Origin: Marinobacter guineae
GTDB lineage: Bacteria; Pseudomonadota; Gammaproteobacteria; Pseudomonadales; Oleiphilaceae
Direction: 5' to 3'
DNA: 64,000 nucleotides
Assembly (NCBI RefSeq): GCF_002744735.1
Contig: NZ_KZ319340.1
Span: 1 to 64,000, forward strand
Below are positions 1-64,000 of this stretch, one piece after another. The stretch's first letter is position 1; each line of letters opens with the position of its first letter. The notes beneath the pieces are model-generated. The model did no database searches. It was not told where the DNA came from and saw only the letters and a list, made by a program, of their open reading frames with translations. The position numbers were made by a program, and so were the translations under genes.

Positions 1-84
1 CCTCGAAGGAGATGCGCATTCTACAGACCTGCACCGAGGTGTCAACGACGATCCTGAAAAAATCTCAAAATCACCAAAAATCGG

Positions 85-1287
85 TTACGCAGTGATCAAA
101 ACCCGGGCTATTTTCTTCTTTCCCGCCTGTACGACGCAGTCGTCGCCTTCCACGAACATCCGATTGCCCTCGAATTTCTGGCCATCAATGAAAACAGCAC
201 CACGCCCCAGCACATCGCGAGCAGCCGCACCGTTCTTTACCAGCCCCGCCAAACGCAACACCGAAGCCACTGGCATCTCGGACTGACCTTCAAGCGAAAC
301 CTCAACGGTTGGTACATTCTCGGGAATCGCCCCCAGGGAAACCCGGTTCCCAGCTGACTTGTGCGCCGTCTTTGCGGCCTCCTCATCATGGAAACGGGTA
401 ATAATCTCTTCCGCCAGCAACTTTTTAAAATCCTGGGGATTGGCCCCAGCCTGCACTTCCTTCCGGAACGCCTCCACCTCCGCCAGCGGACGGAAGCTCA
501 ACAGCTCAAAGTAACGCCAGAGAAGATCATCCGGCATCGACAATAGCTTGGTGTACATCTCACCCGGAGAATCATTAACACCTACATAGTTACCAAGGGA
601 CTTCGACATTTTCTGAATGCCATCAAGCCCCTCCAAAATCGGCATTGTCAGAATCACCTGGGGAGACTGACCATAATGCTTCTGAAGAATCCGACCCATT
701 AACAAGTTGAACTTCTGATCGGTCCCGCCCAGCTCAACGTCTGCCTCAAGGGCAACCGAATCGTAACCCTGCACCAGGGGATAGAGAAACTCATGGATCG
801 CGATGGCCTGCTCCGCCCGGTAGCGCTTGGTGAAATCGTCGCGCTCAAGCATACGGGCAACGGTATACTGCCCCGCCAGCTTGATCATATCGGCGGCGGT
901 CATCTTGCTCATCCACTCGGAGTTGAAAACCACACGGGTTTTCGACGGATCGAGAATCTTGAACACCTGCTCTTTATAGCTGACCGCATTATCGGCGACC
1001 TGCTGCTCTGTCAGAGGGGGCCGGGTGGAACTCTTTCCGGTCGGATCGCCGATCATCCCGGTAAAGTCACCGATCAGAAAGATCACCTCGTGACCCAAGT
1101 CCTGAAACTGGCGAAGCTTGTTAATAAGGACGGTGTGCCCAAGGTGAAGATCGGGGGCAGTGGGATCGAAGCCGGCCTTGATCCTGAGAGGACGACCTTC
1201 CTTCAGTTTCTCTACCAATTCAACTTCCGGAATGAGCTCGTCTACTCCGCGCTTGATAATCGCCAACGCTTCATCAATGGATACCAT
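85..1287 (-). CDS. tyrS: Tyrosyl-tRNA synthetase
   Basis: Charges tRNA-Tyr with tyrosine in the cytoplasm; class I synthetase of 400 aa. The HIGH-type motif is HLGH (residues 48-51) after DPTAPDL, and the KMSKS loop is intact at 226-230. An S4-like RNA-binding domain occupies roughly the last 65 residues. I chose the ATG at 1287: GGGGA lies about 10 nt upstream, while the in-frame GTG at 1296 sits almost on that GGGGA. It is divergent from the M23 peptidase gene. In Pseudomonas the same gene borders the same peptidase and anmK. The 84 bases beyond its stop show no recognisable feature. Confidence 0.97.
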
Positions 1288-1591
1288 GAACAACACGTCC
1301 CCAGTTTTGATCTTGAAAGATTCTATCGGTTACAGACTTCAACAAAAGAACTCTGTGAGTTACGCGCTCTCCTGCTAAAGTAGTTTGACCAGATTTTGAT
1401 CAACACCGAAGCAAAAGGGCGGCGCATTATAACAACGCTGCACACAGAAATCCGGAGGATGGAACACCAACCGTAATGTTCCGCGCTGTTCCACATGCAT
1501 TTTATACGGTAATCTGTTGGAATAAACTTGAATAACAGCTTCAATTAGATAGTACAAGCTACCGGAATACCGATCAAAACGGGTGTGACAC
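1288..1591. promoter_or_regulatory. Divergent tyrS / M23 peptidase intergenic region
   Basis: No gene is visible here. On the minus strand a TAGAAT at 1325-1320 with a TTTTGT 16 nt upstream could be the tyrS promoter, giving a leader of about 26 nt. On the plus strand TTGAAT near 1527 followed by AT-rich sequence could serve the peptidase. Both are weak matches. No riboswitch or T-box was recognised. Confidence 0.3.
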
Positions 1592-3004
1592 GTGCTGAAA
1601 ATGTTTCCAAAAACACACATTACCATTGCTGCAGCGGCGACCGTGATTGTTACCGCCACTGTTCTGATGAGCCCCAGCAGCAATGTCGAAGCCAAGCGGA
1701 TGTCCTATTCACTGGACCTGGAGCAGGGAACCGTCGCAAAGACAAACCCTGAGCCGGAAAGGTCGGAGCAACCCGTTTCGCCCTCAGTGGAAGAACAGCC
1801 GGCTTCTGCCGCAGGCGATGATGCCGGCGAGCAGCCTGTACAGCAAGTCGGCGTTACCGATTCAGCAATTCCGGCCGCGCCGGACAAACCTGAGCTGGAA
1901 TGGCAGACCTTCGCCATCAAGTCTGGCGATACCCTGTCTTCACTATTCAAGAAAGCTGGATTCAATGATGGCATCATGCTCTCGGTGATCCACGGGGACG
2001 GAGAAGCCGGGGAGCTGCAGCGCCTCTACGCTGGAGAAACGATCCGTTTCGCCACAACAGGTGACGGCGCTCTGGCTTCGGTTGAGCTGCAGCGCAACCT
2101 TCTCGAAACTCTTAAAGTCAGCAGGGAAGGCCAAAGCTTTACCGGTGAGATGGAGGTCCGCAAACCTGAAGCGCGGCCCGCGTTCGCTTCCGGAACAATA
2201 GACGGCTCCCTTTATCTTGCCGCCCGCGAAGCGGGGCTCACTGACCAACTCACTATGGAGTTGGCTGGTATTTTCGGCTGGGAAATCGACTTCGTATACG
2301 ACGTCCGCAAAGGCGACCAGTTTGAAGTGGTCTATGAGGAACTCTATCTTGATGGCGAGAAATTTGGTGCTGGTCGCATTCTGTCCGCCCGATTTGTGAA
2401 CCGTGGCGAGGAGAACGTTGCCCTACTCTATACCGATAGTAACGGCGACAGCGACTACTACAACCCCAACGGAAAGAGCATGCGCAAGGCATTCCTGCGT
2501 ACGCCGATTAATGCGCGGGTCTCCTCGCCCTTCAATCTGCAAAGGCGCCACCCTGTCCTGGATGTGGTTCGTCCCCACGAGGGCACCGACTATGGCGCAC
2601 CTCCAGGAACTCCCATCAAGGCGGCCGGTGCAGGTCGTGTGCAGTTTGCGGGATGGAAAGGCGGTTATGGCCGCACTGTTATCCTGAAGCATGGCGACAA
2701 CATCACCACGCTTTACGCCCATATGAGCCGCCTTGGGAAGGGCATGAAAAATGGCACCCGGGTAAAGCAGGGCGAAACCATTGGTTATGTCGGCTCCTCC
2801 GGCATGGTAACCGGGCCACATCTGCACTACGAATTCCGGCTGAACGGCGCTCCGCGTAACTCACGCACCGTTAAATTGCCAGATGCCAAACCTATTTCGT
2901 CTTCAGAGATGGCGCGTTTCAAGCAGGTCACCGAACAGCGAATCGCACAATTTGGCGTGTTCCGCGAGAGCTATCAGCAACTCGCACTGGCTTCAGACGA
3001 CTGA
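1592..3004 (+). CDS. M23 family murein DD-metallopeptidase with OapA/LysM-like domain
   Basis: Predicted periplasmic peptidoglycan endopeptidase (MepM/YebA type) that cuts stem-peptide cross-links. An N-terminal hydrophobic segment (about residues 9-26) acts as signal or anchor, followed by an acidic, Pro/Ala-rich linker (45-100). A LysM/OapA-like segment with SGDTL lies at about 106-125. The C-terminal LytM domain has the zinc-site residues H329 and D333 in HEGTDYG, H377, and HLH at 410-412, so it looks catalytically competent. Start is GTG at 1592, with ATG 1601 an alternative; neither has a strong Shine-Dalgarno. anmK starts 5 nt after the stop, suggesting cotranscription of wall cleavage and muropeptide recycling. 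Confidence 0.92.
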   Translation: MLKMFPKTHITIAAAATVIVTATVLMSPSSNVEAKRMSYSLDLEQGTVAKTNPEPERSEQPVSPSVEEQPASAAGDDAGEQPVQQVGVTDSAIPAAPDKPELEWQTFAIKSGDTLSSLFKKAGFNDGIMLSVIHGDGEAGELQRLYAGETIRFATTGDGALASVELQRNLLETLKVSREGQSFTGEMEVRKPEARPAFASGTIDGSLYLAAREAGLTDQLTMELAGIFGWEIDFVYDVRKGDQFEVVYEELYLDGEKFGAGRILSARFVNRGEENVALLYTDSNGDSDYYNPNGKSMRKAFLRTPINARVSSPFNLQRRHPVLDVVRPHEGTDYGAPPGTPIKAAGAGRVQFAGWKGGYGRTVILKHGDNITTLYAHMSRLGKGMKNGTRVKQGETIGYVGSSGMVTGPHLHYEFRLNGAPRNSRTVKLPDAKPISSSEMARFKQVTEQRIAQFGVFRESYQQLALASDD

Positions 3005-3009
3005 GCGCC

Positions 3010-4107
3010 ATGGATACCTGGATCGGATTGATGTCCGGCACCAGCATGGATGGCATTGATGCCGTGCTGGTGTCTTTTCAGGGACAATCCGCAAGAATCC
3101 ACGCATCTCACACAATACCCTACCCCGATGAGATCCGGCACAGACTCCTGGCCGCCTGCCAGAACCAGGCAACCCTGGATGAAATCGGCGAACTGGACAC
3201 TCTGACAGGGACGTTATTCGCGCAGGCTGCGACAGAAGTGATACAACACTCCGGGCTCCCACCATCGGCTATTCGTGCCATCGGAAGTCACGGCCAGACG
3301 CTTCGCCACCAACCCTCCGGGGCATCGCCCTTTACCATCCAAATTGGCAATCCGTCAGTTATTTCTGAAGCTACAGGCATTACCACCGTCGCCGACTTCC
3401 GCAGAAGGGACATGGCTGCCGGAGGCCAGGGCGCGCCATTGGTCCCAGCATTTCACAAAGCCTTTTTCAGTTCAGATACAGAGGATCGCTGCATCCTCAA
3501 TCTCGGGGGCATCGCGAACATAACCTGGATTCCGGCCAACGAAAGTAGTCCGGTAACCGGTTTTGACACCGGACCAGCCAATGCCTTGATGGATGCCTGG
3601 TGCCTGGATCAGACCGGGCTTCCTTTCGACAGCGATGGCCACTGGGCCAGTGAAGGCACGGTGAATCAGGAGCTGCTAAGCGATATGCTATCGGATGCCT
3701 ATTTTTCGAGGATGCCCCCGAAAAGTACCGGCAAGGAGAGATTCAATCTGGACTGGGTAAAAACGCAGGTGAGTCGCCATCCAGACATCCCTGCCGAGGA
3801 TATTCAACGAACACTGCTGCAGCTGACTGTGGCAAGCGTGGTAAATCAGTTACCCGAAACCCGGGGACTCCGGATCTATACCTGCGGTGGCGGCGCGCGA
3901 AATCCGTTGTTGATGGCAGAGCTTGAGAAGGCATTGCCAGACGCTCAACTCACGCTGACCTCGGACCTGGGGCTTGACCCGCAAATGGTGGAGCCAGTGG
4001 CATTTGCCTGGCTGGCAAAGCAGGCCCTCGAAGGATTGCCAGGTAACTTACCTGAGGTGACCGGAGCTTCCGGCCCACGAATTCTGGGGGCCATCTATCC
4101 GGCCTGA
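3010..4107 (+). CDS. anmK: Anhydro-N-acetylmuramic acid kinase
   Basis: Phosphorylates and opens 1,6-anhydro-MurNAc released by lytic transglycosylases, feeding MurNAc-6-P into the recycling pathway. It is 365 aa, the usual AnmK length. The N-terminal nucleotide motif GTSMDGID is at residues 9-16; GSHGQT, the FDTGPANAL segment and the late CGGGARN element are all present. It follows the M23 peptidase by 5 nt, consistent with a two-gene wall-turnover operon. The 3' end faces erpA convergently, with no clear terminator in the 17 nt between them. Confidence 0.96.
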   Translation: MDTWIGLMSGTSMDGIDAVLVSFQGQSARIHASHTIPYPDEIRHRLLAACQNQATLDEIGELDTLTGTLFAQAATEVIQHSGLPPSAIRAIGSHGQTLRHQPSGASPFTIQIGNPSVISEATGITTVADFRRRDMAAGGQGAPLVPAFHKAFFSSDTEDRCILNLGGIANITWIPANESSPVTGFDTGPANALMDAWCLDQTGLPFDSDGHWASEGTVNQELLSDMLSDAYFSRMPPKSTGKERFNLDWVKTQVSRHPDIPAEDIQRTLLQLTVASVVNQLPETRGLRIYTCGGGARNPLLMAELEKALPDAQLTLTSDLGLDPQMVEPVAFAWLAKQALEGLPGNLPEVTGASGPRILGAIYPA

Positions 4108-4124
4108 AGCTTTGCTGATTGAAT

Positions 4125-4478
4125 TCAGATGGAGAAGGAACTGCCACAACCGCAGGTTGAGCTGGCATTCGGGTTCTGGACAACAAACTGGGAGCCCTGA
4201 AGACCTTCCTGATAATCGATAGTGGCGCCGACAAGATACTGGTAGCTCATCGGATCAACCAACAGATAAACCCCGTCACGCTCGATAACGGTGTCTTCTT
4301 CATCCTGACTTTCATCGAACGAGAAACCATACTGAAACCCGGAACAGCCCCCCCCCGTCACGAAGACGCGGAGTTTGAGTTCGGAGTTACCCTCTTCCTC
4401 GATTAACTCACGCACCTTGGCAACCGCACTGTCACTGAAGAACAGCGGTATGGCCATTTGTTGCTGGACTGCACTCAA
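4125..4478 (-). CDS. erpA: Iron-sulfur cluster insertion protein ErpA
   Basis: A-type carrier that delivers Fe-S clusters to apoproteins, including isoprenoid-pathway enzymes. It is 117 aa with the three expected cluster cysteines: C45 in [11 protein letters not shown], and C109 and C111 in the C-terminal CGCGSSFSI. The start is TTG at 4478, supported by GGAGG 5 nt upstream; the later ATG (residue 8) lacks such a site. It follows the bactofilin gene on the same strand by about 60 nt. Confidence 0.96.
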
Positions 4479-4541
4479 GTTCGCCTCCGGATTATCGCTA
4501 ACAACTCAGGCGATTATGGTATTCCTGACTAAAACAATCAA

Positions 4542-5030
4542 CTATTGGGACTTTCCACCATCCTCCGGCACCTCATCAGGCCCCGCCGGCTTGTCAGAAC
4601 CGCGAGCCTGTTCCTGCTTTTGCCGGGTGGAGAGGCCATCCTGTGCAAGCAACCCGACTGGTTCCCGCTGATGGACCAGGTTGCCGTTAACCGACGCCCC
4701 CATCGCCATTTCGATTAGGTTGTAGAAAACACTCCCGTTGATGGCGGCTTTTTCCGCCAGTTCAAGATGGGCCGAGGCGTAGACATCACCATTCACCGTA
4801 CCATTGATGATCACGTGAGGAGCGTTGATGTCGCCTGTGACCTCTCCGACCTCCGAAACCCTGAGCACGGCATCCGTCCCTTCATCAGCAACCACTTTAC
4901 CGCGAATACGGCCGTCCACATGCAGCCCACCCGAAAAGTGAACATCCCCCTCGATGGTCGTACGGGACGAAACCAGGGTGTCAAAATGGCCGGTTGGCCG
5001 GCGCGGCTTCTGCTTTTTCTTGCCAAGCAT
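4542..5030 (-). CDS. Bactofilin (polymer-forming cytoskeletal protein)
   Basis: 162 aa with a short basic N-terminus, a central right-handed beta-helix-like region (about 18-120) rich in repeating hydrophobic/Gly patterns such as IEGDVHFSGGLHVDGRIRGKV, and a disordered polar tail. Bactofilins self-assemble into filaments without nucleotide and often scaffold wall enzymes or shape. It starts 1 nt after the stop of the coiled-coil membrane protein upstream, so the two are probably translated together; GGAG precedes the ATG. Confidence 0.88.
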   Translation of the reverse strand: MLGKKKQKPRRPTGHFDTLVSSRTTIEGDVHFSGGLHVDGRIRGKVVADEGTDAVLRVSEVGEVTGDINAPHVIINGTVNGDVYASAHLELAEKAAINGSVFYNLIEMAMGASVNGNLVHQREPVGLLAQDGLSTRQKQEQARGSDKPAGPDEVPEDGGKSQ

Positions 5031-5031
5031 G

Positions 5032-5772
5032 TCAGTTCTCCGTCAAATCATCCCAGTTAAAGGTACGCTCGGCCTGCGAGGACTTCCGCCCCTCCGCCTG
5101 GGCTACCACCTGAATCTCGATTGGCTCAAATTGTTCCGGCAACGCCAGGGTACCTTCAACATCCTGGAAATACCGGAAACGGAACTTCACCCCGAGATCC
5201 TCGATATCTTCTGAAAGATCACGCAGGGCAATCACCTCTTTTTCCTCGTCACGCATGCCAATGACGTTCACCGCCACCACGCCGGAGATGTAGCTTTTGT
5301 TATTGCCGACCTGGGTCAGGACCAACTTGAAATCGTAGGTGCCCGGACTGCGGTTGAGTGTCATCGTGAGGCTGTCGACCTGTAACCCTTTGCTGGTTTC
5401 CGAGGGCGCCATGATGTTTTTATAGAAAGTCAGGTCCGATTGCAGTGACACAATCCGGGTTTCAAGATCGACAATGGTTTTCCGGGTCTGATTCAGCGCC
5501 TGCTCATCAATCACTCGCCCGCGCTCAAAATTGATCAATTGCTGCCTGGCTTTCCGGTAGTCCTCCCGAAGAATGTCGACTTCGTTCTCCAGCAGCTGAT
5601 TCGATTCTTCAGCGCTGGAAAACCGGAACCCACCCTGCGCCAGTCCAGTTGCATACCCGGCGATCGCAGCAACCAGAGTGAACACCAGCAGGATTGCTGT
5701 TCTGCGCAGGCGGTAACCCGGGCGATGCCGGATTACCACATACTCCTCGGCCGGCCTTCTCTGCTCGCTCAC
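5032..5772 (-). CDS. Membrane-anchored coiled-coil protein (DUF6776-like)
   Basis: 246 aa of unknown function, probably the family catalogued as DUF6776. One N-terminal membrane segment (about residues 25-46, RTAILLVFTLVAAIAGYATG) is followed by a heptad-like coiled coil (about 55-115) and a C-terminal beta-rich part. Start is GTG at 5772 with AAGGA 6 nt upstream. The 1-nt spacing to the bactofilin gene suggests that it anchors or organises bactofilin at the membrane; this is inference from context only. Confidence 0.75.
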   Translation of the reverse strand: MSEQRRPAEEYVVIRHRPGYRLRRTAILLVFTLVAAIAGYATGLAQGGFRFSSAEESNQLLENEVDILREDYRKARQQLINFERGRVIDEQALNQTRKTIVDLETRIVSLQSDLTFYKNIMAPSETSKGLQVDSLTMTLNRSPGTYDFKLVLTQVGNNKSYISGVVAVNVIGMRDEEKEVIALRDLSEDIEDLGVKFRFRYFQDVEGTLALPEQFEPIEIQVVAQAEGRKSSQAERTFNWDDLTEN

Positions 5773-5788
5773 AGTTTTTCCTTCGGCA

Positions 5789-6826
5789 TTACGGCAGAAG
5801 CGCCGGGGCCTCGAGCCCCATGGTTTCTTTCAGCCCGAACATGATGTTCATGTTCTGAACCGCCTGCCCGGCGGCGCCCTTCACCAGGTTATCGATTACC
5901 GAAGACACAATAACAATGTTGCTCTGTTCCTGCCGGTGCAGCGCCATGCGGCACTGGTTTGCACCCCTCACACTCCGGGTTTCCGGATGACTGCCAAAGG
6001 GCATGACATCGACGAACGGTTCCGACTTGTAACGCTCTTCAAAAAGCGCCTGAAGCCGGTCAAAATCTGCCGGATCTTTCAGCTCGGCATAGAGGGTCGC
6101 CTCGATACCCCGGATCATCGGAATCAGGTGCGGAACAAACGTCACCCCCACGTCACTGCCAGCGGCGCCAGACAGCCCCTGACGAATCTCCGGCAGATGG
6201 CGATGACCGGAAGCGCCATAAGCCTTGAAGCTCTCGCCGACTTCCCCGTGCAACATGCCGATCTTGCCCTGCCGGCCAGCACCGCTGGCTCCGGATTTTG
6301 CATCTGCGATCAGGCGGGTGGGGTCAACCAGGCCCTGCTCAAGCAGCGGCAGGAAGCCCAGCTGAACAGCAGTCGGGTAACAGCCCGGGTTCGCCACCAG
6401 TTGCGCGTCGCCGATTTCATCCCGGACCACCTCTGGCAGTCCGTAGACTGCCTTCGCGGCCCATTCCGGGCTTTCGTGGGGCATGCCGTACCAGCTCGCC
6501 CAGACCTCCAGGTCTTTCAGGCGGAAGTCCGCAGAGAGATCAACCACACGCACACCGGCCACCATCAGTTCCGGCACCATCCTCATCGCGACGCCGTGGG
6601 GCGTGGCAAAGAAAACCAGATCGCATGCTGCCAATACGCTTACATCCGGCTCAGAAAACTCGAGGTCATAGTGCCCACGCAAATTCGGATACATATCCGC
6701 CACAGGCATGCCGGCTTCCGAGCGGGATGTAATGCAACTGACCGATACTTCAGGGTGAACCGCGAGGATTCTCAACAGTTCCACACCGGTGTACCCGGTG
6801 CCACCAACGATGCCTACTTTAATCAC
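5789..6826 (-). CDS. argC: N-acetyl-gamma-glutamyl-phosphate reductase
   Basis: Third step of arginine synthesis: NADPH reduction of N-acetyl-glutamyl-phosphate to the semialdehyde. It is 345 aa with the N-terminal Rossmann motif [14 protein letters not shown] and the catalytic cysteine in [14 protein letters not shown]. The ending [17 protein letters not shown] is characteristic of the family. It lies 16 nt upstream of the DUF6776-like gene on the same strand. Confidence 0.97.
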
Positions 6827-6978
6827 CTTTCTCTCCAGCGACGTCGTATCAGGTTTTGAGGTTTGATGCGTAGTCTACCATGATAAACCAATGACTTATT
6901 GCAGCCTTCAGGGCGACCGTTACAATGTTGTCAGAAATCTTCTGGCGGTCCACACAATTTCACCGGAACCCCGGCTCC

Positions 6979-8754
6979 ATGCAGAAAATCTGGCACCAGA
7001 TTACCGAACACCTGATTCCTGTTTTCCGGCGCAGACTGTCCGGTGTCGACGCATTGCCGCAACTGGCTGTGCTTGGCCTGTTATCAGGCCTGATCACTGG
7101 CGGGGTTATCCTGGTATTCCGCCTGGCCATCGAATGGCCCCTTGAGCATTTTCTTCCGGGCGAAGGATCTGAATCGTTCGAGGAACTGGATCTGCTGACC
7201 CGCGGCCTGCTTCCTCTTGCCGGCGCTCTCTGCCTGGGATTGATGCTCCACCGGCTGGCCACTCATGATCGTAAGGTAGGCGTTGTCCATGTCATGGAGC
7301 GCCTGAATTATCACCAGGGCTACATTTCCATTCGCAGTGCCGCCGTGCAGTTCATCTCCGGCGTGGCTACGGTTATCAGTGGCCAGTCCGCCGGCCGGGA
7401 GGGACCGGCCGTGCATCTGGGGGCCGCGTTCTCCAGCCTGATGGGGCAGTGGATGCGCCTGCCAAATAACAGCATCCGGACCCTGGTGGCCTGCGGGTGC
7501 GCCGGGGCGATTTCCGCCTCGTTCAATACCCCGATTTCCGGTGTCATCTTCGCCATGGAAGTGGTGATGATGGAATACACCATCGCTGGCTTTACCCCCA
7601 TCATCCTGGCGGCAGTCAGTGCCGCGGTCGTCACCCAGGCGGTGTATGGCGCAGAGCCAGCGTTCAGCGTGCCTGCCCTGACCATGAACTCGCTACTGGA
7701 GATTCCCTGGATTCTGGCGATTGCAGTCATTATCGGCATTGCCGCTGCAATGTTTATTCAGCTGGTGGACAGCATGGGCAAGCATCAACACCGGCCAGTC
7801 CTTTTACGCATCACCATCGCGGGCTTCCTGATGGTACCCTTCGCCATCCTGGTTCCAGAAACCATGGGCATCGGTTACGACACCGTCAACGAAACCATCA
7901 ATGGCGAGCTGGGGTTCTGGCTGTTATTGGGCGCCGGTGTTGCCAAACTGGTCATCACTTCACTGTCGATCGGGCTGGGCATGCCCAGCGGCGTTATTGG
8001 CCCCACACTGTTCATGGGCGCTACCCTCGGGGGCGCCATGGGCCTGATCGGCGCCCAGATTCTTCCCGAACATGCCTCTTCGGTGGGCTTCTACGCCATG
8101 CTGGGCATGGGGGCCATGATGGGCGCAGTCCTCCAGGCGCCACTGGCTGCCCTGATGGCCCTGATGGAGCTAACCCGCAACCCCAACATCATCCTCCCGG
8201 GCATGCTGATCATCACCACCTCAAGCCTTGTAACCAGCGAAGCTTTCGGCAAGAAATCACTGTTCCTCACCATTCTCAAGAATCAGGGCCTGAGCTACCA
8301 GAATTCACCCGTTATCCAGGCCCTGCGCCGGGTATCGGTGGGCGCCATTATGGACCGCAGCATTCTTCGCACCGAACGGCATCTGACGGTCGAGGAGGCC
8401 AGAAAGGTCCTGAAATCCGAACCCAAGTGGCTGATTGTCGAGGGCAGTACCGGGCCCACTGCCCTGTTACCGGCGGTGGATCTTGCCCGTTATATGGAGG
8501 ACACCGAGAAACTGGTTGCCGAGGAAGAAATCGAACCGCCGGAATCCATCGATCTGATGGACATTCCCGCCAACCGCCGTGACGTCGCACCGGTACAGTA
8601 CCAGGCCACCCTCGAGGAGGCGCTGGAGGAATTCGATACAACCAATGCCGAGGCCCTGTACGTACAACGGCACGTAGCGCCCATGATCCAGCGGGTTTAC
8701 GGTGTAGTGCTCAAGGCCGATATCGAAAGTTATTACCAATACCGACGGAGCTGA
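6979..8754 (+). CDS. ClC-type chloride channel / transporter
   Basis: Polytopic inner-membrane anion channel or H+/Cl- antiporter of 591 aa. The selectivity-filter element GREGPAVHLGAAF is clear, as is the GMPSGVIGPTLFMGA filter region, with helices spread over about residues 25-430. The C-terminal 140 residues form a soluble region resembling a CBS pair. I chose the ATG at 6979 (MQKIWHQ); an ATG at 6925 would add 18 non-hydrophobic residues with no obvious ribosome site. Its stop is 3 nt before the hemJ start. Confidence 0.92.
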   Translation: MQKIWHQITEHLIPVFRRRLSGVDALPQLAVLGLLSGLITGGVILVFRLAIEWPLEHFLPGEGSESFEELDLLTRGLLPLAGALCLGLMLHRLATHDRKVGVVHVMERLNYHQGYISIRSAAVQFISGVATVISGQSAGREGPAVHLGAAFSSLMGQWMRLPNNSIRTLVACGCAGAISASFNTPISGVIFAMEVVMMEYTIAGFTPIILAAVSAAVVTQAVYGAEPAFSVPALTMNSLLEIPWILAIAVIIGIAAAMFIQLVDSMGKHQHRPVLLRITIAGFLMVPFAILVPETMGIGYDTVNETINGELGFWLLLGAGVAKLVITSLSIGLGMPSGVIGPTLFMGATLGGAMGLIGAQILPEHASSVGFYAMLGMGAMMGAVLQAPLAALMALMELTRNPNIILPGMLIITTSSLVTSEAFGKKSLFLTILKNQGLSYQNSPVIQALRRVSVGAIMDRSILRTERHLTVEEARKVLKSEPKWLIVEGSTGPTALLPAVDLARYMEDTEKLVAEEEIEPPESIDLMDIPANRRDVAPVQYQATLEEALEEFDTTNAEALYVQRHVAPMIQRVYGVVLKADIESYYQYRRS

Positions 8755-8757
8755 CGA

Positions 8758-9180
8758 ATGCTGTGGGTCAAAGCCTTCCATATTATTTCACTGGTGTGCT
8801 GGTTTGCCGGCATTTTCTATCTGCCCCGCCTGTTCGTCTACCACGCTGCCTGCGAGGATGAACCGGGGCGGGAGCGCTTCAAGATCATGGAGCGAAAACT
8901 CTACCGGGGCATCACCACGCCTTCGATGATTGCCACCGTTGTCTTCGGAGTGTGGCTGATCAGCTACAATGTTTCGGGCTATTTCAGCCAGGGCTGGCTG
9001 CATGCCAAGCTGCTGCTGGTGGCTGTGCTGATCATTTATCATTTCTTCTGCGGACATCTTGTCAAAGTCTTCCGGGATGACCAGAACACTCGAAGCCACG
9101 TATTCTACCGTTGGTTCAACGAACTGCCGGTCTTTATTCTGTTGGCCGTTGTTATCCTGGCTGTCGTCAAACCCTTCTAA
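8758..9180 (+). CDS. hemJ: Protoporphyrinogen oxidase HemJ
   Basis: 140 aa membrane protein with about four helices. The N-terminal pattern LWVKAFHIISLVCWFAGIFY and LPRLFVYHA is the HemJ/YPO-type signature with conserved histidines. HemJ oxidises protoporphyrinogen IX in organisms lacking HemG/HemY. The window also holds hemL about 1.5 kb downstream, which fits a tetrapyrrole role. It is 3 nt after the ClC gene. Confidence 0.9.
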   Translation: MLWVKAFHIISLVCWFAGIFYLPRLFVYHAACEDEPGRERFKIMERKLYRGITTPSMIATVVFGVWLISYNVSGYFSQGWLHAKLLLVAVLIIYHFFCGHLVKVFRDDQNTRSHVFYRWFNELPVFILLAVVILAVVKPF

Positions 9181-9191
9181 GGAGGTGGGTC

Positions 9192-9980
9192 ATCAAACGC
9201 TATAACCGTCCCCAGGTACTGATACTATCCGGTCTGGACCCCTCTGGCGGCGCAGGCATCCAGGCTGATATCCAGGCGATCACCTCGCTGGGCTGCCATC
9301 CCCTGCCGGTGGTCACCTGTCTCACCGTACAGGACACCCGGAACGTATACGGTGCTGAAGCGGTGTCCGCTGACCTGATTCGCCAGCAGCTGCAATGCAT
9401 CGCAGAGGATGCCCCGATTCACGCGGTGAAAACCGGTGCGCTGGGAAATGCTGCGGTGGTGGACGTACTGGTGGAGTTCATGGGCGAACGCTCGGGCCTG
9501 CCGCTGATTACCGATCCGGTGATCAAAGCCGCCGGCGGTGGCGATCTGGCAGACGACGAACTGATCGCCGCCATGAAGGACCGTCTGTTCCCCCTGACCG
9601 AGATGATTACTCCGAACGGAGTTGAACTCGCTCTGCTGGGAGGTAGTAACAATCCCGACGAGGCAGCCGAACACCTGCTACAAGGCGGATGTGAGTCGGT
9701 TCTTGCAACCGGGGGCCATGGCACCGGCATACGCATCACCAACACATTATACAATCATGGCCCGGAGCCCATGCGCTGGGAGATTGAGCGTATTGGCGGT
9801 GAGTACCACGGCACCGGCTGTACGTTGGCCGCAGCTATCGCTGCAGGCCGGGCCTCAGGCCTGTCGCCTCGCGCCGCCATCTCCCAGGCCCAGAACTACG
9901 TGAACCACGCCATACTGCACGCGCTTGAGGTTGGCAAAGGCCAGCCGGTACCGGACCGGGGCATTCTGTGGGAGCGATGA
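9192..9980 (+). CDS. thiD: Hydroxymethylpyrimidine/phosphomethylpyrimidine kinase, apparent ATC start
   Basis: Phosphorylates HMP and HMP-P to HMP-PP for thiamine synthesis. The N-terminal VLILSGLDPSGGAGIQADIQ and the C-terminal GGEYHGTGCTLAAAIAAG motifs are diagnostic. The start is odd. A perfect AAGGAGG lies at 9179-9185 and the family N-terminus begins right after it, but the codon 6 nt downstream is ATC (9192), and no ATG, GTG or TTG is in frame nearby. The only in-frame ATG (9111) lies 70 nt inside hemJ and would add 27 atypical residues. A non-AUG start or a lost ATG is my reading. The 3' end overlaps thiE by ATGA. Confidence 0.9.
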   Translation: MKRYNRPQVLILSGLDPSGGAGIQADIQAITSLGCHPLPVVTCLTVQDTRNVYGAEAVSADLIRQQLQCIAEDAPIHAVKTGALGNAAVVDVLVEFMGERSGLPLITDPVIKAAGGGDLADDELIAAMKDRLFPLTEMITPNGVELALLGGSNNPDEAAEHLLQGGCESVLATGGHGTGIRITNTLYNHGPEPMRWEIERIGGEYHGTGCTLAAAIAAGRASGLSPRAAISQAQNYVNHAILHALEVGKGQPVPDRGILWER

Positions 9981-10654
9981 ACAAAGGGCTGCGCCCGGGA
10001 CTCTATGCCATTACTGACAGCCAGCTCACACCGCCTGCCATTCTCATTGAATCGGTTGAAGCAGCACTTCGGGGTGGCGTAATAATGGTACAATACCGGG
10101 AAAAATCCGCGCCCATGGCCGAGAGAATCACTCAGGCCCGAAACCTTCAGGCCGTCTGCCGCAATGCCAGGGTGCCGCTGCTGATCAATGACGATCCCGA
10201 ACTGGCAAAACGGGTCGGAGCTGCCGGCGTTCACCTGGGGCAGACTGACGGCTCACTGGCCGCTGCTCGCCGGCTGCTCGGAGAGCAGGCGATCATCGGA
10301 GTGACCTGCCATGCCGACCTTTTACTGGCGCAGGCCGGGCTGGAGCAAGGTGCCGACTATTTTGCATTCGGGCGCTTTTTCCCGTCCTCGACCAAACCGG
10401 GGGCACCGGCGGCATCGCCGGAGGTGCTCAGCGAGGCGAAACGCTTCCATCGCCCCCTGACCGCCATTGGCGGAGTAACCACAGAAAACGGCGAAGCCCT
10501 GATTCGTGCCGGTGCCGACATGCTTGCTGTGGTTGGCGGCCTGTTCGGGGGTAGCCCTGATGAAATTGAGCACCGGGCAAAGGCATTTGAACGGCTTTTC
10601 GCGAGCCATCACCCACTTTTTCACTTCCAGGATAACAGGAGCCCAGACACATGA
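9977..10654 (+). CDS. thiE: Thiamine-phosphate synthase
   Basis: Joins HMP-PP and thiazole phosphate to thiamine phosphate. It is 225 aa, a TIM-barrel with LYAITD near the N-terminus, [18 protein letters not shown] and GVHLGQTDG, plus the phosphate loop AIGGV. The ATG at 9977 overlaps the thiD stop (ATGA), a translational-coupling arrangement. An in-frame GTG at 9968 is less likely. The substrate comes from ThiD just upstream. Confidence 0.96.
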
Positions 10655-11931
10655 CGCACTCCGAAACCCTTTTTGAGCAGGCTCAGAAATACATTCCCGG
10701 GGGCGTAAACTCTCCGGTCCGGGCCTTTCGCGGTGTCGGGGGAACGCCTATCTTCTTCAACCACGCAGAGGGCGCCTACCTGTACGACGAGGACGGCCAG
10801 CGCTATATCGATTACATCGGCTCCTGGGGACCGATGATTCTTGGCCACTCGGACAAGCGCATCAAGGATGCGCTTCATGCCCAGGTCGATCTCGGCGTCG
10901 GCTACGGTGCTCCAACGGCACTTGAGACCGAGATGGCCAAGAAGGTCTGCGAACTGGTGCCTTCTATCGATCTGGTCCGCATGGTGAACTCCGGCACTGA
11001 GGCAACCATGAGCGCAATCCGGCTGGCCCGGGGTTACACCGGCCGGGACAAGATTGTGAAGTTCGAAGGCTGCTACCACGGGCATGTGGATTCCCTGTTG
11101 GTGAAGGCGGGCTCCGGCGCGCTGACTCTCGGCGTGCCGAATTCACCGGGCATTCCGGCCAGCCTGGCCGAGCTCACCCTGACGCTGACCTACAACGACA
11201 TCGACAGTGTTCGTGAGACCTTCAGCAAGATGGGCGATGAGATTGCAGCAATCATCGTGGAGCCGGTTGCCGGCAACATGAATTGCATTCCGCCGGTACC
11301 CGGATTTCTCGAAGGGCTGCGTGAGGTATGCGACGAACATGGCACGGTGCTGATTTTCGACGAGGTAATGACCGGCTTCCGGGTCTCCCTCGGCGGTGCT
11401 CAAGGGCTGTATGGCGTGACGCCTGATCTCACGGCCCTGGGCAAGGTGATTGGCGGCGGGCTTCCAGTTGGCGCCTTTGGCGGCAAACGTGAAATCATGG
11501 AGCACATCTCCCCGCTGGGGCCGGTCTACCAGGCCGGCACCCTGAGCGGCAACCCGCTCGCCATGCGTGCGGGCCTGACGACTCTGAACGCAATTTCCGA
11601 GCCCGGTTTCCATGACCGCCTGACCGAGAAAACCAACGCCGTTTGCCGGGGCCTCAAGGAAGCCGCCACGGCCACTGGCATTCCCCTGACCGTTCAGGGT
11701 TCTGGCGCCATGTTTGGTTTCTTCTTCACTGAAGAGCCTTCGGTTACCCGCTTTGACCAGGTGATGGCCTGCGATGTGGAGAGGTTCAAGAAGTTCTTCC
11801 AGGGCATGCTGAAAGAAGGAGTCTATCTGGCTCCCTCCGCCTTCGAGGCCGGTTTCACCAGCGCTGCATTGTCAGAAGAAGATATTGCCCATACCACCGC
11901 GGCAGCCAAGAAGGTCATGGCCACGCTCTGA
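10651..11931 (+). CDS. hemL: Glutamate-1-semialdehyde 2,1-aminomutase
   Basis: PLP enzyme that forms 5-aminolevulinate in the C5 tetrapyrrole pathway. It is 426 aa; the N-terminal [12 protein letters not shown] is typical, and the PLP lysine is K265 in [13 protein letters not shown]. The start overlaps the thiE stop by ATGA, so thiD-thiE-hemL form a tightly coupled unit, the order also seen in Pseudomonas. A hairpin follows at 11963-11996. Confidence 0.97.
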
Positions 11932-11962
11932 TCCCTGAGACTGGTGCTTGCCAATCAACCCA

Positions 11963-11996
11963 CCCCGCAGGTCAGCCCAGCGCTTGTCCTGCGGGG
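11963..11996 (+). terminator. Hairpin downstream of hemL
   Basis: CCCCGCAGG pairs with CCTGCGGGG across a 16-nt loop, a perfect 9-bp stem 31 nt after the hemL stop. There is no T-tract, so it may be a processing or stability hairpin rather than an intrinsic terminator. Confidence 0.4.
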
Positions 11997-13192
<1,196 letters not shown>

Positions 13193-13203
13193 TCCGCAAC
13201 CGA

Positions 13204-13235
13204 CCTTCTGGCTCCTGAAAAAAGGGGCTAGAAGG
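13204..13235. terminator. Hairpin at the convergent lipase / TPR-barrel junction
   Basis: CCTTCTGGCTCC (13204-13215) can pair with GGGGCTAGAAGG (13224-13235) around TGAAAAAA, giving 12 bp including two G-T pairs. It lies in the 35-nt gap and runs into the end of the opposite gene. It lacks a T-tract, so termination is only possible. Confidence 0.3.
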
Positions 13236-14550
13236 CACCCTCCAGGGTGAGCATGACAGTCTGGCGTTCGTAACCGTACTGCGCCAGACTGCTGCTGTTA
13301 TCGCGGATCAGCCACTCTCCCCGCACCAGCCAACGGGTATCCAGTGATCGCTCCGCCAGCACCCCGACCTCAAGGCGGTTATCCTTCCTGCGCCCGCTCT
13401 CACCGGCCGAAGCAACCAACACGTGGGACTCCTGATACCGGCTGTGGCGAACTGAGCCGAGCGCTCCGATGACCAGACCCGGTCGCCAACGATAGCGAGC
13501 AGCCAACTCCACAGTGTGGTGATGGGGTGACACACTGATAAATTCGTCTGTTGTGCGTTGGTCCCGGCGATCATTGATTTCCAGGGAGTATTCGCCATCA
13601 AACCGCCATCTCCCGTAGTAGTTCAGCGCATGCAGGCGTGCCCGATACCACTGGCCATCGTAGGCATCAAAGCCTGAACCGCCATCAACGGTGGCCGCTG
13701 CGAGGGCGAGGCCGCATTGGTCTGGGCTACCGGGCAATGCACACCCGTTCCAGCGATAATATCCCTCAACTCCGTATCGGCGCTCCAGGGACAGACTATC
13801 AAACCAGGACTGGACAACGGAGATCACGGCTCCCCGCTCCCCGTCGTTGAGGGCCTCGGACCAGCCCAAACGGCCCTGTAAAACACGGGTATCGTAGTTT
13901 CCATCCGACGGGTATTTGCGGGCATAAGCCGCAACTTCCAGGGCAAACCCAGAACGGGCACCCGCTGGTTGTTCAAACGTTCCGGCTGCCAGCGTGTCGA
14001 AGAAGACACCACCTTCGCGGGACGCGGTGGCCTCGGGCAAGCCGGCAATGTTGGAGTCATAGCCTCCGGAAAGGGCAAGATAGCCCCGACCTTCAGATTG
14101 GCCGCCAGGGAGCACAACGTGGTCACCCAGTTCATTCAACTGCGCCAGGGACAAGACCCTGATTTTCTCCGGAGCACTAGCAGCGCCCGACTCCTTAAAC
14201 CAGTCTCTGGCCGACTCCTTATCGCCTTTGGCAAGCGCTACCAAGCCGAGATTGTAACGCGCCAGTGCGCCGTTTGAGCCGTCCAGCAAGGCACGGAAGG
14301 CTGTTTCGGCGGCAGCATAGTCCCCGAGTTGGTAACAGGTAACACCCAGGTTGTAGAAAAGGGAGGAAGATGTCAGACCGGCGGCGACAGCGCCTTCGAA
14401 GTAGGCCCGGGCAGCCTGCAGATTTCCGTTTTCAAATGATTCAATGCCATTATGGAATTGCTCCATTCCAACATCGGTTTCGGCCGCCTCAAGTTCAACG
14501 GGAGCAACCACAAAAAGGGATAAAAGCAGGGCACGCCAGTACACCAGCAA
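13228..14550 (-). CDS. TPR repeat protein with C-terminal outer-membrane beta-barrel-like domain
   Basis: 440 aa, unrecognised as a named gene. A signal peptide (LLLSLFVVAPVELEA) precedes tandem TPR-like helices (about 30-145; NLGVTCYQLGDYAAAETAFRAL pattern). From about 165 the sequence turns into alternating aromatic/polar strands (YLALSGGYDSNI, ALEVAAYARKY, ...) ending in Phe, as in outer-membrane barrels. Start appears to be TTG 14550, with GGAG 8 nt upstream; GTG 14544 is an alternative. It is the last gene of an ECF sigma operon, so it may be an envelope structure or export component controlled by that sigma factor. Confidence 0.75.
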   Translation of the reverse strand: MLVYWRALLLSLFVVAPVELEAAETDVGMEQFHNGIESFENGNLQAARAYFEGAVAAGLTSSSLFYNLGVTCYQLGDYAAAETAFRALLDGSNGALARYNLGLVALAKGDKESARDWFKESGAASAPEKIRVLSLAQLNELGDHVVLPGGQSEGRGYLALSGGYDSNIAGLPEATASREGGVFFDTLAAGTFEQPAGARSGFALEVAAYARKYPSDGNYDTRVLQGRLGWSEALNDGERGAVISVVQSWFDSLSLERRYGVEGYYRWNGCALPGSPDQCGLALAAATVDGGSGFDAYDGQWYRARLHALNYYGRWRFDGEYSLEINDRRDQRTTDEFISVSPHHHTVELAARYRWRPGLVIGALGSVRHSRYQESHVLVASAGESGRRKDNRLEVGVLAERSLDTRWLVRGEWLIRDNSSSLAQYGYERQTVMLTLEGAF

Positions 14551-14603
14551 ACAGATTTCTCCGGATTGTTCATCGCAGGGCTCGCTGGCCTACTAACTCA
14601 GTT

Positions 14604-14969
14604 TCAGCGTTCCCGTCCCGCGGCATTGGGCAGTTCAGGGCGGTCAGGTCGTTCGGGTCGGCCTTCAATCAGGCCCCGGGATTGCCGCGCTTTTTCAGAC
14701 ATGGATTCACCGAACTCTCGCCCCCTTTCACGGGCTTCCTCGGCTGCATCCAGACCCCGTAAGCCGGAATTACCCGGGGCTTCTGGCCTTTCAACCGCAA
14801 GGGGCAACTCAATTTCCCGAACCACTGAATCGGTAAGCTCAACATCATCGGTAACCATGCGCATAGTAACATCCAGATCGTCGCTGGCCTGTGTGGTTAT
14901 CGGCACCAATAGGCCGAAAATCATCAATCCGGCTATCTGAACGCTCAGGTAAAGGCTGTCACGCTTCAT
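14604..14969 (-). CDS. Small exported hypothetical protein in ECF sigma operon
   Basis: 121 aa, function unknown. A hydrophobic N-terminus (LYLSVQIAGLMIFGLLVPITTQA) acts as signal or anchor; the rest is hydrophilic and charged, with an Arg/Glu/Pro-rich tail. The ATG overlaps the anti-sigma stop (ATGA), so it is translationally coupled to it. It could be a periplasmic accessory of the anti-sigma factor or of the downstream TPR-barrel; sequence alone does not decide. Confidence 0.65.
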   Translation of the reverse strand: MKRDSLYLSVQIAGLMIFGLLVPITTQASDDLDVTMRMVTDDVELTDSVVREIELPLAVERPEAPGNSGLRGLDAAEEARERGREFGESMSEKARQSRGLIEGRPERPDRPELPNAAGRER

Positions 14970-15658
14970 GATTCTGGATCCTCAACCGGCAGCAGCGGGT
15001 ATTCCGGAACCGGGGCCCGGAAGGTTTTCTGGCGATCTCCGGTGTCCAGTCGCGCCACCAACTCACCCGCTCCCGGGAACAGTAACTTCAAAGGCAGCGA
15101 CAAGACATTTTCCCCAGCATCAAGGCTCACTTGCCAGCTGAGCTGGTGATGACCTGGCCATGAAGCCAGCTCGACATGAGGCGGCAGTTCCAGTGTCAAA
15201 GTGACATTTTCCAGTGCCTCACCGGAGCGGAAGGCCAAGCGAACCGTCCTGTCAACAGGGATTGCGACCGGCTCCTCCGGTTTTTCAACAACGACATCCG
15301 AGGAGGCGACACTGGAGGTCGCCTCCTCGGTTAATCCGGTCGGCTGCAGCAGAAAACCCAGACCAATACCCACAGCAAGAGCCGCCGCAATGGCCCCGCC
15401 CAGTACCGGGTGGCTCCATCCAGCATAAGTATCGGTATTGCCCCGCGCTGCGGCAAAAACACGCTTCTGAAAATCCGGGGACGGTTCCGGGATGACGAAT
15501 CGCTCCTGCAGGGCATCGCTCAGAACATACTCCGACGCAAGCAGCTCGCTGCATTCCTTGCAGGCAGCCAAATGCTGAGCCACCCGATCATGGTCCGCAG
15601 CGGAAAGTTCGTTTCTGATGTAGGCGGGCAGGTTAACCCGAATTTCGTTGCAGGACAT
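14966..15658 (-). CDS. Zinc-binding (ZAS-type) anti-sigma factor
   Basis: 230 aa. The cytoplasmic N-terminus carries C3 and the H29-x3-C33-x2-C36 motif of zinc-binding anti-sigma domains. One membrane segment (about 85-110, GGAIAAALAVGIGLGFLL) and a periplasmic beta-rich sensor-like domain (about 140-230) follow. Start is ATG 15658 because GAGGTG sits 6 nt upstream; the ATG at 15664 directly abuts that site. It overlaps the sigma stop region by translation context and presumably sequesters that sigma factor. Confidence 0.86.
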   Translation of the reverse strand: MSCNEIRVNLPAYIRNELSAADHDRVAQHLAACKECSELLASEYVLSDALQERFVIPEPSPDFQKRVFAAARGNTDTYAGWSHPVLGGAIAAALAVGIGLGFLLQPTGLTEEATSSVASSDVVVEKPEEPVAIPVDRTVRLAFRSGEALENVTLTLELPPHVELASWPGHHQLSWQVSLDAGENVLSLPLKLLFPGAGELVARLDTGDRQKTFRAPVPEYPLLPVEDPES

Positions 15659-15668
15659 CGTCATCACC

Positions 15669-16256
15669 TCACTCTGCCACACGACCGACTGGCTCGATTG
15701 GTTCCAGCTCCCGCTGCAATTTTTTGCGCAAGGTGGCCCGGCATCGGTGCAATCGGGATTTCACCGTTCCCAACGGGATGTCCAACACTTCGGCAATGTA
15801 TTCCTGGCGCCAGCCATCCACATCATGAAGCAACAACAGGGCTCGCTGATCCGGTGTCAGTGTTGCCAACACCCGGTCCAGAACTGGTCCAAGCCGGGCG
15901 CGCTCCAGCTGAAAATCCGGCCCTGCGCTGTCGGATTCCAGGCTGTCCAGCCAGTCCACCTGACTTTCGGACCCGACAAGCTCCGTCAGCGGGCGATCAA
16001 CCTGCCGGTTTTTACGCCGGATCTGATCAATAAACTGACGATATAAAACCCGGTTAAGCCACGGTCGCAACTGCTCGACCGCCTCCAGCTCATCCAGCCG
16101 CGGATACAGCTTTATGATCACATCCTGCACGAGATCTTCTGCATCCTGCTGCTGCCCAGCCAAGCGGAACGCAAACCGGTACATGGCCTCCAGATGGGGT
16201 TGTACCAGCACTTCAAACCGCCGCGCCTTTGAGGGCTTAAAAGGAAATATTGCCAA
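15669..16256 (-). CDS. ECF-family RNA polymerase sigma factor
   Basis: 195 aa. Sigma region 2 is recognisable (MYRFAFRLAGQQQDAEDLVQDVIIKLY, about 25-51), a linker of about 40 residues includes an acidic patch, and region 4 (about 130-185) holds the helix-turn-helix RQEYIAEVLDIPLGTVKSRLHRC. The only available start is TTG at 16256. It heads an operon with an anti-sigma factor, a small exported protein and a TPR-barrel protein, typical of envelope-responsive ECF systems. Confidence 0.92.
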   Translation of the reverse strand: MAIFPFKPSKARRFEVLVQPHLEAMYRFAFRLAGQQQDAEDLVQDVIIKLYPRLDELEAVEQLRPWLNRVLYRQFIDQIRRKNRQVDRPLTELVGSESQVDWLDSLESDSAGPDFQLERARLGPVLDRVLATLTPDQRALLLLHDVDGWRQEYIAEVLDIPLGTVKSRLHRCRATLRKKLQRELEPIEPVGRVAE

Positions 16257-16390
16257 AGCCGTTGTTTACCTGCGTGGGTTGATTCCAGCGGCGCAGTCTA
16301 TAACAGACCGGCCGACCGGTGCATTTGCCGTTTTCGCAAAACGATCATTGAGCCTTAGCCGGGACATGAGGAAACGTTAACAAAATTTCC

Positions 16391-16416
16391 GGAACTCTGC
16401 TCCTGCAGCGGTCGTT
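16391..16416 (+). promoter_or_regulatory. Candidate ECF-type promoter for the DUF4382 lipoprotein
   Basis: GGAAC (16391-16395) and CGTT (16413-16416) are 17 nt apart, the usual geometry of ECF sigma promoters, and lie 64 nt before the start of the lipoprotein gene. The divergent ECF sigma operon makes it the natural candidate to recognise this site. Assignment rests on motif and position only. Confidence 0.4.
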
Positions 16417-16479
16417 TTACCCCGGTCAGGTAGCGATGTTGCTTCGCTGACTTCCGAAAAATAAGCCATGGAGGTTTAT

Positions 16480-17418
16480 ATGAAAAGCTCGATCCGACTC
16501 TTCACTGTTTCGGCCCTGGCCGCAGGCATCGCCGCCTGTGGTGGTAGCGGCGACGGTGCCAGTTCCAGTTCAACCGGCAACGTTTCCTTCGACGTCACAG
16601 ATGCGCCCGCGATGGAGTTCTCGAACGTGACCATCGCATTTACGGGAATTTCCCTGAAACCAGAAGATGGTAAATGGATCGAATTCACCTTTGAGCAGGC
16701 AAAAACCTGGAATCTGCTGGACCTCCAGGGGGGCATGAGTGAGCCCCTGATTACCGATGAGGAAGTCCCTGCAGGAAATTACACCCAGATCCGCTTGCTG
16801 ATCGACACAAAAGAATCATTTGTTGAGCTTGAAGACGAGCCAGGCATCGAGAAGACCCTGGCAGTTCCTTCCGGAGAGCAAAGTGGTCTGAAACTGAATG
16901 GCGATTTCGTGGTTACGGCCGACACCACAACAGATTTCACCATCGACTTCGATGTCAAAAAATCCATCGTTAACCCTTCGGGCCAATCCCTGGCGGATTA
17001 CCTGCTCAAGCCATCCCTTCGCCTGGTCAATAATGTGGAAGTAGGCGCCATTTCCGGCGGCGTGGACTATGCAACCATCAACTCAACCCGGCTGGGTACA
17101 GACCAACTTGCCAACTGCGCCGAAGGCTACGAAGGAGCTGTTTACGTGTATCAGGGAGCGGACGCGATACCCACGGATATTAACGTAAACAGTGACGAAA
17201 CAGGGCCTGTCATGGCCGTACCTGTATCCGACGATGATAACGACGGTGTGTACACCTACACTGCCGCATTCCTCGAAGCGGGTGACTACACAATTAGCTA
17301 TAGCTGCCAGTTGGATGACAACGAGGCGGACGATGAGATGGAATTCGATGGCACTCACACGGTAACGGTGATTGCCGATACAAAAGTCGAGGCTGAGCCC
17401 ATCCCCCTGTTACAGTGA
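16480..17418 (+). CDS. DUF4382 domain lipoprotein
   Basis: 312 aa. A lipoprotein signal ends in IAAC (lipidated C20) followed by GGSGDG. A DUF4382-type beta domain begins near residue 30 with VSFDVTDAPAMEFSNVTIAFTGISL and extends to about 175; the rest is an acidic, Ca-binding-like region with many Asp/Glu (DDDNDGVYTY). The start is ATG 16480, with GGAGG 7 nt upstream; the ATG at 16468 overlaps that site. It is divergent from the ECF sigma operon and may belong to its regulon. A terminator follows. Confidence 0.84.
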   Translation: MKSSIRLFTVSALAAGIAACGGSGDGASSSSTGNVSFDVTDAPAMEFSNVTIAFTGISLKPEDGKWIEFTFEQAKTWNLLDLQGGMSEPLITDEEVPAGNYTQIRLLIDTKESFVELEDEPGIEKTLAVPSGEQSGLKLNGDFVVTADTTTDFTIDFDVKKSIVNPSGQSLADYLLKPSLRLVNNVEVGAISGGVDYATINSTRLGTDQLANCAEGYEGAVYVYQGADAIPTDINVNSDETGPVMAVPVSDDDNDGVYTYTAAFLEAGDYTISYSCQLDDNEADDEMEFDGTHTVTVIADTKVEAEPIPLLQ

Positions 17419-17438
17419 TCCGAAGTGGCCCACTGACC

Positions 17439-17465
17439 AAAGCCCTTGCCCGGCAGGGGCTTTAT
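17439..17465 (+). terminator. Intrinsic terminator after the DUF4382 gene
   Basis: AAAGCCC (17439-17445) pairs with GGGCTTT (17457-17463) around a GC-containing loop, followed by a short AT stretch, 20 nt after the stop. It overlaps the end of the convergent TPR lipoprotein region. Confidence 0.6.
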
Positions 17466-18041
17466 TTACAATGCTGCAGCTCTGGCCTCCGCCTGATCAG
17501 CACCGGCCACATTACCTCTTGCCCGCCGGATATCTGCCAACAGCGACCAACCTGCTCTTTGCAGCCGGGTATCGTTTCCGGCCAGAGACAGCCCTTTCAG
17601 AGTGAACTGTTCAGCAGAGCCCAACTGATTACTGACAACGTAGGCCTCTGAAAGCTTGAAGTAGACTTCCGCCGAGCGGGGCGCGATCCGCTGGGCCCGC
17701 TCGAGCCGGGCTATGGCCCCCGAGGTATCCCCTCGTTTCAGTAACCCTTCAGCTTCACGCACAAGACTGAGCGCGGCAGGCGAGAGCCCCTCCCCTGTTT
17801 CGCTGTAGCTCGGAGAACTGGTGCGGGGCGGCTCTTGCTCTGATGGCGCCTCTGCAGGCTGCTCGCTTTTGCGCCAGACCGGCGCTTCGTCTTCTCCGGT
17901 GCTGGTTCGTGGCGGCTCTGGTGCCTTGGCGGGCTCACCACCCACCGGCACATAAATTCCGCCACCCGGGCCGGAGGCACAGCCCGCCAGGGTAAGCATT
18001 GCAATGATAAGCCCTGTTCTGAATGTCGTTTTAATCTTCAT
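17466..18041 (-). CDS. TPR-containing lipoprotein
   Basis: 191 aa. Lipobox LAGC after a hydrophobic stretch (TGLIIAMLTLAGCASG), a Pro/Glu/Ser-rich linker (about 30-85), then two to three TPR-like helices (about 90-185; RSAEVYFKLSEAYVVSNQLGSAEQ). The start overlaps the mrcB stop by 4 nt, so it is probably coupled to PBP1b and may act as an outer-membrane or periplasmic partner for it. I did not see LpoB motifs; the partner role is inference. Confidence 0.8.
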   Translation of the reverse strand: MKIKTTFRTGLIIAMLTLAGCASGPGGGIYVPVGGEPAKAPEPPRTSTGEDEAPVWRKSEQPAEAPSEQEPPRTSSPSYSETGEGLSPAALSLVREAEGLLKRGDTSGAIARLERAQRIAPRSAEVYFKLSEAYVVSNQLGSAEQFTLKGLSLAGNDTRLQRAGWSLLADIRRARGNVAGADQAEARAAAL

Positions 18042-20368
18042 TGGAACAATCCTTCAAACCAGCCCCGGATACGTCTTTCAAGGGTCCCGGAGCATGAAAC
18101 TGTCTGCGTGGGCTCGCTACCGGCGATGAAAGGCAGCAAGCGTGCATTGTCGCAGTACTCATCCGTCAGCGCCTGGCGCTCCGTATTAACCCAGTGGTAG
18201 TTGACCTCATCAGGCACCACCGGCGAAAAGCCATGCTGCGGCACCTGCGCCATAAAGCGGGACCAGACCGGCAGTGCTCCGCTGGCACCGGTCAACACGG
18301 TTGCTCCGTTATCATCGCGACCGACCCAGGCCACTGCAAGCAAATCCCCACTAAATCCGGCGAACCAGGAATCCCGACCGTCATCTGTAGTCCCCGTCTT
18401 GCCGGCGAGGGTTAATTGCTGTGACAAGGTGTTGTAGGCGGAACGCCCGGTGCCTTCCTGCATGGTTTCCTGCATCGCATACTGCACCAGATGCACGGCC
18501 GCAGAATCGGCAACCTGCGCCACTTCCAGGCTGTACCGGGAGAGCGCCTCGCCGTTTGCATCGGTGACCTCCCGAATCGTCCTTAACGGGGTATTGAAGC
18601 CGGAAGTCGCCAACCCCTGATAGATCTGGGCAACAGTAATCGGGCTCATGGAGACCGATCCCAGCAGCATGGATGGATATTGGGAAATCGGTGTATCCAC
18701 TCCGAAAGCGGTCAGCGTGTCACTGACCACATCCACACCGACATCCAGCCCAACCCGCACGGCAGGCAGGTTATAGGATCGCGAGAGTGCCTTGTGCAAC
18801 GGAACTTCTCCACGCTCCTCACCATCGTAATTCTTGGGCTGCCAGCGCCGGCCATCATCAAACTCGAGGGTGAAAGATTTATCGAGTACCGGCGTCATCA
18901 GGGTGTAACGCTCGGGACGCTGCAACGCCGACAGATAGATGAACGGCTTGATCAGCGAGCCGATCTGGCGATTGGCATCCAGAGCCCGGTTGAATCCTGC
19001 AAACCGCGGGTCTTTTCCACCAACCAGGGCCAGCACTTCCCCGGAGTCCTTGGATGTCACCACCAGTGTCGCCTCTAGCGACTCCGCGAGCTTCGCGCCA
19101 CCAAGCCTTGGCAAGGTGTCTGTTACGGCAAATTCTGCGGCGTACTGGATGGCAGGGTCCAGGGTGGTAAAAATTCTCAGGCCTTCACTGCGAAGATCTT
19201 CTTCCTTGTAGTCACGGGACAGGTGCCTTCGCACGAGATCAATGTAGGCCGGGTAGCGATTCTCGGAATAGGAGGGGCGCTCACTGACTCCGAGCGGGAG
19301 GCCCCTGGCCCTTGCGGCGCGCTCCGGTTCGATCAGGCCAGCCTGTTCCATTTCCGATATCACAAGGTTCCGGCGCTGTGTTGCCCGGTCGGGGTTTCGC
19401 CGCGGATTGTAGTAGCTCGCGCCCTTGACCATCCCAACCAGCAGGGCTATCTGGTGCACATCCAGATCCCCCAGCGATTGGCCAAAGTAGAACTGGCTGG
19501 CCAGGCCAAAGCCATGAATGCTGCGCACACCCGCCTGGCCCAGATAGACTTCATTCAGGTAGGTCTCAAGAATGTCGTCTTTTTCATAATGAAGTTCCAG
19601 CAGAACCGACATAATGGCCTCATTGCCCTTACGGAGCAGTGTCTGGTCGCGGGTCAGAAAGAGATTTTTGACCAGCTGCTGGGTCAGAGTGCTGCCGCCC
19701 TGGACGACACGCCCGGCCCGGATATTCGCAAGCATCGCCCGGCCAATGGACAGGGGCGCAATCCCGAAATGATCGTAGAAATTGCGATCTTCCACGGCCA
19801 TCAGTGTGGCCGGCAGGATAGCAGGGACCTGACCAAGCTCCACCAGCACCCGATCTTCCTTGTGGGCTGGATAGATTCCGCCGATTTGTGCAGGTTCAAG
19901 GCGAATGATCGGTGCCGCCTCTCCCCGAATCACCGAAAAGTTCCGGACCCGGTCGCCCGAGATCGTCAATGAAGCTTTACGGGCGGGCTCATCACCATCC
20001 GGGAAGGAAAAGCCCCGGGTGCTGATGATGAAACGGCCGCCATTGCGCTGGTAGCTGCCAGGGTTATCGCCGGCGCCCTTGTGAAAACCGGAAAGTTGGA
20101 GCTCCCGTTCGAGGGCACCCGCGCTGATACTGGCGCCTTCAAATAGCTCCAGGGGGCGGGCATACACCCTGGACGGCACTTCGAACCGGCGCCCTTCAAA
20201 ACGAGACGTTACAACCGCATCGAGATAGACCGTCCAGCCTGCGAGCAATACCAGGCCAATGGCACAAAACCGGAACATGAACCGCCAGAACCATGGCCGG
20301 CGACCATTTTTCGACGACCTTCGGGAAGGCTTTCGCCTGGACGGGGAAGATGAGCTGGATTTTTTCAT
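18038..20368 (-). CDS. mrcB: Penicillin-binding protein 1B (glycosyltransferase/transpeptidase)
   Basis: Class A PBP of 776 aa that polymerises and cross-links peptidoglycan in the periplasm. A basic cytoplasmic tail (KKSSSSSPSRRKPSRRSS) precedes one membrane helix (about 33-52) and a UB2H-like region. The glycosyltransferase domain has EDRNFYDHFGI and GGSTLTQQLVKNLFL; the transpeptidase has GSLIKPF (catalytic Ser), SYN and KTGTTDD. The ATG at 20368 begins the basic tail; an upstream GTG-type start at 20410 would add 14 residues. A TATAAT lies only 6 nt before this ATG on the coding strand. Confidence 0.95.
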   Translation of the reverse strand: MKKSSSSSPSRRKPSRRSSKNGRRPWFWRFMFRFCAIGLVLLAGWTVYLDAVVTSRFEGRRFEVPSRVYARPLELFEGASISAGALERELQLSGFHKGAGDNPGSYQRNGGRFIISTRGFSFPDGDEPARKASLTISGDRVRNFSVIRGEAAPIIRLEPAQIGGIYPAHKEDRVLVELGQVPAILPATLMAVEDRNFYDHFGIAPLSIGRAMLANIRAGRVVQGGSTLTQQLVKNLFLTRDQTLLRKGNEAIMSVLLELHYEKDDILETYLNEVYLGQAGVRSIHGFGLASQFYFGQSLGDLDVHQIALLVGMVKGASYYNPRRNPDRATQRRNLVISEMEQAGLIEPERAARARGLPLGVSERPSYSENRYPAYIDLVRRHLSRDYKEEDLRSEGLRIFTTLDPAIQYAAEFAVTDTLPRLGGAKLAESLEATLVVTSKDSGEVLALVGGKDPRFAGFNRALDANRQIGSLIKPFIYLSALQRPERYTLMTPVLDKSFTLEFDDGRRWQPKNYDGEERGEVPLHKALSRSYNLPAVRVGLDVGVDVVSDTLTAFGVDTPISQYPSMLLGSVSMSPITVAQIYQGLATSGFNTPLRTIREVTDANGEALSRYSLEVAQVADSAAVHLVQYAMQETMQEGTGRSAYNTLSQQLTLAGKTGTTDDGRDSWFAGFSGDLLAVAWVGRDDNGATVLTGASGALPVWSRFMAQVPQHGFSPVVPDEVNYHWVNTERQALTDEYCDNARLLPFIAGSEPTQTVSCSGTLERRIRGWFEGLFQ

Positions 20369-20489
20369 GACCGGATTATAACGAAGGGACCGGCCAGGAA
20401 GGCAGGCCAACTGTGTGTTATTTCTGTAATCTGCCCGTTATGATAGGACAATAAAAATCAATGGGTTCAGGGAACGCGAGGAGAACACC

Positions 20490-22079
20490 GTGAGTGAGGC
20501 ATCCCCAGACAATCTGATTCTGGCACTGCAGAATCCAGAGTTGTACGACCACCCGATTAAAGATTTTCAGGTCATCGAAACTCATATCTCCCAGGTTATC
20601 CTGACCGGCGATTACGCCTACAAGATCAAGAAACCGGTTGATTTCGGTTTTCTGAACTTCTCCACCCTCGATCGCAGGAAACACTTCTGCGAAGAAGAAC
20701 TCCGACTCAATCGCAGGCTAGCCAAAAAGCTGTACCTGGATGTGTTGCCTATCACCGGCACGCCGGAAAATCCCGTGATCGGCGGCGAAGGCGAGGCCTT
20801 CGAGTATGCTATTAAAATGCGCCAGTTCGGACAGGACCAGCTGTTCGACCGCCTGCAGGAACAAGGGGAGCTGGCCCCGGAGCTGCTGACCGGCCTGGCG
20901 CAGCAGGTTGCCGCCTTCCACGAGCAGTTGCCACCGGTACCCGAGGAGAAACCGCTCGGAACGCCCGAGGCAGTCTTTGCGGCAATGCAGGAGAACTTTG
21001 ACCAGATCCGCCCGTTGATTGACGACGCAGATCTGCTCATGCAACTGGATAACCTTCAGGCCTGGACCGAATCCACGTTCGAGCGCCATCGCGACCTGAT
21101 CGCCAGCCGACGGGCCGGCGGCCTGGTTCGTGAGTGCCATGGTGACCTCCACCTTGCCAACATTACCCGCTTTGAAGGCGAGGTTACCGTTTTCGATTGC
21201 ATCGAGTTCAGTGAGCCTTTCCGCTGGATTGATGTGATAAACGATCTGGCGTTCCTGCTGATGGATCTGGAATCCCGCCGGGAAGGCGCGCTGGCCAACC
21301 TGGTGCTCAATACCTATCTGGAATACCGGGATGACTTCAAAGCCCTGCCTCTGCTGCCTCTATACAAGGCTTACCGTGCCATGGTCAGGGCCAAGATTGC
21401 CCTGCTCACCATGGGCAACCCATCCCTTACGGAGGGCGAAAAAGCCGATCTGATGCAGCGCTATAGTGATTACGCCAAACTGGCCGAAGATTACAGCACC
21501 ATCCCCAATCACTATCTGCTGGCAACCACTGGCCTGTCCGCCAGCGGTAAAACCTGCGTCAGCGCCTCCATGGCCGGCGAACTGGGCCTGATACGCTTAC
21601 GCTCGGATGTTGAACGTAAGCGTCTGCACGGGCTTGCGCCTCTTGAAAGTTCGCGTTCCCCCACCGGCGGCAACCTTTACACCGAGGAGGCAACGGCGAA
21701 AACCTACCAGCGGCTGGCTGAGCTTGCGGAGCAGGTTTTGGCGGCCGGCTTGCCGGCTATTGTGGATGCCGCCAGCCTGAAAGAAAACGAACGGTCACTG
21801 CTGGCGTCCGTGGCGGAAGCCCAGGGCGTCCCGTTTGCACTGATACATTGCGAAGCGCCGGAAACATTGCGCCGGGAATGGATCCGCAACCGCAAGGGAG
21901 ATGCGTCCGAGGCAACCGAGGAACTTCTGGACACCCAGCAAACCTGGTTTGAACCGCTGACGGCCGAAGAAAAGAGCCACACCATCCATCTGCACACGGA
22001 TCAGGAACATGTAGCAGAAGCGGTGGCCGACCGGATTCGGCAGCATCTTGGCATTCCTTTCGGTAAAACCGGCGATTAA
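20490..22079 (+). CDS. APH-like kinase fused to P-loop ATPase/kinase domain
   Basis: 529 aa, function not established. The N-terminal two thirds resemble aminoglycoside-phosphotransferase-type kinases, with the catalytic loop CHGDLHLANI and metal-binding FDCIEF. The C-terminal part (about 345-525) is a P-loop kinase with Walker A GLSASGKT and a zeta-toxin/gluconate-kinase-like layout. GTG start at 20490 with GAGGAG 6 nt upstream. Widespread housekeeping family in proteobacteria, not evidence of drug resistance. The pentapeptide and Rieske genes follow on the same strand. Confidence 0.85.
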   Translation: MSEASPDNLILALQNPELYDHPIKDFQVIETHISQVILTGDYAYKIKKPVDFGFLNFSTLDRRKHFCEEELRLNRRLAKKLYLDVLPITGTPENPVIGGEGEAFEYAIKMRQFGQDQLFDRLQEQGELAPELLTGLAQQVAAFHEQLPPVPEEKPLGTPEAVFAAMQENFDQIRPLIDDADLLMQLDNLQAWTESTFERHRDLIASRRAGGLVRECHGDLHLANITRFEGEVTVFDCIEFSEPFRWIDVINDLAFLLMDLESRREGALANLVLNTYLEYRDDFKALPLLPLYKAYRAMVRAKIALLTMGNPSLTEGEKADLMQRYSDYAKLAEDYSTIPNHYLLATTGLSASGKTCVSASMAGELGLIRLRSDVERKRLHGLAPLESSRSPTGGNLYTEEATAKTYQRLAELAEQVLAAGLPAIVDAASLKENERSLLASVAEAQGVPFALIHCEAPETLRREWIRNRKGDASEATEELLDTQQTWFEPLTAEEKSHTIHLHTDQEHVAEAVADRIRQHLGIPFGKTGD

Positions 22080-22115
22080 AACATCAGGCTCCCACTGGCC
22101 AGCACGAGGCATACG

Positions 22116-22484
22116 ATGGACGATAACCGCGAACACGAAGTACATCAGATCAGCCACCCCCTGTATGATCTCCTTCGCAGTGAGGACATGCAGGCTTTTA
22201 ATGGCGAGAAGTCGAAGCTCACTGAGCTGCCCAGTTTTGCCCACGGTGATTTCCGGGGTCTGGACCTGCGCGGAATGGATGCCAAGGGATTGGATTTTCG
22301 CCATGCTTATTTTCGCGGCACGGACCTGCGGGGGATCGATTTTTCGAAATCCAGAATGGAAGGCGCAAGCATTGCCAGCGCCAAGATTTCCGGCTGTTAT
22401 TTCCCGCACCGGCTGGAGGCCGATGAGATTGTCATGTCCCTGAACCATGGAACGCGTATGCGTTACGCCATACTGCCGAAATGA
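22116..22484 (+). CDS. Small pentapeptide-repeat protein
   Basis: 122 aa. After about 45 residues without recognisable motifs come about nine consecutive pentapeptide units with central Leu/Phe (FRGLDLRGMDAKGLDFRHAY, then FRGTDLRGIDFSKSRMEGAS), expected to fold as a quadrilateral beta-helix. Function unknown; some such proteins mimic DNA and bind gyrase, but this one is short. It starts 36 nt after the kinase and overlaps the Rieske gene by ATGA, so the three may be one operon. Confidence 0.75.
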   Translation: MDDNREHEVHQISHPLYDLLRSEDMQAFNGEKSKLTELPSFAHGDFRGLDLRGMDAKGLDFRHAYFRGTDLRGIDFSKSRMEGASIASAKISGCYFPHRLEADEIVMSLNHGTRMRYAILPK

Positions 22485-22852
22485 CCAGCAGCCAGGATTC
22501 ATGGCAACCGGTTTGTACGGTTTCCGATCTGACGCCGGGCAAATTTGTCGAGTTCCGGCTTCGGGAAAAAGCCCGGGAGCCGGAAGGAATGCCGCTAACG
22601 GGATTTCTGTTCCTGGATGGCACTACGCCCCGGGGCTACCTGAACATCTGTCCGCATCTGGGCGTTGAGCTGAACTGGATGCCGGGGCGATTCATGGATT
22701 CCGACAATCTGTTCATACAGTGCTCGACTCACGGCGCCCTGTTCAAGCCCGCAGACGGGGAGTGCATCGCCGGCCCCTGCCAGGGTGATGCACTTACCGA
22801 ACTCGACCTGAGGCAACGGAAAGGCCAGATTGAAATCAGACTTCCAGAATAA
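22481..22852 (+). CDS. Rieske-type [2Fe-2S] protein
   Basis: 123 aa. The two ligand motifs are C57-P-H59 in ICPHLG and C81-x2-H84 in QCSTHGALF, the Rieske signature, so it should bind one [2Fe-2S] cluster. It is a stand-alone soluble domain without oxygenase or membrane parts; partners are unknown. Start overlaps the previous stop (ATGA). Its 3' end overlaps the convergent sfsA by 17 nt. Confidence 0.86.
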
Positions 22853-23567
22853 CCGGCACCGGTTCAGTGAGCGTCAGTAAACCGGTGGGGTTGCCATCAC
22901 TCCCGCAAAGGTCGGCCCGATAGGCGATTACTTCCACGCCCGAATCGCGGGCCTCGCGCAGTAGCTCACCGTATTTACCGTCAATGTGGTCCGCAGGCCG
23001 AACCGTTTCGATGCCGGTGTGATTGACGACAAAAAACAGGACGGCACGATCGCCTTGCTTTACCTGCGCCATCAGCTCGCGAAGGTGTTTCTGGCCACGC
23101 TCGGTGACTGCATCCGGGAAAAAGCCCTGGTTTTTTTCCGCCAGAGTGACATTCTTCACTTCTACCCAGGCGTCTGGCCCTGCCCCATGACCGGAAAGCA
23201 GCAAATCGATCCGGCTTTTTTCCGCTCCATACTTTACCTCCGCCCGACACTCAGGATAACCGGACAACTCCACCACGGTTCCCGCCTGCACTGCCTCTCG
23301 GGCCTGAGCGTTAGGCCGGGCGGTGTTCACGCAGGCCAGCTCACCGGGTGATGTCTCCACCAGTTCCCAGGTATACTGAAGCTTACGCTTGGGGTTGTTA
23401 CTACGGCTCAGCCAGACCCGGGCACTTTCAGGCTGGCAACCCAGCATGGAGCCGGTGTTCGGGCAATGGGCGGTAACCTCAGTGCCGTCAGGCAGCCGAA
23501 CATCCGCCAGGAAGCGTTTGTAGCGACGGATTAGACGGCCTTCAACCAAAGGTTCTGGAAACTTCAT
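22836..23567 (-). CDS. sfsA: Sugar fermentation stimulation protein SfsA
   Basis: 243 aa, the usual SfsA length. Conserved blocks include [33 protein letters not shown] and the VEVKNVTL segment of an endonuclease-like fold. Its biochemical role is not firmly known; in E. coli it affects maltose genes and binds DNA. The ATG at 23567 is chosen because GGAGATC precedes it; the upstream start at 23582 lacks this. dksA lies divergent about 180 nt away, an arrangement shared with Pseudomonas and enterics. Confidence 0.93.
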
Positions 23568-23746
23568 GTGATCTCCGTACAAAAGTAGGCGTCACAAGGC
23601 TGGCACCCCCGTGACTAATCTGCTATTTTCCGCAAATTCCCGTTTCAGGACGAATGCTTCATCCAGGGTACAACCGCGCAGCCACGGGGGCTCACGCGGA
23701 GTGAAGCAAAGCGTTCTTGTGAAGTACAAACAAGAGGCCGGGTTCA

Positions 23747-24187
23747 ATGGCAAATACTGCAGAACAACCACGCGAACGTTTTACCAACTTCACCCCCTAC
23801 GAAATGAAGAAGGGTGAAGAGTACATGAGTGCTGAAATGCTTCAGCACTTCAAGAATCTGCTGCTGCAGTGGAAGCAGGAGCTGATGGAAGAAGTTGACC
23901 GCACCATGCACCACATGCAGGAAGATGCGGCAAATTACGCGGATCCCAGTGATCGCGCAACCCAGGAAGAGGAATTCAGCCTCGAACTGCGCACCCGTGA
24001 CCGCGAGCGGAAACTGATCAAGAAAATTGACCAGACCATCGACCGCATCGACAAGGACGACTACGGCTTCTGCGATCAGTGTGGCGTCGAAATTGGCATC
24101 CGCCGCCTGGAGGCTCGCCCGACGGCCACCTTGTGCATCGACTGCAAAACCCTGGCTGAGATTCGCGAACGCCAGACCGGCATCTGA
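23747..24187 (+). CDS. dksA: RNA polymerase-binding transcription factor DksA
   Basis: 146 aa. Binds the RNA polymerase secondary channel and works with ppGpp in the stringent response. The coiled coil (about 35-105) with the tip region DPSDRATQEEE is followed by the C4 zinc finger CDQCG...CIDC. SpoT, which makes the ppGpp it acts with, is also in this window at 58-60 kb. gluQ follows 62 nt downstream, as in most gammaproteobacteria. Confidence 0.97.
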   Translation: MANTAEQPRERFTNFTPYEMKKGEEYMSAEMLQHFKNLLLQWKQELMEEVDRTMHHMQEDAANYADPSDRATQEEEFSLELRTRDRERKLIKKIDQTIDRIDKDDYGFCDQCGVEIGIRRLEARPTATLCIDCKTLAEIRERQTGI

Positions 24188-24249
24188 ACCAGCCATTCGA
24201 CAGCCGCCGGCTCTGCTTCGCTCATTACAGAGCCGGTTGACTGACTACC

Positions 24250-25110
24250 ATGACCAATCCTCGGTACTGTGGCCGGTTCGCGCCTTCTCCGACCGGCCCA
24301 CTGCATTTCGGCTCACTGGTAACCGCACTCGCCAGCTTCCTGGAGGCCCGTAGCCAGGGTGGCCAATGGCTTATCCGTATTGAAGATCTGGATCCTCTGA
24401 GGGAACCTCCGGAGGCGACCGGCCAGATTCTTGCCAGTCTCGACGCCCACGGTCTGTTTCCGGACGAACCGGTCCGGTTCCAGTCCCGGCGGCACGACGC
24501 CTACCACGCAGCTATCAACCAGCTGCTTGAACAGGGAGATGCCTACCGCTGCTCCTGCTCCCGGAAGGAACTGCAGGCCAACTGGGGCCGCCATCCCCGT
24601 CACTGTCGCAAAGACAATGCTGCTACTGGTGACCGACCTTTTGCCATCCGCTTTGCCCTGAAAGATGAAGACTGCCACTGGCAGGATCTGCTGCTGGGGC
24701 CACAACACCAAACCGTGCAGGCAGAGCTGGATGACCCGGTCATTCTCCGGAAGGAAGGGTTTTACGCCTATCAGCTTGCCGTGGTTGTCGATGACATCGA
24801 CCAGGATATTACCGATGTGGTCCGCGGTTCAGACCTGCTGGACATGACCGCCCAGCAGCAACAGATCTACCGGGCACTGGGCTCCAGGCCACCGCATTGG
24901 CTACACATTCCGGTCATTGTCAACGACCAGGGCCAGAAACTCAGCAAGCAGACTCACGCGCCGGCTCTGGATGACAGCATCCCCGGGAAGAACCTGTTTG
25001 CGGCGCTGGTCGCCCTCCGTCAGGATCCACCGCAAACGCTGGTAAGCGCCCCGGTGGAAACGCTGCTGGACTGGGGCCAGGCGAACTGGCAACGGGGTGT
25101 CATCACCTGA
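24250..25110 (+). CDS. gluQ: Glutamyl-Q tRNA(Asp) synthetase
   Basis: Transfers glutamate onto queuosine in the anticodon of tRNA-Asp. It is 286 aa, a GluRS catalytic domain without anticodon-binding part. HIGH-type motif PSPTGPLHFGS near residue 14, a zinc site CSC...HCR at about 99-118, and KLSKQ in place of KMSKS near the C-terminus. Its position directly after dksA is the typical context. Confidence 0.96.
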   Translation: MTNPRYCGRFAPSPTGPLHFGSLVTALASFLEARSQGGQWLIRIEDLDPLREPPEATGQILASLDAHGLFPDEPVRFQSRRHDAYHAAINQLLEQGDAYRCSCSRKELQANWGRHPRHCRKDNAATGDRPFAIRFALKDEDCHWQDLLLGPQHQTVQAELDDPVILRKEGFYAYQLAVVVDDIDQDITDVVRGSDLLDMTAQQQQIYRALGSRPPHWLHIPVIVNDQGQKLSKQTHAPALDDSIPGKNLFAALVALRQDPPQTLVSAPVETLLDWGQANWQRGVIT

Positions 25111-25171
25111 CATCCCGGTAAGGGACATGGTATAAAGCCCTTCTCACACCTCAGCGCGGATAGCATGCCTG

Positions 25172-25348
25172 ATGTATATCTACCGTCTGGTTTTCCTGTT
25201 GGTACTGGCCATCTATATTTTTTCACCCAACATCCTCGACTGGTGGACTTCGCCGGGAAATGCCTGGTATAGCCCTTATATTATCTGGGCCGGGCTGATT
25301 GCCATCGGTTTCTGGCTGGAATGGCGGCGGGACCCCAATGAGTTTTAG
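25172..25348 (+). CDS. Small two-helix membrane protein overlapping cbrA (CbrX-like)
   Basis: 58 aa, not long enough to be picked up by ordinary ORF cut-offs. Two hydrophobic helices (YRLVFLLVLAIYIFS and YIIWAGLIAIGFWLEW) flank a Trp-rich loop, ending in WRRDPNEF. Its last 11 nt overlap the cbrA start, so the two are almost certainly translationally coupled. Pseudomonas has a small hydrophobic ORF, cbrX, in the same place ahead of cbrA; equivalence here is by position and character, not alignment. Confidence 0.75.
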   Translation: MYIYRLVFLLVLAIYIFSPNILDWWTSPGNAWYSPYIIWAGLIAIGFWLEWRRDPNEF

Positions 25349-28301
25349 TGCCTCGGGCCTGCTGTTTGCCAGCCTGTTCTATCTGATCCTGCTATTCGGT
25401 ATTGCCTGGGTCACCGAGCGCGGAATGCTGCCGCGGCAATGGGTCCGCCATCCGCTCGTTTACGTCCTCAGCCTGGGCGTTTACGCGGGCATCTGGGCGG
25501 TTTACGGTGCCGTTGGCATGGCGGCGGAATCCGGCTACGGCTTCCTGGCCTACTATCTGGGCATCAGTGGGGCTTTCCTGCTGGCGCCCGTGCTCCTGAA
25601 CCCGGTCATGCGGATCGGTCGCGCCTACCAGTTGACTTCCCTCGCAGACCTGTTTGCCTACCGCTACCGCAGCCAGTGGGCGGGCACCCTCGTCACCCTG
25701 TGCTCCGGCGGTGCCATCCTTGCCCTGCTGAGCATGCAGATTCAGGCCGTGGCCACCTCTGCCAGCATTCTGGCACCCGATACCTCGCCCAAGCTGATCA
25801 GTGTGATGTTCAGCTTGATTGTGGTGCTGTTCGCCATGCTGTTCGGAGCTCGCCGTGATCAGAACTCCGAGAACCATCAGGGCCTGGTACTGGCCATCGC
25901 TTTCGATTCCCTGATCAAACTGGTGGCGTTACTGGTGCTAGGGGGTGTCATTCTGTTCGGGGTATTCGATGGCATGGGCGGCCTGGACCACTGGCTCGAC
26001 AACAGATCCTCTGCGGCTGCCACCATGACCCTGAGCATTGACGACGGCAGCTGGCGGGCACTGATGCTCATGTCGTTTGCGGGGGCACTGGTGCTTCCGC
26101 ACATGTACCACATGACCTTCAGTGAAAACCCCTCCCCCAAGGCCCTGGCGAAGGCCAGCTGGGGCCTGCCGCTTTACCTGTTGCTGCTTGGCCTGCCGGT
26201 CCCCCTTATTCTGTGGGGCGGTCAGGAACTTGCGGTGACAACAGGGCCAGGATTCTTCGCCATTGGCGCCGCTCAGGCCCTGGGCAGCCCCGCGCTCACA
26301 CTGCTGATGTACATTGCCGGCCTGTCAGCGGCCAGCGGCCTGATGATCGTCAGCACACTGGCACTGGCGGGCATGGCCCTGAACCACGTGGTGCTGCCGC
26401 TGAAAACCCCGAAAGACCAGGGTGACATCTATCGCTGGCTCCAGTGGATCAAACGACTGCTGATCGCCGTAATCATTTTCCTGGCCTTGCTGTTTCACGA
26501 GACCATCGGCAAAAATCTTGATCTGTCCATTCTCGGTGCTATTTCGCTGTCCGGTACCCTCCAATTGCTTCCCGGGGCCCTTGGCGTGATTTACTGGCCA
26601 GAAGGCAACCGACGAGGCCTGATCGCCGGCCTGCTTGTCGGGCTGGCAATCTGGGTAACCACCCTGGTCCTGCCCTTCTCTCATACCGCCAACTTGCTGG
26701 CCTGGCTGGACGCCCCGCTGATTCCGGATTACAGCAACTGGCATATCTTCACCTTCGTGAGCCTGACGGCCAATATCACCGTCTTCGCCCTCATCTCAGT
26801 ACTGAGCACCAGCACCAGCGAGGAGGCGAGTGCGGCCCAGGCCTGCTCATTGGGCGCCCTCTCCCGGCCCCAGCGCCGTGAACTTCTGGCCACATCCTCC
26901 AGCGATTTCGTCCGGCAACTGGCGGAGCCCCTCGGTTATGGAGTGGCCCGACGGGAAGTGGAGCGGGCGCTCACCCAGCTGAAACTGCCGAACGTGGAGT
27001 ACCGCCCCTACCAGCTCAGGCGCCTGCGAGACCAGGTTGAAATCAACCTTTCCGGCCTGCTCGGGCCTGCCGTTGCCCGGGACATGGTCAAGCGTCACTT
27101 GGGCTTCAAACCCATGGCCCAGGGCGGCACTGCCCAGGACATCCGGTATGTTGAGCGCGCCCTCGGCGATTACCAGAATCGGCTGACCGGGCTGGCCGGA
27201 GAACTCGACAACCTGCGCCGGCATTACCGGCAGACCTTGCAGAACCTGCCCATTCCAGCCTGTTCGGTGGGCGAAGATGGCGAAATCCTGATGTGGAATC
27301 ACACCATGGAGGAGCTCACTGGTATTACGGCCGACGACGTAGTCGGTGCCCGGCTGATGGCATTGCCAGAACATTGGCACTTGCTGCTGGAGGATTTCAA
27401 TAGGGGTGAAGACCTTCACCGCTACAAACACCGGCTGGACCTGCGCGGCAAGCCGCACTGGCTGAACCTGCACAAGGCCGCCCTGAGCGGGCCGGATCAC
27501 ACCGAAGGCGGCAGCATCATACTGGTCGAAGACCAGACTGAAACACGACTGCTTGAGGACGAACTGATGCACAGCGAACGCCTGGCCTCGGTGGGCCGGC
27601 TGGCAGCGGGCGTTGCCCATGAAATCGGCAATCCGGTCACCGGCATTTCCTCACTGGCCCAGAACCTGAAGCTGGAAACAGACAACCCGGATATTCTGGA
27701 TACGGCTGAACAGATCCAGCAACAGACCCGGCGCATTTCAGCCATCCTTCAATCGCTCATGAACTTCGCCCGGACCGGCAATCACGCCCAGGCAAACCGG
27801 TACGAGCCTGTGACAATACATCGGTGTGTCGAGGAATCCATCAACCTGCTGTCACTCAGTGACAAGGGGTTGGGCATCCATTACATCAATGACTGCCCAC
27901 CTTCGCTGCAGATCCTCGGGGATGAACAACGTCTGGTTCAGGTGTTCGTCAACCTGTTGGCCAACGCCCGCGACGCATCCCCTGAAGGTGGCACCATCCG
28001 GATCAGTGGAAAAGGTGACGGCTACTCCGCTATTATCGAGGTCACCGATGAGGGCTCCGGCATCCCCGGAGACCAGCTTGATCATATCTTTGAGCCGTTT
28101 TACACCACCAAGGCACCTAATAAAGGTACCGGCCTTGGCTTATCGCTGGTGTATAGCATTATTGAAGAACACTACGGCAACATTCAGGTTGAGAGCCCTG
28201 CAAATGCAGAAACCGGCAGGGGCACCTGCGTACGGCTGAGATTGCCAGCCTACGAATCCGAAATCGGCAACACCGCCATCAGCCAGAACCAAAGGTCTTG
28301 A
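25338..28301 (+). CDS. cbrA: Sensor histidine kinase CbrA with transporter-like domain
   Basis: 987 aa hybrid. The N-terminal half (about 1-500) has about 13 membrane helices of the sodium/solute symporter type. A PAS domain (about 620-740; YRQTLQNLPIPACSVGEDGE) follows, then HisKA with phospho-acceptor H761 in GVAHEIGNPVTG, and HATPase with NLLANARDAS, DEGSGIPGD and GTGLGLSL. Start ATG 25338 lies inside the end of the small upstream ORF. Pseudomonas CbrA controls carbon/nitrogen balance and histidine uptake; the response regulator follows 7 nt downstream. Confidence 0.94.
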   Translation: MSFSASGLLFASLFYLILLFGIAWVTERGMLPRQWVRHPLVYVLSLGVYAGIWAVYGAVGMAAESGYGFLAYYLGISGAFLLAPVLLNPVMRIGRAYQLTSLADLFAYRYRSQWAGTLVTLCSGGAILALLSMQIQAVATSASILAPDTSPKLISVMFSLIVVLFAMLFGARRDQNSENHQGLVLAIAFDSLIKLVALLVLGGVILFGVFDGMGGLDHWLDNRSSAAATMTLSIDDGSWRALMLMSFAGALVLPHMYHMTFSENPSPKALAKASWGLPLYLLLLGLPVPLILWGGQELAVTTGPGFFAIGAAQALGSPALTLLMYIAGLSAASGLMIVSTLALAGMALNHVVLPLKTPKDQGDIYRWLQWIKRLLIAVIIFLALLFHETIGKNLDLSILGAISLSGTLQLLPGALGVIYWPEGNRRGLIAGLLVGLAIWVTTLVLPFSHTANLLAWLDAPLIPDYSNWHIFTFVSLTANITVFALISVLSTSTSEEASAAQACSLGALSRPQRRELLATSSSDFVRQLAEPLGYGVARREVERALTQLKLPNVEYRPYQLRRLRDQVEINLSGLLGPAVARDMVKRHLGFKPMAQGGTAQDIRYVERALGDYQNRLTGLAGELDNLRRHYRQTLQNLPIPACSVGEDGEILMWNHTMEELTGITADDVVGARLMALPEHWHLLLEDFNRGEDLHRYKHRLDLRGKPHWLNLHKAALSGPDHTEGGSIILVEDQTETRLLEDELMHSERLASVGRLAAGVAHEIGNPVTGISSLAQNLKLETDNPDILDTAEQIQQQTRRISAILQSLMNFARTGNHAQANRYEPVTIHRCVEESINLLSLSDKGLGIHYINDCPPSLQILGDEQRLVQVFVNLLANARDASPEGGTIRISGKGDGYSAIIEVTDEGSGIPGDQLDHIFEPFYTTKAPNKGTGLGLSLVYSIIEEHYGNIQVESPANAETGRGTCVRLRLPAYESEIGNTAISQNQRS

Positions 28302-28308
28302 GACTGTT

Positions 28309-29712
28309 ATGCCTCGAATTCTGATCGTGGAAGACGAAGACATTATTCGCTCAGCAGTACGCAAGCTGCTGCAGCATGCCGGCTATGAAGTCGCCGATGC
28401 CTCATCCGTCGAAGAAGCCGAGCAGAACCACGAACCGGACCAGTTTGACCTGATCATCTCCGATCTTCGCCTGCCTGGTGCTGCCGGCACCGAGCTGATC
28501 AACCGGGCGCCGAACACCCCGGTGCTGATCATGACCAGTTACGCCAGCCTGCGCTCGGCCGTGGATTCCATGAAAATGGGCGCCGTTGAATACATCGCCA
28601 AACCGTTCGACCACGACGAAATGCTGGCTGCCGTAGAGAACATTCTGGCTCGAAAACCGTCTGCCCAGAACACCGTCGATGAAGCCACTGCCAGTGCGGA
28701 AATACCCGAAAGCAGCGACCCCGCCAACATCATGTTCGGCGATTGCGAACCCATGCAGCGGGTGTTTACCCTGATCCGCAAGGTTGCGCCCACAGAAACC
28801 ACCGTGCTGATCCAGGGCGAATCCGGTACCGGTAAGGAATTGGCCGCCCGCGCCCTTCACCTGATGAGCCCGCGCGCCACCAAGCCGCTGATTTCAGTAA
28901 ATTGTGCTGCGATTCCCGAAAGTCTGATTGAATCGGAACTGTTCGGCCACGAGAAGGGCGCCTTCACTGGTGCTGTTTCCGCGAGGACGGGCCTGATCGA
29001 AGCCGCCGATGGTGGCAGCCTGTTCCTGGATGAAATCGGTGAATTGCCCGCAGAAGCTCAGGCCCGCCTGCTACGGGTGCTCCAGGAGGGCGAAATCCGC
29101 AAGGTTGGCTCCACCCAGAGCAGAAAGGTGAACGTGCGGATGATCGCGGCTACCCACCGAAACCTTAAAGCCATGACACGCACTGGCGAATTCCGGGAAG
29201 ACCTTTACTACCGGCTGAATGTCATGCAGGTCCGGATTCCTCCGTTACGGGAACGTCAGAGCGACATTCTGGGACTGGCTCGCCGCTTCCTGAAGCGTCA
29301 GGGGGAGAAAATGGGCAAACCCAACCTCAACCTAAGCCCTGAGGCTATGCGGGTTCTCGAACGCCACCGCTGGCCCGGTAACGTGCGGGAGCTGGAAAAT
29401 GCCATTGAGCGGGCCACCATCCTTTGTGATGGCGATGTTATTACCCCGGCGCTACTGGACCTCGACAGTGAAGGTGGCGACGAGTACATCCCGGAATCTC
29501 TGGTAGAAGGCAATAATGAGCAGACCCGGACCCGGGAAGCAGACTCCGCTAACGATCTTTCCCTGGAAGACTACTTCCAGCACTTTGTTCTCGAGAATCA
29601 GGACCGCATGAGCGAGACCGAGTTGGCCCAGAAACTGGGCATCAGCCGGAAATCCCTGTGGGAACGTCGCCAGCGCCTTGGGATCCCGCGGAAAAAATCC
29701 TCAGGCAACTGA
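28309..29712 (+). CDS. cbrB: Sigma-54-dependent response regulator CbrB
   Basis: 467 aa NtrC-family activator. Receiver domain with phospho-acceptor D52 (LIISDLRLPG), AAA+ domain with Walker A GESGTGKE (170-177) and the sigma-54 contact loop GAFTGA (217-222), and a C-terminal Fis-type helix-turn-helix (about 430-467, ELAQKLGISRKSLWERRQRL). It follows cbrA by 7 nt. Its likely binding sites and a sigma-54 promoter lie directly downstream, driving the CrcZ-like RNA. Confidence 0.95.
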   Translation: MPRILIVEDEDIIRSAVRKLLQHAGYEVADASSVEEAEQNHEPDQFDLIISDLRLPGAAGTELINRAPNTPVLIMTSYASLRSAVDSMKMGAVEYIAKPFDHDEMLAAVENILARKPSAQNTVDEATASAEIPESSDPANIMFGDCEPMQRVFTLIRKVAPTETTVLIQGESGTGKELAARALHLMSPRATKPLISVNCAAIPESLIESELFGHEKGAFTGAVSARTGLIEAADGGSLFLDEIGELPAEAQARLLRVLQEGEIRKVGSTQSRKVNVRMIAATHRNLKAMTRTGEFREDLYYRLNVMQVRIPPLRERQSDILGLARRFLKRQGEKMGKPNLNLSPEAMRVLERHRWPGNVRELENAIERATILCDGDVITPALLDLDSEGGDEYIPESLVEGNNEQTRTREADSANDLSLEDYFQHFVLENQDRMSETELAQKLGISRKSLWERRQRLGIPRKKSSGN

Positions 29713-29741
29713 AACTGGCATAGTGTGAACGGAAGCTCAGT

Positions 29742-29768
29742 TGTTACCCTTTGTTCCTCTCGGTAACA
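29742..29768 (+). promoter_or_regulatory. CbrB-type upstream activating site, palindromic
   Basis: TGTTAC (29742-29747) and GTAACA (29763-29768) form a perfect inverted pair with 15 nt between, the layout described for CbrB sites in Pseudomonas. It is about 105 nt upstream of the sigma-54 promoter, a typical enhancer distance. Confidence 0.72.
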
Positions 29769-29780
29769 CTCTCTCCAAGA

Positions 29781-29827
29781 GTAACGTGATCTCAGTAACA
29801 CTTACGTCGGATACGGGGTAACACTTA
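29781..29827 (+). promoter_or_regulatory. Additional GTAAC half-sites upstream of crcZ
   Basis: GTAAC recurs at 29781, 29795 and 29818; the latter two extend to the identical GTAACACTTA, 23 nt apart (two helical turns). ACTTAC-N12-GTAACA (29800-29823) is a degenerate second palindrome. Together with the palindrome at 29742 this makes a cluster of activator sites before the promoter. Confidence 0.6.
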
Positions 29828-29874
29828 TGGCCTAAAAAATCGTAAGACATTGTTAATACAGAAAATTAAAAACC

Positions 29875-29890
29875 TGGCACACGGACTGCA
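29875..29890 (+). promoter_or_regulatory. Sigma-54 promoter of the CrcZ-like RNA
   Basis: TGGCAC-N5-CTGCA with exactly 10 nt between the GG (29876-29877) and GC (29888-29889) doublets, the -24/-12 signature. Transcription would begin about 12 nt later, near 29901. A sigma-54 activator, CbrB, is encoded just upstream. Confidence 0.82.
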
Positions 29891-29900
29891 ACCTATTTAG

Positions 29901-30289
29901 CGCACAACAACAAAAACAAGAGTGACAAAGCAGCGCCACAACAAAAACAAAAAGCTGCGGGAAAACGTTCGGTAACAAAAACAAAAACAGAACGTGAGCG
30001 AACTGAGTGTTTTGGGTACTTTGCTTTTTAGTGGTCCCACGGCACGTGCGAGTTGTAGATGTAGAGAAGAATTGCCTTAGAGGTGACGCTGCAGCTACTC
30101 CAAACCCGCCCGATGTCTCTGACCGCTCTGTGTATTCAAAGCTTTCCGTTTGCACTGTTGATATGCCCCAGACTTGGGGATAGACAGTGGGGTACAAAAA
30201 CCAAGAAAAATCCCGGTAAAAACAAAAACAATGCAGATCGTCAACGCTTTGAGGGCGGATTCGTGTAAACGGATCCGCCTTTTGATTTT
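29901..30289 (+). ncRNA. crcZ: CrcZ-type regulatory RNA (Hfq/Crc decoy)
   Basis: About 390 nt between cbrB and pcnB, with no convincing ORF. Five A-rich motifs of the AAnAAnAA class are visible: 29903-29919, 29937-29954, 29974-29989, 30194-30210 and 30217-30233, mostly ACAACAA or AACAAAAACAA. The 5' end GCACAACAACAAAAACAAG closely resembles the start of Pseudomonas CrcZ as I remember it. It is preceded by a sigma-54 promoter and activator sites and ends in a strong terminator. Pseudomonas CrcZ (about 400 nt, same locus, five such motifs) titrates Hfq/Crc from target mRNAs when poor carbon sources activate CbrAB. Location, promoter, motif number and length all agree. Confidence 0.85.
30254..30289 (+). 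terminator. Rho-independent terminator of the CrcZ-like RNA
   Basis: GGCGGAT (30254-30260) pairs with ATCCGCC (30273-30279), extended by four inner pairs (one G-T), loop GTAA, then TTTTGATTTT. It ends about 95 nt before pcnB. Confidence 0.85.
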
Positions 30290-30383
30290 CTGGGCACCGG
30301 AACTGTAATCCACGGCAAACATGTGCAAATCCTGCTCAAACCGTTAAACTCTCGGTTTTTGCTCATCGCAACCACGGATTTCA

Positions 30384-31751
30384 ATGCCAAAACGACTCGT
30401 CGATAAACTCCGTTCATTCATGTCCGGCAACGGAAAAAAGAAGGCCCGAACCTACCAGCGACGGGAAATTCCCCGGGACCAGCATAACGTCTCCCGCTCG
30501 GTAATCAGTGAGCCCGCCAAAAAGGTTCTCCATCGCCTGAACAAATCAGGCTATGAAGCATACCTTGTGGGCGGCGGCGTCAGAGACATCCTGCTGGGTG
30601 GAAAGCCCAAGGATTTCGACATCGCAACCAACGCCACGCCGGAAGAAGTCCACGATCTGTTTCGCAACTCCAGGCTGATCGGCCGCCGGTTCAGAATTGT
30701 TCATGTGGTGTTTGGCCGGGAAGTCATCGAGGTGACCACCTTCCGGGGCAACGCCACAGAAACCGATACCGACGCCGATGATGACGACCGCAGAACCAGC
30801 GAACATGGACTACTGCTCCGGGACAATGTCTACGGCAATCAGGAAGAAGATGCCCTGCGCCGGGACTTTACGGTAAATGCCCTGTACTACTGCATTCGCG
30901 ACTTCTCCATCATTGATTTCGCCAACGGCATGGAAGATTTGCGTAATCGGCAACTTCGCCTGATTGGTGACCCGGAGACCCGCTACCGGGAAGATCCCGT
31001 GCGCATGCTCCGGGCCATCCGATTTGCCGCCAAACTCGGCTTTGATATTGAACCGGAAACCGAGGCCCCGATAAAAGATCTGGCCCCGTTACTGAGCCAT
31101 ATCCCTTCGGCCCGACTGTTCGATGAAGTGCTCAAGCTCTTTTCCGCTGGCCACGGCGAGGCCACCTACAACCTGTTAACCCGTTACAGCCTGCTTGAGC
31201 CACTGTTTCCGGAAACCGTCAGGGCCATCGAGGCCGGTGAACCGGATGAACTGATCCGCCAGGCGCTCAGGAACACCGACGCCCGTATTGCCCAGGGCAA
31301 ATCGGTCACGCCCTACTTCCTGTTTGCCGCCATGCTCTGGCCGGCACTTCAGGCAGAATGGCATCGCAGACAAGACAATGGCGACCCGGTTCAACCCGCT
31401 CTGCACGGAGCCATCGGCAAGGTGATTGGCCGGCAGGTGCAGGCGACGTCGATTCCCAAACGCTTCTCGGGACCCATGAAAGAAATCTGGGAACTTCAGA
31501 TGCGCTTGCCTCGCCGCCAGGGCAAGAGAGCCTTTGTCACCATGTCTCATCCACGGTTCCGGGCGGCCTATGATTTTCTGTTGGTCCGTGAGGATTCTGG
31601 CGAGATTGAACCGGGCCTGGGCCAATGGTGGACCGAGTTCCAGCAAGCGGATGAGCGACGCCAGGAGCGAATGCTGTCCGAACTGGCCAGCGACGCGCCC
31701 AAAAAGCGCAAGCGCCGCCGCAAACCGGCTCAGAAACCAACTCAGCAATGA
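30384..31751 (+). CDS. pcnB: Poly(A) polymerase I
   Basis: Adds poly(A) tails that speed RNA decay. It is 455 aa with the nucleotidyltransferase signature VGGGVRDILLGGKPKDFDIATNATPEEV (about 56-84), the following RRFRIVHV and DPVRMLRAIRFAAKLGF segments, and a very basic C-terminal tail (KKRKRRRKP) for RNA binding. The stop overlaps the folK start. Lying after the CrcZ-like RNA and before folK-panBC mirrors Pseudomonas. Confidence 0.96.
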   Translation: MPKRLVDKLRSFMSGNGKKKARTYQRREIPRDQHNVSRSVISEPAKKVLHRLNKSGYEAYLVGGGVRDILLGGKPKDFDIATNATPEEVHDLFRNSRLIGRRFRIVHVVFGREVIEVTTFRGNATETDTDADDDDRRTSEHGLLLRDNVYGNQEEDALRRDFTVNALYYCIRDFSIIDFANGMEDLRNRQLRLIGDPETRYREDPVRMLRAIRFAAKLGFDIEPETEAPIKDLAPLLSHIPSARLFDEVLKLFSAGHGEATYNLLTRYSLLEPLFPETVRAIEAGEPDELIRQALRNTDARIAQGKSVTPYFLFAAMLWPALQAEWHRRQDNGDPVQPALHGAIGKVIGRQVQATSIPKRFSGPMKEIWELQMRLPRRQGKRAFVTMSHPRFRAAYDFLLVREDSGEIEPGLGQWWTEFQQADERRQERMLSELASDAPKKRKRRRKPAQKPTQQ

Positions 31752-32245
31752 CGACCGATGCCTTCATCGGGTTGGGCAGCAATCTCGAAGAACCTGCCGC
31801 CCAGCTCGCCCGGGCCGTTTCGGAACTGGCTGCCCTCCCGGGTTCCACGCTGGTTGCTCAATCGGCCTTTTATGCGAGCCGGCCCGTGGGTCCGCAGGAC
31901 CAGCCGGACTTCGTCAACGGCGCTGTGTGGCTGCAAACAGAGCTGGAACCCCATCAATTGCTGGATCAGCTACAGGCGATCGAGCAGGCCCACGGCCGGG
32001 AACGGCTCCGGCACTGGGGCCCCCGCACCCTGGACCTCGACCTACTGCTGTTTGGTGAGCGGATACTTGATGACAAACGGCTTACTGTGCCCCACCGGGA
32101 ATTGCCAAACCGCGACTTTGTCCTCCAGCCCTTACTGGACCTGAAACCCGACCTGACATTGCCGGACGGAACGCCAGTTGCCGCTCTGCGCCACCAATGC
32201 CCGGACAACCGCTTGCGCAAGCTTCCACCCGCGGATTACCCTTAA
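31748..32245 (+). CDS. folK: HPPK, 2-amino-4-hydroxy-6-hydroxymethyldihydropteridine pyrophosphokinase (copy 1)
   Basis: Transfers pyrophosphate from ATP to hydroxymethyl-dihydropterin in folate synthesis. It is 165 aa with the classical FIGLGSNL N-terminus and HWGPRTLDLDLLLF. Start overlaps the pcnB stop (ATGA). This is the canonical pcnB-linked copy; a second, divergent homologue lies at 35.6-36.1 kb beside folB. Confidence 0.95.
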   Translation: MTTDAFIGLGSNLEEPAAQLARAVSELAALPGSTLVAQSAFYASRPVGPQDQPDFVNGAVWLQTELEPHQLLDQLQAIEQAHGRERLRHWGPRTLDLDLLLFGERILDDKRLTVPHRELPNRDFVLQPLLDLKPDLTLPDGTPVAALRHQCPDNRLRKLPPADYP

Positions 32246-32305
32246 CACTTCAACGCCGGCACCCCGGCCCGGTCTAGGCCCATCCACCCAAAAGGCAAGG
32301 ATTCT

Positions 32306-33100
32306 ATGGCTGTTACCATCAATACCCTGCGCGAATTCAAGCAGAAGGGCGAAGCCTTCGCAGCCCTTACCTCCTACGATGCCACCTTCTCCCAAGTCGT
32401 CAGCGAAGCGGGCGTTCACGTTATTCTGATTGGCGATTCCCTTGGCATGGTGCTGCAGGGTCATGACAGCACTCTGCCTGTGACCATGGACCAGATGGTG
32501 TACCACGTCACCTGTGTCTCCAAGGGTAACCGAGGCTCCCTGATCATGGCGGACATGCCCTTCATGTCCTACGGGACCATCGAGGCAGCCCTGGAGAACG
32601 CCGCAGAACTGATGCGTGCCGGCGCCCACATGGTGAAGCTCGAAGGCACCGACTGGATGAAAGACACCATCTCCGCCCTGAGCGAACGCGGTGTCCCCGT
32701 GTGTGCGCATCTGGGCCTGACACCGCAGTTCGTCAACAAGTTTGGCGGCTACAAGGTGCAGGGCCGTGACGAAAAGGCAGCGGAGATGATGATCGAACAT
32801 GCCTGCGAACTGGAGTCTGCCGGCGCCGACCTTATTCTGCTGGAGTGTGTTCCGGCGCCCCTGGCCGCACGAATCTCCCAGGCCGTCAGGGCTCCGGTAA
32901 TTGGCATTGGTGCCGGCTCGGATACCGACGGCCAGGTTCTGGTACTGCACGACATGCTCGGCATCACCACCGGCCGCAAACCGAGGTTTGTGAAGAACTT
33001 CCTTGCCGAGACGAGTTCGGTACAAGAGGCAATTGAAGCCTATGTAAAGGCCGTAGGCGAGCGCACATTCCCCGCTGAGGAGCATACGTTCAAGGCATGA
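32306..33100 (+). CDS. panB: 3-methyl-2-oxobutanoate hydroxymethyltransferase
   Basis: First committed step of pantothenate synthesis, forming ketopantoate. It is 264 aa with [29 protein letters not shown] and the late [18 protein letters not shown]. An AAGG ribosome site precedes the ATG. Its stop overlaps panC (ATGA). Confidence 0.97.
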
Positions 33101-33945
33101 GAACCGTACATTCCCTGAAAGAACTGAGAACCATACTTCGCGGCTACCGGCGGAAGGGCAAAACCATCGGCCTGGTGCCGACCATGGGCAACCTGCACGA
33201 TGGGCACGTCTCCCTGGTTCGCAAAGCCGCCGAGATGGCCGATGTCGTGGTTACCAGCATTTTTGTCAATCCAATGCAGTTTGGCGCTGGCGAAGACCTC
33301 GACAAATACCCGAGGACCCTGGCCGAAGATCAGGACAAGCTCACCTCGGCCGGCTGCACCCTGGTTTTCGCCCCCTCGGCAGACGAGGTTTACCCGGAAG
33401 GCCTGGCAAAACAGACCCAGATTGTTGTGCCGGATGTGAGTGACGGCCACTGCGGCGCCAGCCGGCCCGGTCACTTTGAAGGTGTTGCCACGGTGGTGAC
33501 CATGCTGTTCAACATGGTTCAGCCGGACTTTGCGGTGTTTGGCGAAAAAGACTTCCAGCAACTGGCCGTCATCCGGAAAATGGTCCGCGATCTGATGATG
33601 CCCGTCGATGTCGTTGGGGCGCCCACCGTTCGGGAGGACGATGGCCTGGCGAAAAGCTCCCGCAATGGCTACCTCACACCTGATGACCGGAAAATCGCTC
33701 CTGTTGTGTACCAGACCCTGCAGGCCACGGCTGGCAAAATCGCCGATGGTCGTACAGACTTCCAGGCTCTGGAAAGCGAAGCTGAGCAGAGCCTGGGCGA
33801 GGCCGGTCTGCGTGTGGATTATTTCAACATCGTGAACAGTCAGACGCTCAAGCCAGCCACCCCGGATGATCAGGAAATTACACTCTTGGTGGCGGCTTTC
33901 CTTGGCACGACCCGTTTGATTGATAACCTGTCCGTAACCCGATAG
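33097..33945 (+). CDS. panC: Pantothenate synthetase
   Basis: ATP-dependent condensation of pantoate and beta-alanine. It is 282 aa with [23 protein letters not shown], and the ATP-site [13 protein letters not shown] overlap with panB. The beta-alanine-forming panD, next to panC in Pseudomonas, is absent here; pgi follows directly. Confidence 0.97.
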
Positions 33946-33967
33946 GCCCACAGAAAAGGAGACTCTG

Positions 33968-35632
33968 ATGCCCGCAAATCCGACAGTACTGACCTCGAAA
34001 CCCGAATGGCAGACACTGAAGGAACACAGGGAACGTCTGGATGGCACTCCCATGACGGAGCTCTTCAGGCAGGATCCCGAGCGGGCAAAGCGCTACTATA
34101 TCGAGGCGGCAGGACTGTCCCTGGATTTCTCCAAGAACCGGATCACCGACGAGGTGCTTGAGGCACTGCTGGCACTGGCAAGCAGCTGCAATCTGGAAGC
34201 CAGGCGCGAGGCACTGCTGCAGGGCGAGCGCGTGAACGTGACCGAGGACCGCCCTGCCCTGCATACGGCTCTTCGTAACCCGGGCACGGATACCATCATG
34301 GTGGATGGCCAGGACGTCGTTGCCGAGGTACAGCGCACCCTGGCACGCATGGAAACACTGGTAAACGGCGTACTGAGCGGCAGCCGCACCGGATACACCG
34401 GCAAACCCTTTACCGACGTGGTCAGCATCGGTATCGGTGGCTCCTATCTCGGGCCCAAGCTCGTGGGCGAAGCGCTCCAGCCCTATGGACAGTCTGGCGT
34501 ACCGTGCCATTACGTTGCCAACATCGACGGCACCGAGATCTGTGAAACGCTCCGGCAGGTGAACCCGGAAACCACCCTGTTCCTGATCCAGTCGAAATCA
34601 TTCCGGACCCAGGAGACCCTGGAAAACAGCAAGGTGGCGCGCCGGTGGTTTCTCGAACACTGTGGCGACGAGCAGGCAATCTCCAGGCACTTCATGTCGG
34701 TTACGGCCAATGTGCCGGCAGCACGGGATTTCGGAATCGATCCGGACAACGTCTTTCCCATGTGGGACTGGGTCGGAGGCCGTTACTCCCTCTGGTCCGC
34801 CATCGGCTTGCCCATCGCCTTGACCGTCGGTATGGCCAACTTCCGGGCACTGTTGGCCGGTGCCCATGCCATGGACCAGCATTTCCGGGAGGCGCCACTG
34901 CACCAGAACCTGCCAGTCGTCATGGCGATGCTCGGGGTCTGGTACAACAATTTCTGGGGCGCCGAAACCCACGCGATCCTGCCCTACGACCACTACCTGC
35001 GCAGCCTGCCGGATCATCTCCAGCAACTGGACATGGAAAGCAACGGTAAAAGCGTGACTCAGGACGGTAAGAATCTGGTCTGGCAGTCCGGGCCGGTCAT
35101 CTGGGGCGGGGTTGGCGCCAACGGCCAGCACGCTTACCACCAGCTGATTCACCAGGGCACCCGCCTGATCCCGGCGGACTTCATCATTCCCCTGCAAACA
35201 CACAATCCGGTGGCAACCCATCACGCCGACCTGTTTGCGAACTGCCTCAGCCAGTCCAGAGCCATGATGGCCGGCAAATCCCTCGAAGAAGCCAAAGCCG
35301 AACTGGCGGCGGAAGGTCGCTCCGAAGCAGAGATCGAACAGCTTGCCCCCCACAAGGTGATCCCGGGCAACAAACCGAGCAATACCCTGACGATGGAAAA
35401 GGTAACGCCGGAGACCGTCGGTGCACTCATCGCACTTTACGAACACCGGACGTTCGTACAGGGAGTCATCTGGGATCTGGATTCGTTTGATCAGTGGGGG
35501 GTGGAACTCGGCAAACAGCTGGGCAAGAGCATTCTGCCCCGCCTGCTCGGCCAGGAAGCCGGCGATCGGGCCAGCGACAGCTCCACCGACCACCTCATTG
35601 AGCTGTTTCTCTCAGCCAGTGGCCGCTCTTGA
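33968..35632 (+). CDS. pgi: Glucose-6-phosphate isomerase
   Basis: Interconverts glucose-6-P and fructose-6-P. It is 554 aa, the usual long bacterial type, with [11 protein letters not shown], the signature [16 protein letters not shown], and the late [23 protein letters not shown] lies before the ATG. Its 3' end overlaps the convergent folK homologue by 21 nt, so no terminator lies between them. Confidence 0.97.
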
Positions 35633-36139
35633 TATCTGCCGCCCCTGCCAACTGAAATCCACCGGCCAGAGTTTCTGGCCAGTGCTGTAATCCTGCCACA
35701 GCTGGCCATAGGTTTTGCCACACACCGGGTGCATGGCCTCCGGCGCAATATCTGCCAGGGGTCTGAGGACGAAGGCATTCTTGAGTATTTCGCCCCTCGG
35801 CAGCTCGACACCGTCAATCCGCCCGACCACATCACCGTAGGTCAGAATATCCAGATCCAGGGTTCGCGCACTGAACTTCGGGACGTCCCTGCGTCGGCCA
35901 TTGTCCGCTTCAAGTTGCTTGAAACGCCGCGACAGCTCGGCAACCGGCAGGTCAGTGTCGACACCCACCACCAGGTTGAGGAACGGTGAGCCATCAAACC
36001 CGACGGCTTCGCTATCGTACACCGGTGAGATGACCAGCTCACCAAACCATTCCTTCAGGGCATCCAGCGCGGCAATAACGTATCGTTCCCGGTCCACATT
36101 GGTACCAATACTGATGTAAACCCGGACGGAGCCTGCCAT
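35612..36139 (-). CDS. HPPK homologue (second FolK-like pyrophosphokinase)
   Basis: 175 aa. HPPK fold with [13 protein letters not shown] and [12 protein letters not shown], but the canonical tryptophan/glycine-proline before the last motif is replaced by [12 protein letters not shown]. Pseudomonas has a similar diverged copy beside folB. It starts by a TGATG overlap with the folB stop. It may be a true second HPPK or have drifted in substrate; copy 1 at 31.7 kb keeps the standard motif. Confidence 0.85.
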
Positions 36140-36495
36140 CAACGTGCGCCCCTTTCGATATGAACGCCCACCGCCTTGGCGCCCGGCACGGCACCCGGCT
36201 TACGGATTGTCAGCCTGAGCCAGGTTACCCCGAATTCTTGCTGCAGGATCCCGGCCAGAACCTCCGCCCCGCGCTCGAGCAGCTTCGGCCTGAGCGCTTT
36301 CAGACAGGTCTCGACCCGACCACTGACCGTTGCGTAATCCAGAGCGTCCGCAACGTCATCGGAGTGGCCAGGCACCCGATTATCCCAGGCCATCTCCAGG
36401 TCGATGACAAGGCTCTGGGTGACTTCCCGTTCCCAGTCGTAAACACCGACCACAGTTTCCACAACCAGGCCTTCGATAAATACGCTGTCTGCCAA
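36139..36495 (-). CDS. folB: Dihydroneopterin aldolase
   Basis: 118 aa. Converts dihydroneopterin to hydroxymethyl-dihydropterin, the HPPK substrate. Conserved N-terminus VFIEGLVVETVVGVYDWEREVTQ, with the YDWE motif and late LTIRKPGAVPGAKAVGVHIER. Start TTG 36495, with GGGAG 5 nt upstream. Coupled to the HPPK homologue downstream, which suggests that the two act in sequence. Confidence 0.95.
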   Translation of the reverse strand: MADSVFIEGLVVETVVGVYDWEREVTQSLVIDLEMAWDNRVPGHSDDVADALDYATVSGRVETCLKALRPKLLERGAEVLAGILQQEFGVTWLRLTIRKPGAVPGAKAVGVHIERGAR

Positions 36496-36650
36496 GGGGA
36501 CTCCCGGACTCTTTCACTCGTTCGTGATTGGATAACTGGTGATTGAATAACGCACAACCAGGGGATACTGTAATTGGGCTGGTCCGCGTTTTCAGGGCCG
36601 GCATTTTCGCACACAATGGCCTGATACGTCTTTGCTTCCGAGCCCACAGC

Positions 36651-37241
36651 ATGATTCTCAGTGACCCGGTATTAACCGTTCTGCTCTGTGCCGCCGCCTA
36701 TCTGGCCGGCTCAGTGCTGTTCGCCCCGCCGGTGTGCCGGCTTTGGAAGCTACCGGACCCCCGGGCCCAGGGCTCCGGTAATCCGGGCGCAACCAATGTG
36801 TACCGAACCGGCGGCTGGCCACCCGCCTTGATGACACTGGCACTCGACGCCGCCAAGGGCTGGCTTCCGGTCTGGCTGGCTCACGCTGCCGGCCTGTCGG
36901 TGATGGTGCAGGCTGTGGTGGCACTGTGCGCCGTGACCGGCCACATGATCCCGGTGTTCTACCGATTCAAGGGTGGCAAGGGCGTGGCAACCGCGCTGGG
37001 GGCTGGCCTTGCCCTGGCGCCGGTAACCACACTGCTGATGGCTGCCATCTGGATGCTGGTGATCTGGCGCTGGCGAATTTCCGCCCTCGCCTCGCTGGTG
37101 GCCATCATCAGCGGGCCGCTGATCAGTGCGCTTATCGAGCCGGAAACCCTGCCCCTGTTTGGCCTGCTGGCCATTCTGATTGTAGTCCGACACCGCAATA
37201 ATCTGATCCGACTTGCACAGGGCCGGGAAGCCGGCCTCTAG
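36651..37241 (+). CDS. plsY: Glycerol-3-phosphate acyltransferase PlsY
   Basis: 196 aa inner-membrane enzyme using acyl-phosphate to acylate G3P in phospholipid synthesis. About five helices; family loops GSGNPGATNVYRTGG, GHMIPVFYRFKGGKGVAT and the late HRNNLIRL. I chose the ATG at 36651 because it gives the canonical short N-terminus; an upstream in-frame ATG at 36543 would add 36 non-family residues. Divergent from folB. Confidence 0.95.
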   Translation: MILSDPVLTVLLCAAAYLAGSVLFAPPVCRLWKLPDPRAQGSGNPGATNVYRTGGWPPALMTLALDAAKGWLPVWLAHAAGLSVMVQAVVALCAVTGHMIPVFYRFKGGKGVATALGAGLALAPVTTLLMAAIWMLVIWRWRISALASLVAIISGPLISALIEPETLPLFGLLAILIVVRHRNNLIRLAQGREAGL

Positions 37242-37256
37242 CGGTTAGCCAGAAGT

Positions 37257-38312
37257 TCAGTCAACCAGCCCGGTACACCTCGGCTCATTGATCGGTGGCA
37301 GCGTGTTCATCGGCCATCTGGGCACCGCAACGATCCGCTCGCCATCCTGCTGGCCCGCTTTCATGCGCTGGGCGCCGGCATAGGCGATCATTGCGCCATT
37401 ATCGGTACAGAACTCCGGGCGGGCATAGAAGACATTCGCTTTCAGTTTGGCCGTCATTTTTTCAAGGCCGGCCCGTAATCGCCGGTTGGCACTGACGCCG
37501 CCGGCAATGACCAGGCGCTTGCAGCCAGTCTGTTCCAGTGCCCGGCGACATTTGATGGTCAGGGTGTCCACGACAGCCGCTTCAAAAGCCAGAGCAATAT
37601 CCGCCCGGGTCTGATCGTCCAGGCCGCCGGAATCCCGGGCTGCATTCACGGTATTGAGCGTAAAGGTTTTCAGGCCACTGAAACTGAAATCCAGCCCGGG
37701 CCGGTCGGTCATTGGTCGCGGGAACCGGTAGCGCCCTTCATTGCCTTTCTCCGCGAGCGCCGCCACCCGGGGGCCGCCAGGATAATCCAGCCCAAGCATC
37801 TTGGCGGTTTTATCAAAGGCCTCACCGGCGGCATCGTCCACCGACTCACCCAGCATCTCATATTCGCCTATGCCATCGACCCGCACCAACTGGGTGTGCC
37901 CGCCAGAAACCAGCAAGGCCACAAAAGGAAATGCGGGCGGATTGTCCTCCAGCATGGGCGCCAGCAGATGCCCCTCCATGTGATGCACGCCCAGCACGGG
38001 GATACCCAGGGCAAAGCCCAGCGCATGGGCCACGGAGCCGCCCACCATGAGCGCGCCGACCAGCCCCGGGCCCGCAGTGTAAGCAATTCCCTCAATGTCC
38101 GCGCGGCTTCGCCCCGCATCCGCCAAGACCTGGTCACACAGTGGCAGGAGCTTGCGGACGTGGTCCCGGGAAGCCAGCTCGGGCACCACACCGCCGTAAT
38201 CCGCGTGCATGTCTATCTGGCTGAACAGTGCGTGGCCCAGCAGGCCCTGCTCTGTGTCATACAGTGCGACGCCGGTTTCATCACAGGAGGTCTCAATACC
38301 AAGAATCAGCAT
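37257..38312 (-). CDS. tsaD: tRNA N6-adenosine threonylcarbamoyltransferase
   Basis: Transfers threonylcarbamoyl to A37 of ANN-decoding tRNAs. 351 aa from the ATG at 38312, which starts exactly at the family N-terminus [17 protein letters not shown]; the 31 upstream codons are not family-like. Metal ligands are in HHMEGH, followed by [11 protein letters not shown]. Divergent from rpsU, as in most gammaproteobacteria. Confidence 0.96.
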
Positions 38313-38415
38313 AGGGTCTGGCCACATTGGTTGGAAGAAATGGGTTGGCAGAATTGAAAGCGAGGCGCATTTTAGCAGAAAGCCGAAACCCACTGGCAGA
38401 TTCATCGAACAAACA

Positions 38416-38445
38416 TTGACCTTGCCATAAGCCAGGCGCTATCAT
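38416..38445 (+). promoter_or_regulatory. Sigma-70 promoter of the rpsU operon
   Basis: TTGACC (38416-38421) and TATCAT (38440-38445), 18 nt apart, upstream of rpsU. It gives a leader of about 110 nt. Confidence 0.6.
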
Positions 38446-38564
38446 TGCCGCCCTAAATTATGCACTGGTCGAGTTTTAGCCAATCTGACCAGGGATCGAG
38501 AACCGATCTGGCCATGCCAGGCGGACCAAATTGAAACCGAATCTATCAGGTAGGTGATTTTCGA

Positions 38565-38780
38565 ATGCCAGCTGTTAAAGTGAAAGAGAATGAACCGTTT
38601 GACGTAGCACTGCGTCGCTTCAAGCGTTCCTGTGAAAAAGCAGGTGTACTTTCTGAAGTACGTCGTCGTGAGCACTACGAGAAGCCGACCGCTGTTCGTA
38701 AGCGCAAAGCAGCCGCTGCCGTTAAGCGTCATCTCAAGAAGCTTCAGCGGGAACAGCGCAAGTTCGAGCGTCTGTACTAA
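38565..38780 (+). CDS. rpsU: 30S ribosomal protein S21
   Basis: 71 aa, highly basic. [20 protein letters not shown] and the [14 protein letters not shown] region are characteristic of bS21, which helps initiation on the small subunit. First gene of the rpsU-dnaG-rpoD group; AGGT precedes the ATG. Followed by a strong hairpin before dnaG. Confidence 0.98.
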
Positions 38781-38850
38781 GTTTTTACCGACGCCGCTTG
38801 ACTGCAAAGCACTGATTGCCTGTACAGCCGCAGGCTGCACAGAGCGACTC

Positions 38851-38887
38851 AAAAATGCCGCCGAGGCCTGGCTTCGGCGGCATTTTT
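38851..38887 (+). terminator. Terminator/attenuator between rpsU and dnaG
   Basis: AAAAATGCCGCCGA (38851-38864) pairs perfectly with TCGGCGGCATTTTT (38874-38887), a 14-bp stem ending in T5, 70 nt after rpsU. The E. coli operon also has a terminator here, lowering dnaG expression relative to rpsU. Confidence 0.8.
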
Positions 38888-38929
38888 GGCTATTGGCCAA
38901 CTCCGATGACGGCCTGATGTGGAGCCTCC

Positions 38930-40660
38930 ATGAGCGGACTGATCCCTCAACAGTTTGTTGAAAACCTGCTCGATCGCATAGATCTGGCAGAACTGATCGG
39001 TTCACGCATTACGCTCAAGAAAGCCGGCGCCAATTACAAGGCCTGCTGCCCGTTCCACGACGAGAAAACACCCTCGTTCAACGTCAGGCCAGACAAGGGC
39101 TTTTACCATTGCTTCGGGTGCGGAGCTCATGGCGACGCCATCAGCTTTGTCAGGGAATTTGAAGGCCTGGGCTTTACTGAGGCGGTAGAGGAACTGGCCA
39201 GACGGGTCGGATTGGAAGTGCCCTACGACCAGGCTGCGAAGCAGGAAATCCAGCAGGCCCGAACACTGACAGACGCCCTGGATTTTGCCAGTCGATTTTA
39301 TCATTCGGCATTGCAGGGTCAGCAAGGCGCCTACGCTCGCGACTATCTGAAACAGCGCGGGCTCGATAGCACTGTCATCGAGCAATATCAGGTGGGGTAC
39401 GCGCCATCAACTGGTACCGCCCTGTTCGACGTTGCCAGCAAAGACCTCCAGGGGCCGCTGATCGAGACCGGCACGGTCTCCGACAAATACGGTCGTCCCA
39501 GGGATCTGTTCCGAAACCGGGTTATGTTCCCGATTCGCAACGGCCGGGGCAAAACAGTCGCCTTCGGCGGGCGAACACTGGGCGACGACAAGGCGAAATA
39601 CATCAACTCTCCGGAGTCGGATGTGTTTCACAAAAGCCGCGAGATCTACGGGCTGTTTGAAGCCAGGCAGGCGATCAGGCAGCTCGACAAACTGCTCGTG
39701 GTTGAAGGCTACATGGACGTTATCGCCCTCGCCCAGCACGGCATTCATTATGCCGTTGCAACCCTGGGCACGGCGACGAACCAGGACAGCCTGACCGCCC
39801 TGCTGAGGCAGGTCAGGCACATTGTGTTCTGCTTCGACGGTGACCAGGCCGGATTCAAGGCCGCTGACCGGGCCATGGAAAATGCGCTGGAACTGATGGC
39901 CGACGGCCTCCACCTGCAGTTTCTGATGCTGCCCCAGGGCGAGGACCCGGACACGCTGGTGCGAAAGGAAGGTCCTGAGGCTTTCCAGAAGCGCATTGAC
40001 GGCGCGACGCCTATGTCCCGGTACCTGTTTGACCGGCAGAGCGAAGGCCTGGACCTGCAGCTGCCAGAACACCGGGGCGAACTGAGAGCCCGGGTTGAGC
40101 CAATGCTCAACAAAATGCCCAGAAGCACCCTTCGGGATGCCATGTGGCATGAAATGCTCCGCCTCTGCGGCGGTCGCAATCAGTGGCAAAACCGCCAGCA
40201 GTCACAACAAAAAGGCAGGTGGAACGGCGAGCGACGGGACCGGGTTACCGAAGAACGCATCGACGTAAAACTCAGCAAGGACAGCATTCTCTGTCTGGCC
40301 CTGCTGGAGGCACCGGACCTGGCCACCGAAGTGACAGAACTGGCTAGCAACTCCAGACAGTTCAACCAGGCCCGGAATTTCGCGGACTGGATTCTGGAGA
40401 AGGCCGTCCGGGACCGGAAAGCACTGGTTCGCGAACTGGCACTGGACAATGCAGCCCGCGAGCGGTTTTACCACCTGTTTGACGGGATTGAGCACATACC
40501 GGCGAGGGAAAGCACACTGGCCGCAGCGAGGGAGCTTCTGAGCCCGAACGAGGAAGCATCACGCCAGCTGCGACTGGCAACACTGTTACGCAACCTGTCC
40601 AACCTCACAACCGAGGAACGGCAGGAGCTGAGAGCCCTGAGTGGTGGAACCCGGGACTAA
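38930..40660 (+). CDS. dnaG: DNA primase
   Basis: 576 aa. N-terminal zinc-binding domain with C40-x2-H43 and C61-x2-C64 (CPFH, CFGC), catalytic core with the primase motif DLFRNRVMFPIRNGRGKTVAFGGR, TOPRIM VVEGYMDVIALAQ and FDGDQAGFKAA, and a C-terminal DnaB-interaction domain. GGAG precedes the ATG. Transcription from rpsU must read through the hairpin at 38851. Confidence 0.97.
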   Translation: MSGLIPQQFVENLLDRIDLAELIGSRITLKKAGANYKACCPFHDEKTPSFNVRPDKGFYHCFGCGAHGDAISFVREFEGLGFTEAVEELARRVGLEVPYDQAAKQEIQQARTLTDALDFASRFYHSALQGQQGAYARDYLKQRGLDSTVIEQYQVGYAPSTGTALFDVASKDLQGPLIETGTVSDKYGRPRDLFRNRVMFPIRNGRGKTVAFGGRTLGDDKAKYINSPESDVFHKSREIYGLFEARQAIRQLDKLLVVEGYMDVIALAQHGIHYAVATLGTATNQDSLTALLRQVRHIVFCFDGDQAGFKAADRAMENALELMADGLHLQFLMLPQGEDPDTLVRKEGPEAFQKRIDGATPMSRYLFDRQSEGLDLQLPEHRGELRARVEPMLNKMPRSTLRDAMWHEMLRLCGGRNQWQNRQQSQQKGRWNGERRDRVTEERIDVKLSKDSILCLALLEAPDLATEVTELASNSRQFNQARNFADWILEKAVRDRKALVRELALDNAARERFYHLFDGIEHIPARESTLAAARELLSPNEEASRQLRLATLLRNLSNLTTEERQELRALSGGTRD

Positions 40661-40741
40661 CAGCACTTGAAACTTGACGCACTGATCACCATCTAACCAT
40701 GAAGCCGCGGCTCCTTGGTGGCAGAGCAACCGAGCGACAGC

Positions 40742-40747
40742 TATAAT
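40742..40747 (+). promoter_or_regulatory. Candidate rpoD promoter, -10 element
   Basis: Perfect TATAAT 48 nt before the rpoD start in the dnaG-rpoD gap, with TGGCAG 17 nt upstream as a weak -35. Allows rpoD to be transcribed apart from dnaG. Confidence 0.45.
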
Positions 40748-40794
40748 GGCTGTTTCACTTTTTTCCTTCTGAAAAGCGAGTTCACAGGGTGTCT

Positions 40795-42642
40795 ATGTCA
40801 GGCAATTCGCAAAAATCACGTTTGAAAGACCTCATTGCACGAGGCAAGGAACAAGGTTACCTGACTTACGCCGAGGTAAACGACCACCTCCCGGAAGACA
40901 TCGCTGACCCGGATCAGGTCGAAGACATCATTCGCATGATCAACGACATGGGCATTCAGGTCTCTGAAGTTGCACCGGACGCAGACACGCTTCTTATGAC
41001 CGATGGCGATTCCACGGCGGACGAAGCCGCCGCCGCCGAAGCCGCCGCCGCGCTCGCTGCCGTTGAATCCGATGCCGGCCGCACCACCGACCCGGTCCGC
41101 ATGTACATGCGGGAAATGGGTACCGTGGAGTTGCTGACCCGTGAAGGCGAAATTGTCATCGCCAAGCGTATCGAGGAAGGTATCCGGGATGTCATGGCTG
41201 CCGTCGCGCACTTCCCCGGCATCACCGGCACCGTTAGCCAGGCCTACGACCGCATTATCGAGAACGAAGGCCGCATCAGCGACGTCGTCACCGGCTTTCT
41301 GGATCCGGACGATGCCGAGCCGTTCATGGGCGAGGACACCACTACCGACAGCTCGGACGATTCCGACTCATCGTCCGACAATGACGACGACTCCTCAAAC
41401 GAGGAAGAAACCGAGAGTGGTCCGGACCCGGAAGAAACCCGCCTCCGGTTTGAACTGCTCAACGAGAAGCTGGATGCCGCGAACAAGGCACTGGCCAAGC
41501 ACGGCCGTTCCGACAAGAAAACCCAGCAGGCCCTGAACGAGCTGGGCCAGGTGTTTGCTCCGTTCAAGCTGGCCAACAAGGCATTCGATGAACTGGTCAA
41601 CGTGGTTCGCTCCACCAACGATCTGGTACGCGAGAACGAGCGGGCGATCATGCAGATCTGCGTGCGTGACTGCAAAATGCCGCGCAAGGACTTCATCAAG
41701 TCCTTCCCTGGCAACGAGGTCAACCTCGACTGGGCCGACAAGATTGCCAGAAGCAAAAAACCCTACGCAGCGCCGATTTCGGAGCGTATTGACGAGATTG
41801 TTCGCCTCCAGAAGCGGATCCAGAACGTGCAGAATGAAGTGGATCTGGACGTCGCCGACATCAAGGAAATCAACCGTCGCGTTTCAATTGGTGAAGCCAA
41901 GGCCCGTCGTGCCAAGAAGGAAATGGTCGAGGCCAACCTGCGGCTGGTTATTTCCATCGCCAAGAAGTACACCAATCGCGGCCTGCAGTTCCTCGATCTG
42001 ATTCAGGAAGGCAACATCGGCCTGATGAAGGCCGTCGACAAGTTCGAGTACCGCCGTGGTTACAAATTCTCGACCTACGCCACCTGGTGGATTCGTCAGG
42101 CCATCACCCGCTCCATCGCGGACCAGGCCCGCACCATCCGTATTCCGGTGCACATGATTGAAACCATCAACAAGCTCAACCGCATCTCCCGCCAGATGCT
42201 TCAGGAGATGGGCCGGGAGCCCACGCCGGAAGAGCTTGGCGAGCGCATGGAAATGCCTGAGGACAAGATCCGCAAGGTCCTGAAGATTGCCAAAGAGCCA
42301 ATCTCCATGGAAACCCCGATTGGCGACGACGAAGACAGCCATCTGGGCGACTTCATCGAGGATATCCAGGCCCTCTCCCCGGTGGATTCCGCCACCGCGG
42401 AAGGCCTGCGCGAAGCAACCCGCTCGGTACTGGCCGGCCTCACAGCGCGGGAGTCCAAGGTATTGCGGATGCGCTTCGGTATCGAGATGAACACAGACCA
42501 TACCCTGGAAGAAGTCGGCAAACAGTTCGACGTCACCCGGGAGCGGATCCGTCAGATCGAAGCCAAGGCCCTGCGCAAACTGCGCCACCCGTCACGCTCC
42601 GATCACCTGCGCGGCTTTATTGACGACCAGGGCAACGGATAA
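40795..42642 (+). CDS. rpoD: RNA polymerase primary sigma factor RpoD
   Basis: 615 aa housekeeping sigma-70. Region 1.1 at the N-terminus, region 1.2 ([21 protein letters not shown]), a large non-conserved region with an Asp/Ser/Glu-rich stretch (about 170-215), region 2 with [15 protein letters not shown], and region 4.2 with [18 protein letters not shown]. The ATG at 40795 gives the standard N-terminus [16 protein letters not shown] 40789 is in frame two codons upstream. Last protein gene of the rpsU-dnaG-rpoD group. Confidence 0.98.
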
Positions 42643-42656
42643 GCACCACAACAGTA

Positions 42657-42699
42657 GCGGGCGCCACACCTCACCGGTATAATGGCGCCCGCTTTGTTT
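42657..42699 (+). terminator. rpoD terminator whose loop contains a -10 element
   Basis: GCGGGCGCC (42657-42665) pairs perfectly with GGCGCCCGC (42684-42692), then TTTGTTT. The 18-nt loop contains GGTATAAT (TATAAT at 42678-42683), a plausible -10 for the tRNA gene 57 nt further on. Confidence 0.7.
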
Positions 42700-42739
42700 C
42701 CCCTTCGGAAACACCTTTCAAAACAGCGTTCGCTGAACG

Positions 42740-42816
<77 letters not shown>

Positions 42817-42923
42817 ATTTCAAGCAGTTACCGCCGGACGGCAATTACTGTAACCCTCCTAATTCTCAACGAACTGAAGAATGAGCTAAGCACTCGTTAA
42901 TCTCATCAAATAACTTAAATCTT

Positions 42924-43149
42924 CCGACAATCCGAGCAGTGATCTACACCACCAATGCCATTGAGTCGCTCAACAGCGTCATCCGCAAAGCTACCAAGCG
43001 CCGGAAAATATTCCCCCTACGATGATTCGGCACTGAAAGTAGCCTTCCTGGCAATCCAGAAGCCTCAAAGACATAGGCCATGCCGTTCCGTGACTGGGAG
43101 TCATTGCTACCCTTCCATGAAGGTTTTGCCTCGCATAACTTTCACCGTC
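42924..43149 (+). pseudogene. Decayed IS256-family transposase, C-terminal remnant
   Basis: Translation gives VIYTTNAIESLNSVIRK and ATKRRKIFP, the signature of IS256-type transposases, then a +1 frameshift at about 43017, then DDSALKVAFLAIQK, a second frameshift at about 43063, an in-frame TAG, and FRDWESLLPFHEGF. About 75 codons of the 3' end survive; the 5' part and inverted repeats are gone. It lies about 110 nt after the tRNA gene and marks an old insertion. Confidence 0.85.
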
Positions 43150-43366
43150 GTTTTTTTTTACACTTTTAAGTTTATATACACCTACAGCCAACCTCTGCAA
43201 CTCCTCAAGCCTTGTTTCTCCGGGTCAAGTTTTCGTTTGGCATAAATAATGAATGTTCATTAGAAGACAAGACTAGGGCGTGAATTTGCAGTTGCTCTCA
43301 GCTTATCGGATGAAAGTTGGACCATCACAGTCAACGCAATAGCATGCAGAACGAAAGGAATTCGAA
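43150..43366 (+). other. Gap between the IS remnant and the PEP-CTERM gene
   Basis: Little that I can interpret. It contains a T8 tract (43151), AT-rich sequence, and GGCATAAATAATG near 43240 that could hold a -10 element. An AAAGGAA ribosome site precedes the next gene. Confidence 0.3.
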
Positions 43367-43945
43367 ATGAGGAACATTAACCCGTTTTCCAACATAGCGG
43401 TAGCATCCGCAGCTCTTCTACTCTCTGTCAATGCCCACGCCTTATTGCTGCAGCCTCCGGGAAATGGCTCCAGCAATGAGACAAGCGCCTCTCAGGAAGA
43501 ATCAGAACTCATTAGTGCATTAGGGTTAGGTGGCGTCGATCTGGACCTACTCTATAAAGCCGATTTTGATACTGGAGACGAGGAAGGTGCGTTCGAAACG
43601 TCATATTCAACATCCTGGATTCTGGATGGTGAAAACGAAGCCACCGGAGCGGATATTACTTGGGACGGAGTATTGGCGGCAATTACCTGCCCATCATGCT
43701 ACGTTGCCGTAAAGGATGGAAACAACACACCGGGATTCTATTTCTTTGATATTTCGAATTTGTGGAATGGCACTGATCCCTTGGAATTCCGGAATTTCTG
43801 GCCGGATAACGGCGCCATTTCCCACATCTCGATCTATGGTAAAGAAATGACTGTGCAAGTGCCCGAGCCCGGCACGATGGGTCTGCTGGGGTTAGGCATA
43901 CTTGGACTCATGACAGTTAGGCGTAAAATTCATAAAAGCACTTAG
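43367..43945 (+). CDS. PEP-CTERM sorting domain protein
   Basis: 192 aa secreted protein. Signal peptide at 5-27 (ending NAHA), a beta-rich central domain with two cysteines in ITCPSCYVAVK, and the C-terminal signal VPEPGTMGLLGLGILGLMTVRRK: Pro-Glu-Pro, hydrophobic helix, basic end. Such signals are cut by exosortase EpsH-type proteases and the proteins are linked to exopolysaccharide or biofilm. No exosortase lies in the window. The gene is visibly AT-richer than its neighbours and sits beside an IS remnant, suggesting transfer. Confidence 0.88.
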   Translation: MRNINPFSNIAVASAALLLSVNAHALLLQPPGNGSSNETSASQEESELISALGLGGVDLDLLYKADFDTGDEEGAFETSYSTSWILDGENEATGADITWDGVLAAITCPSCYVAVKDGNNTPGFYFFDISNLWNGTDPLEFRNFWPDNGAISHISIYGKEMTVQVPEPGTMGLLGLGILGLMTVRRKIHKST

Positions 43946-43970
43946 TTGTCGATAAATTTTACACTCCTGT

Positions 43971-43995
43971 AAGCTCCCCTGTTGGGGAGCTTTTT
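43971..43995 (+). terminator. Terminator of the PEP-CTERM gene
   Basis: AGCTCCCC (43972-43979) and GGGGAGCT (43984-43991) with loop TGTT, followed by T5. Classic intrinsic terminator 26 nt after the stop. Confidence 0.88.
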
Positions 43996-44239
43996 GTACA
44001 CCCCTTCTTGATTGGTTCGTTCAAACTTCCAACCGAAAAGGGACAGCTGCAATGCAATACTCTCCCATGAAAACATAACTCTGCATCGCTAATTCGGATA
44101 ACCTGATCCTGTCGACAGAGATTCCCGTCAAAAAAGCCAACGTCCCCAAAAAACAAGCCGAATACACTACCTCCTGAACAAAAATACCAGCCGTGCTCAC
44201 GGCCCGAGTATAAAAACAACGAAGTAATGGAGTGTATCA
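43996..44239 (+). promoter_or_regulatory. Leader region of the FadL-type gene
   Basis: No gene seen. Close to the start is AAAAACAA (44212-44219), matching AAnAAnAA, 9 nt before the ribosome site GGAG (44229-44232). A GTATAAAAA overlaps it, which could also be a -10. No confident -35. Confidence 0.35.
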
Positions 44240-45577
44240 ATGGCTTTTTCCTCCCGTTCCTGGTCAAGGGCACTGTCTCTTGCTATCGCCGCCGCGTCTG
44301 TCGGTTTCTCAGCTTCAGTTAATGCCAGTATGGGCAACCTGGGCACCACCTATGGCGTCATGCCAGTGGATGTCGCTACGGCCCAGTCCCTGTCCATGTT
44401 CAATGACCAGGTGTCCGCCACCTATTACAACCCCGCTTACCTCACCAAGGATGAGCGTGGGGAGCTGACGGCAGGCATTCTGCACGCCGAACAGGAGTTG
44501 CGTTCTGCTAACCCGAATGCCCATGGCGACATCCTGGCCAACTCGCCGAGCCAGCACGTTCTGATTGGTATGAAAACCAATCTTGGTTCGCTGACTCGCT
44601 TCGAGCACCCGATCTATCTGGGGTTCATTGCCGGTGTCGAGAAATACGGTAAGGAAATGCTGGCCTTTGATTCGCAGACCACGGAGAACGGCCAGTTCCT
44701 CCAGTACGGTAAAGAGCCCCTGTTCCTGAACATCGGTGGCGCTACGCCACTCTGGCGAGGCATATCCGCGGGTGCGTCAGTGCGCGTTACCCTGGATGCC
44801 CAGGCAAACCTTGACGCGGTCTCTACCCTGGGAGGCGAAACCAGCCGCGAGAAGCTTGCAGTCAATGCCGAGCCCTCACTGAAAACCATTCTGGGCACCA
44901 CCATTGATCTGGGCAGCACGCTTTGCCCTGACAGCGACTGCTTTCTGAACGGCTGGGAGACGGCCTTTACCTATCGCACCAAATCAGCGGCCTCCACATC
45001 GGTGGATTCCAACATCATTGTCACCCAGACCATTCCGGACCCCGGCCTGAGCCTGGCGGTCTCTACCATTGATTCCTTCCAGCCGGAAACCTTCGGCTTT
45101 GGCGCTCAATACAAGGGCGAGAACTGGCGGGTTGGTGGCAGCGTGGAGCAGCAGAACTGGTCGGAGCTGGAGAACGAGTTTTCCTCCGACACCATTAAGG
45201 ATCAGCAATCCGCGCCACCTGGCAGCCGAATACAGTTCGACGACGTGCTGATTCCACGGATCGGTGCCGAGTACGCCCTCAACAAGAATTTCTCCGTACG
45301 CGGCGGTATTGCCTATGAGGAATCCCCCCTCAAATCCACCCGCAATCCGGAGATCAATTATCTCGACACCGACAAGATCGTCGTCGGCCTGGGCTTGAGT
45401 GCCACCTACGACCGCACCCGGCTGCTGGCCCACCCCGTGCGCCTGGATATTGGCTATCAATATCAGCAATTGCAGGAGCGGGATTTCACGCTGGTGGATT
45501 TTGACGGCAACGAAACGCCGGTTACGGCGGACGGCGACGTTCACGTTGTCAGCGGCTCCATCACCCTGAAGTTTTAA
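44240..45577 (+). CDS. aupA: FadL-family outer-membrane hydrophobic-substrate channel, AupA-like
   Basis: 445 aa. Signal peptide ends near residue 30 (SASVNA-SMG). The mature N-terminus has the FadL-type hatch (MFNDQVSATYYNPAYLTKDE), and the rest alternates barrel strands ending in SGSITLKF with terminal Phe. Paired with a large lipoprotein 12 nt downstream, this resembles the aupAB operon of Marinobacter hydrocarbonoclasticus, where AupA takes up micellar alkanes. I assign the symbol by family and neighbour; another FadL/TodX paralogue cannot be excluded. Confidence 0.62.
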   Translation: MAFSSRSWSRALSLAIAAASVGFSASVNASMGNLGTTYGVMPVDVATAQSLSMFNDQVSATYYNPAYLTKDERGELTAGILHAEQELRSANPNAHGDILANSPSQHVLIGMKTNLGSLTRFEHPIYLGFIAGVEKYGKEMLAFDSQTTENGQFLQYGKEPLFLNIGGATPLWRGISAGASVRVTLDAQANLDAVSTLGGETSREKLAVNAEPSLKTILGTTIDLGSTLCPDSDCFLNGWETAFTYRTKSAASTSVDSNIIVTQTIPDPGLSLAVSTIDSFQPETFGFGAQYKGENWRVGGSVEQQNWSELENEFSSDTIKDQQSAPPGSRIQFDDVLIPRIGAEYALNKNFSVRGGIAYEESPLKSTRNPEINYLDTDKIVVGLGLSATYDRTRLLAHPVRLDIGYQYQQLQERDFTLVDFDGNETPVTADGDVHVVSGSITLKF

Positions 45578-45589
45578 GGAGGGCACGCC

Positions 45590-48500
45590 ATGAAGTACAA
45601 CAAAACACTGGCATTGGTTCCCGCCCTGTTCTTGGCCGCCTGTGGCGGAAGCGAACAGACCATGAACGAGAAAGTCTCTCCCGGCTCGGTAGTTTATTCC
45701 TATCCGGCTGACGGGCAGCCGGATGTCAGCCCGAAGGCTGACATCGTTCTGCGCTTCAGCCATGCCTTGACCGATGAGGATGCGGATCTGCAAAACAAAA
45801 TCCTGGTGGAATCACAGGGCCAGTCCGTGCCCTTCTCGATCACCCGTATAGACGGGGGCAAGAGCCTGAAACTGTCACCCGCCTCGGAACTGAAAAAACT
45901 CGGCGCCTACACGGTGAGCTTCAGTGAGCCACTGATTGCCGAAGGCGGTCGGGAGATCGACACACCCAACGCAGTAGGCGACATCGGTATCCAGTTTGAG
46001 ACCCGGGGCAGTTTCTCCGGTCCGGCGAGCATAACCAACTCGGCCGAAGGTTTTGGTATTGCCTGGCAGGTGCCGGCAAACAACAGTCCCTTCGAGGCTA
46101 TGAACTTTTCCACCTTCCGACTGGCCATGACCCATCCCGTCCACCCCGATTGGAAGGCCCTCGGCGGGTCGATCCAGCTTCTGGATGGAAACGGCGAATC
46201 AGTTCCCGCGATGGTTCTGGTGAAAGGCAACCGTATAACCGTGGACCCCTGTCTGGTCGAGGATCCCAGGGAATGTGGCAGCAAGGGTGACGTTCTGGAC
46301 ACCAGACAGACCTACACCCTGCAGCTTGATAATCTGGCCAGCCTGACCTCCCCGCAAGGCGACCGGTTCAGCCAGGAGATTACATTCACACCCCGCGAGA
46401 CCGGTCCTACAGTGGTACTGCAGCAATCTGCCGTTGATTCGGGACTGGCCGCAGGCGCGTCGGAAGAAGACGCGACCCGATCGGTTCTGAATGGGCAGAT
46501 CATCAACGGTGTCACCCTTAACTCTGTGCTGCAGGGTGAGGCAGGCCCCTCTCAGCAAAGCGGAGACCTGTTCGCAGAGCTGGCTTTTGCACCAGCTTTT
46601 GAAGCGGATGAAGCACTGCCGTTACGCATTGCTCGTGGCAGCGTCCTGAACAGCACCAGCCTGGATGTTCTCGTGGGCGGCGCGGTTCCCGTTCTGGACG
46701 CCGCCAACGGACAACTCCAGACCACCGGCAACATCAAGGTCACCATGTTGTCAGATGCCTCCGGCTATCTCAGCCCCAACCCCTATACCGATGACTTCAA
46801 TGCTCCCAGGCACATTACCTTGTTCATGGATGTTTCCATGAACACCGAGAACGGACAGCCCAACGCGGCCCTTTCTCAGGACCTGATGGGGGTGGAGCTG
46901 CGCGGTATCGCCCTGGTGCAGGATGGCGTGCTGACCATCGACGCCATTGGCATGGTGGAGCCGAACCTTCTGGGCCAGGAGTACACCGACTCAACCATCG
47001 CGTTCCACCTGCAGGCGGCCACCGATGCCGATTCAGTGCTTGATGCCGAGATGCTCCGTGAGTTGGACAGCAAAGCGCCAAGCCTTGTGAGTTGGATGCC
47101 TGGCCCTGAAAACGCGATTCCGGACACGCGCCAGTCCATGCAACGGCCCGGGGACCCGGTCATTCTGTTCTTTGACGAGCCTCTGGCCCCCGACTCCATC
47201 AAGACAGGCGTTTCACTGTTCGCTGATGGTGTTCCTGTGAGTGCCCTTGAAACACGACTGGACGGCACAGCAGTCATTCTGAACCCGGAAGCTGGCCTAC
47301 GCCATGGCGTTGACTACAAGCTGGTGATCGACGGGCTGACCGACCTCGCCGGCAACCCCGCCACCACAGCTCCCCTCCGGTTTTCTCTCGACGATATTGG
47401 TGGCCCCTCTGTAACCAGACGCCCTGCCCTTGCCCTGACAACCTACCCGGGATACCCCTGTGAGACAGATCACAGCTTGTTGGACCTCTCAGCCGGTGTG
47501 CTCGGGCAATGTTACTCCGATGGGGGTGTGGGCGATGTACTGCCGGTCAGCCAAATGCCATCAGATCGCCCCATTACCGTGGTCTTTTCAAAGTCCATGG
47601 AGCTGGATTCCATCATGGCCGGCGACACCTTCACCGTGGAAAAAGTAAGCCAGGCGCCAAATGGCTCCATCACGGTGCTGGAAAGCGAGGTTCCTGGCCG
47701 GCTCGAGAAGAGCCTCCAACGAATCCGCTTCTACCCGGATCAGCCCTGGGAGGCCGGCGCCCACTATCGCTACACCCTGAAGTCGTCTGAAGATGCCGGA
47801 ACCTGCACCGCTGGCGCCTACACCTCGATTTGCGATTCCGATGGCCTGGCCCTCAAGACGGACCTGCTTGAAGGATTGAATGACGGTGGTAACAACAACG
47901 GGCCGGACCACATGGTGATTTACTTCACTGGTACCGAGCCACTGGAGAGCGCATTCACGCCTCTACGGAACCTGCCTGTTCGCGACACCAACGCCAACTT
48001 CCTGGTGGACTGCAACGCCAACACCGATCCGGACTGTCTCGAGCCTTTCGCCCATGAAGGTAGTGATGACGACGGATGGGAGGCTTCGGCAAACTCCACC
48101 AAGCTGAAGGTCCGAAACAACCTGGCATCTGCATCACCGCCCCTCATCGTAGCCAGTAATGCAGATGCCCGTGTGGGTTGCGAGACCGGCGACCGGTGCC
48201 CAAAAAACAAATTCATCTATCAGACCTACGCCCTTAATACGGAGGTGCTCGGTCCCGGCATTTACAAGCCAACAGGCGATGAAGGGATTCTCGTCAATCT
48301 GTACCCCACGCAACTTGCGACTACATCCATCAGCGTGTTCACAGAGCTTCGGGTGTTCGGTTTCATTCCGCTGCAGGAGGAATCCATAACCAATACCCAG
48401 GTCCTCCGTATGCGCTACGCCAAGGACGACCCGTCGTGTTCGGGCTCGGGCTGCAGACGCTCCAGCCTGATACCCGGGGTGATAACCGAAGGTGAAAATG

Positions 48501-48817
48501 GCCAGCCGGTTTTCAAGACCCGCGCCGAACTGATGCTCGATGCGCCCGACATGGAAATTCCACTGGGTGGTCGCCACGATCTGTACGGCCGTGAATTCGT
48601 GCTCGAACTCGAGGGGAACATCACGTTCTTCGACGACGGCCGGATGCAGATTGAGCAACGGAACTCGAACCTGGTCGACATCAATGTCCGGGCGCGGGCC
48701 CTGGGAGTGCCAGGCGGCGAAATTGTAACGATAGATCTGCCCCTTCAGATCCCCGAACAAGGCGTCTACCTCAACTTCATTTCCAACCCGGTGAAGGAGA
48801 TCCCTGCAGAGGAATAG
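45590..48817 (+). CDS. aupB: Large lipoprotein with Ig-like (Big_5) repeats, AupB-like
   Basis: 1075 aa. Lipobox LAAC at residues 16-19 (lipidated C19), followed by GGSEQ. A Big_5/SbsA Ig-like domain spans about 35-120 (VVYSYPADGQPDVSPKADIV, LRFSHAL) with at least two more recognisable by the pattern of a strand then DPVILFFDEPL (about 515-610) and RPITVVFSKSM (about 665-760). No catalytic motif. It is coupled to the FadL-type gene. AupB in Marinobacter was reported as an inner-membrane partner of AupA; the +2 residue here is Gly, so the final membrane is uncertain. A strong terminator follows. Confidence 0.58.
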   Translation: MKYNKTLALVPALFLAACGGSEQTMNEKVSPGSVVYSYPADGQPDVSPKADIVLRFSHALTDEDADLQNKILVESQGQSVPFSITRIDGGKSLKLSPASELKKLGAYTVSFSEPLIAEGGREIDTPNAVGDIGIQFETRGSFSGPASITNSAEGFGIAWQVPANNSPFEAMNFSTFRLAMTHPVHPDWKALGGSIQLLDGNGESVPAMVLVKGNRITVDPCLVEDPRECGSKGDVLDTRQTYTLQLDNLASLTSPQGDRFSQEITFTPRETGPTVVLQQSAVDSGLAAGASEEDATRSVLNGQIINGVTLNSVLQGEAGPSQQSGDLFAELAFAPAFEADEALPLRIARGSVLNSTSLDVLVGGAVPVLDAANGQLQTTGNIKVTMLSDASGYLSPNPYTDDFNAPRHITLFMDVSMNTENGQPNAALSQDLMGVELRGIALVQDGVLTIDAIGMVEPNLLGQEYTDSTIAFHLQAATDADSVLDAEMLRELDSKAPSLVSWMPGPENAIPDTRQSMQRPGDPVILFFDEPLAPDSIKTGVSLFADGVPVSALETRLDGTAVILNPEAGLRHGVDYKLVIDGLTDLAGNPATTAPLRFSLDDIGGPSVTRRPALALTTYPGYPCETDHSLLDLSAGVLGQCYSDGGVGDVLPVSQMPSDRPITVVFSKSMELDSIMAGDTFTVEKVSQAPNGSITVLESEVPGRLEKSLQRIRFYPDQPWEAGAHYRYTLKSSEDAGTCTAGAYTSICDSDGLALKTDLLEGLNDGGNNNGPDHMVIYFTGTEPLESAFTPLRNLPVRDTNANFLVDCNANTDPDCLEPFAHEGSDDDGWEASANSTKLKVRNNLASASPPLIVASNADARVGCETGDRCPKNKFIYQTYALNTEVLGPGIYKPTGDEGILVNLYPTQLATTSISVFTELRVFGFIPLQEESITNTQVLRMRYAKDDPSCSGSGCRRSSLIPGVITEGENGQPVFKTRAELMLDAPDMEIPLGGRHDLYGREFVLELEGNITFFDDGRMQIEQRNSNLVDINVRARALGVPGGEIVTIDLPLQIPEQGVYLNFISNPVKEIPAEE

Positions 48818-48841
48818 GCGTCACCTGGGTCGCCGAGACAG

Positions 48842-48869
48842 AGGGCCAGCCAGCAGGCTGGCCCTTTTT
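48842..48869 (+). terminator. Terminator of the aupAB-like operon
   Basis: AGGGCCAGCC (48842-48851) and GGCTGGCCCT (48856-48865), loop AGCA, T5. Perfect 10-bp stem 24 nt after the stop. Confidence 0.9.
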
Positions 48870-48946
48870 GCCTTGAAAACCCGGTTTGTTATTTCACCCT
48901 GATCCTCATTTCCTGCTAATCTGGTTGCACAATGAAACCTCAATAG

Positions 48947-48968
48947 CACAACAACAATCTGCCAGGAG
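48947..48968 (+). promoter_or_regulatory. A-rich Hfq/Crc-type motif next to ribosome site
   Basis: CACAACAACAAT (48947-48958) contains AACAACAA, an exact AAnAAnAA, and lies 6 nt before the AGGAG (48964-48968) of the molybdopterin oxidoreductase gene. This is where Hfq/Crc binding represses translation in Pseudomonas. Confidence 0.45.
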
Positions 48969-48977
48969 AGCACTTTC

Positions 48978-51272
48978 ATGGACAACGGCACCCACTACCG
49001 CACCTGCCACCTATGCGAGGCCATGTGCGGTGTCGCAATCGAAATGAAAGACGGTCACATTGCCTACATCAAGGGTGATGAAAATGACCCGCTCAGCCGG
49101 GGGCATATTTGCCCGAAGGCAGTTGCACTCCAGGATCTCCACGAGGATCCTGACCGCCTGAGGAAGCCGATCCGGAAAACCGCGACTGGCTGGCAGGAGA
49201 TGGACTGGGACGAGGCGTTTGACCTGGTGGCCGACAGGCTGCACCAGACCCGCCAGGAGCATGGCCGAAACAGCATCGGTGTATACCTTGGCAATCCCAA
49301 TGTCCACAACCATGGCTCGCTGGTCGCGACCATGCCATTTTTGCGGGCGATCGGCAGCCAGAACCGCTTCTCGGCAACGTCTAATGATCAGCTGCCCCAC
49401 ATGCTGGCAAGCCTTGAGATGTTCGGGCACCAGATCCTGTTTCCGATTCCGGATATCGATCACACCGACCTGTTTATCTGCATCGGTGCCAATCCGATGG
49501 CATCCAATGGCAGCCTGATGACCGTGCCCGATTTCCGGGGCCGGCTCAAAGCCCTGAAACAGCGGGGCGGTAAAATGATTGTTGTGGATCCGCGCCGGAC
49601 CGAAACCGGAAGGCTGGCGGACGAATTCCATTTTATCCGGCCCGGGAGTGATGCCCTGCTGCTGATGGCCATGGTGCATACCCTGTTCGAAGAGCACCTG
49701 GTGGACACGGGGCCTGCCGAGCGGCTGGTGAAGGATGTTGATCTGCTGCGTCTGGCCTCCCTCGCCTTTACGCCGGAAGCGGTGAGCGACCATACTGGTA
49801 TTGCTGCCGATGATATCCGAGCACTCGCCCGACAGCTGGCCACGACTCGAAAGGCCGCTCTGTACACCCGCATGGGCACCAGCACGCAACGCTTTGGCGG
49901 CGTCGCGACCTGGCTGGCTTACTGCCTCAACATTCTTACCGGCAAACTGGATATGCCCGGGGGTGTTTTGTTTACCCAGCCGGCCATCGACCTGGTGGAG
50001 CTTGGTGCCATGTCCGGCCAGAAGGGTCACTTTGGCAAACGCCACAGCCGCGTGAAGGGATTACCGGAATTTGCCGGAGAATACCCGGCCAGTACCATGG
50101 CAGATGAGATTCTTACACCGGGTGAAGGGCAGATCCGTTCTTTTGTGACAGTCGCGGGTAACCCAGTACTTTCGAGCCCAAACGGACGCCGCCTTGACGA
50201 GGCTCTGGGCGGTCTGGATTTCATGGTCTCGGTGGACTACTACCTGAACGAAACCACCTGCCACGCCGACGTCATTCTGCCCCCGACCGCAGCCCTTGAG
50301 CGCAGTCATTACGACCTGATTTTCAGCATGTTTGCCGTGCGCAATGTCGCCAAATACTCCGAGGCATTGTTTGAAGCTGGCCCCGATACCCGCCATGACT
50401 GGCAGATCCTGCTGGAGCTGGCCCACCGCTTGGAAAAGCGGCGAAAAGGCGGGCGCCTTCCCTTGCGCGCAGAGCTGGGCTGGCGCACGTTCAAGCAGAT
50501 CGGCCCGGATCCGATTCTGGATCTGTTGCTCCGTGCCGGACCCTATGGAGCAGACATGGGAAGGGTTCGCGGACTGCTGCAGCCAGCGGTTGATCTGGTC
50601 ATGGATATCCTGCCGCAGCGGCATCCACTCCGGGGGCTGGCAAAACTCAGCCCGCTGAACCGCCACTGGCAGGAGCTGCCCAAGGGCCTGTCCCTGAGTG
50701 CACTGAAGGAAAACCCCAACGGCGTTGATCTCGGGCCGCTCCAGCCTTCGCTTCCGGAACGGCTCTTTACCCGGGATGGCCGGATCAACCTGGCGCCAAG
50801 GCGATATCTGGAGGATCTGGGCCGTCTACATGACCTTCTGAAAACACCTGCTGACACCGAACTGCAACTGATCGGCAGGCGCCACGTCCGGAGCAACAAT
50901 TCCTGGATGCACAACAGCCAGCGGCTGGTAAAAGGTAAGGACCGCTGCACTCTGATGATTCACCCCAGGGATGCCAGCCGCCTGGGGCTGCAGACCACCG
51001 ACGCGGCTGGAATCAGTGCCGACGACCGACAGATCGTGTTGCCGGTGGAAATCACCGAAGACATCATGCCCGGCGTCGTTTCAATTCCCCATGGCTGGGG
51101 CCATGACCGAGAGGGCACCGGCCAGTCAGTGGCGGCAGCCCATGCCGGGGCGAGCATCAACGATGTGCTCAGCGACGGTGACATTGATCCGCTCTCTGGC
51201 ACGTCCGTATTGAATGGTCAGTCCGTTACTGTCAAAGTCTGGCGTCCCGAGCGACAACGGAAACGGGCCTGA
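48978..51272 (+). CDS. Molybdopterin-dependent oxidoreductase with N-terminal [4Fe-4S] site
   Basis: 764 aa, DMSO-reductase/formate-dehydrogenase superfamily. Cluster cysteines C10-x2-C13-x3-C17 and C45. Core segments follow: IGVYLGNPNVHNHGSL, KMIVVDPRRTETGRLAD and the C-terminal dinucleotide-binding domain with SHGWGH-like IPHGWGHDR. There is no Sec or clear Cys ligand that I can assign, and no twin-arginine signal, so it is probably cytoplasmic. No electron-transfer subunit or MoCo genes are adjacent, so the substrate is unknown. Confidence 0.85.
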   Translation: MDNGTHYRTCHLCEAMCGVAIEMKDGHIAYIKGDENDPLSRGHICPKAVALQDLHEDPDRLRKPIRKTATGWQEMDWDEAFDLVADRLHQTRQEHGRNSIGVYLGNPNVHNHGSLVATMPFLRAIGSQNRFSATSNDQLPHMLASLEMFGHQILFPIPDIDHTDLFICIGANPMASNGSLMTVPDFRGRLKALKQRGGKMIVVDPRRTETGRLADEFHFIRPGSDALLLMAMVHTLFEEHLVDTGPAERLVKDVDLLRLASLAFTPEAVSDHTGIAADDIRALARQLATTRKAALYTRMGTSTQRFGGVATWLAYCLNILTGKLDMPGGVLFTQPAIDLVELGAMSGQKGHFGKRHSRVKGLPEFAGEYPASTMADEILTPGEGQIRSFVTVAGNPVLSSPNGRRLDEALGGLDFMVSVDYYLNETTCHADVILPPTAALERSHYDLIFSMFAVRNVAKYSEALFEAGPDTRHDWQILLELAHRLEKRRKGGRLPLRAELGWRTFKQIGPDPILDLLLRAGPYGADMGRVRGLLQPAVDLVMDILPQRHPLRGLAKLSPLNRHWQELPKGLSLSALKENPNGVDLGPLQPSLPERLFTRDGRINLAPRRYLEDLGRLHDLLKTPADTELQLIGRRHVRSNNSWMHNSQRLVKGKDRCTLMIHPRDASRLGLQTTDAAGISADDRQIVLPVEITEDIMPGVVSIPHGWGHDREGTGQSVAAAHAGASINDVLSDGDIDPLSGTSVLNGQSVTVKVWRPERQRKRA

Positions 51273-51291
51273 TCCATAAAAGGAGTCAATT

Positions 51292-51762
51292 ATGCCCCAG
51301 TGGCTGCAGTGGAGTCTGATCATCGCCGGCCTGATCGCCATCGTTCTGATGCTGGTGTTCATTCGCCGGCAGGTGGGATTGCTCTCGGAAAATCGTAAAC
51401 GACAGGCCAAAACCGAAGAGTTTCAGGCAAACCGCAGAAAAGACATGATCCGCAGTGTTCACGTCATCGCGATGGCGGTTGAAGAGGATCAGATCGAATA
51501 TTCCGAAGCTTGCCTGCGGCTCAAGGGCCTGCTGGACCATCTTGAACCAGACTTGCTGGAGAGGCCCCCTTTTCGGGTATTTCAGGCAGTGCACGATCAG
51601 CTGCAACACATGCCCACCCATCGGGCTCGGCAGGCTACTGAAGCAAAGTTTGTCGAAAAGATGGATAAGGAACGGTTTGAAGTTGAGCAGAAACACGCTG
51701 ACGAGATACGCCGGGCCGCAACCGCCCTTCGACACCATTCGTTTTCGCCCGACACCCCTTGA
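51292..51762 (+). CDS. DUF2489-like membrane-anchored protein
   Basis: 156 aa, unknown function. One N-terminal membrane helix (about 5-22, QWSLIIAGLIAIVLMLVF), then a charged helical domain (RRKDMIRSVHVIAMAVEEDQ, then IEYSEACLRLKGLLD) as in the DUF2489 family. It lies 19 nt after the molybdopterin oxidoreductase with a GGAG site, so probably cotranscribed. Confidence 0.72.
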   Translation: MPQWLQWSLIIAGLIAIVLMLVFIRRQVGLLSENRKRQAKTEEFQANRRKDMIRSVHVIAMAVEEDQIEYSEACLRLKGLLDHLEPDLLERPPFRVFQAVHDQLQHMPTHRARQATEAKFVEKMDKERFEVEQKHADEIRRAATALRHHSFSPDTP

Positions 51763-52047
51763 ATTCTCGAAGCTATAACTGGTCAGACCTATTTTGTTAC
51801 ATTTTGTAACCCGAATCCCAGGAATCACCAGATTTTTTCAAATTAAATCAAAAGGTTCGGAACCCCTAGAAAACTGACGGCATGCTCATTGATTTGAGGC
51901 GTAAACGGTTGACTGTTCTTTTAACCGCCAGGGTCTAAATTGAAAGCAGGGCGGTCACCATCATTTTGCGGACATCTGTGAAGGGAGCCGCCTCACGTTG
52001 TTGACTCCTGATAAGTTTGGACGACACTGCAACAAGCAGGTGAGCTT
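51763..52047 (+). other. Gene-poor AT-rich gap, possible small RNA
   Basis: No ORF on either strand is convincing. GTTAC-N5-GTAAC at 51796-51810 is a perfect inverted repeat. TTGACT at 51909 could be a -35 for a transcript ending at the terminator at 52048-52071; within it ACCGCC (51924) can pair with GGCGGT (51950). If it is an RNA it would be about 130 nt. It may instead be the 3' UTR of the DUF2489 mRNA. Confidence 0.3.
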
Positions 52048-52071
52048 GCCGGCCTCAGGGCCGGCTTTTTT
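52048..52071 (+). terminator. Plus-strand intrinsic terminator
   Basis: GCCGGCC (52048-52054) pairs with GGCCGGC (52059-52065), loop TCAG, followed by T6. It is 286 nt after the nearest plus-strand stop and just before the convergent HDOD gene, so it ends either a long 3' UTR or an intergenic RNA. Confidence 0.82.
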
Positions 52072-52099
52072 GAGAACAATTCCTGGGAAGGCCGACCTG

Positions 52100-53464
52100 T
52101 TACTGGCTCATCATGCCAGCCATGGCCATTACGCTGTCTTTACTGTTGACCAGCTCATCAAACTGCGCCTCAACCTGCTCACGGTCAAGGCCCAGATCAT
52201 CGTAGAACGACTGACTGATCGCCTCCCCGGCACCCAGCGCCACGCCCCGGGCGGTTAACAGCTGGCGGCCCAGCCACAACAACCTGGCATAGACGCTGTG
52301 GGCGCCGCTGTAAGCCGGATTCTTCTGATAGCGGATTGCCAGAGTGACCTCGTCCGGCATGCCCCAATTCTCCATAAGCTGGGCGGCAATCTGTTCCCGG
52401 GTAATGCCCAGCAGGTAATGTTCCGTTACCGAGGAGTCAATATCCGGATTCACTTCCAGGGAGCGGCAGACCAGCTTGAAATGTGGCGGAAACACCTGGG
52501 CCAGAACCAGGTGGCCGAAGTTGTGCAGCAAACCCGCCAGATAGGCGAGGCCGAATACCGGGCGCTCACCCCGGGGCATCATGCTTGCCAGAATGCCCGC
52601 AGATTGTGCCTGCCAGATCGCCTGCTGCCAGTAATCCACATAGCCGTCCGGATGATCCTGGGGCTGCCTCAACGCCCGCCCGAGCGAAAGACCCATGGCA
52701 AGGTTCATCACCAGATCAAACCCGAGCACCCGGGAAACGGCATCGTGAACTGATTTCACTTGCCCTGCAGCGGCATAGAAAGAGGAGGAAGCCCAACTGA
52801 CAACCTGGGCGGCAAGACTGGGATCACTTTCGACAATGTCCACCAGATCGCCCATCACTGCATTGGGATTGACTCTCAAATGGATAATGCGCTGAGCGGT
52901 TTCCGGCAGTGGCGGCAATTCCAGAGTATCTTCCAGGCGTTGCTGAATCCTCAGACCGGTAAACTTCTTGATGGCGGAATGCAGCTGATCCCGATCCCGG
53001 CCATGATCATTGAGGTTCACAGATACGGACTCCGGGTCCACCGCAAACGAGCGACGCTCTGCCTTGGCCGTCAAAACCCGGAAATCCTCGGCAGGCATGA
53101 CCATCGCCAGGTTCTGCTCGCCCAACTCCAGCGCCACGGCCGGCAGCTCATCCACACTCTGATCAACAACGGTTGGCCAACCGGTCAGCGATGGCAGTGC
53201 CGGAAGCGCCTTGAGCCCGGCCCGCTCCCGAACCCGCACCTGCTCCCGGCGTTTCATCAACCGAAAATCACGGCCAAGTTGCTTGTTCAGCTGCTCCAGA
53301 TCAATCAGATCGTCCCTGCGACAAATTACCTGGAGATTTCCCTGGCCGTCATTGAGCAGTACCATCCGCAGCATTTCCTTCTGACTGGCCTGGCCCACGT
53401 CTCTGAGGGACACCCCCGCAGCGGAATCGCCCAGGGCCTGCTGAACCGCGACAGGTAATTCCAT
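52100..53464 (-). CDS. HDOD domain protein with N-terminal YbaK/ProX-like domain
   Basis: 454 aa. The first about 150 residues resemble YbaK/ProRS-editing (aminoacyl-tRNA deacylase) domains (EMLRMVLLNDGQGNLQVICRR, DDLIDLEQLN). From about 190 comes an HDOD domain (LELPPLPETAQRIIHLRVNP through LAYLAGLLHNFGHLVLAQVF, then HYLLGITREQIAAQLMENWG), a metal-free HD relative found in signalling proteins. Whether the YbaK part is active is unknown. A TATACT about 60 nt upstream on the minus strand could be its -10. Confidence 0.85.
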   Translation of the reverse strand: MELPVAVQQALGDSAAGVSLRDVGQASQKEMLRMVLLNDGQGNLQVICRRDDLIDLEQLNKQLGRDFRLMKRREQVRVRERAGLKALPALPSLTGWPTVVDQSVDELPAVALELGEQNLAMVMPAEDFRVLTAKAERRSFAVDPESVSVNLNDHGRDRDQLHSAIKKFTGLRIQQRLEDTLELPPLPETAQRIIHLRVNPNAVMGDLVDIVESDPSLAAQVVSWASSSFYAAAGQVKSVHDAVSRVLGFDLVMNLAMGLSLGRALRQPQDHPDGYVDYWQQAIWQAQSAGILASMMPRGERPVFGLAYLAGLLHNFGHLVLAQVFPPHFKLVCRSLEVNPDIDSSVTEHYLLGITREQIAAQLMENWGMPDEVTLAIRYQKNPAYSGAHSVYARLLWLGRQLLTARGVALGAGEAISQSFYDDLGLDREQVEAQFDELVNSKDSVMAMAGMMSQ

Positions 53465-53615
53465 AAAGTTCTCCCGAATGTTGCTGTCTTTCGTCGGATA
53501 ATCCGAGTTCGAAAACGATCTCTGACTCAGTATAGGGCAAGGAGATTGCCCTGATGTTGACTAAACTCCATTTCCTGACTGCTTGCATACGTTTCCGATC
53601 ACAGAACGGACGGTT

Positions 53616-55691
53616 CTATACGTCCCCGTAGCGGATTTTCTCGCCAAGCCAGCGGCGAACCAGCGCCTGGACAATGTCCGGATGAGCCATGAGGCCCGGG
53701 GCCATTTCCCGCACCGGCTCAATCCAGCCTTTGTCGCGCTCAAAGTCCGCAAGGCGAAACTGCATCATACCGGTCTGGCGCGTGCCCAACACCTCACCAG
53801 GCCCGCGAATCTCCAGATCTTTCTCCGCAATAAAAAAGCCATCCTGGCTGTCCCGAAGCGCCTGCAGCCGGGCCTTGCCATTGAAGGACAGCGGCGGGTG
53901 ATACATCAACACACAAAAACTTGCCTGTTCGCCCCGGCCAACGCGGCCCCGGAGCTGATGCAGCTGGGCCAGCCCGAGGCGCTCAGGGTTTTCAATGATA
54001 ATCAAGGATGCGTTGGGAACATCAACCCCAACCTCAATCACCGTGGTGGCCACCAGCAAATCAAGTTCGCCCACCTTGAACTGTTCCATAACAGCCGCTT
54101 TTTCCTGGGCCTTGAGCCTGCCATGGACCAGGCCCACTTTGAGATCCGGGAGTCGCTCGGCCAACTCCTGGGCTGTTACTTCCGCAGCCTGGCACTGCAA
54201 CGCCTCCGACTCCTCGATCAGGGTACACACCCAATAAGCCTGACGGCCCTCACGGCAGGCACCGCGTACTCGCTCAATCACATCCTCGCGCCGACTGTCA
54301 GGAATCACAATGGTTTCAATCGGTTTCCGCCCCGGTGGCAGTTCATCAATAACCGACGTATCCAGATCCGCATAAGCGCTCATGGCCAGGGTCCGGGGAA
54401 TGGGTGTTGCCGTCATGATCAGCTGATGAGGTGCCAGTGCCCCGCCCACACCTTTCTCACGCAGGGCCAGGCGCTGGTGAACACCAAACCGGTGCTGCTC
54501 ATCCACAATCACCAGGGCGAGCCGGTGAAACTCAACCTCATTCTGGAACAGGGCATGGGTTCCGATCACCACCCCGGCCTCACCGGACCGGACAACGTCC
54601 AGCGCCTCCTGTCGCGCCTTGCCTTTGACTTTGCCGGACAGCCAGGCAAGCCGGATGCCCAATGGCTCCAACCATGCCCGGAAGTTCTGCAAGTGCTGTT
54701 CAGCCAGGATTTCAGTGGGGGCCATGAGGGCGACCTGGGCGCCGGCGCCAATGGCCTGCAGGGCCGCCAGCGCCGCCACGACGGTTTTCCCGGAGCCCAC
54801 ATCACCCTGGACAAGCCGGAGCATCGGCAAAGGCTGACTGAGGTCCTGCCGGATATCGGCGAGCACATGGCGTTGGGCGCCGGTGAGTGAAAACGGCAGG
54901 GATTCGAGGAAACGTTCAGGAAGGTCTCCCGTTGGCAGAAGCGGCAATGCCTCCCGGGCCTGGATCTGCTCCCGCACCTGAAGCAGACTCAACTGATGCG
55001 CCAGCAATTCCTCCATCACCAGTCTCTGCTGCGCCGGATGGCGACCTTCCATTAACAGGTTCACCGGCGCATTGGTGGGGGGAGAATGCACCAGTTGGAC
55101 CGCCTCGGTAATACCCGGCAACTGATATTCGGCCAAGAATCCCTGCGGCAGCCAGTCCCGAATCGGGAACCGCTGCAGATAGCCCAGAGCCTGCTGGCAG
55201 AGGGATCGCGCCCGGGGCTGCTGAATCCCCTCGGTCAGAGGATAAACCGGTGTCAGGGTTGCCTCGCCTTCCGCCGGCATGGGGGGCGGATTAACCTGAT
55301 ACTCCGGGTGATAGAACTCATAGCCTGCTCGCCCCGGCCGGACTTCCCCATAGCATCGAACCCGGACGCCTTCGTTCAGCTGGTTTTTCTGGGCGGCATT
55401 GAAATGAAAGAAACGCATGACCAGAAAGCCGCTGTTGTCCCGGAGGGTCACCTGCAGGCTACGCCTGCGCCCCATAATCAGGTCGGCTTTCATCACTTCC
55501 CCTTCAACCACCGCCACATCGCCGATTCGCAGGTTGCCCATCGGCACAATGCGGGTCCGGTCCTCGTAGCGGTGCGGGAGGTGGAACAACAGGTCTTGCA
55601 GGGAGGCAATCCCCAGCTTGGCAAGTTTCTCTGCCAGGGCGTTTCCCACACCCTTGAGCTGGGTGACCGGAATGTCATCCAGTGACGTCAT
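53616..55691 (-). CDS. recG: ATP-dependent DNA helicase RecG
   Basis: 691 aa. Branch-migrating helicase for stalled forks and Holliday junctions. N-terminal wedge OB domain (about 60-150), Walker A GDVGSGKT, DExH-type VDEQHRFG, and helicase C motifs DELPPGRKPIET and QLRGRVGRGEQASFC. Length is normal for the family. It lies 8 nt after oxyR, a neighbourhood also found in Pseudomonas. Confidence 0.97.
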   Translation of the reverse strand: MTSLDDIPVTQLKGVGNALAEKLAKLGIASLQDLLFHLPHRYEDRTRIVPMGNLRIGDVAVVEGEVMKADLIMGRRRSLQVTLRDNSGFLVMRFFHFNAAQKNQLNEGVRVRCYGEVRPGRAGYEFYHPEYQVNPPPMPAEGEATLTPVYPLTEGIQQPRARSLCQQALGYLQRFPIRDWLPQGFLAEYQLPGITEAVQLVHSPPTNAPVNLLMEGRHPAQQRLVMEELLAHQLSLLQVREQIQAREALPLLPTGDLPERFLESLPFSLTGAQRHVLADIRQDLSQPLPMLRLVQGDVGSGKTVVAALAALQAIGAGAQVALMAPTEILAEQHLQNFRAWLEPLGIRLAWLSGKVKGKARQEALDVVRSGEAGVVIGTHALFQNEVEFHRLALVIVDEQHRFGVHQRLALREKGVGGALAPHQLIMTATPIPRTLAMSAYADLDTSVIDELPPGRKPIETIVIPDSRREDVIERVRGACREGRQAYWVCTLIEESEALQCQAAEVTAQELAERLPDLKVGLVHGRLKAQEKAAVMEQFKVGELDLLVATTVIEVGVDVPNASLIIIENPERLGLAQLHQLRGRVGRGEQASFCVLMYHPPLSFNGKARLQALRDSQDGFFIAEKDLEIRGPGEVLGTRQTGMMQFRLADFERDKGWIEPVREMAPGLMAHPDIVQALVRRWLGEKIRYGDV

Positions 55692-55699
55692 AGCAGGTC

Positions 55700-56659
55700 T
55701 CAGGCGCTTTCGGCCACGACGGGGGTATCAGTTTTCGCCTTCTCGATAACCCGGCACTGGCTCGCTGCCAGCGACAGTACATCAATGGCCTTGGGCCGTG
55801 GGAAAGTGACGCGCCAGGCCAGCGCAACGGTCCTGAATGGGACCGGCGGCGCAAATGGGCGCACGGCGAGAATGTCTTCATGGTACTGCATGGCGGTTGC
55901 CGCAGAGAGCGGCAGCACAGTAATACCCAGCCCGGATGCAACCATGTGGCGGATCGTTTCCAGAGAGCTGCCCTCGGTAACCAGCGAGGGGGAGGCCGCG
56001 TCTGCACGCCGGGTCACCGCATCAACCAGCGGCGGGCAGGATTCCAGCACCTGATCCCGGAAACAGTGACCAGGACCAAGAAGCAACAGCTGTTCCTTGG
56101 CGAGTTCATCGGCGGTCAGCTGCTCCTTCTTTGCCAATGGGTGACCAGCCGGCAGCAATACCACAAAAGGCTCGTCGTAAAGCGGCAGCGTCACCACTTC
56201 GGGCTCTTCAAATGGCAAGGCGATGATGATGGCGTCCAGTTCGGACTGCCGGAGCTTCTGGCGCAAATTGGCGGTGTAATTCTCCTCAATATACAGCGGC
56301 ATGTCTGGCGCGGCGCGGCGCAGTTCCGGCAGCAAATGAGGGAACAGGTAAGGACCGATGGTATAGATGGCCCCAACCTTCAGAGGCGAATTGAGCTGGT
56401 TCTTGCCGTCCTGGGCCATGTCCTTGATCACGCCCACCTGGTCCAGCACGCGCTGGGCCTGTTCGATAATGCGCTGCCCGGTTTCAGTGACGCGGATGCT
56501 GCTTTTGCTGCGTTCGAACAGCGGGATCCCGAGCTCATCTTCCAGCTTTTTCACAGCAACACTGAGTGTTGGCTGACTTACATGGCAACGCTCCGCAGCC
56601 CGGCCAAAATGCCTTTCGCGGGCCAGCGTAACGACGTATCGTAACTCGGTGAGAGTCAT
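55700..56659 (-). CDS. oxyR: Hydrogen peroxide-sensing regulator OxyR
   Basis: 319 aa LysR-type regulator. N-terminal helix-turn-helix (about 16-37, HFGRAAERCHVSQPTLSVAV). The redox pair is exactly C199 and C208 in GHCFRDQVLESC, the OxyR disulfide positions, so peroxide sensing is expected. The gene is divergent from the epimerase gene at 56.7 kb. recG follows 8 nt downstream. Confidence 0.96.
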   Translation of the reverse strand: MTLTELRYVVTLARERHFGRAAERCHVSQPTLSVAVKKLEDELGIPLFERSKSSIRVTETGQRIIEQAQRVLDQVGVIKDMAQDGKNQLNSPLKVGAIYTIGPYLFPHLLPELRRAAPDMPLYIEENYTANLRQKLRQSELDAIIIALPFEEPEVVTLPLYDEPFVVLLPAGHPLAKKEQLTADELAKEQLLLLGPGHCFRDQVLESCPPLVDAVTRRADAASPSLVTEGSSLETIRHMVASGLGITVLPLSAATAMQYHEDILAVRPFAPPVPFRTVALAWRVTFPRPKAIDVLSLAASQCRVIEKAKTDTPVVAESA

Positions 56660-56735
56660 GTTGAGCTCCGGTCAGATATATGCGGGTCGAAGTTCCACTT
56701 ATTTATGACGTAAAGCATAAGGATTGAAATTGTCT

Positions 56736-57602
56736 ATGGCAATCACTGAAAGCAGTAACCTGCCTGTAATTCTGGTTGTCGGCTGCGGCAAACTCGGTGG
56801 CGCCATCGCCAGCCGGCTGAAAAGCTCGGCAACCCTGTTCGGGCTGCGCCGGAACCCGGATCAGGTACCTGAAGGCGTGCACGGCATTGGGGCGGACGTG
56901 ACCCGGCCAGAAACCCTCAGGGGCAAGCTGCCAGACAACCTGGATATCGTCATTTATTGCCTGACTCCATCAAGCTACGACCAGCAAGGCTACCGAGATG
57001 CCTACGTTTCCGGCCTCGAAAACCTGCTACGAGAACTGGGCGAGCACCCCCTGAAACACCTGTTCTTTGTCAGCAGCACCAGCGTTTATTCTCAGGATGA
57101 CGACAGCCGGGTAGACGAATCGAGCCCTGCCAATCCGGCCAGATTCAGCGGCGAGCAGATTCTGGCGGGTGAGCAAACAGCGCTGGACAGCGGTCACCCG
57201 GCAACGATCATACGGTTCAGTGGCATTTATGGCCCTTCCAGGCGACGTTTTCTTGAGGAGGTTCAGGAAGGCCGTATGAATCCGCAGTCACCGGCGCCGT
57301 TCAGTAACCGGATCCATGAAGAAGATGCTGCAGGAGCAGCTGCTCACCTGGCTCGGCTTGCACTTTCCGGGACGCCACTGGAACCCTGCTACATCGCCAG
57401 CGATTGCGAGCCGGTCCGGCTTGATGAGGTGGTGGACTGGGTGCGACACCAGATGCCCTGCGCCGATCCGGTACCGGACGCCCGCAAGGGCGGCCGAGCC
57501 GGCAGTAAACGCTGCAATAACGAAAGGCTGCTGGCCACCGGCTTCCAGTTCCGGTACCCGGATTTCCGGGCTGGCTACCGGGCCATGATCAACAAAAACT
57601 GA
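56736..57602 (+). CDS. NAD(P)-dependent epimerase/dehydratase-like protein (YeeZ type)
   Basis: 288 aa Rossmann-fold protein. GCGKLGGAIASRLK near the N-terminus binds the cofactor; VSSTSVYSQ and IRFSGIYGP are the SDR active-site-type segments, but the usual YxxxK is not evident, so catalysis is uncertain. ATG 56736 is used; in-frame TTG 56730 lies 6 nt after AAGGA and could be the real start. It ends before a strong bidirectional hairpin. Confidence 0.82.
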   Translation: MAITESSNLPVILVVGCGKLGGAIASRLKSSATLFGLRRNPDQVPEGVHGIGADVTRPETLRGKLPDNLDIVIYCLTPSSYDQQGYRDAYVSGLENLLRELGEHPLKHLFFVSSTSVYSQDDDSRVDESSPANPARFSGEQILAGEQTALDSGHPATIIRFSGIYGPSRRRFLEEVQEGRMNPQSPAPFSNRIHEEDAAGAAAHLARLALSGTPLEPCYIASDCEPVRLDEVVDWVRHQMPCADPVPDARKGGRAGSKRCNNERLLATGFQFRYPDFRAGYRAMINKN

Positions 57603-57613
57603 CCCTGTAAAAC

Positions 57614-57643
57614 CAGATAAGGCGGCCAAGGCCGCCTTATCTG
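57614..57643. terminator. Bidirectional hairpin between convergent genes
   Basis: CAGATAAGGCGGC (57614-57626) pairs perfectly with GCCGCCTTATCTG (57631-57643), loop CAAG. 13-bp stem between the epimerase gene and ridA; no T-tract. Confidence 0.6.
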
Positions 57644-57667
57644 CAGTAGTCCGGTTTGTGCTGAGCC

Positions 57668-58054
57668 TCAGCTCAGAACCATCACCGCTTCCATTTCGAT
57701 GGGCACACCTTTTGGCAAAGCAGCCACGCCGACTGCCGCCCTGGCGGGATACGGCTCCTGGAAATAGGTAGCCATGATCTCGTTTACCGTGGCGAAGTTT
57801 GCCAGGTCGGTCATGTAGATATTGAGCTTCACAATATCCTTGAGCTCACCACCGCCCGCCTCACATACGGCCTTGAGGTTATCAAACACCTGGCGGGTCT
57901 TGGCGGCAAAATCTCCGGCTACCACTTCCATGGTCTCCGGCACCAGTGGAATCTGGCCAGACAGGTATACCGTGTCTCCGGCTTTCACCGCCTGGGAGTA
58001 GGTACCAATGGCCTGGGGCGCCTTCTCGGTCTGAATTACGGATTTGTTGGTCAT
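57668..58054 (-). CDS. ridA: RidA family reactive enamine/imine deaminase
   Basis: 128 aa. Rid/YjgF family; hydrolyses 2-aminoacrylate-type enamines formed by PLP enzymes. Conserved [28 protein letters not shown] (with the key Arg) and the ending [12 protein letters not shown]. Start ATG 58054 begins [21 protein letters not shown]; the upstream start at 58078 adds residues not seen in the family. It follows spoT by about 80 nt, as is usual. Confidence 0.93.
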
Positions 58055-58132
58055 GACCCTTATTTTCCTCTCTTCCAAAACGCCAATCCTCGCCCCTCTG
58101 CGGCGCGACTGTCAACCGGGCTTTGGTCTGGT

Positions 58133-60274
58133 TCAGTGCCGTACCCGGCTGATGTGGGTAATTGCCCGAATATTGCGAATACGCCGCATAACCCGGGCCA
58201 AATGCCGGCGCCCATGGACATGCACCACCAGGCTGACGACACCGAAGCGGGCATTCTGCTCCTCCACATTGATGCGTTCGATGTTGCCGTCGGTCATAGC
58301 CACGGCGTTTGCCATCTCGGCAATCACACCGCGCTGACGCTCAAGCTCTACCCGCAACTCCACAGAAAACTCATCGGTAATGTCCTTGGCCCACTTGAGA
58401 TGGGTCAGGCGGGCACGGCCTTCGTCGTCTTCCGGCAAGCGAGAGCAGGTATCTGAATGAATCACCATGCCTTTGCCGGAATCCATAACTCCCACCACCG
58501 GGTCACCGGGAATCGGCTTGCAACAGCTGGCAAACCGGACCAGCAGTCCCTCGGTACCACGAATGGTCACCGGGCTGTGATTGCCACCCTCGATATCCCG
58601 GGCCCCCTCACCGGAGTCCGGCCCTTCGGCACCGCTTACGAGCTGACGGGCAACCAGATAGGCCATCCGGTTGCCAAGACCGATGTCACTGATCAGGTCG
58701 TCAAAACTGTTCACCTGATTGTGGTTCACCACCGCCTGTTTCTGGGCATCGCTGATGTCCGACAGTTTGGCACCAAAGCCTTTCAGCGACTTCTTCAACA
58801 GGGTCCGTCCCAACTCCAGGGATTCCGCCCGCTTCTGGCTCTTCAGAACATGCCGGATGCTGCTTCTTGCCTTGCCGGTGACCACAAAACTGAGCCAGGC
58901 CGGATTGGGCCGGGCACCAGGTGCGGTAATGACTTCAACGGTCTGTCCGCTTTGGAGGGGCTGACTCAGGGAGCCGAGGTTACGGTTGATCCGGCAGGCC
59001 ACGGTGGCATTACCGATATCGGTGTGGATCGCGTAGGCAAAATCCACCGGTGTCGCCCCGCTGGGAAGCTCCATGATGCGGCCCTTGGGCGTGAAAACGT
59101 AGATCTCGTCCGGGAACAGATCCACTTTTACATGCTCGATGAATTCCATGGAGTCATCGGCCCGCTCCCGCATTTCCATCAGGCCTTTCACCCAGCGATC
59201 AACCCTTGCCTGGTTCGCACTGGTAACGCTGCTGGGCTCGTTCTTGTACATCCAGTGAGCCGCAATACCGTTGTTGGCAATGTGCTCCATTTCCTCGGTG
59301 CGGATCTGGATCTCAATATTCACATGCATGCCGAACAGGGTCGTATGAATGGACTGGTAGCCATTGGCCTTGGGCATGGCAATGTAGTCCTTGAACCGGC
59401 CCGGCAGGGGCTTGTACAGGCTGTGCACGGCACCAAGAATGCGGTAACAGTCATCCTCGGTATCGGTAATAATCCGGAAGGCGTACACATCCATGATTTC
59501 ATGGAAGGATTTCTGCTTGAACTTCATCTTGTTGTAGATGCTGTTCAGGTGCTTTTCCCGGCCGAGAATCCGCCCGGGCAGGCCGCGTTCTTCCAGCTTT
59601 TCCTGCAACTTGCCACGGATGTCCTCAATGATTTCCCGGTGACTGCCCCGAAGCTTGTCCACCGCTTTTGAGATGTACTTCGATCGCATCGGGTACAGGG
59701 AGGAGAAACCCAGATCCTCCAGTTCGGTGCAGATCGAGTGCATACCAAGGCGGTTGGCGATCGGGGCATAGATATCGAGGGTTTCAGTGGCAATGCGCTG
59801 GCGTTTCTCGTAGGGCATGGGGCCGAGGGTGCGCATGTTGTGCAGTCGGTCCGCCAGCTTCACCAGGATGACCCGTATGTCCCGCGCCATGGCCAGGGTC
59901 ATCTTCTGGAAATTCTCGGCCTGGGCCTCGGCCCGGGAACGGAATTCAATCTGGGTCAGCTTGCTGACGCCATCCACCAGTTCGGCGACATCCTCACCGA
60001 ACTGCTCCGACAGGGCATCCTTCGGGATCCCGGTGTCTTCAATGACATCGTGAAGCATCGCGGCCATCAGGCTCTGATGGTCCAGCCTGAGATCGGCGAG
60101 GATGTGGGCAACGGCAAGGGGATGGGTAATATACCGGTCGCCGCTTTTGCGCATCTGGCCCTCATGGGCCTGCTCGGCATAATAGTAGGCACGTCGCACC
60201 TGATTGATGCGATTGGTATCCAGATAGGAGCTGAGCTCTCTCGCCAGCCCTTCAACCGTAGCCTCTGCCGACAC
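58133..60274 (-). CDS. spoT: Bifunctional (p)ppGpp synthetase/hydrolase SpoT
   Basis: 713 aa. HD hydrolase domain (HPLAVAHILADLRLDHQSLM, AAMLHDVIEDT, about 45-80), synthetase domain (FRIITDTEDDCYRILGAVHS), TGS (VFTPKGRIMELPSGATPVDF) and C-terminal ACT. The intact HD motif means that it can degrade as well as make ppGpp. GTG start at 60274 with GGAGG 4 nt upstream. It works with DksA, also in this window. A terminator lies just upstream. Confidence 0.96.
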   Translation of the reverse strand: MSAEATVEGLARELSSYLDTNRINQVRRAYYYAEQAHEGQMRKSGDRYITHPLAVAHILADLRLDHQSLMAAMLHDVIEDTGIPKDALSEQFGEDVAELVDGVSKLTQIEFRSRAEAQAENFQKMTLAMARDIRVILVKLADRLHNMRTLGPMPYEKRQRIATETLDIYAPIANRLGMHSICTELEDLGFSSLYPMRSKYISKAVDKLRGSHREIIEDIRGKLQEKLEERGLPGRILGREKHLNSIYNKMKFKQKSFHEIMDVYAFRIITDTEDDCYRILGAVHSLYKPLPGRFKDYIAMPKANGYQSIHTTLFGMHVNIEIQIRTEEMEHIANNGIAAHWMYKNEPSSVTSANQARVDRWVKGLMEMRERADDSMEFIEHVKVDLFPDEIYVFTPKGRIMELPSGATPVDFAYAIHTDIGNATVACRINRNLGSLSQPLQSGQTVEVITAPGARPNPAWLSFVVTGKARSSIRHVLKSQKRAESLELGRTLLKKSLKGFGAKLSDISDAQKQAVVNHNQVNSFDDLISDIGLGNRMAYLVARQLVSGAEGPDSGEGARDIEGGNHSPVTIRGTEGLLVRFASCCKPIPGDPVVGVMDSGKGMVIHSDTCSRLPEDDEGRARLTHLKWAKDITDEFSVELRVELERQRGVIAEMANAVAMTDGNIERINVEEQNARFGVVSLVVHVHGRRHLARVMRRIRNIRAITHISRVRH

Positions 60275-60306
60275 CGCGCCTCCACAACTTCATGAAACTC
60301 AGGGAC

Positions 60307-60334
60307 AAAAAAACCCGAATGCACGCATCCGGGT
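60307..60334 (-). terminator. Minus-strand terminator between rpoZ and spoT
   Basis: On the minus strand ACCCGGATGC and GCATTCGGGT pair (one G-U) and are followed by T7 (60307-60313). It lies 114 nt after rpoZ and 33 nt before spoT, so gmk-rpoZ transcripts should partly stop before spoT. Confidence 0.78.
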
Positions 60335-60447
60335 CCTTCCTTAGTCCTTCCAGCAACGCTCTATAGATACACTATAAAACCGCGGGGACAGATTTCAATG
60401 CTTCTCACTTGCGGATAGGTACTTATTACCGGATATCCGCGAATAAC

Positions 60448-60660
60448 TTACTCGTCGTCTTCTTCCTTGAGCAGATCACGAGAAATCTTTCCTTCGGCAA
60501 TTTCGCGCAGGGCAATGACCGTCGGCTTATCATTCTCTTCCGGCACCATCGGCTCGGCACCTTTGGTAGCGAGCTGGCGGGCACGCTTGGTAGCCAGCAT
60601 GACCAGCTGGAAGCGGTTATCAACGTGTTCCAGACAATCTTCAACGGTAACTCGTGCCAT
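60448..60660 (-). CDS. rpoZ: RNA polymerase omega subunit
   Basis: 70 aa. [20 protein letters not shown] and [11 protein letters not shown] are the omega signature. It stabilises the polymerase and forms part of a ppGpp site. It follows gmk by 86 nt and precedes spoT, the enteric and Pseudomonas order. Confidence 0.97.
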
Positions 60661-60746
60661 AAATTCCCCGACAAATAAAATGACTGATTCAGCAGACCGA
60701 GTAGTCTACTGTGGCCGGCTCAATTTGTATACAGCAAAAGCCCGTA

Positions 60747-61439
<693 letters not shown>

Positions 61440-61529
61440 TTATACGGACTTTGGCAAACCACCGCACCCCGACAGGGCGCCACCTGATACCATTTGTCTA
61501 ATTGCCCTTTTTATCAACTGGCACACCCT

Positions 61530-62348
61530 ATGCGAACGACCATAGACATCACTCTTCAGGAACCCCGGAAAGCCGTTGATGCACTGAGTGAGGCATCGGA
61601 GCTCTCACGCCAGAAAATCAAGGACGCCATGACCAAGGGCGCATGCTGGTGGACGCACAAGGGCAAACAGTTAAGACTACGAAGAGCGACGAAAGAGCTC
61701 AGGGCCGGCGTGCGGCTGCAGCTGTATTATGACGAGAAGGTACTGGCCAGAAAGCCTGAAGACCCGGTTCTGCTGGAGGACAACGGGCGCTACACCGTCT
61801 GGTTCAAACCCCACGGCATGCTCGCCCAGGGCTCACAGTGGGGCGACCATTGCAGCCTGTTGAGGATGGCAGAAATTCGCCTCGACCGACCATGTCACCT
61901 CATTCACCGCCTGGACGCCGATGCCGCCGGATTGATGCTGATCGCCCACGACCCGAAAGCAGCGGGCGCCCTCTCCCAGTGCTTTGCGGCCCGAACCATG
62001 ACCAAACACTACCGAGCCAGAGTGACCGGGGTGATCAACGCCCAGGATCAGCTCGTTAACGCTCCGGTGGAGGGCAAACCGGCAACCAGCCGGGTGACAA
62101 CACTGAGTGCCAGCGAGACCGACCAGACCTCCCTGGTGCAAGTAAGCATCGAAACCGGACGAAAACACCAGATCCGCCGCCACTTGGCCGGCCTGGGGCA
62201 CCCGATCGTCGGCGACCGCCTCTATGGACGACCCGCTCCGGTTCCTTTGCAACTGCTGGCATTCTACCTGGAATTCGACTGCCCGCTGAGCAAGCAACGG
62301 GTCACGTTCAGGCTGCCGGACCAATTGGACAGCCTGAAACAGCCTTGA
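61530..62348 (+). CDS. RluA-family pseudouridine synthase
   Basis: 272 aa. S4-like N-terminal domain (about 12-65), then the RluA catalytic block HRLDADAAGLMLIAHD with catalytic D129, KHYRARVTG, and the late GRKHQIRRHLAGLGHPIVGDRLYG. Modifies uridine in rRNA or tRNA; which site is not clear. ATG 61530 begins MRTTIDITLQEPRK; an upstream start at 61494 is less family-like. Converges on yicC with 7 nt between stops. Confidence 0.9.
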   Translation: MRTTIDITLQEPRKAVDALSEASELSRQKIKDAMTKGACWWTHKGKQLRLRRATKELRAGVRLQLYYDEKVLARKPEDPVLLEDNGRYTVWFKPHGMLAQGSQWGDHCSLLRMAEIRLDRPCHLIHRLDADAAGLMLIAHDPKAAGALSQCFAARTMTKHYRARVTGVINAQDQLVNAPVEGKPATSRVTTLSASETDQTSLVQVSIETGRKHQIRRHLAGLGHPIVGDRLYGRPAPVPLQLLAFYLEFDCPLSKQRVTFRLPDQLDSLKQP

Positions 62349-62355
62349 TCCGGGC

Positions 62356-63222
62356 TTACTCCAGGTTCTGCACCTGCTCCCGCATCTGCTCAATCAGCAC
62401 TTTCAGATCCACGGCAATGCGGGTCACTCCGGCGTCGATACTTTTGCTGCTCAGCGTATTGGCCTCGCGGTTGAGTTCCTGCATCAGGAAATCCAGCCGG
62501 CGACCGATGGCATCCTCACTTTTCAGGGTATCCGCCACCTCACCGATATGGGCATCCAGCCGGTCCAGCTCCTCGGCCACATCGCTTTTCTGGGCCAGCA
62601 TCACCATTTCCTGGGTAATCCGATCAGGATCCAGCTCCACCTTCGCTTTTTCAAACCGCTCCCGAAGCGACTTCTCCTGAGCCTCAAGCAACTCCGGCAT
62701 GCGAGTGCGCACTTCCGAGACCAACTCAGCCATGGTACTCAGACGATCTTCGAACAAGGGTCGCAACCGCTCTCCTTCACGCTCCCGTACTGACGCCAGT
62801 TCTGCAACAGTCTGTTCAAACAGGCCTGTCGCTGCCTCTTTCGCCGGGCCGTAGTCCTGTTCCGGCACCGAAAGCACACCAGGCCAGCGAAGAATATCCA
62901 GGGCGTTGATGTGGGCGGGGTTGTCCAGCATCCGGTTGATGTGATTCGCAGCCTCATTGACCGCTTGAGCCATCTCTTCGCTGACCTCAAAGCTCTGGGT
63001 CACATTGTCGGCGGACTGAAGCCGCATGGACACATCCACCTTACCTCGTTTCAGCTGATTCCGAAGCTCCTCGCGAAACCGGTTCTCAAGTTCCCGGAAA
63101 GCTTCTGGCAGACGGAACGAAGGCTCCAGATATCGGTGGTTCACCGTCCGGATCTCGCAGGTCAGCGTACCCCAGTCTCCCTGAGCGTCCTTCCGGGCAA
63201 ATGCGGTCATACTTCGGATCAT
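62356..63222 (-). CDS. yicC: YicC family endoribonuclease
   Basis: 288 aa. Starts with the family N-terminus MIRSMTAFARKD at ATG 63222; ten more residues upstream would not fit. Conserved YLEPSFRLPEAFRELEN and the C-terminal FLMQELNREANTLSSKSIDA, characteristic of the YicC/COG1561 family, an RNase implicated in sRNA and mRNA decay. Divergent from rph, its usual neighbour. Confidence 0.92.
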   Translation of the reverse strand: MIRSMTAFARKDAQGDWGTLTCEIRTVNHRYLEPSFRLPEAFRELENRFREELRNQLKRGKVDVSMRLQSADNVTQSFEVSEEMAQAVNEAANHINRMLDNPAHINALDILRWPGVLSVPEQDYGPAKEAATGLFEQTVAELASVREREGERLRPLFEDRLSTMAELVSEVRTRMPELLEAQEKSLRERFEKAKVELDPDRITQEMVMLAQKSDVAEELDRLDAHIGEVADTLKSEDAIGRRLDFLMQELNREANTLSSKSIDAGVTRIAVDLKVLIEQMREQVQNLE

Positions 63223-63391
63223 GTCGGCTCCGCTTATGGTTAATGGAAACACTCCGAGTCTAACAGGCTCTTAACACCCACGGCGAACCAAACAAAAGGC
63301 CCGGGCCAACGTGTTATACTCCTCGCCCTTTTCGACAATCGATCGACCGGGTCATGCGCCCGGACACCCAATACTGACTTCAGGAAACACT

Positions 63392-64000
63392 ATGCGTCCA
63401 AGCGGCAGAACGCCAGAGCAACCGAGAGATGTTCGAATTACCCGCAACTACACCCGCCACGCCGAAGGCTCCGTGCTGGTGGAATTCGGGGATACGAAAG
63501 TTATCTGTACCGCCTCCGTCGAAAACAAGGTTCCCCCGTTCATGAGGGGCGAAGGTAAAGGCTGGATCACCGCCGAATACGGCATGCTTCCCCGCTCCAC
63601 CGGCAGCCGCATGGGCCGGGAAGCCGCCCGCGGCAAGCAGGGCGGACGCACCGTCGAAATCCAGCGCCTGATCGGCCGCTCTCTGCGCGCCGCCGTAGAC
63701 CTCTCCGCCCTCGGCGAGCACACCATCACCGTAGACTGTGACGTCATCCAGGCCGACGGCGGCACCCGCACTGCTGCCATCACCGGCGGTTGTGTGGCGC
63801 TGGTCGACGCCCTGAACCACCTCGTCGCCGAAAAACGCCTGAAAAAATCACCACTCAAGCAAATGATCGCCGCACTTTCCGTTGGCGTTTATAAAGGCTC
63901 TCCGGTGGTGGATCTGGACTACCCGGAAGACTCCGAAGCGGAAACCGATATGAATGTCATCATGACCGACCAGGGTGGCTTCATCGAAATTCAGGGCACG
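63392..64000 (+). CDS. rph: Ribonuclease PH, 3' end beyond the window
   Basis: 203 codons visible, no stop before the edge (full family length about 238). [33 protein letters not shown] and [14 protein letters not shown] are the RNase PH signature; it trims tRNA 3' ends phosphorolytically. AGGAAA precedes the ATG. About 35 codons are missing because of the window boundary, not because of a defect. Confidence 0.96.

Follow-up and report, generated by a model that had tools for sequence, protein, structure and literature searches.

A predicted CrcZ-type decoy RNA between cbrB and pcnB in Marinobacter, with likely counterparts across the order Pseudomonadales

A predicted small RNA gene at 29901-30289, on the plus strand of the window (the whole 64,000-nucleotide stretch of Marinobacter guineae DNA analysed here), most probably encodes a decoy RNA for Hfq and Crc that is driven by CbrB and sigma-54 and is orthologous to CrcZ. 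We put the probability of this reading, which is drawn from sequence, at about 0.87. The sites, fold, conservation, synteny, partner genes and co-occurrence with Crc-like proteins were computed here. Transcription, control by CbrB and RpoN, binding of Hfq and Crc and the carbon signal are what we infer from work on Pseudomonas and Azotobacter. In the proposed pathway, CbrA would activate CbrB when a preferred carbon source is scarce. CbrB would bind hexamers in a forward-reverse-reverse (F-R-R) arrangement and open the sigma-54 promoter. An RNA of ~390 nt would follow, terminating at its own terminator, and its conserved fold would hold the A-rich motifs in loops and single strands. These motifs would engage Hfq at its distal face, jointly with Crc. 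Hfq/Crc would then be drawn off catabolic mRNAs, allowing those mRNAs to be translated.

An earlier note, made from the letters of this DNA, had placed the RNA between cbrB and pcnB, and the RNA locus of M. guineae does lie there. On the plus strand, cbrB, encoding a sigma-54-dependent response regulator, occupies 28309-29712 and pcnB occupies 30384-31751, with a product that scores 531.7 bits against the NCBIfam pcnB model (cut-off 305.65). The sensor kinase gene cbrA precedes cbrB on the same strand (25299-28301). Its product contains PAS, HisKA and HATPase_c domains and a long N-terminal region with no Pfam family match. No NCBIfam model is over its cut-off on CbrA or CbrB; both names were given by place and by similarity to Pseudomonas loci. 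At 15 of the 16 loci read as Pseudomonadaceae, CbrB is 61-65% identical to that of the window; the sixteenth has no CbrB match in the stretch examined. Where covered, the CbrB of the window is 84-91% identical to the CbrB of M. algicola, M. profundi and Marinobacter sp. F3R11, the last compared over residues 391-467 only.

The upstream region carries the control sites that a CrcZ-type gene would use. A sigma-54 promoter, TGGCACACGGACTGCA, lies at 29875-29890 on the plus strand (TGGCAC-N5-CTGCA, with GG-N10-GC). With -12 counted at the C of GC, the computed +1 is 29901, the same start as had been proposed from the letters. A scan of the region for sigma-70-type promoters returned 0 sites, against 0.9 expected. 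Published CbrB subsites are described as TGTTAC (forward) and GTAACA (reverse), 12-16 nt apart (PMC6296734). The upstream activator sites that the earlier note had pointed to fit this rule in sequence and in F-R-R order. Subsite F (TGTTAC) is at 29742-29747, R1 (GTAACA) at 29763-29768 and R2 (GTAACA) at 29795-29800, all on the plus strand, and they are kept in 27, 26 and 28, respectively, of the 28 Marinobacter-type loci (window included). The gaps of this conserved trio are 15 and 26 nt, the second being outside the published 12-16 nt (PMC6296734). An additional GTAACA at 29818-29823 (plus strand) is kept in 17/28. A GTAACG at 29781-29786 (plus strand), tried as the R2 site, was dropped. It is probably not a main CbrB site, because only three of the 28 loci, the window and two relatives, have it in the same place.

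Measured from the start of the sigma-54 site, the Marinobacter-type trio lies ~133, ~112 and 80 bp upstream, against ~124, ~103 and ~81 bp in Pseudomonas, so that the first two hexamers are ~9 bp further upstream. Among the Pseudomonadaceae-type loci the forward site is 122-125 bp upstream in 15/16 and a reverse site 102-104 bp upstream in 15/16. For wider comparison we defined a signature, a sigma-54 site followed by two or more AAnAAnAA words, before pcnB. Within signature-bearing loci, at least two exact CbrB hexamers were found in 28/28 Marinobacter-type, 16/16 Pseudomonadaceae-type and 52/62 other loci, compared with 0.7% of upstream regions after letter shuffling. Two of those 62 (L105 and L106) are from other genera of the window's own family. 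In family f36, loci L119 and L189, without an adjacent cbrB, have no hexamers, and L171 and L173, with an adjacent cbrB, have them.

The RNA, ~389 nt long with both ends predicted, agrees with the claim of a CrcZ-like length (~390-400 nt). All of its features are on the plus strand. A-rich motif 1 (29906-29919) stands at the 5' end. Motif 2 (29940-29953) and motif 3 (29974-29987) lie in the loops of two stem-loops, GCAGC/GCTGC at 29930-29958 and ACGTTC/GAACGT at 29965-29995. An A-poor structured core with a long closing helix and a covarying inner arm follows (29996-30155), then a short GGG/CCC stem with motif 4 (30203-30210) in its loop, and motif 5 (30218-30231). The intrinsic terminator (30251-30289) consists of a 14-pair stem (30251-30282) and a T-rich tail, TGATTTT. 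Counting both strands, the region has three terminator-like sites, this one included, against 0.8 expected. The claim of five motifs of the AAnAAnAA class also holds: the RNA has five such clusters, potential sites for Hfq/Crc, and none of 2000 dinucleotide shuffles reaches five. The longer word AAnAAnAAnAA occurs eight times on the plus strand of the 64-kb window and never on its minus strand, and all eight copies are inside the RNA.

A permissive scan of 29700-30400 with the Rfam CrcZ model, RF01675, aligned the complete model (1-398 of 398) at 29904-30310 with 52.5 bits (E = 1.1e-12). The covariance search that the earlier note had put forward as a check thus gave a full-length alignment, but one below the curated gathering cut-off of 95 bits. 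For that reason we do not file the RNA under RF01675 as curated, and routine annotation misses it; a gathering-level Rfam scan of the window reported only a tRNA. Matches below the cut-off were present in 25/25 genomes of the same genus (its own included) and in 0/14 control genomes. Searches of the genome with RF01675 or with a model of the A-poor core found one copy and no second, whereas some Pseudomonadaceae-type genomes have two RF01675 matches. A match of the ribosomal protein L20 leader model (RF00558) over the A-rich 3' part and terminator, 24.7 bits against a cut-off of 58.7, was taken as chance.

In the 28 Marinobacter-type sequences conservation is higher in the RNA than in its flanks. 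Mean column identity is 0.91 for motifs 1-3, 0.85 for the core and 0.89-0.94 from motif 4 to the terminator, compared with 0.70-0.76 for the activator sites and spacer and 0.63 past the terminator. Five motif clusters are present in 23 of these sequences, four in three and six in two. In M. algicola the block 29851-30293 is 89% identical, against 78-79% for the DNA of cbrB and pcnB. This contrast between RNA and coding DNA is that of M. algicola alone, because M. profundi and Marinobacter sp. F3R11 each gave a single BLAST alignment of 78% across both.

Covariation supports the fold of the CrcZ-type reading. In the consensus fold, two-sided changes occur in 24 of 87 pairs, including 2/5 pairs of the motif 2 stem and 4/6 pairs of the motif 3 stem. 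Cells with two-sided changes number 67, against 19.6 in shuffles (0/500 reach 67) and at most 17 with slid partners, a control that somewhat favours the fold since the structure was derived from the same alignment. The closing helix of the core has 19 pairs, 12 of them invariant and none with a two-sided change; conservation is its sole support, and its strands are able to pair in 100% of cells. One conserved strand of the core reads GAGCGAACTGAGTGTTTTGG. Folded alone, the RNA of the window has a z of -3.0.

From Marinobacter-type RNAs only, we built a covariance model for the A-poor core. It matched 29 of 86 loci at E <= 1 and left 57 without a match. The matches are strong in two other genera of the window's family (E = 5e-28 and 3e-23) and moderate at one locus of family f37 (5.8e-7) and one of f2 (6.3e-5). 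At 13 of the 16 Pseudomonadaceae-type loci the model matches inside crcZ and on the same strand, weakly (E 0.011-0.39, similar to the opposite strand of the window). On the minus strand of 29996-30155 the model scores 19.7 bits (E = 0.005), which is not surprising for a long hairpin. Because this opposite-strand score is in the same range, the weak matches may in part reflect hairpin shape. Taken together, the core matches, synteny, start site and hexamers favour descent from a common ancestor, with rapid change in the core; the core by itself is indecisive.

Both protein partners that the earlier note had asked for are encoded in the genome. Hfq is identical to that of P. aeruginosa at 65/73 residues, counted on the alignment, and has Phe instead of Tyr at position 25. 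Residue 25 has a role on the distal face of Hfq. Crc, of 268 amino acids, is encoded just outside the window, flanked by genes that we named rph and pyrE from a reading of their proteins. Its best PDB match is P. aeruginosa Crc (239 bits), though NCBIfam labels it exodeoxyribonuclease III (TIGR00633, 171.1 bits, cut-off 99.05). Crc lacks the nuclease residues that the organism's own XthA has. In the Hfq/Crc/amiE complex, the RNA-contacting residues are given as K135, R138, K139, R140 and R141 (PMC6422490). This basic patch is kept in full and R196 is replaced by Lys; other changes from P. aeruginosa are K155 to Val, F231 to Thr and R233 to Glu. Across 20 Crc-like proteins sampled from the strongest matches among those listed, a pyrE-like neighbour is found in the stretch for 18 and the K139-R140-R141 patch is kept by 19 (nuclease-like L317 included). 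The Asp of the GDxN nuclease motif is gone from 17 and still there in L317, L325 and L327.

The earlier note had proposed the same decoy in a genome outside Pseudomonas. Its sites, fold and partners are there, but M. guineae is not a single case; it is part of a pattern across the order. RF01675 at E <= 0.001 matched 72 of 390 genomes of the order. Nineteen of these exceed the cut-off, in two families only, f20 and f2; f20 is read as Pseudomonadaceae because its best-per-genome scores (268-368 bits) far exceed all others. Outside f20 and the genus of the window, 40 genomes have a match. The 40 loci that we took come from 38 of these genomes (G068 and G137 were omitted, and G031 and G037 each gave two), and pcnB is present in 36/40. 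A search across the class (369 genomes, at least five of them of the order) added four weak matches, none in the order.

We also sampled 56 genomes by the position of pcnB and not by the RNA; they represent 40 of the 47 families seen. Families f1, f2, f14, f20, f27, f34 and f45, genomes without a PcnB match, and G098, G050 and G233, where pcnB is too close to a contig end, were left out of the count. The signature precedes pcnB in 37/56 genomes and 27/40 families, compared with 6/2240 in shuffles. Among genomes with a Crc-like match, 34 of 41 have it, and among those without, three of 15 (Fisher 2.5e-5, uncorrected for relatedness and a descriptive value, since families are not independent draws), at a Crc-like threshold of ~1e-38 that lets nuclease-type paralogues pass. 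With an adjacent cbrB the signature is found in 31/39, without one in 6/17. Family f43 has a CbrB-like neighbour (54-55%), no Crc-like match and no signature in 3/3 genomes examined; the neighbour is possibly another NtrC-type protein. Family f18 is alike (2/2 examined). Seven genomes have a Crc-like match and no signature (L136, L139, L143, L145, L150, L158 and L165). Family f28 is inverted, L143 having a Crc-like match and no signature and L170 a signature and no Crc-like match. The test is strict, and L165 (f7) counts as a miss despite an A-rich RNA: at 2770-2860 it has an A-rich RNA start with TGGCAT and CbrB-type hexamers upstream, and the GC of its -12 element reads GT.

A named pattern scan, in which 80 of 117 matching stretches were examined, gives examples and no frequency. 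Among the matches listed, CbrB (at least 46%) and PcnB stand beside the pattern in at least 12 stretches, and L229 has CbrB alone, near the stretch end. Most of the other stretches look like chance, and some of those listed are Pseudomonas, away from cbrB. The pattern is beside cbrB and pcnB in Cellvibrio mixtus, Microbulbifer variabilis, Pseudohaliea rubra, Spongiibacter thalassae and Neomelitea salexigens, and beside pcnB and a weaker CbrB (46%) in Marinomonas colpomeniae.

We think it probable that the Pseudomonadaceae did not invent this carbon-control module. With CbrAB, Hfq, a CrcZ-type decoy and a catalytically dead Crc as its parts, it would be old and belong to the order Pseudomonadales as a whole (in the genome taxonomy). 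The core would have been rebuilt from family to family while the promoter, hexamers and A-rich motifs persisted. The RNA would tend to be missing where Crc is missing, and would stand in tandem in some families.

Other readings of the locus must be weighed against the Hfq/Crc decoy. The RNA could titrate Hfq alone, with Crc unneeded or in another role. A-rich motifs by themselves are reported to be Hfq distal-face sites (PMC6422490), the Crc protein differs from that of P. aeruginosa at dimer-interface residues, and three signature-bearing genomes have no Crc-like match at the threshold used. We consider this unlikely, given how the signature tracks Crc-like proteins across families (34/41 versus 3/15). 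Moreover, two of the three exceptions come from a single f17 genus, their assemblies being 96 and 79% complete in 170 and 410 contigs, and a second genus of f17 does have a Crc-like match, in two genomes. Retention of K139-R140-R141 in 19/20 points the same way but is not diagnostic, being seen also in nuclease-like L317. Another proposal, that the conserved core pairs with target mRNAs and the A-rich parts only recruit Hfq, has the strong conservation of GAGCGAACTGAGTGTTTTGG behind it. The closing helix, without two-sided changes, could owe its conservation to a cause other than internal pairing. Yet the conserved strands can pair with each other in 100% of cells, and between families the core diverges while the motifs and promoter stay, so that a base-pairing regulatory RNA seems improbable here.

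It is very unlikely that the locus is mainly the 3' end of cbrB mRNA after processing, or a cis element ahead of pcnB, and not a decoy transcribed separately. The RNA has its own sigma-54 promoter and terminator, conserved in the genus, and the processed form in Azotobacter is itself reported to be functional. A coding or chance A-rich stretch has a negligible probability. The candidate frame, 114 codons antisense at 29853-30197, was rejected because it is interrupted in 26 of 28 relatives by a rough frame check; no open frame conserved throughout the genus was seen there, and the covariation and shuffles oppose chance.

The Hfq/Crc decoy in Marinobacter is closest in its features to CrcZ of Pseudomonas (where CrcY and CrcX are also found). 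The two share their place between cbrB and pcnB, a sigma-54 promoter, F-R-R hexamers, a length of ~390-400 nt, the 5' end ACAACAA, several A-rich motifs and end-to-end alignment to one model. CrcZ and CrcY of Azotobacter vinelandii are likewise described with CbrB-type sites and RpoN-dependent promoters; Azotobacter is placed in the Pseudomonadaceae (PMC6292655), whereas Marinobacter belongs to the Marinobacteraceae. Acinetobacter baumannii sRNA99, with three potential AAN motifs, has been compared with CrcZ in an Hfq RIL-seq study (PMC12802169). A 2022 review describes CbrAB and the cbrA-cbrB-crcZ arrangement as known only from Pseudomonas and Azotobacter (PMC8871633), and a 2018 paper on the CbrB regulon has it as exclusive of Pseudomonaceae (PMC6296734). 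The genomes here suggest otherwise. Our literature search, mostly outside subscription journals, returned no report of CrcZ outside these two genera in the texts available to it and no paper on CrcZ in Marinobacter. A community study mentions both CbrB and Marinobacter and, in the part available, draws no link between them.

Carbon control by an Hfq/Crc decoy has so far been studied in Pseudomonas and Azotobacter. If Marinobacter, Microbulbifer, Cellvibrio, Spongiibacter and others also use it, the order in which many marine degraders consume carbon sources should be influenced by it. The many natural variants would allow us to ask what a decoy RNA needs besides A-rich motifs. These RNAs would be annotated if Rfam lowered the cut-off or adopted a new, wider model.

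Several loci depart from the simple arrangement. At L107, L176 and L177 (f38), L180 and L181 (f47) and L134 (f29), two or three sigma-54 sites, each with A-rich motifs after it, lie one after another between cbrB and pcnB, an arrangement that looks like local duplication or triplication of the decoy gene. At L169 and L185 (f26), L173 (f36) and L209 (M. colpomeniae), GluQ-like and CbrB-like proteins are both encoded within ~3.2 kb upstream of pcnB, and the order gluQ-cbrB-pcnB was read out for L209. Proteins this near pcnB leave little room for cbrA, and the kinase gene may have been lost or moved at these four loci. In family f8, L093, L094, L095 and L098 have a CrcZ-like signature and CbrB-type hexamers before pcnB, with no CbrB in the stretch. 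L096 and L097 of the same family have RF01675 and weak core-model matches, with neither pcnB nor cbrB in the stretch, and are possibly second decoy RNAs like CrcY. Among the Crc-like proteins, L317 (f47) and L327 (f13) keep nuclease-type residues and have no rph or pyrE neighbours, and L325 (f21) keeps them yet lies beside rph and pyrE. As forms between ExoIII and Crc, these three could be informative.
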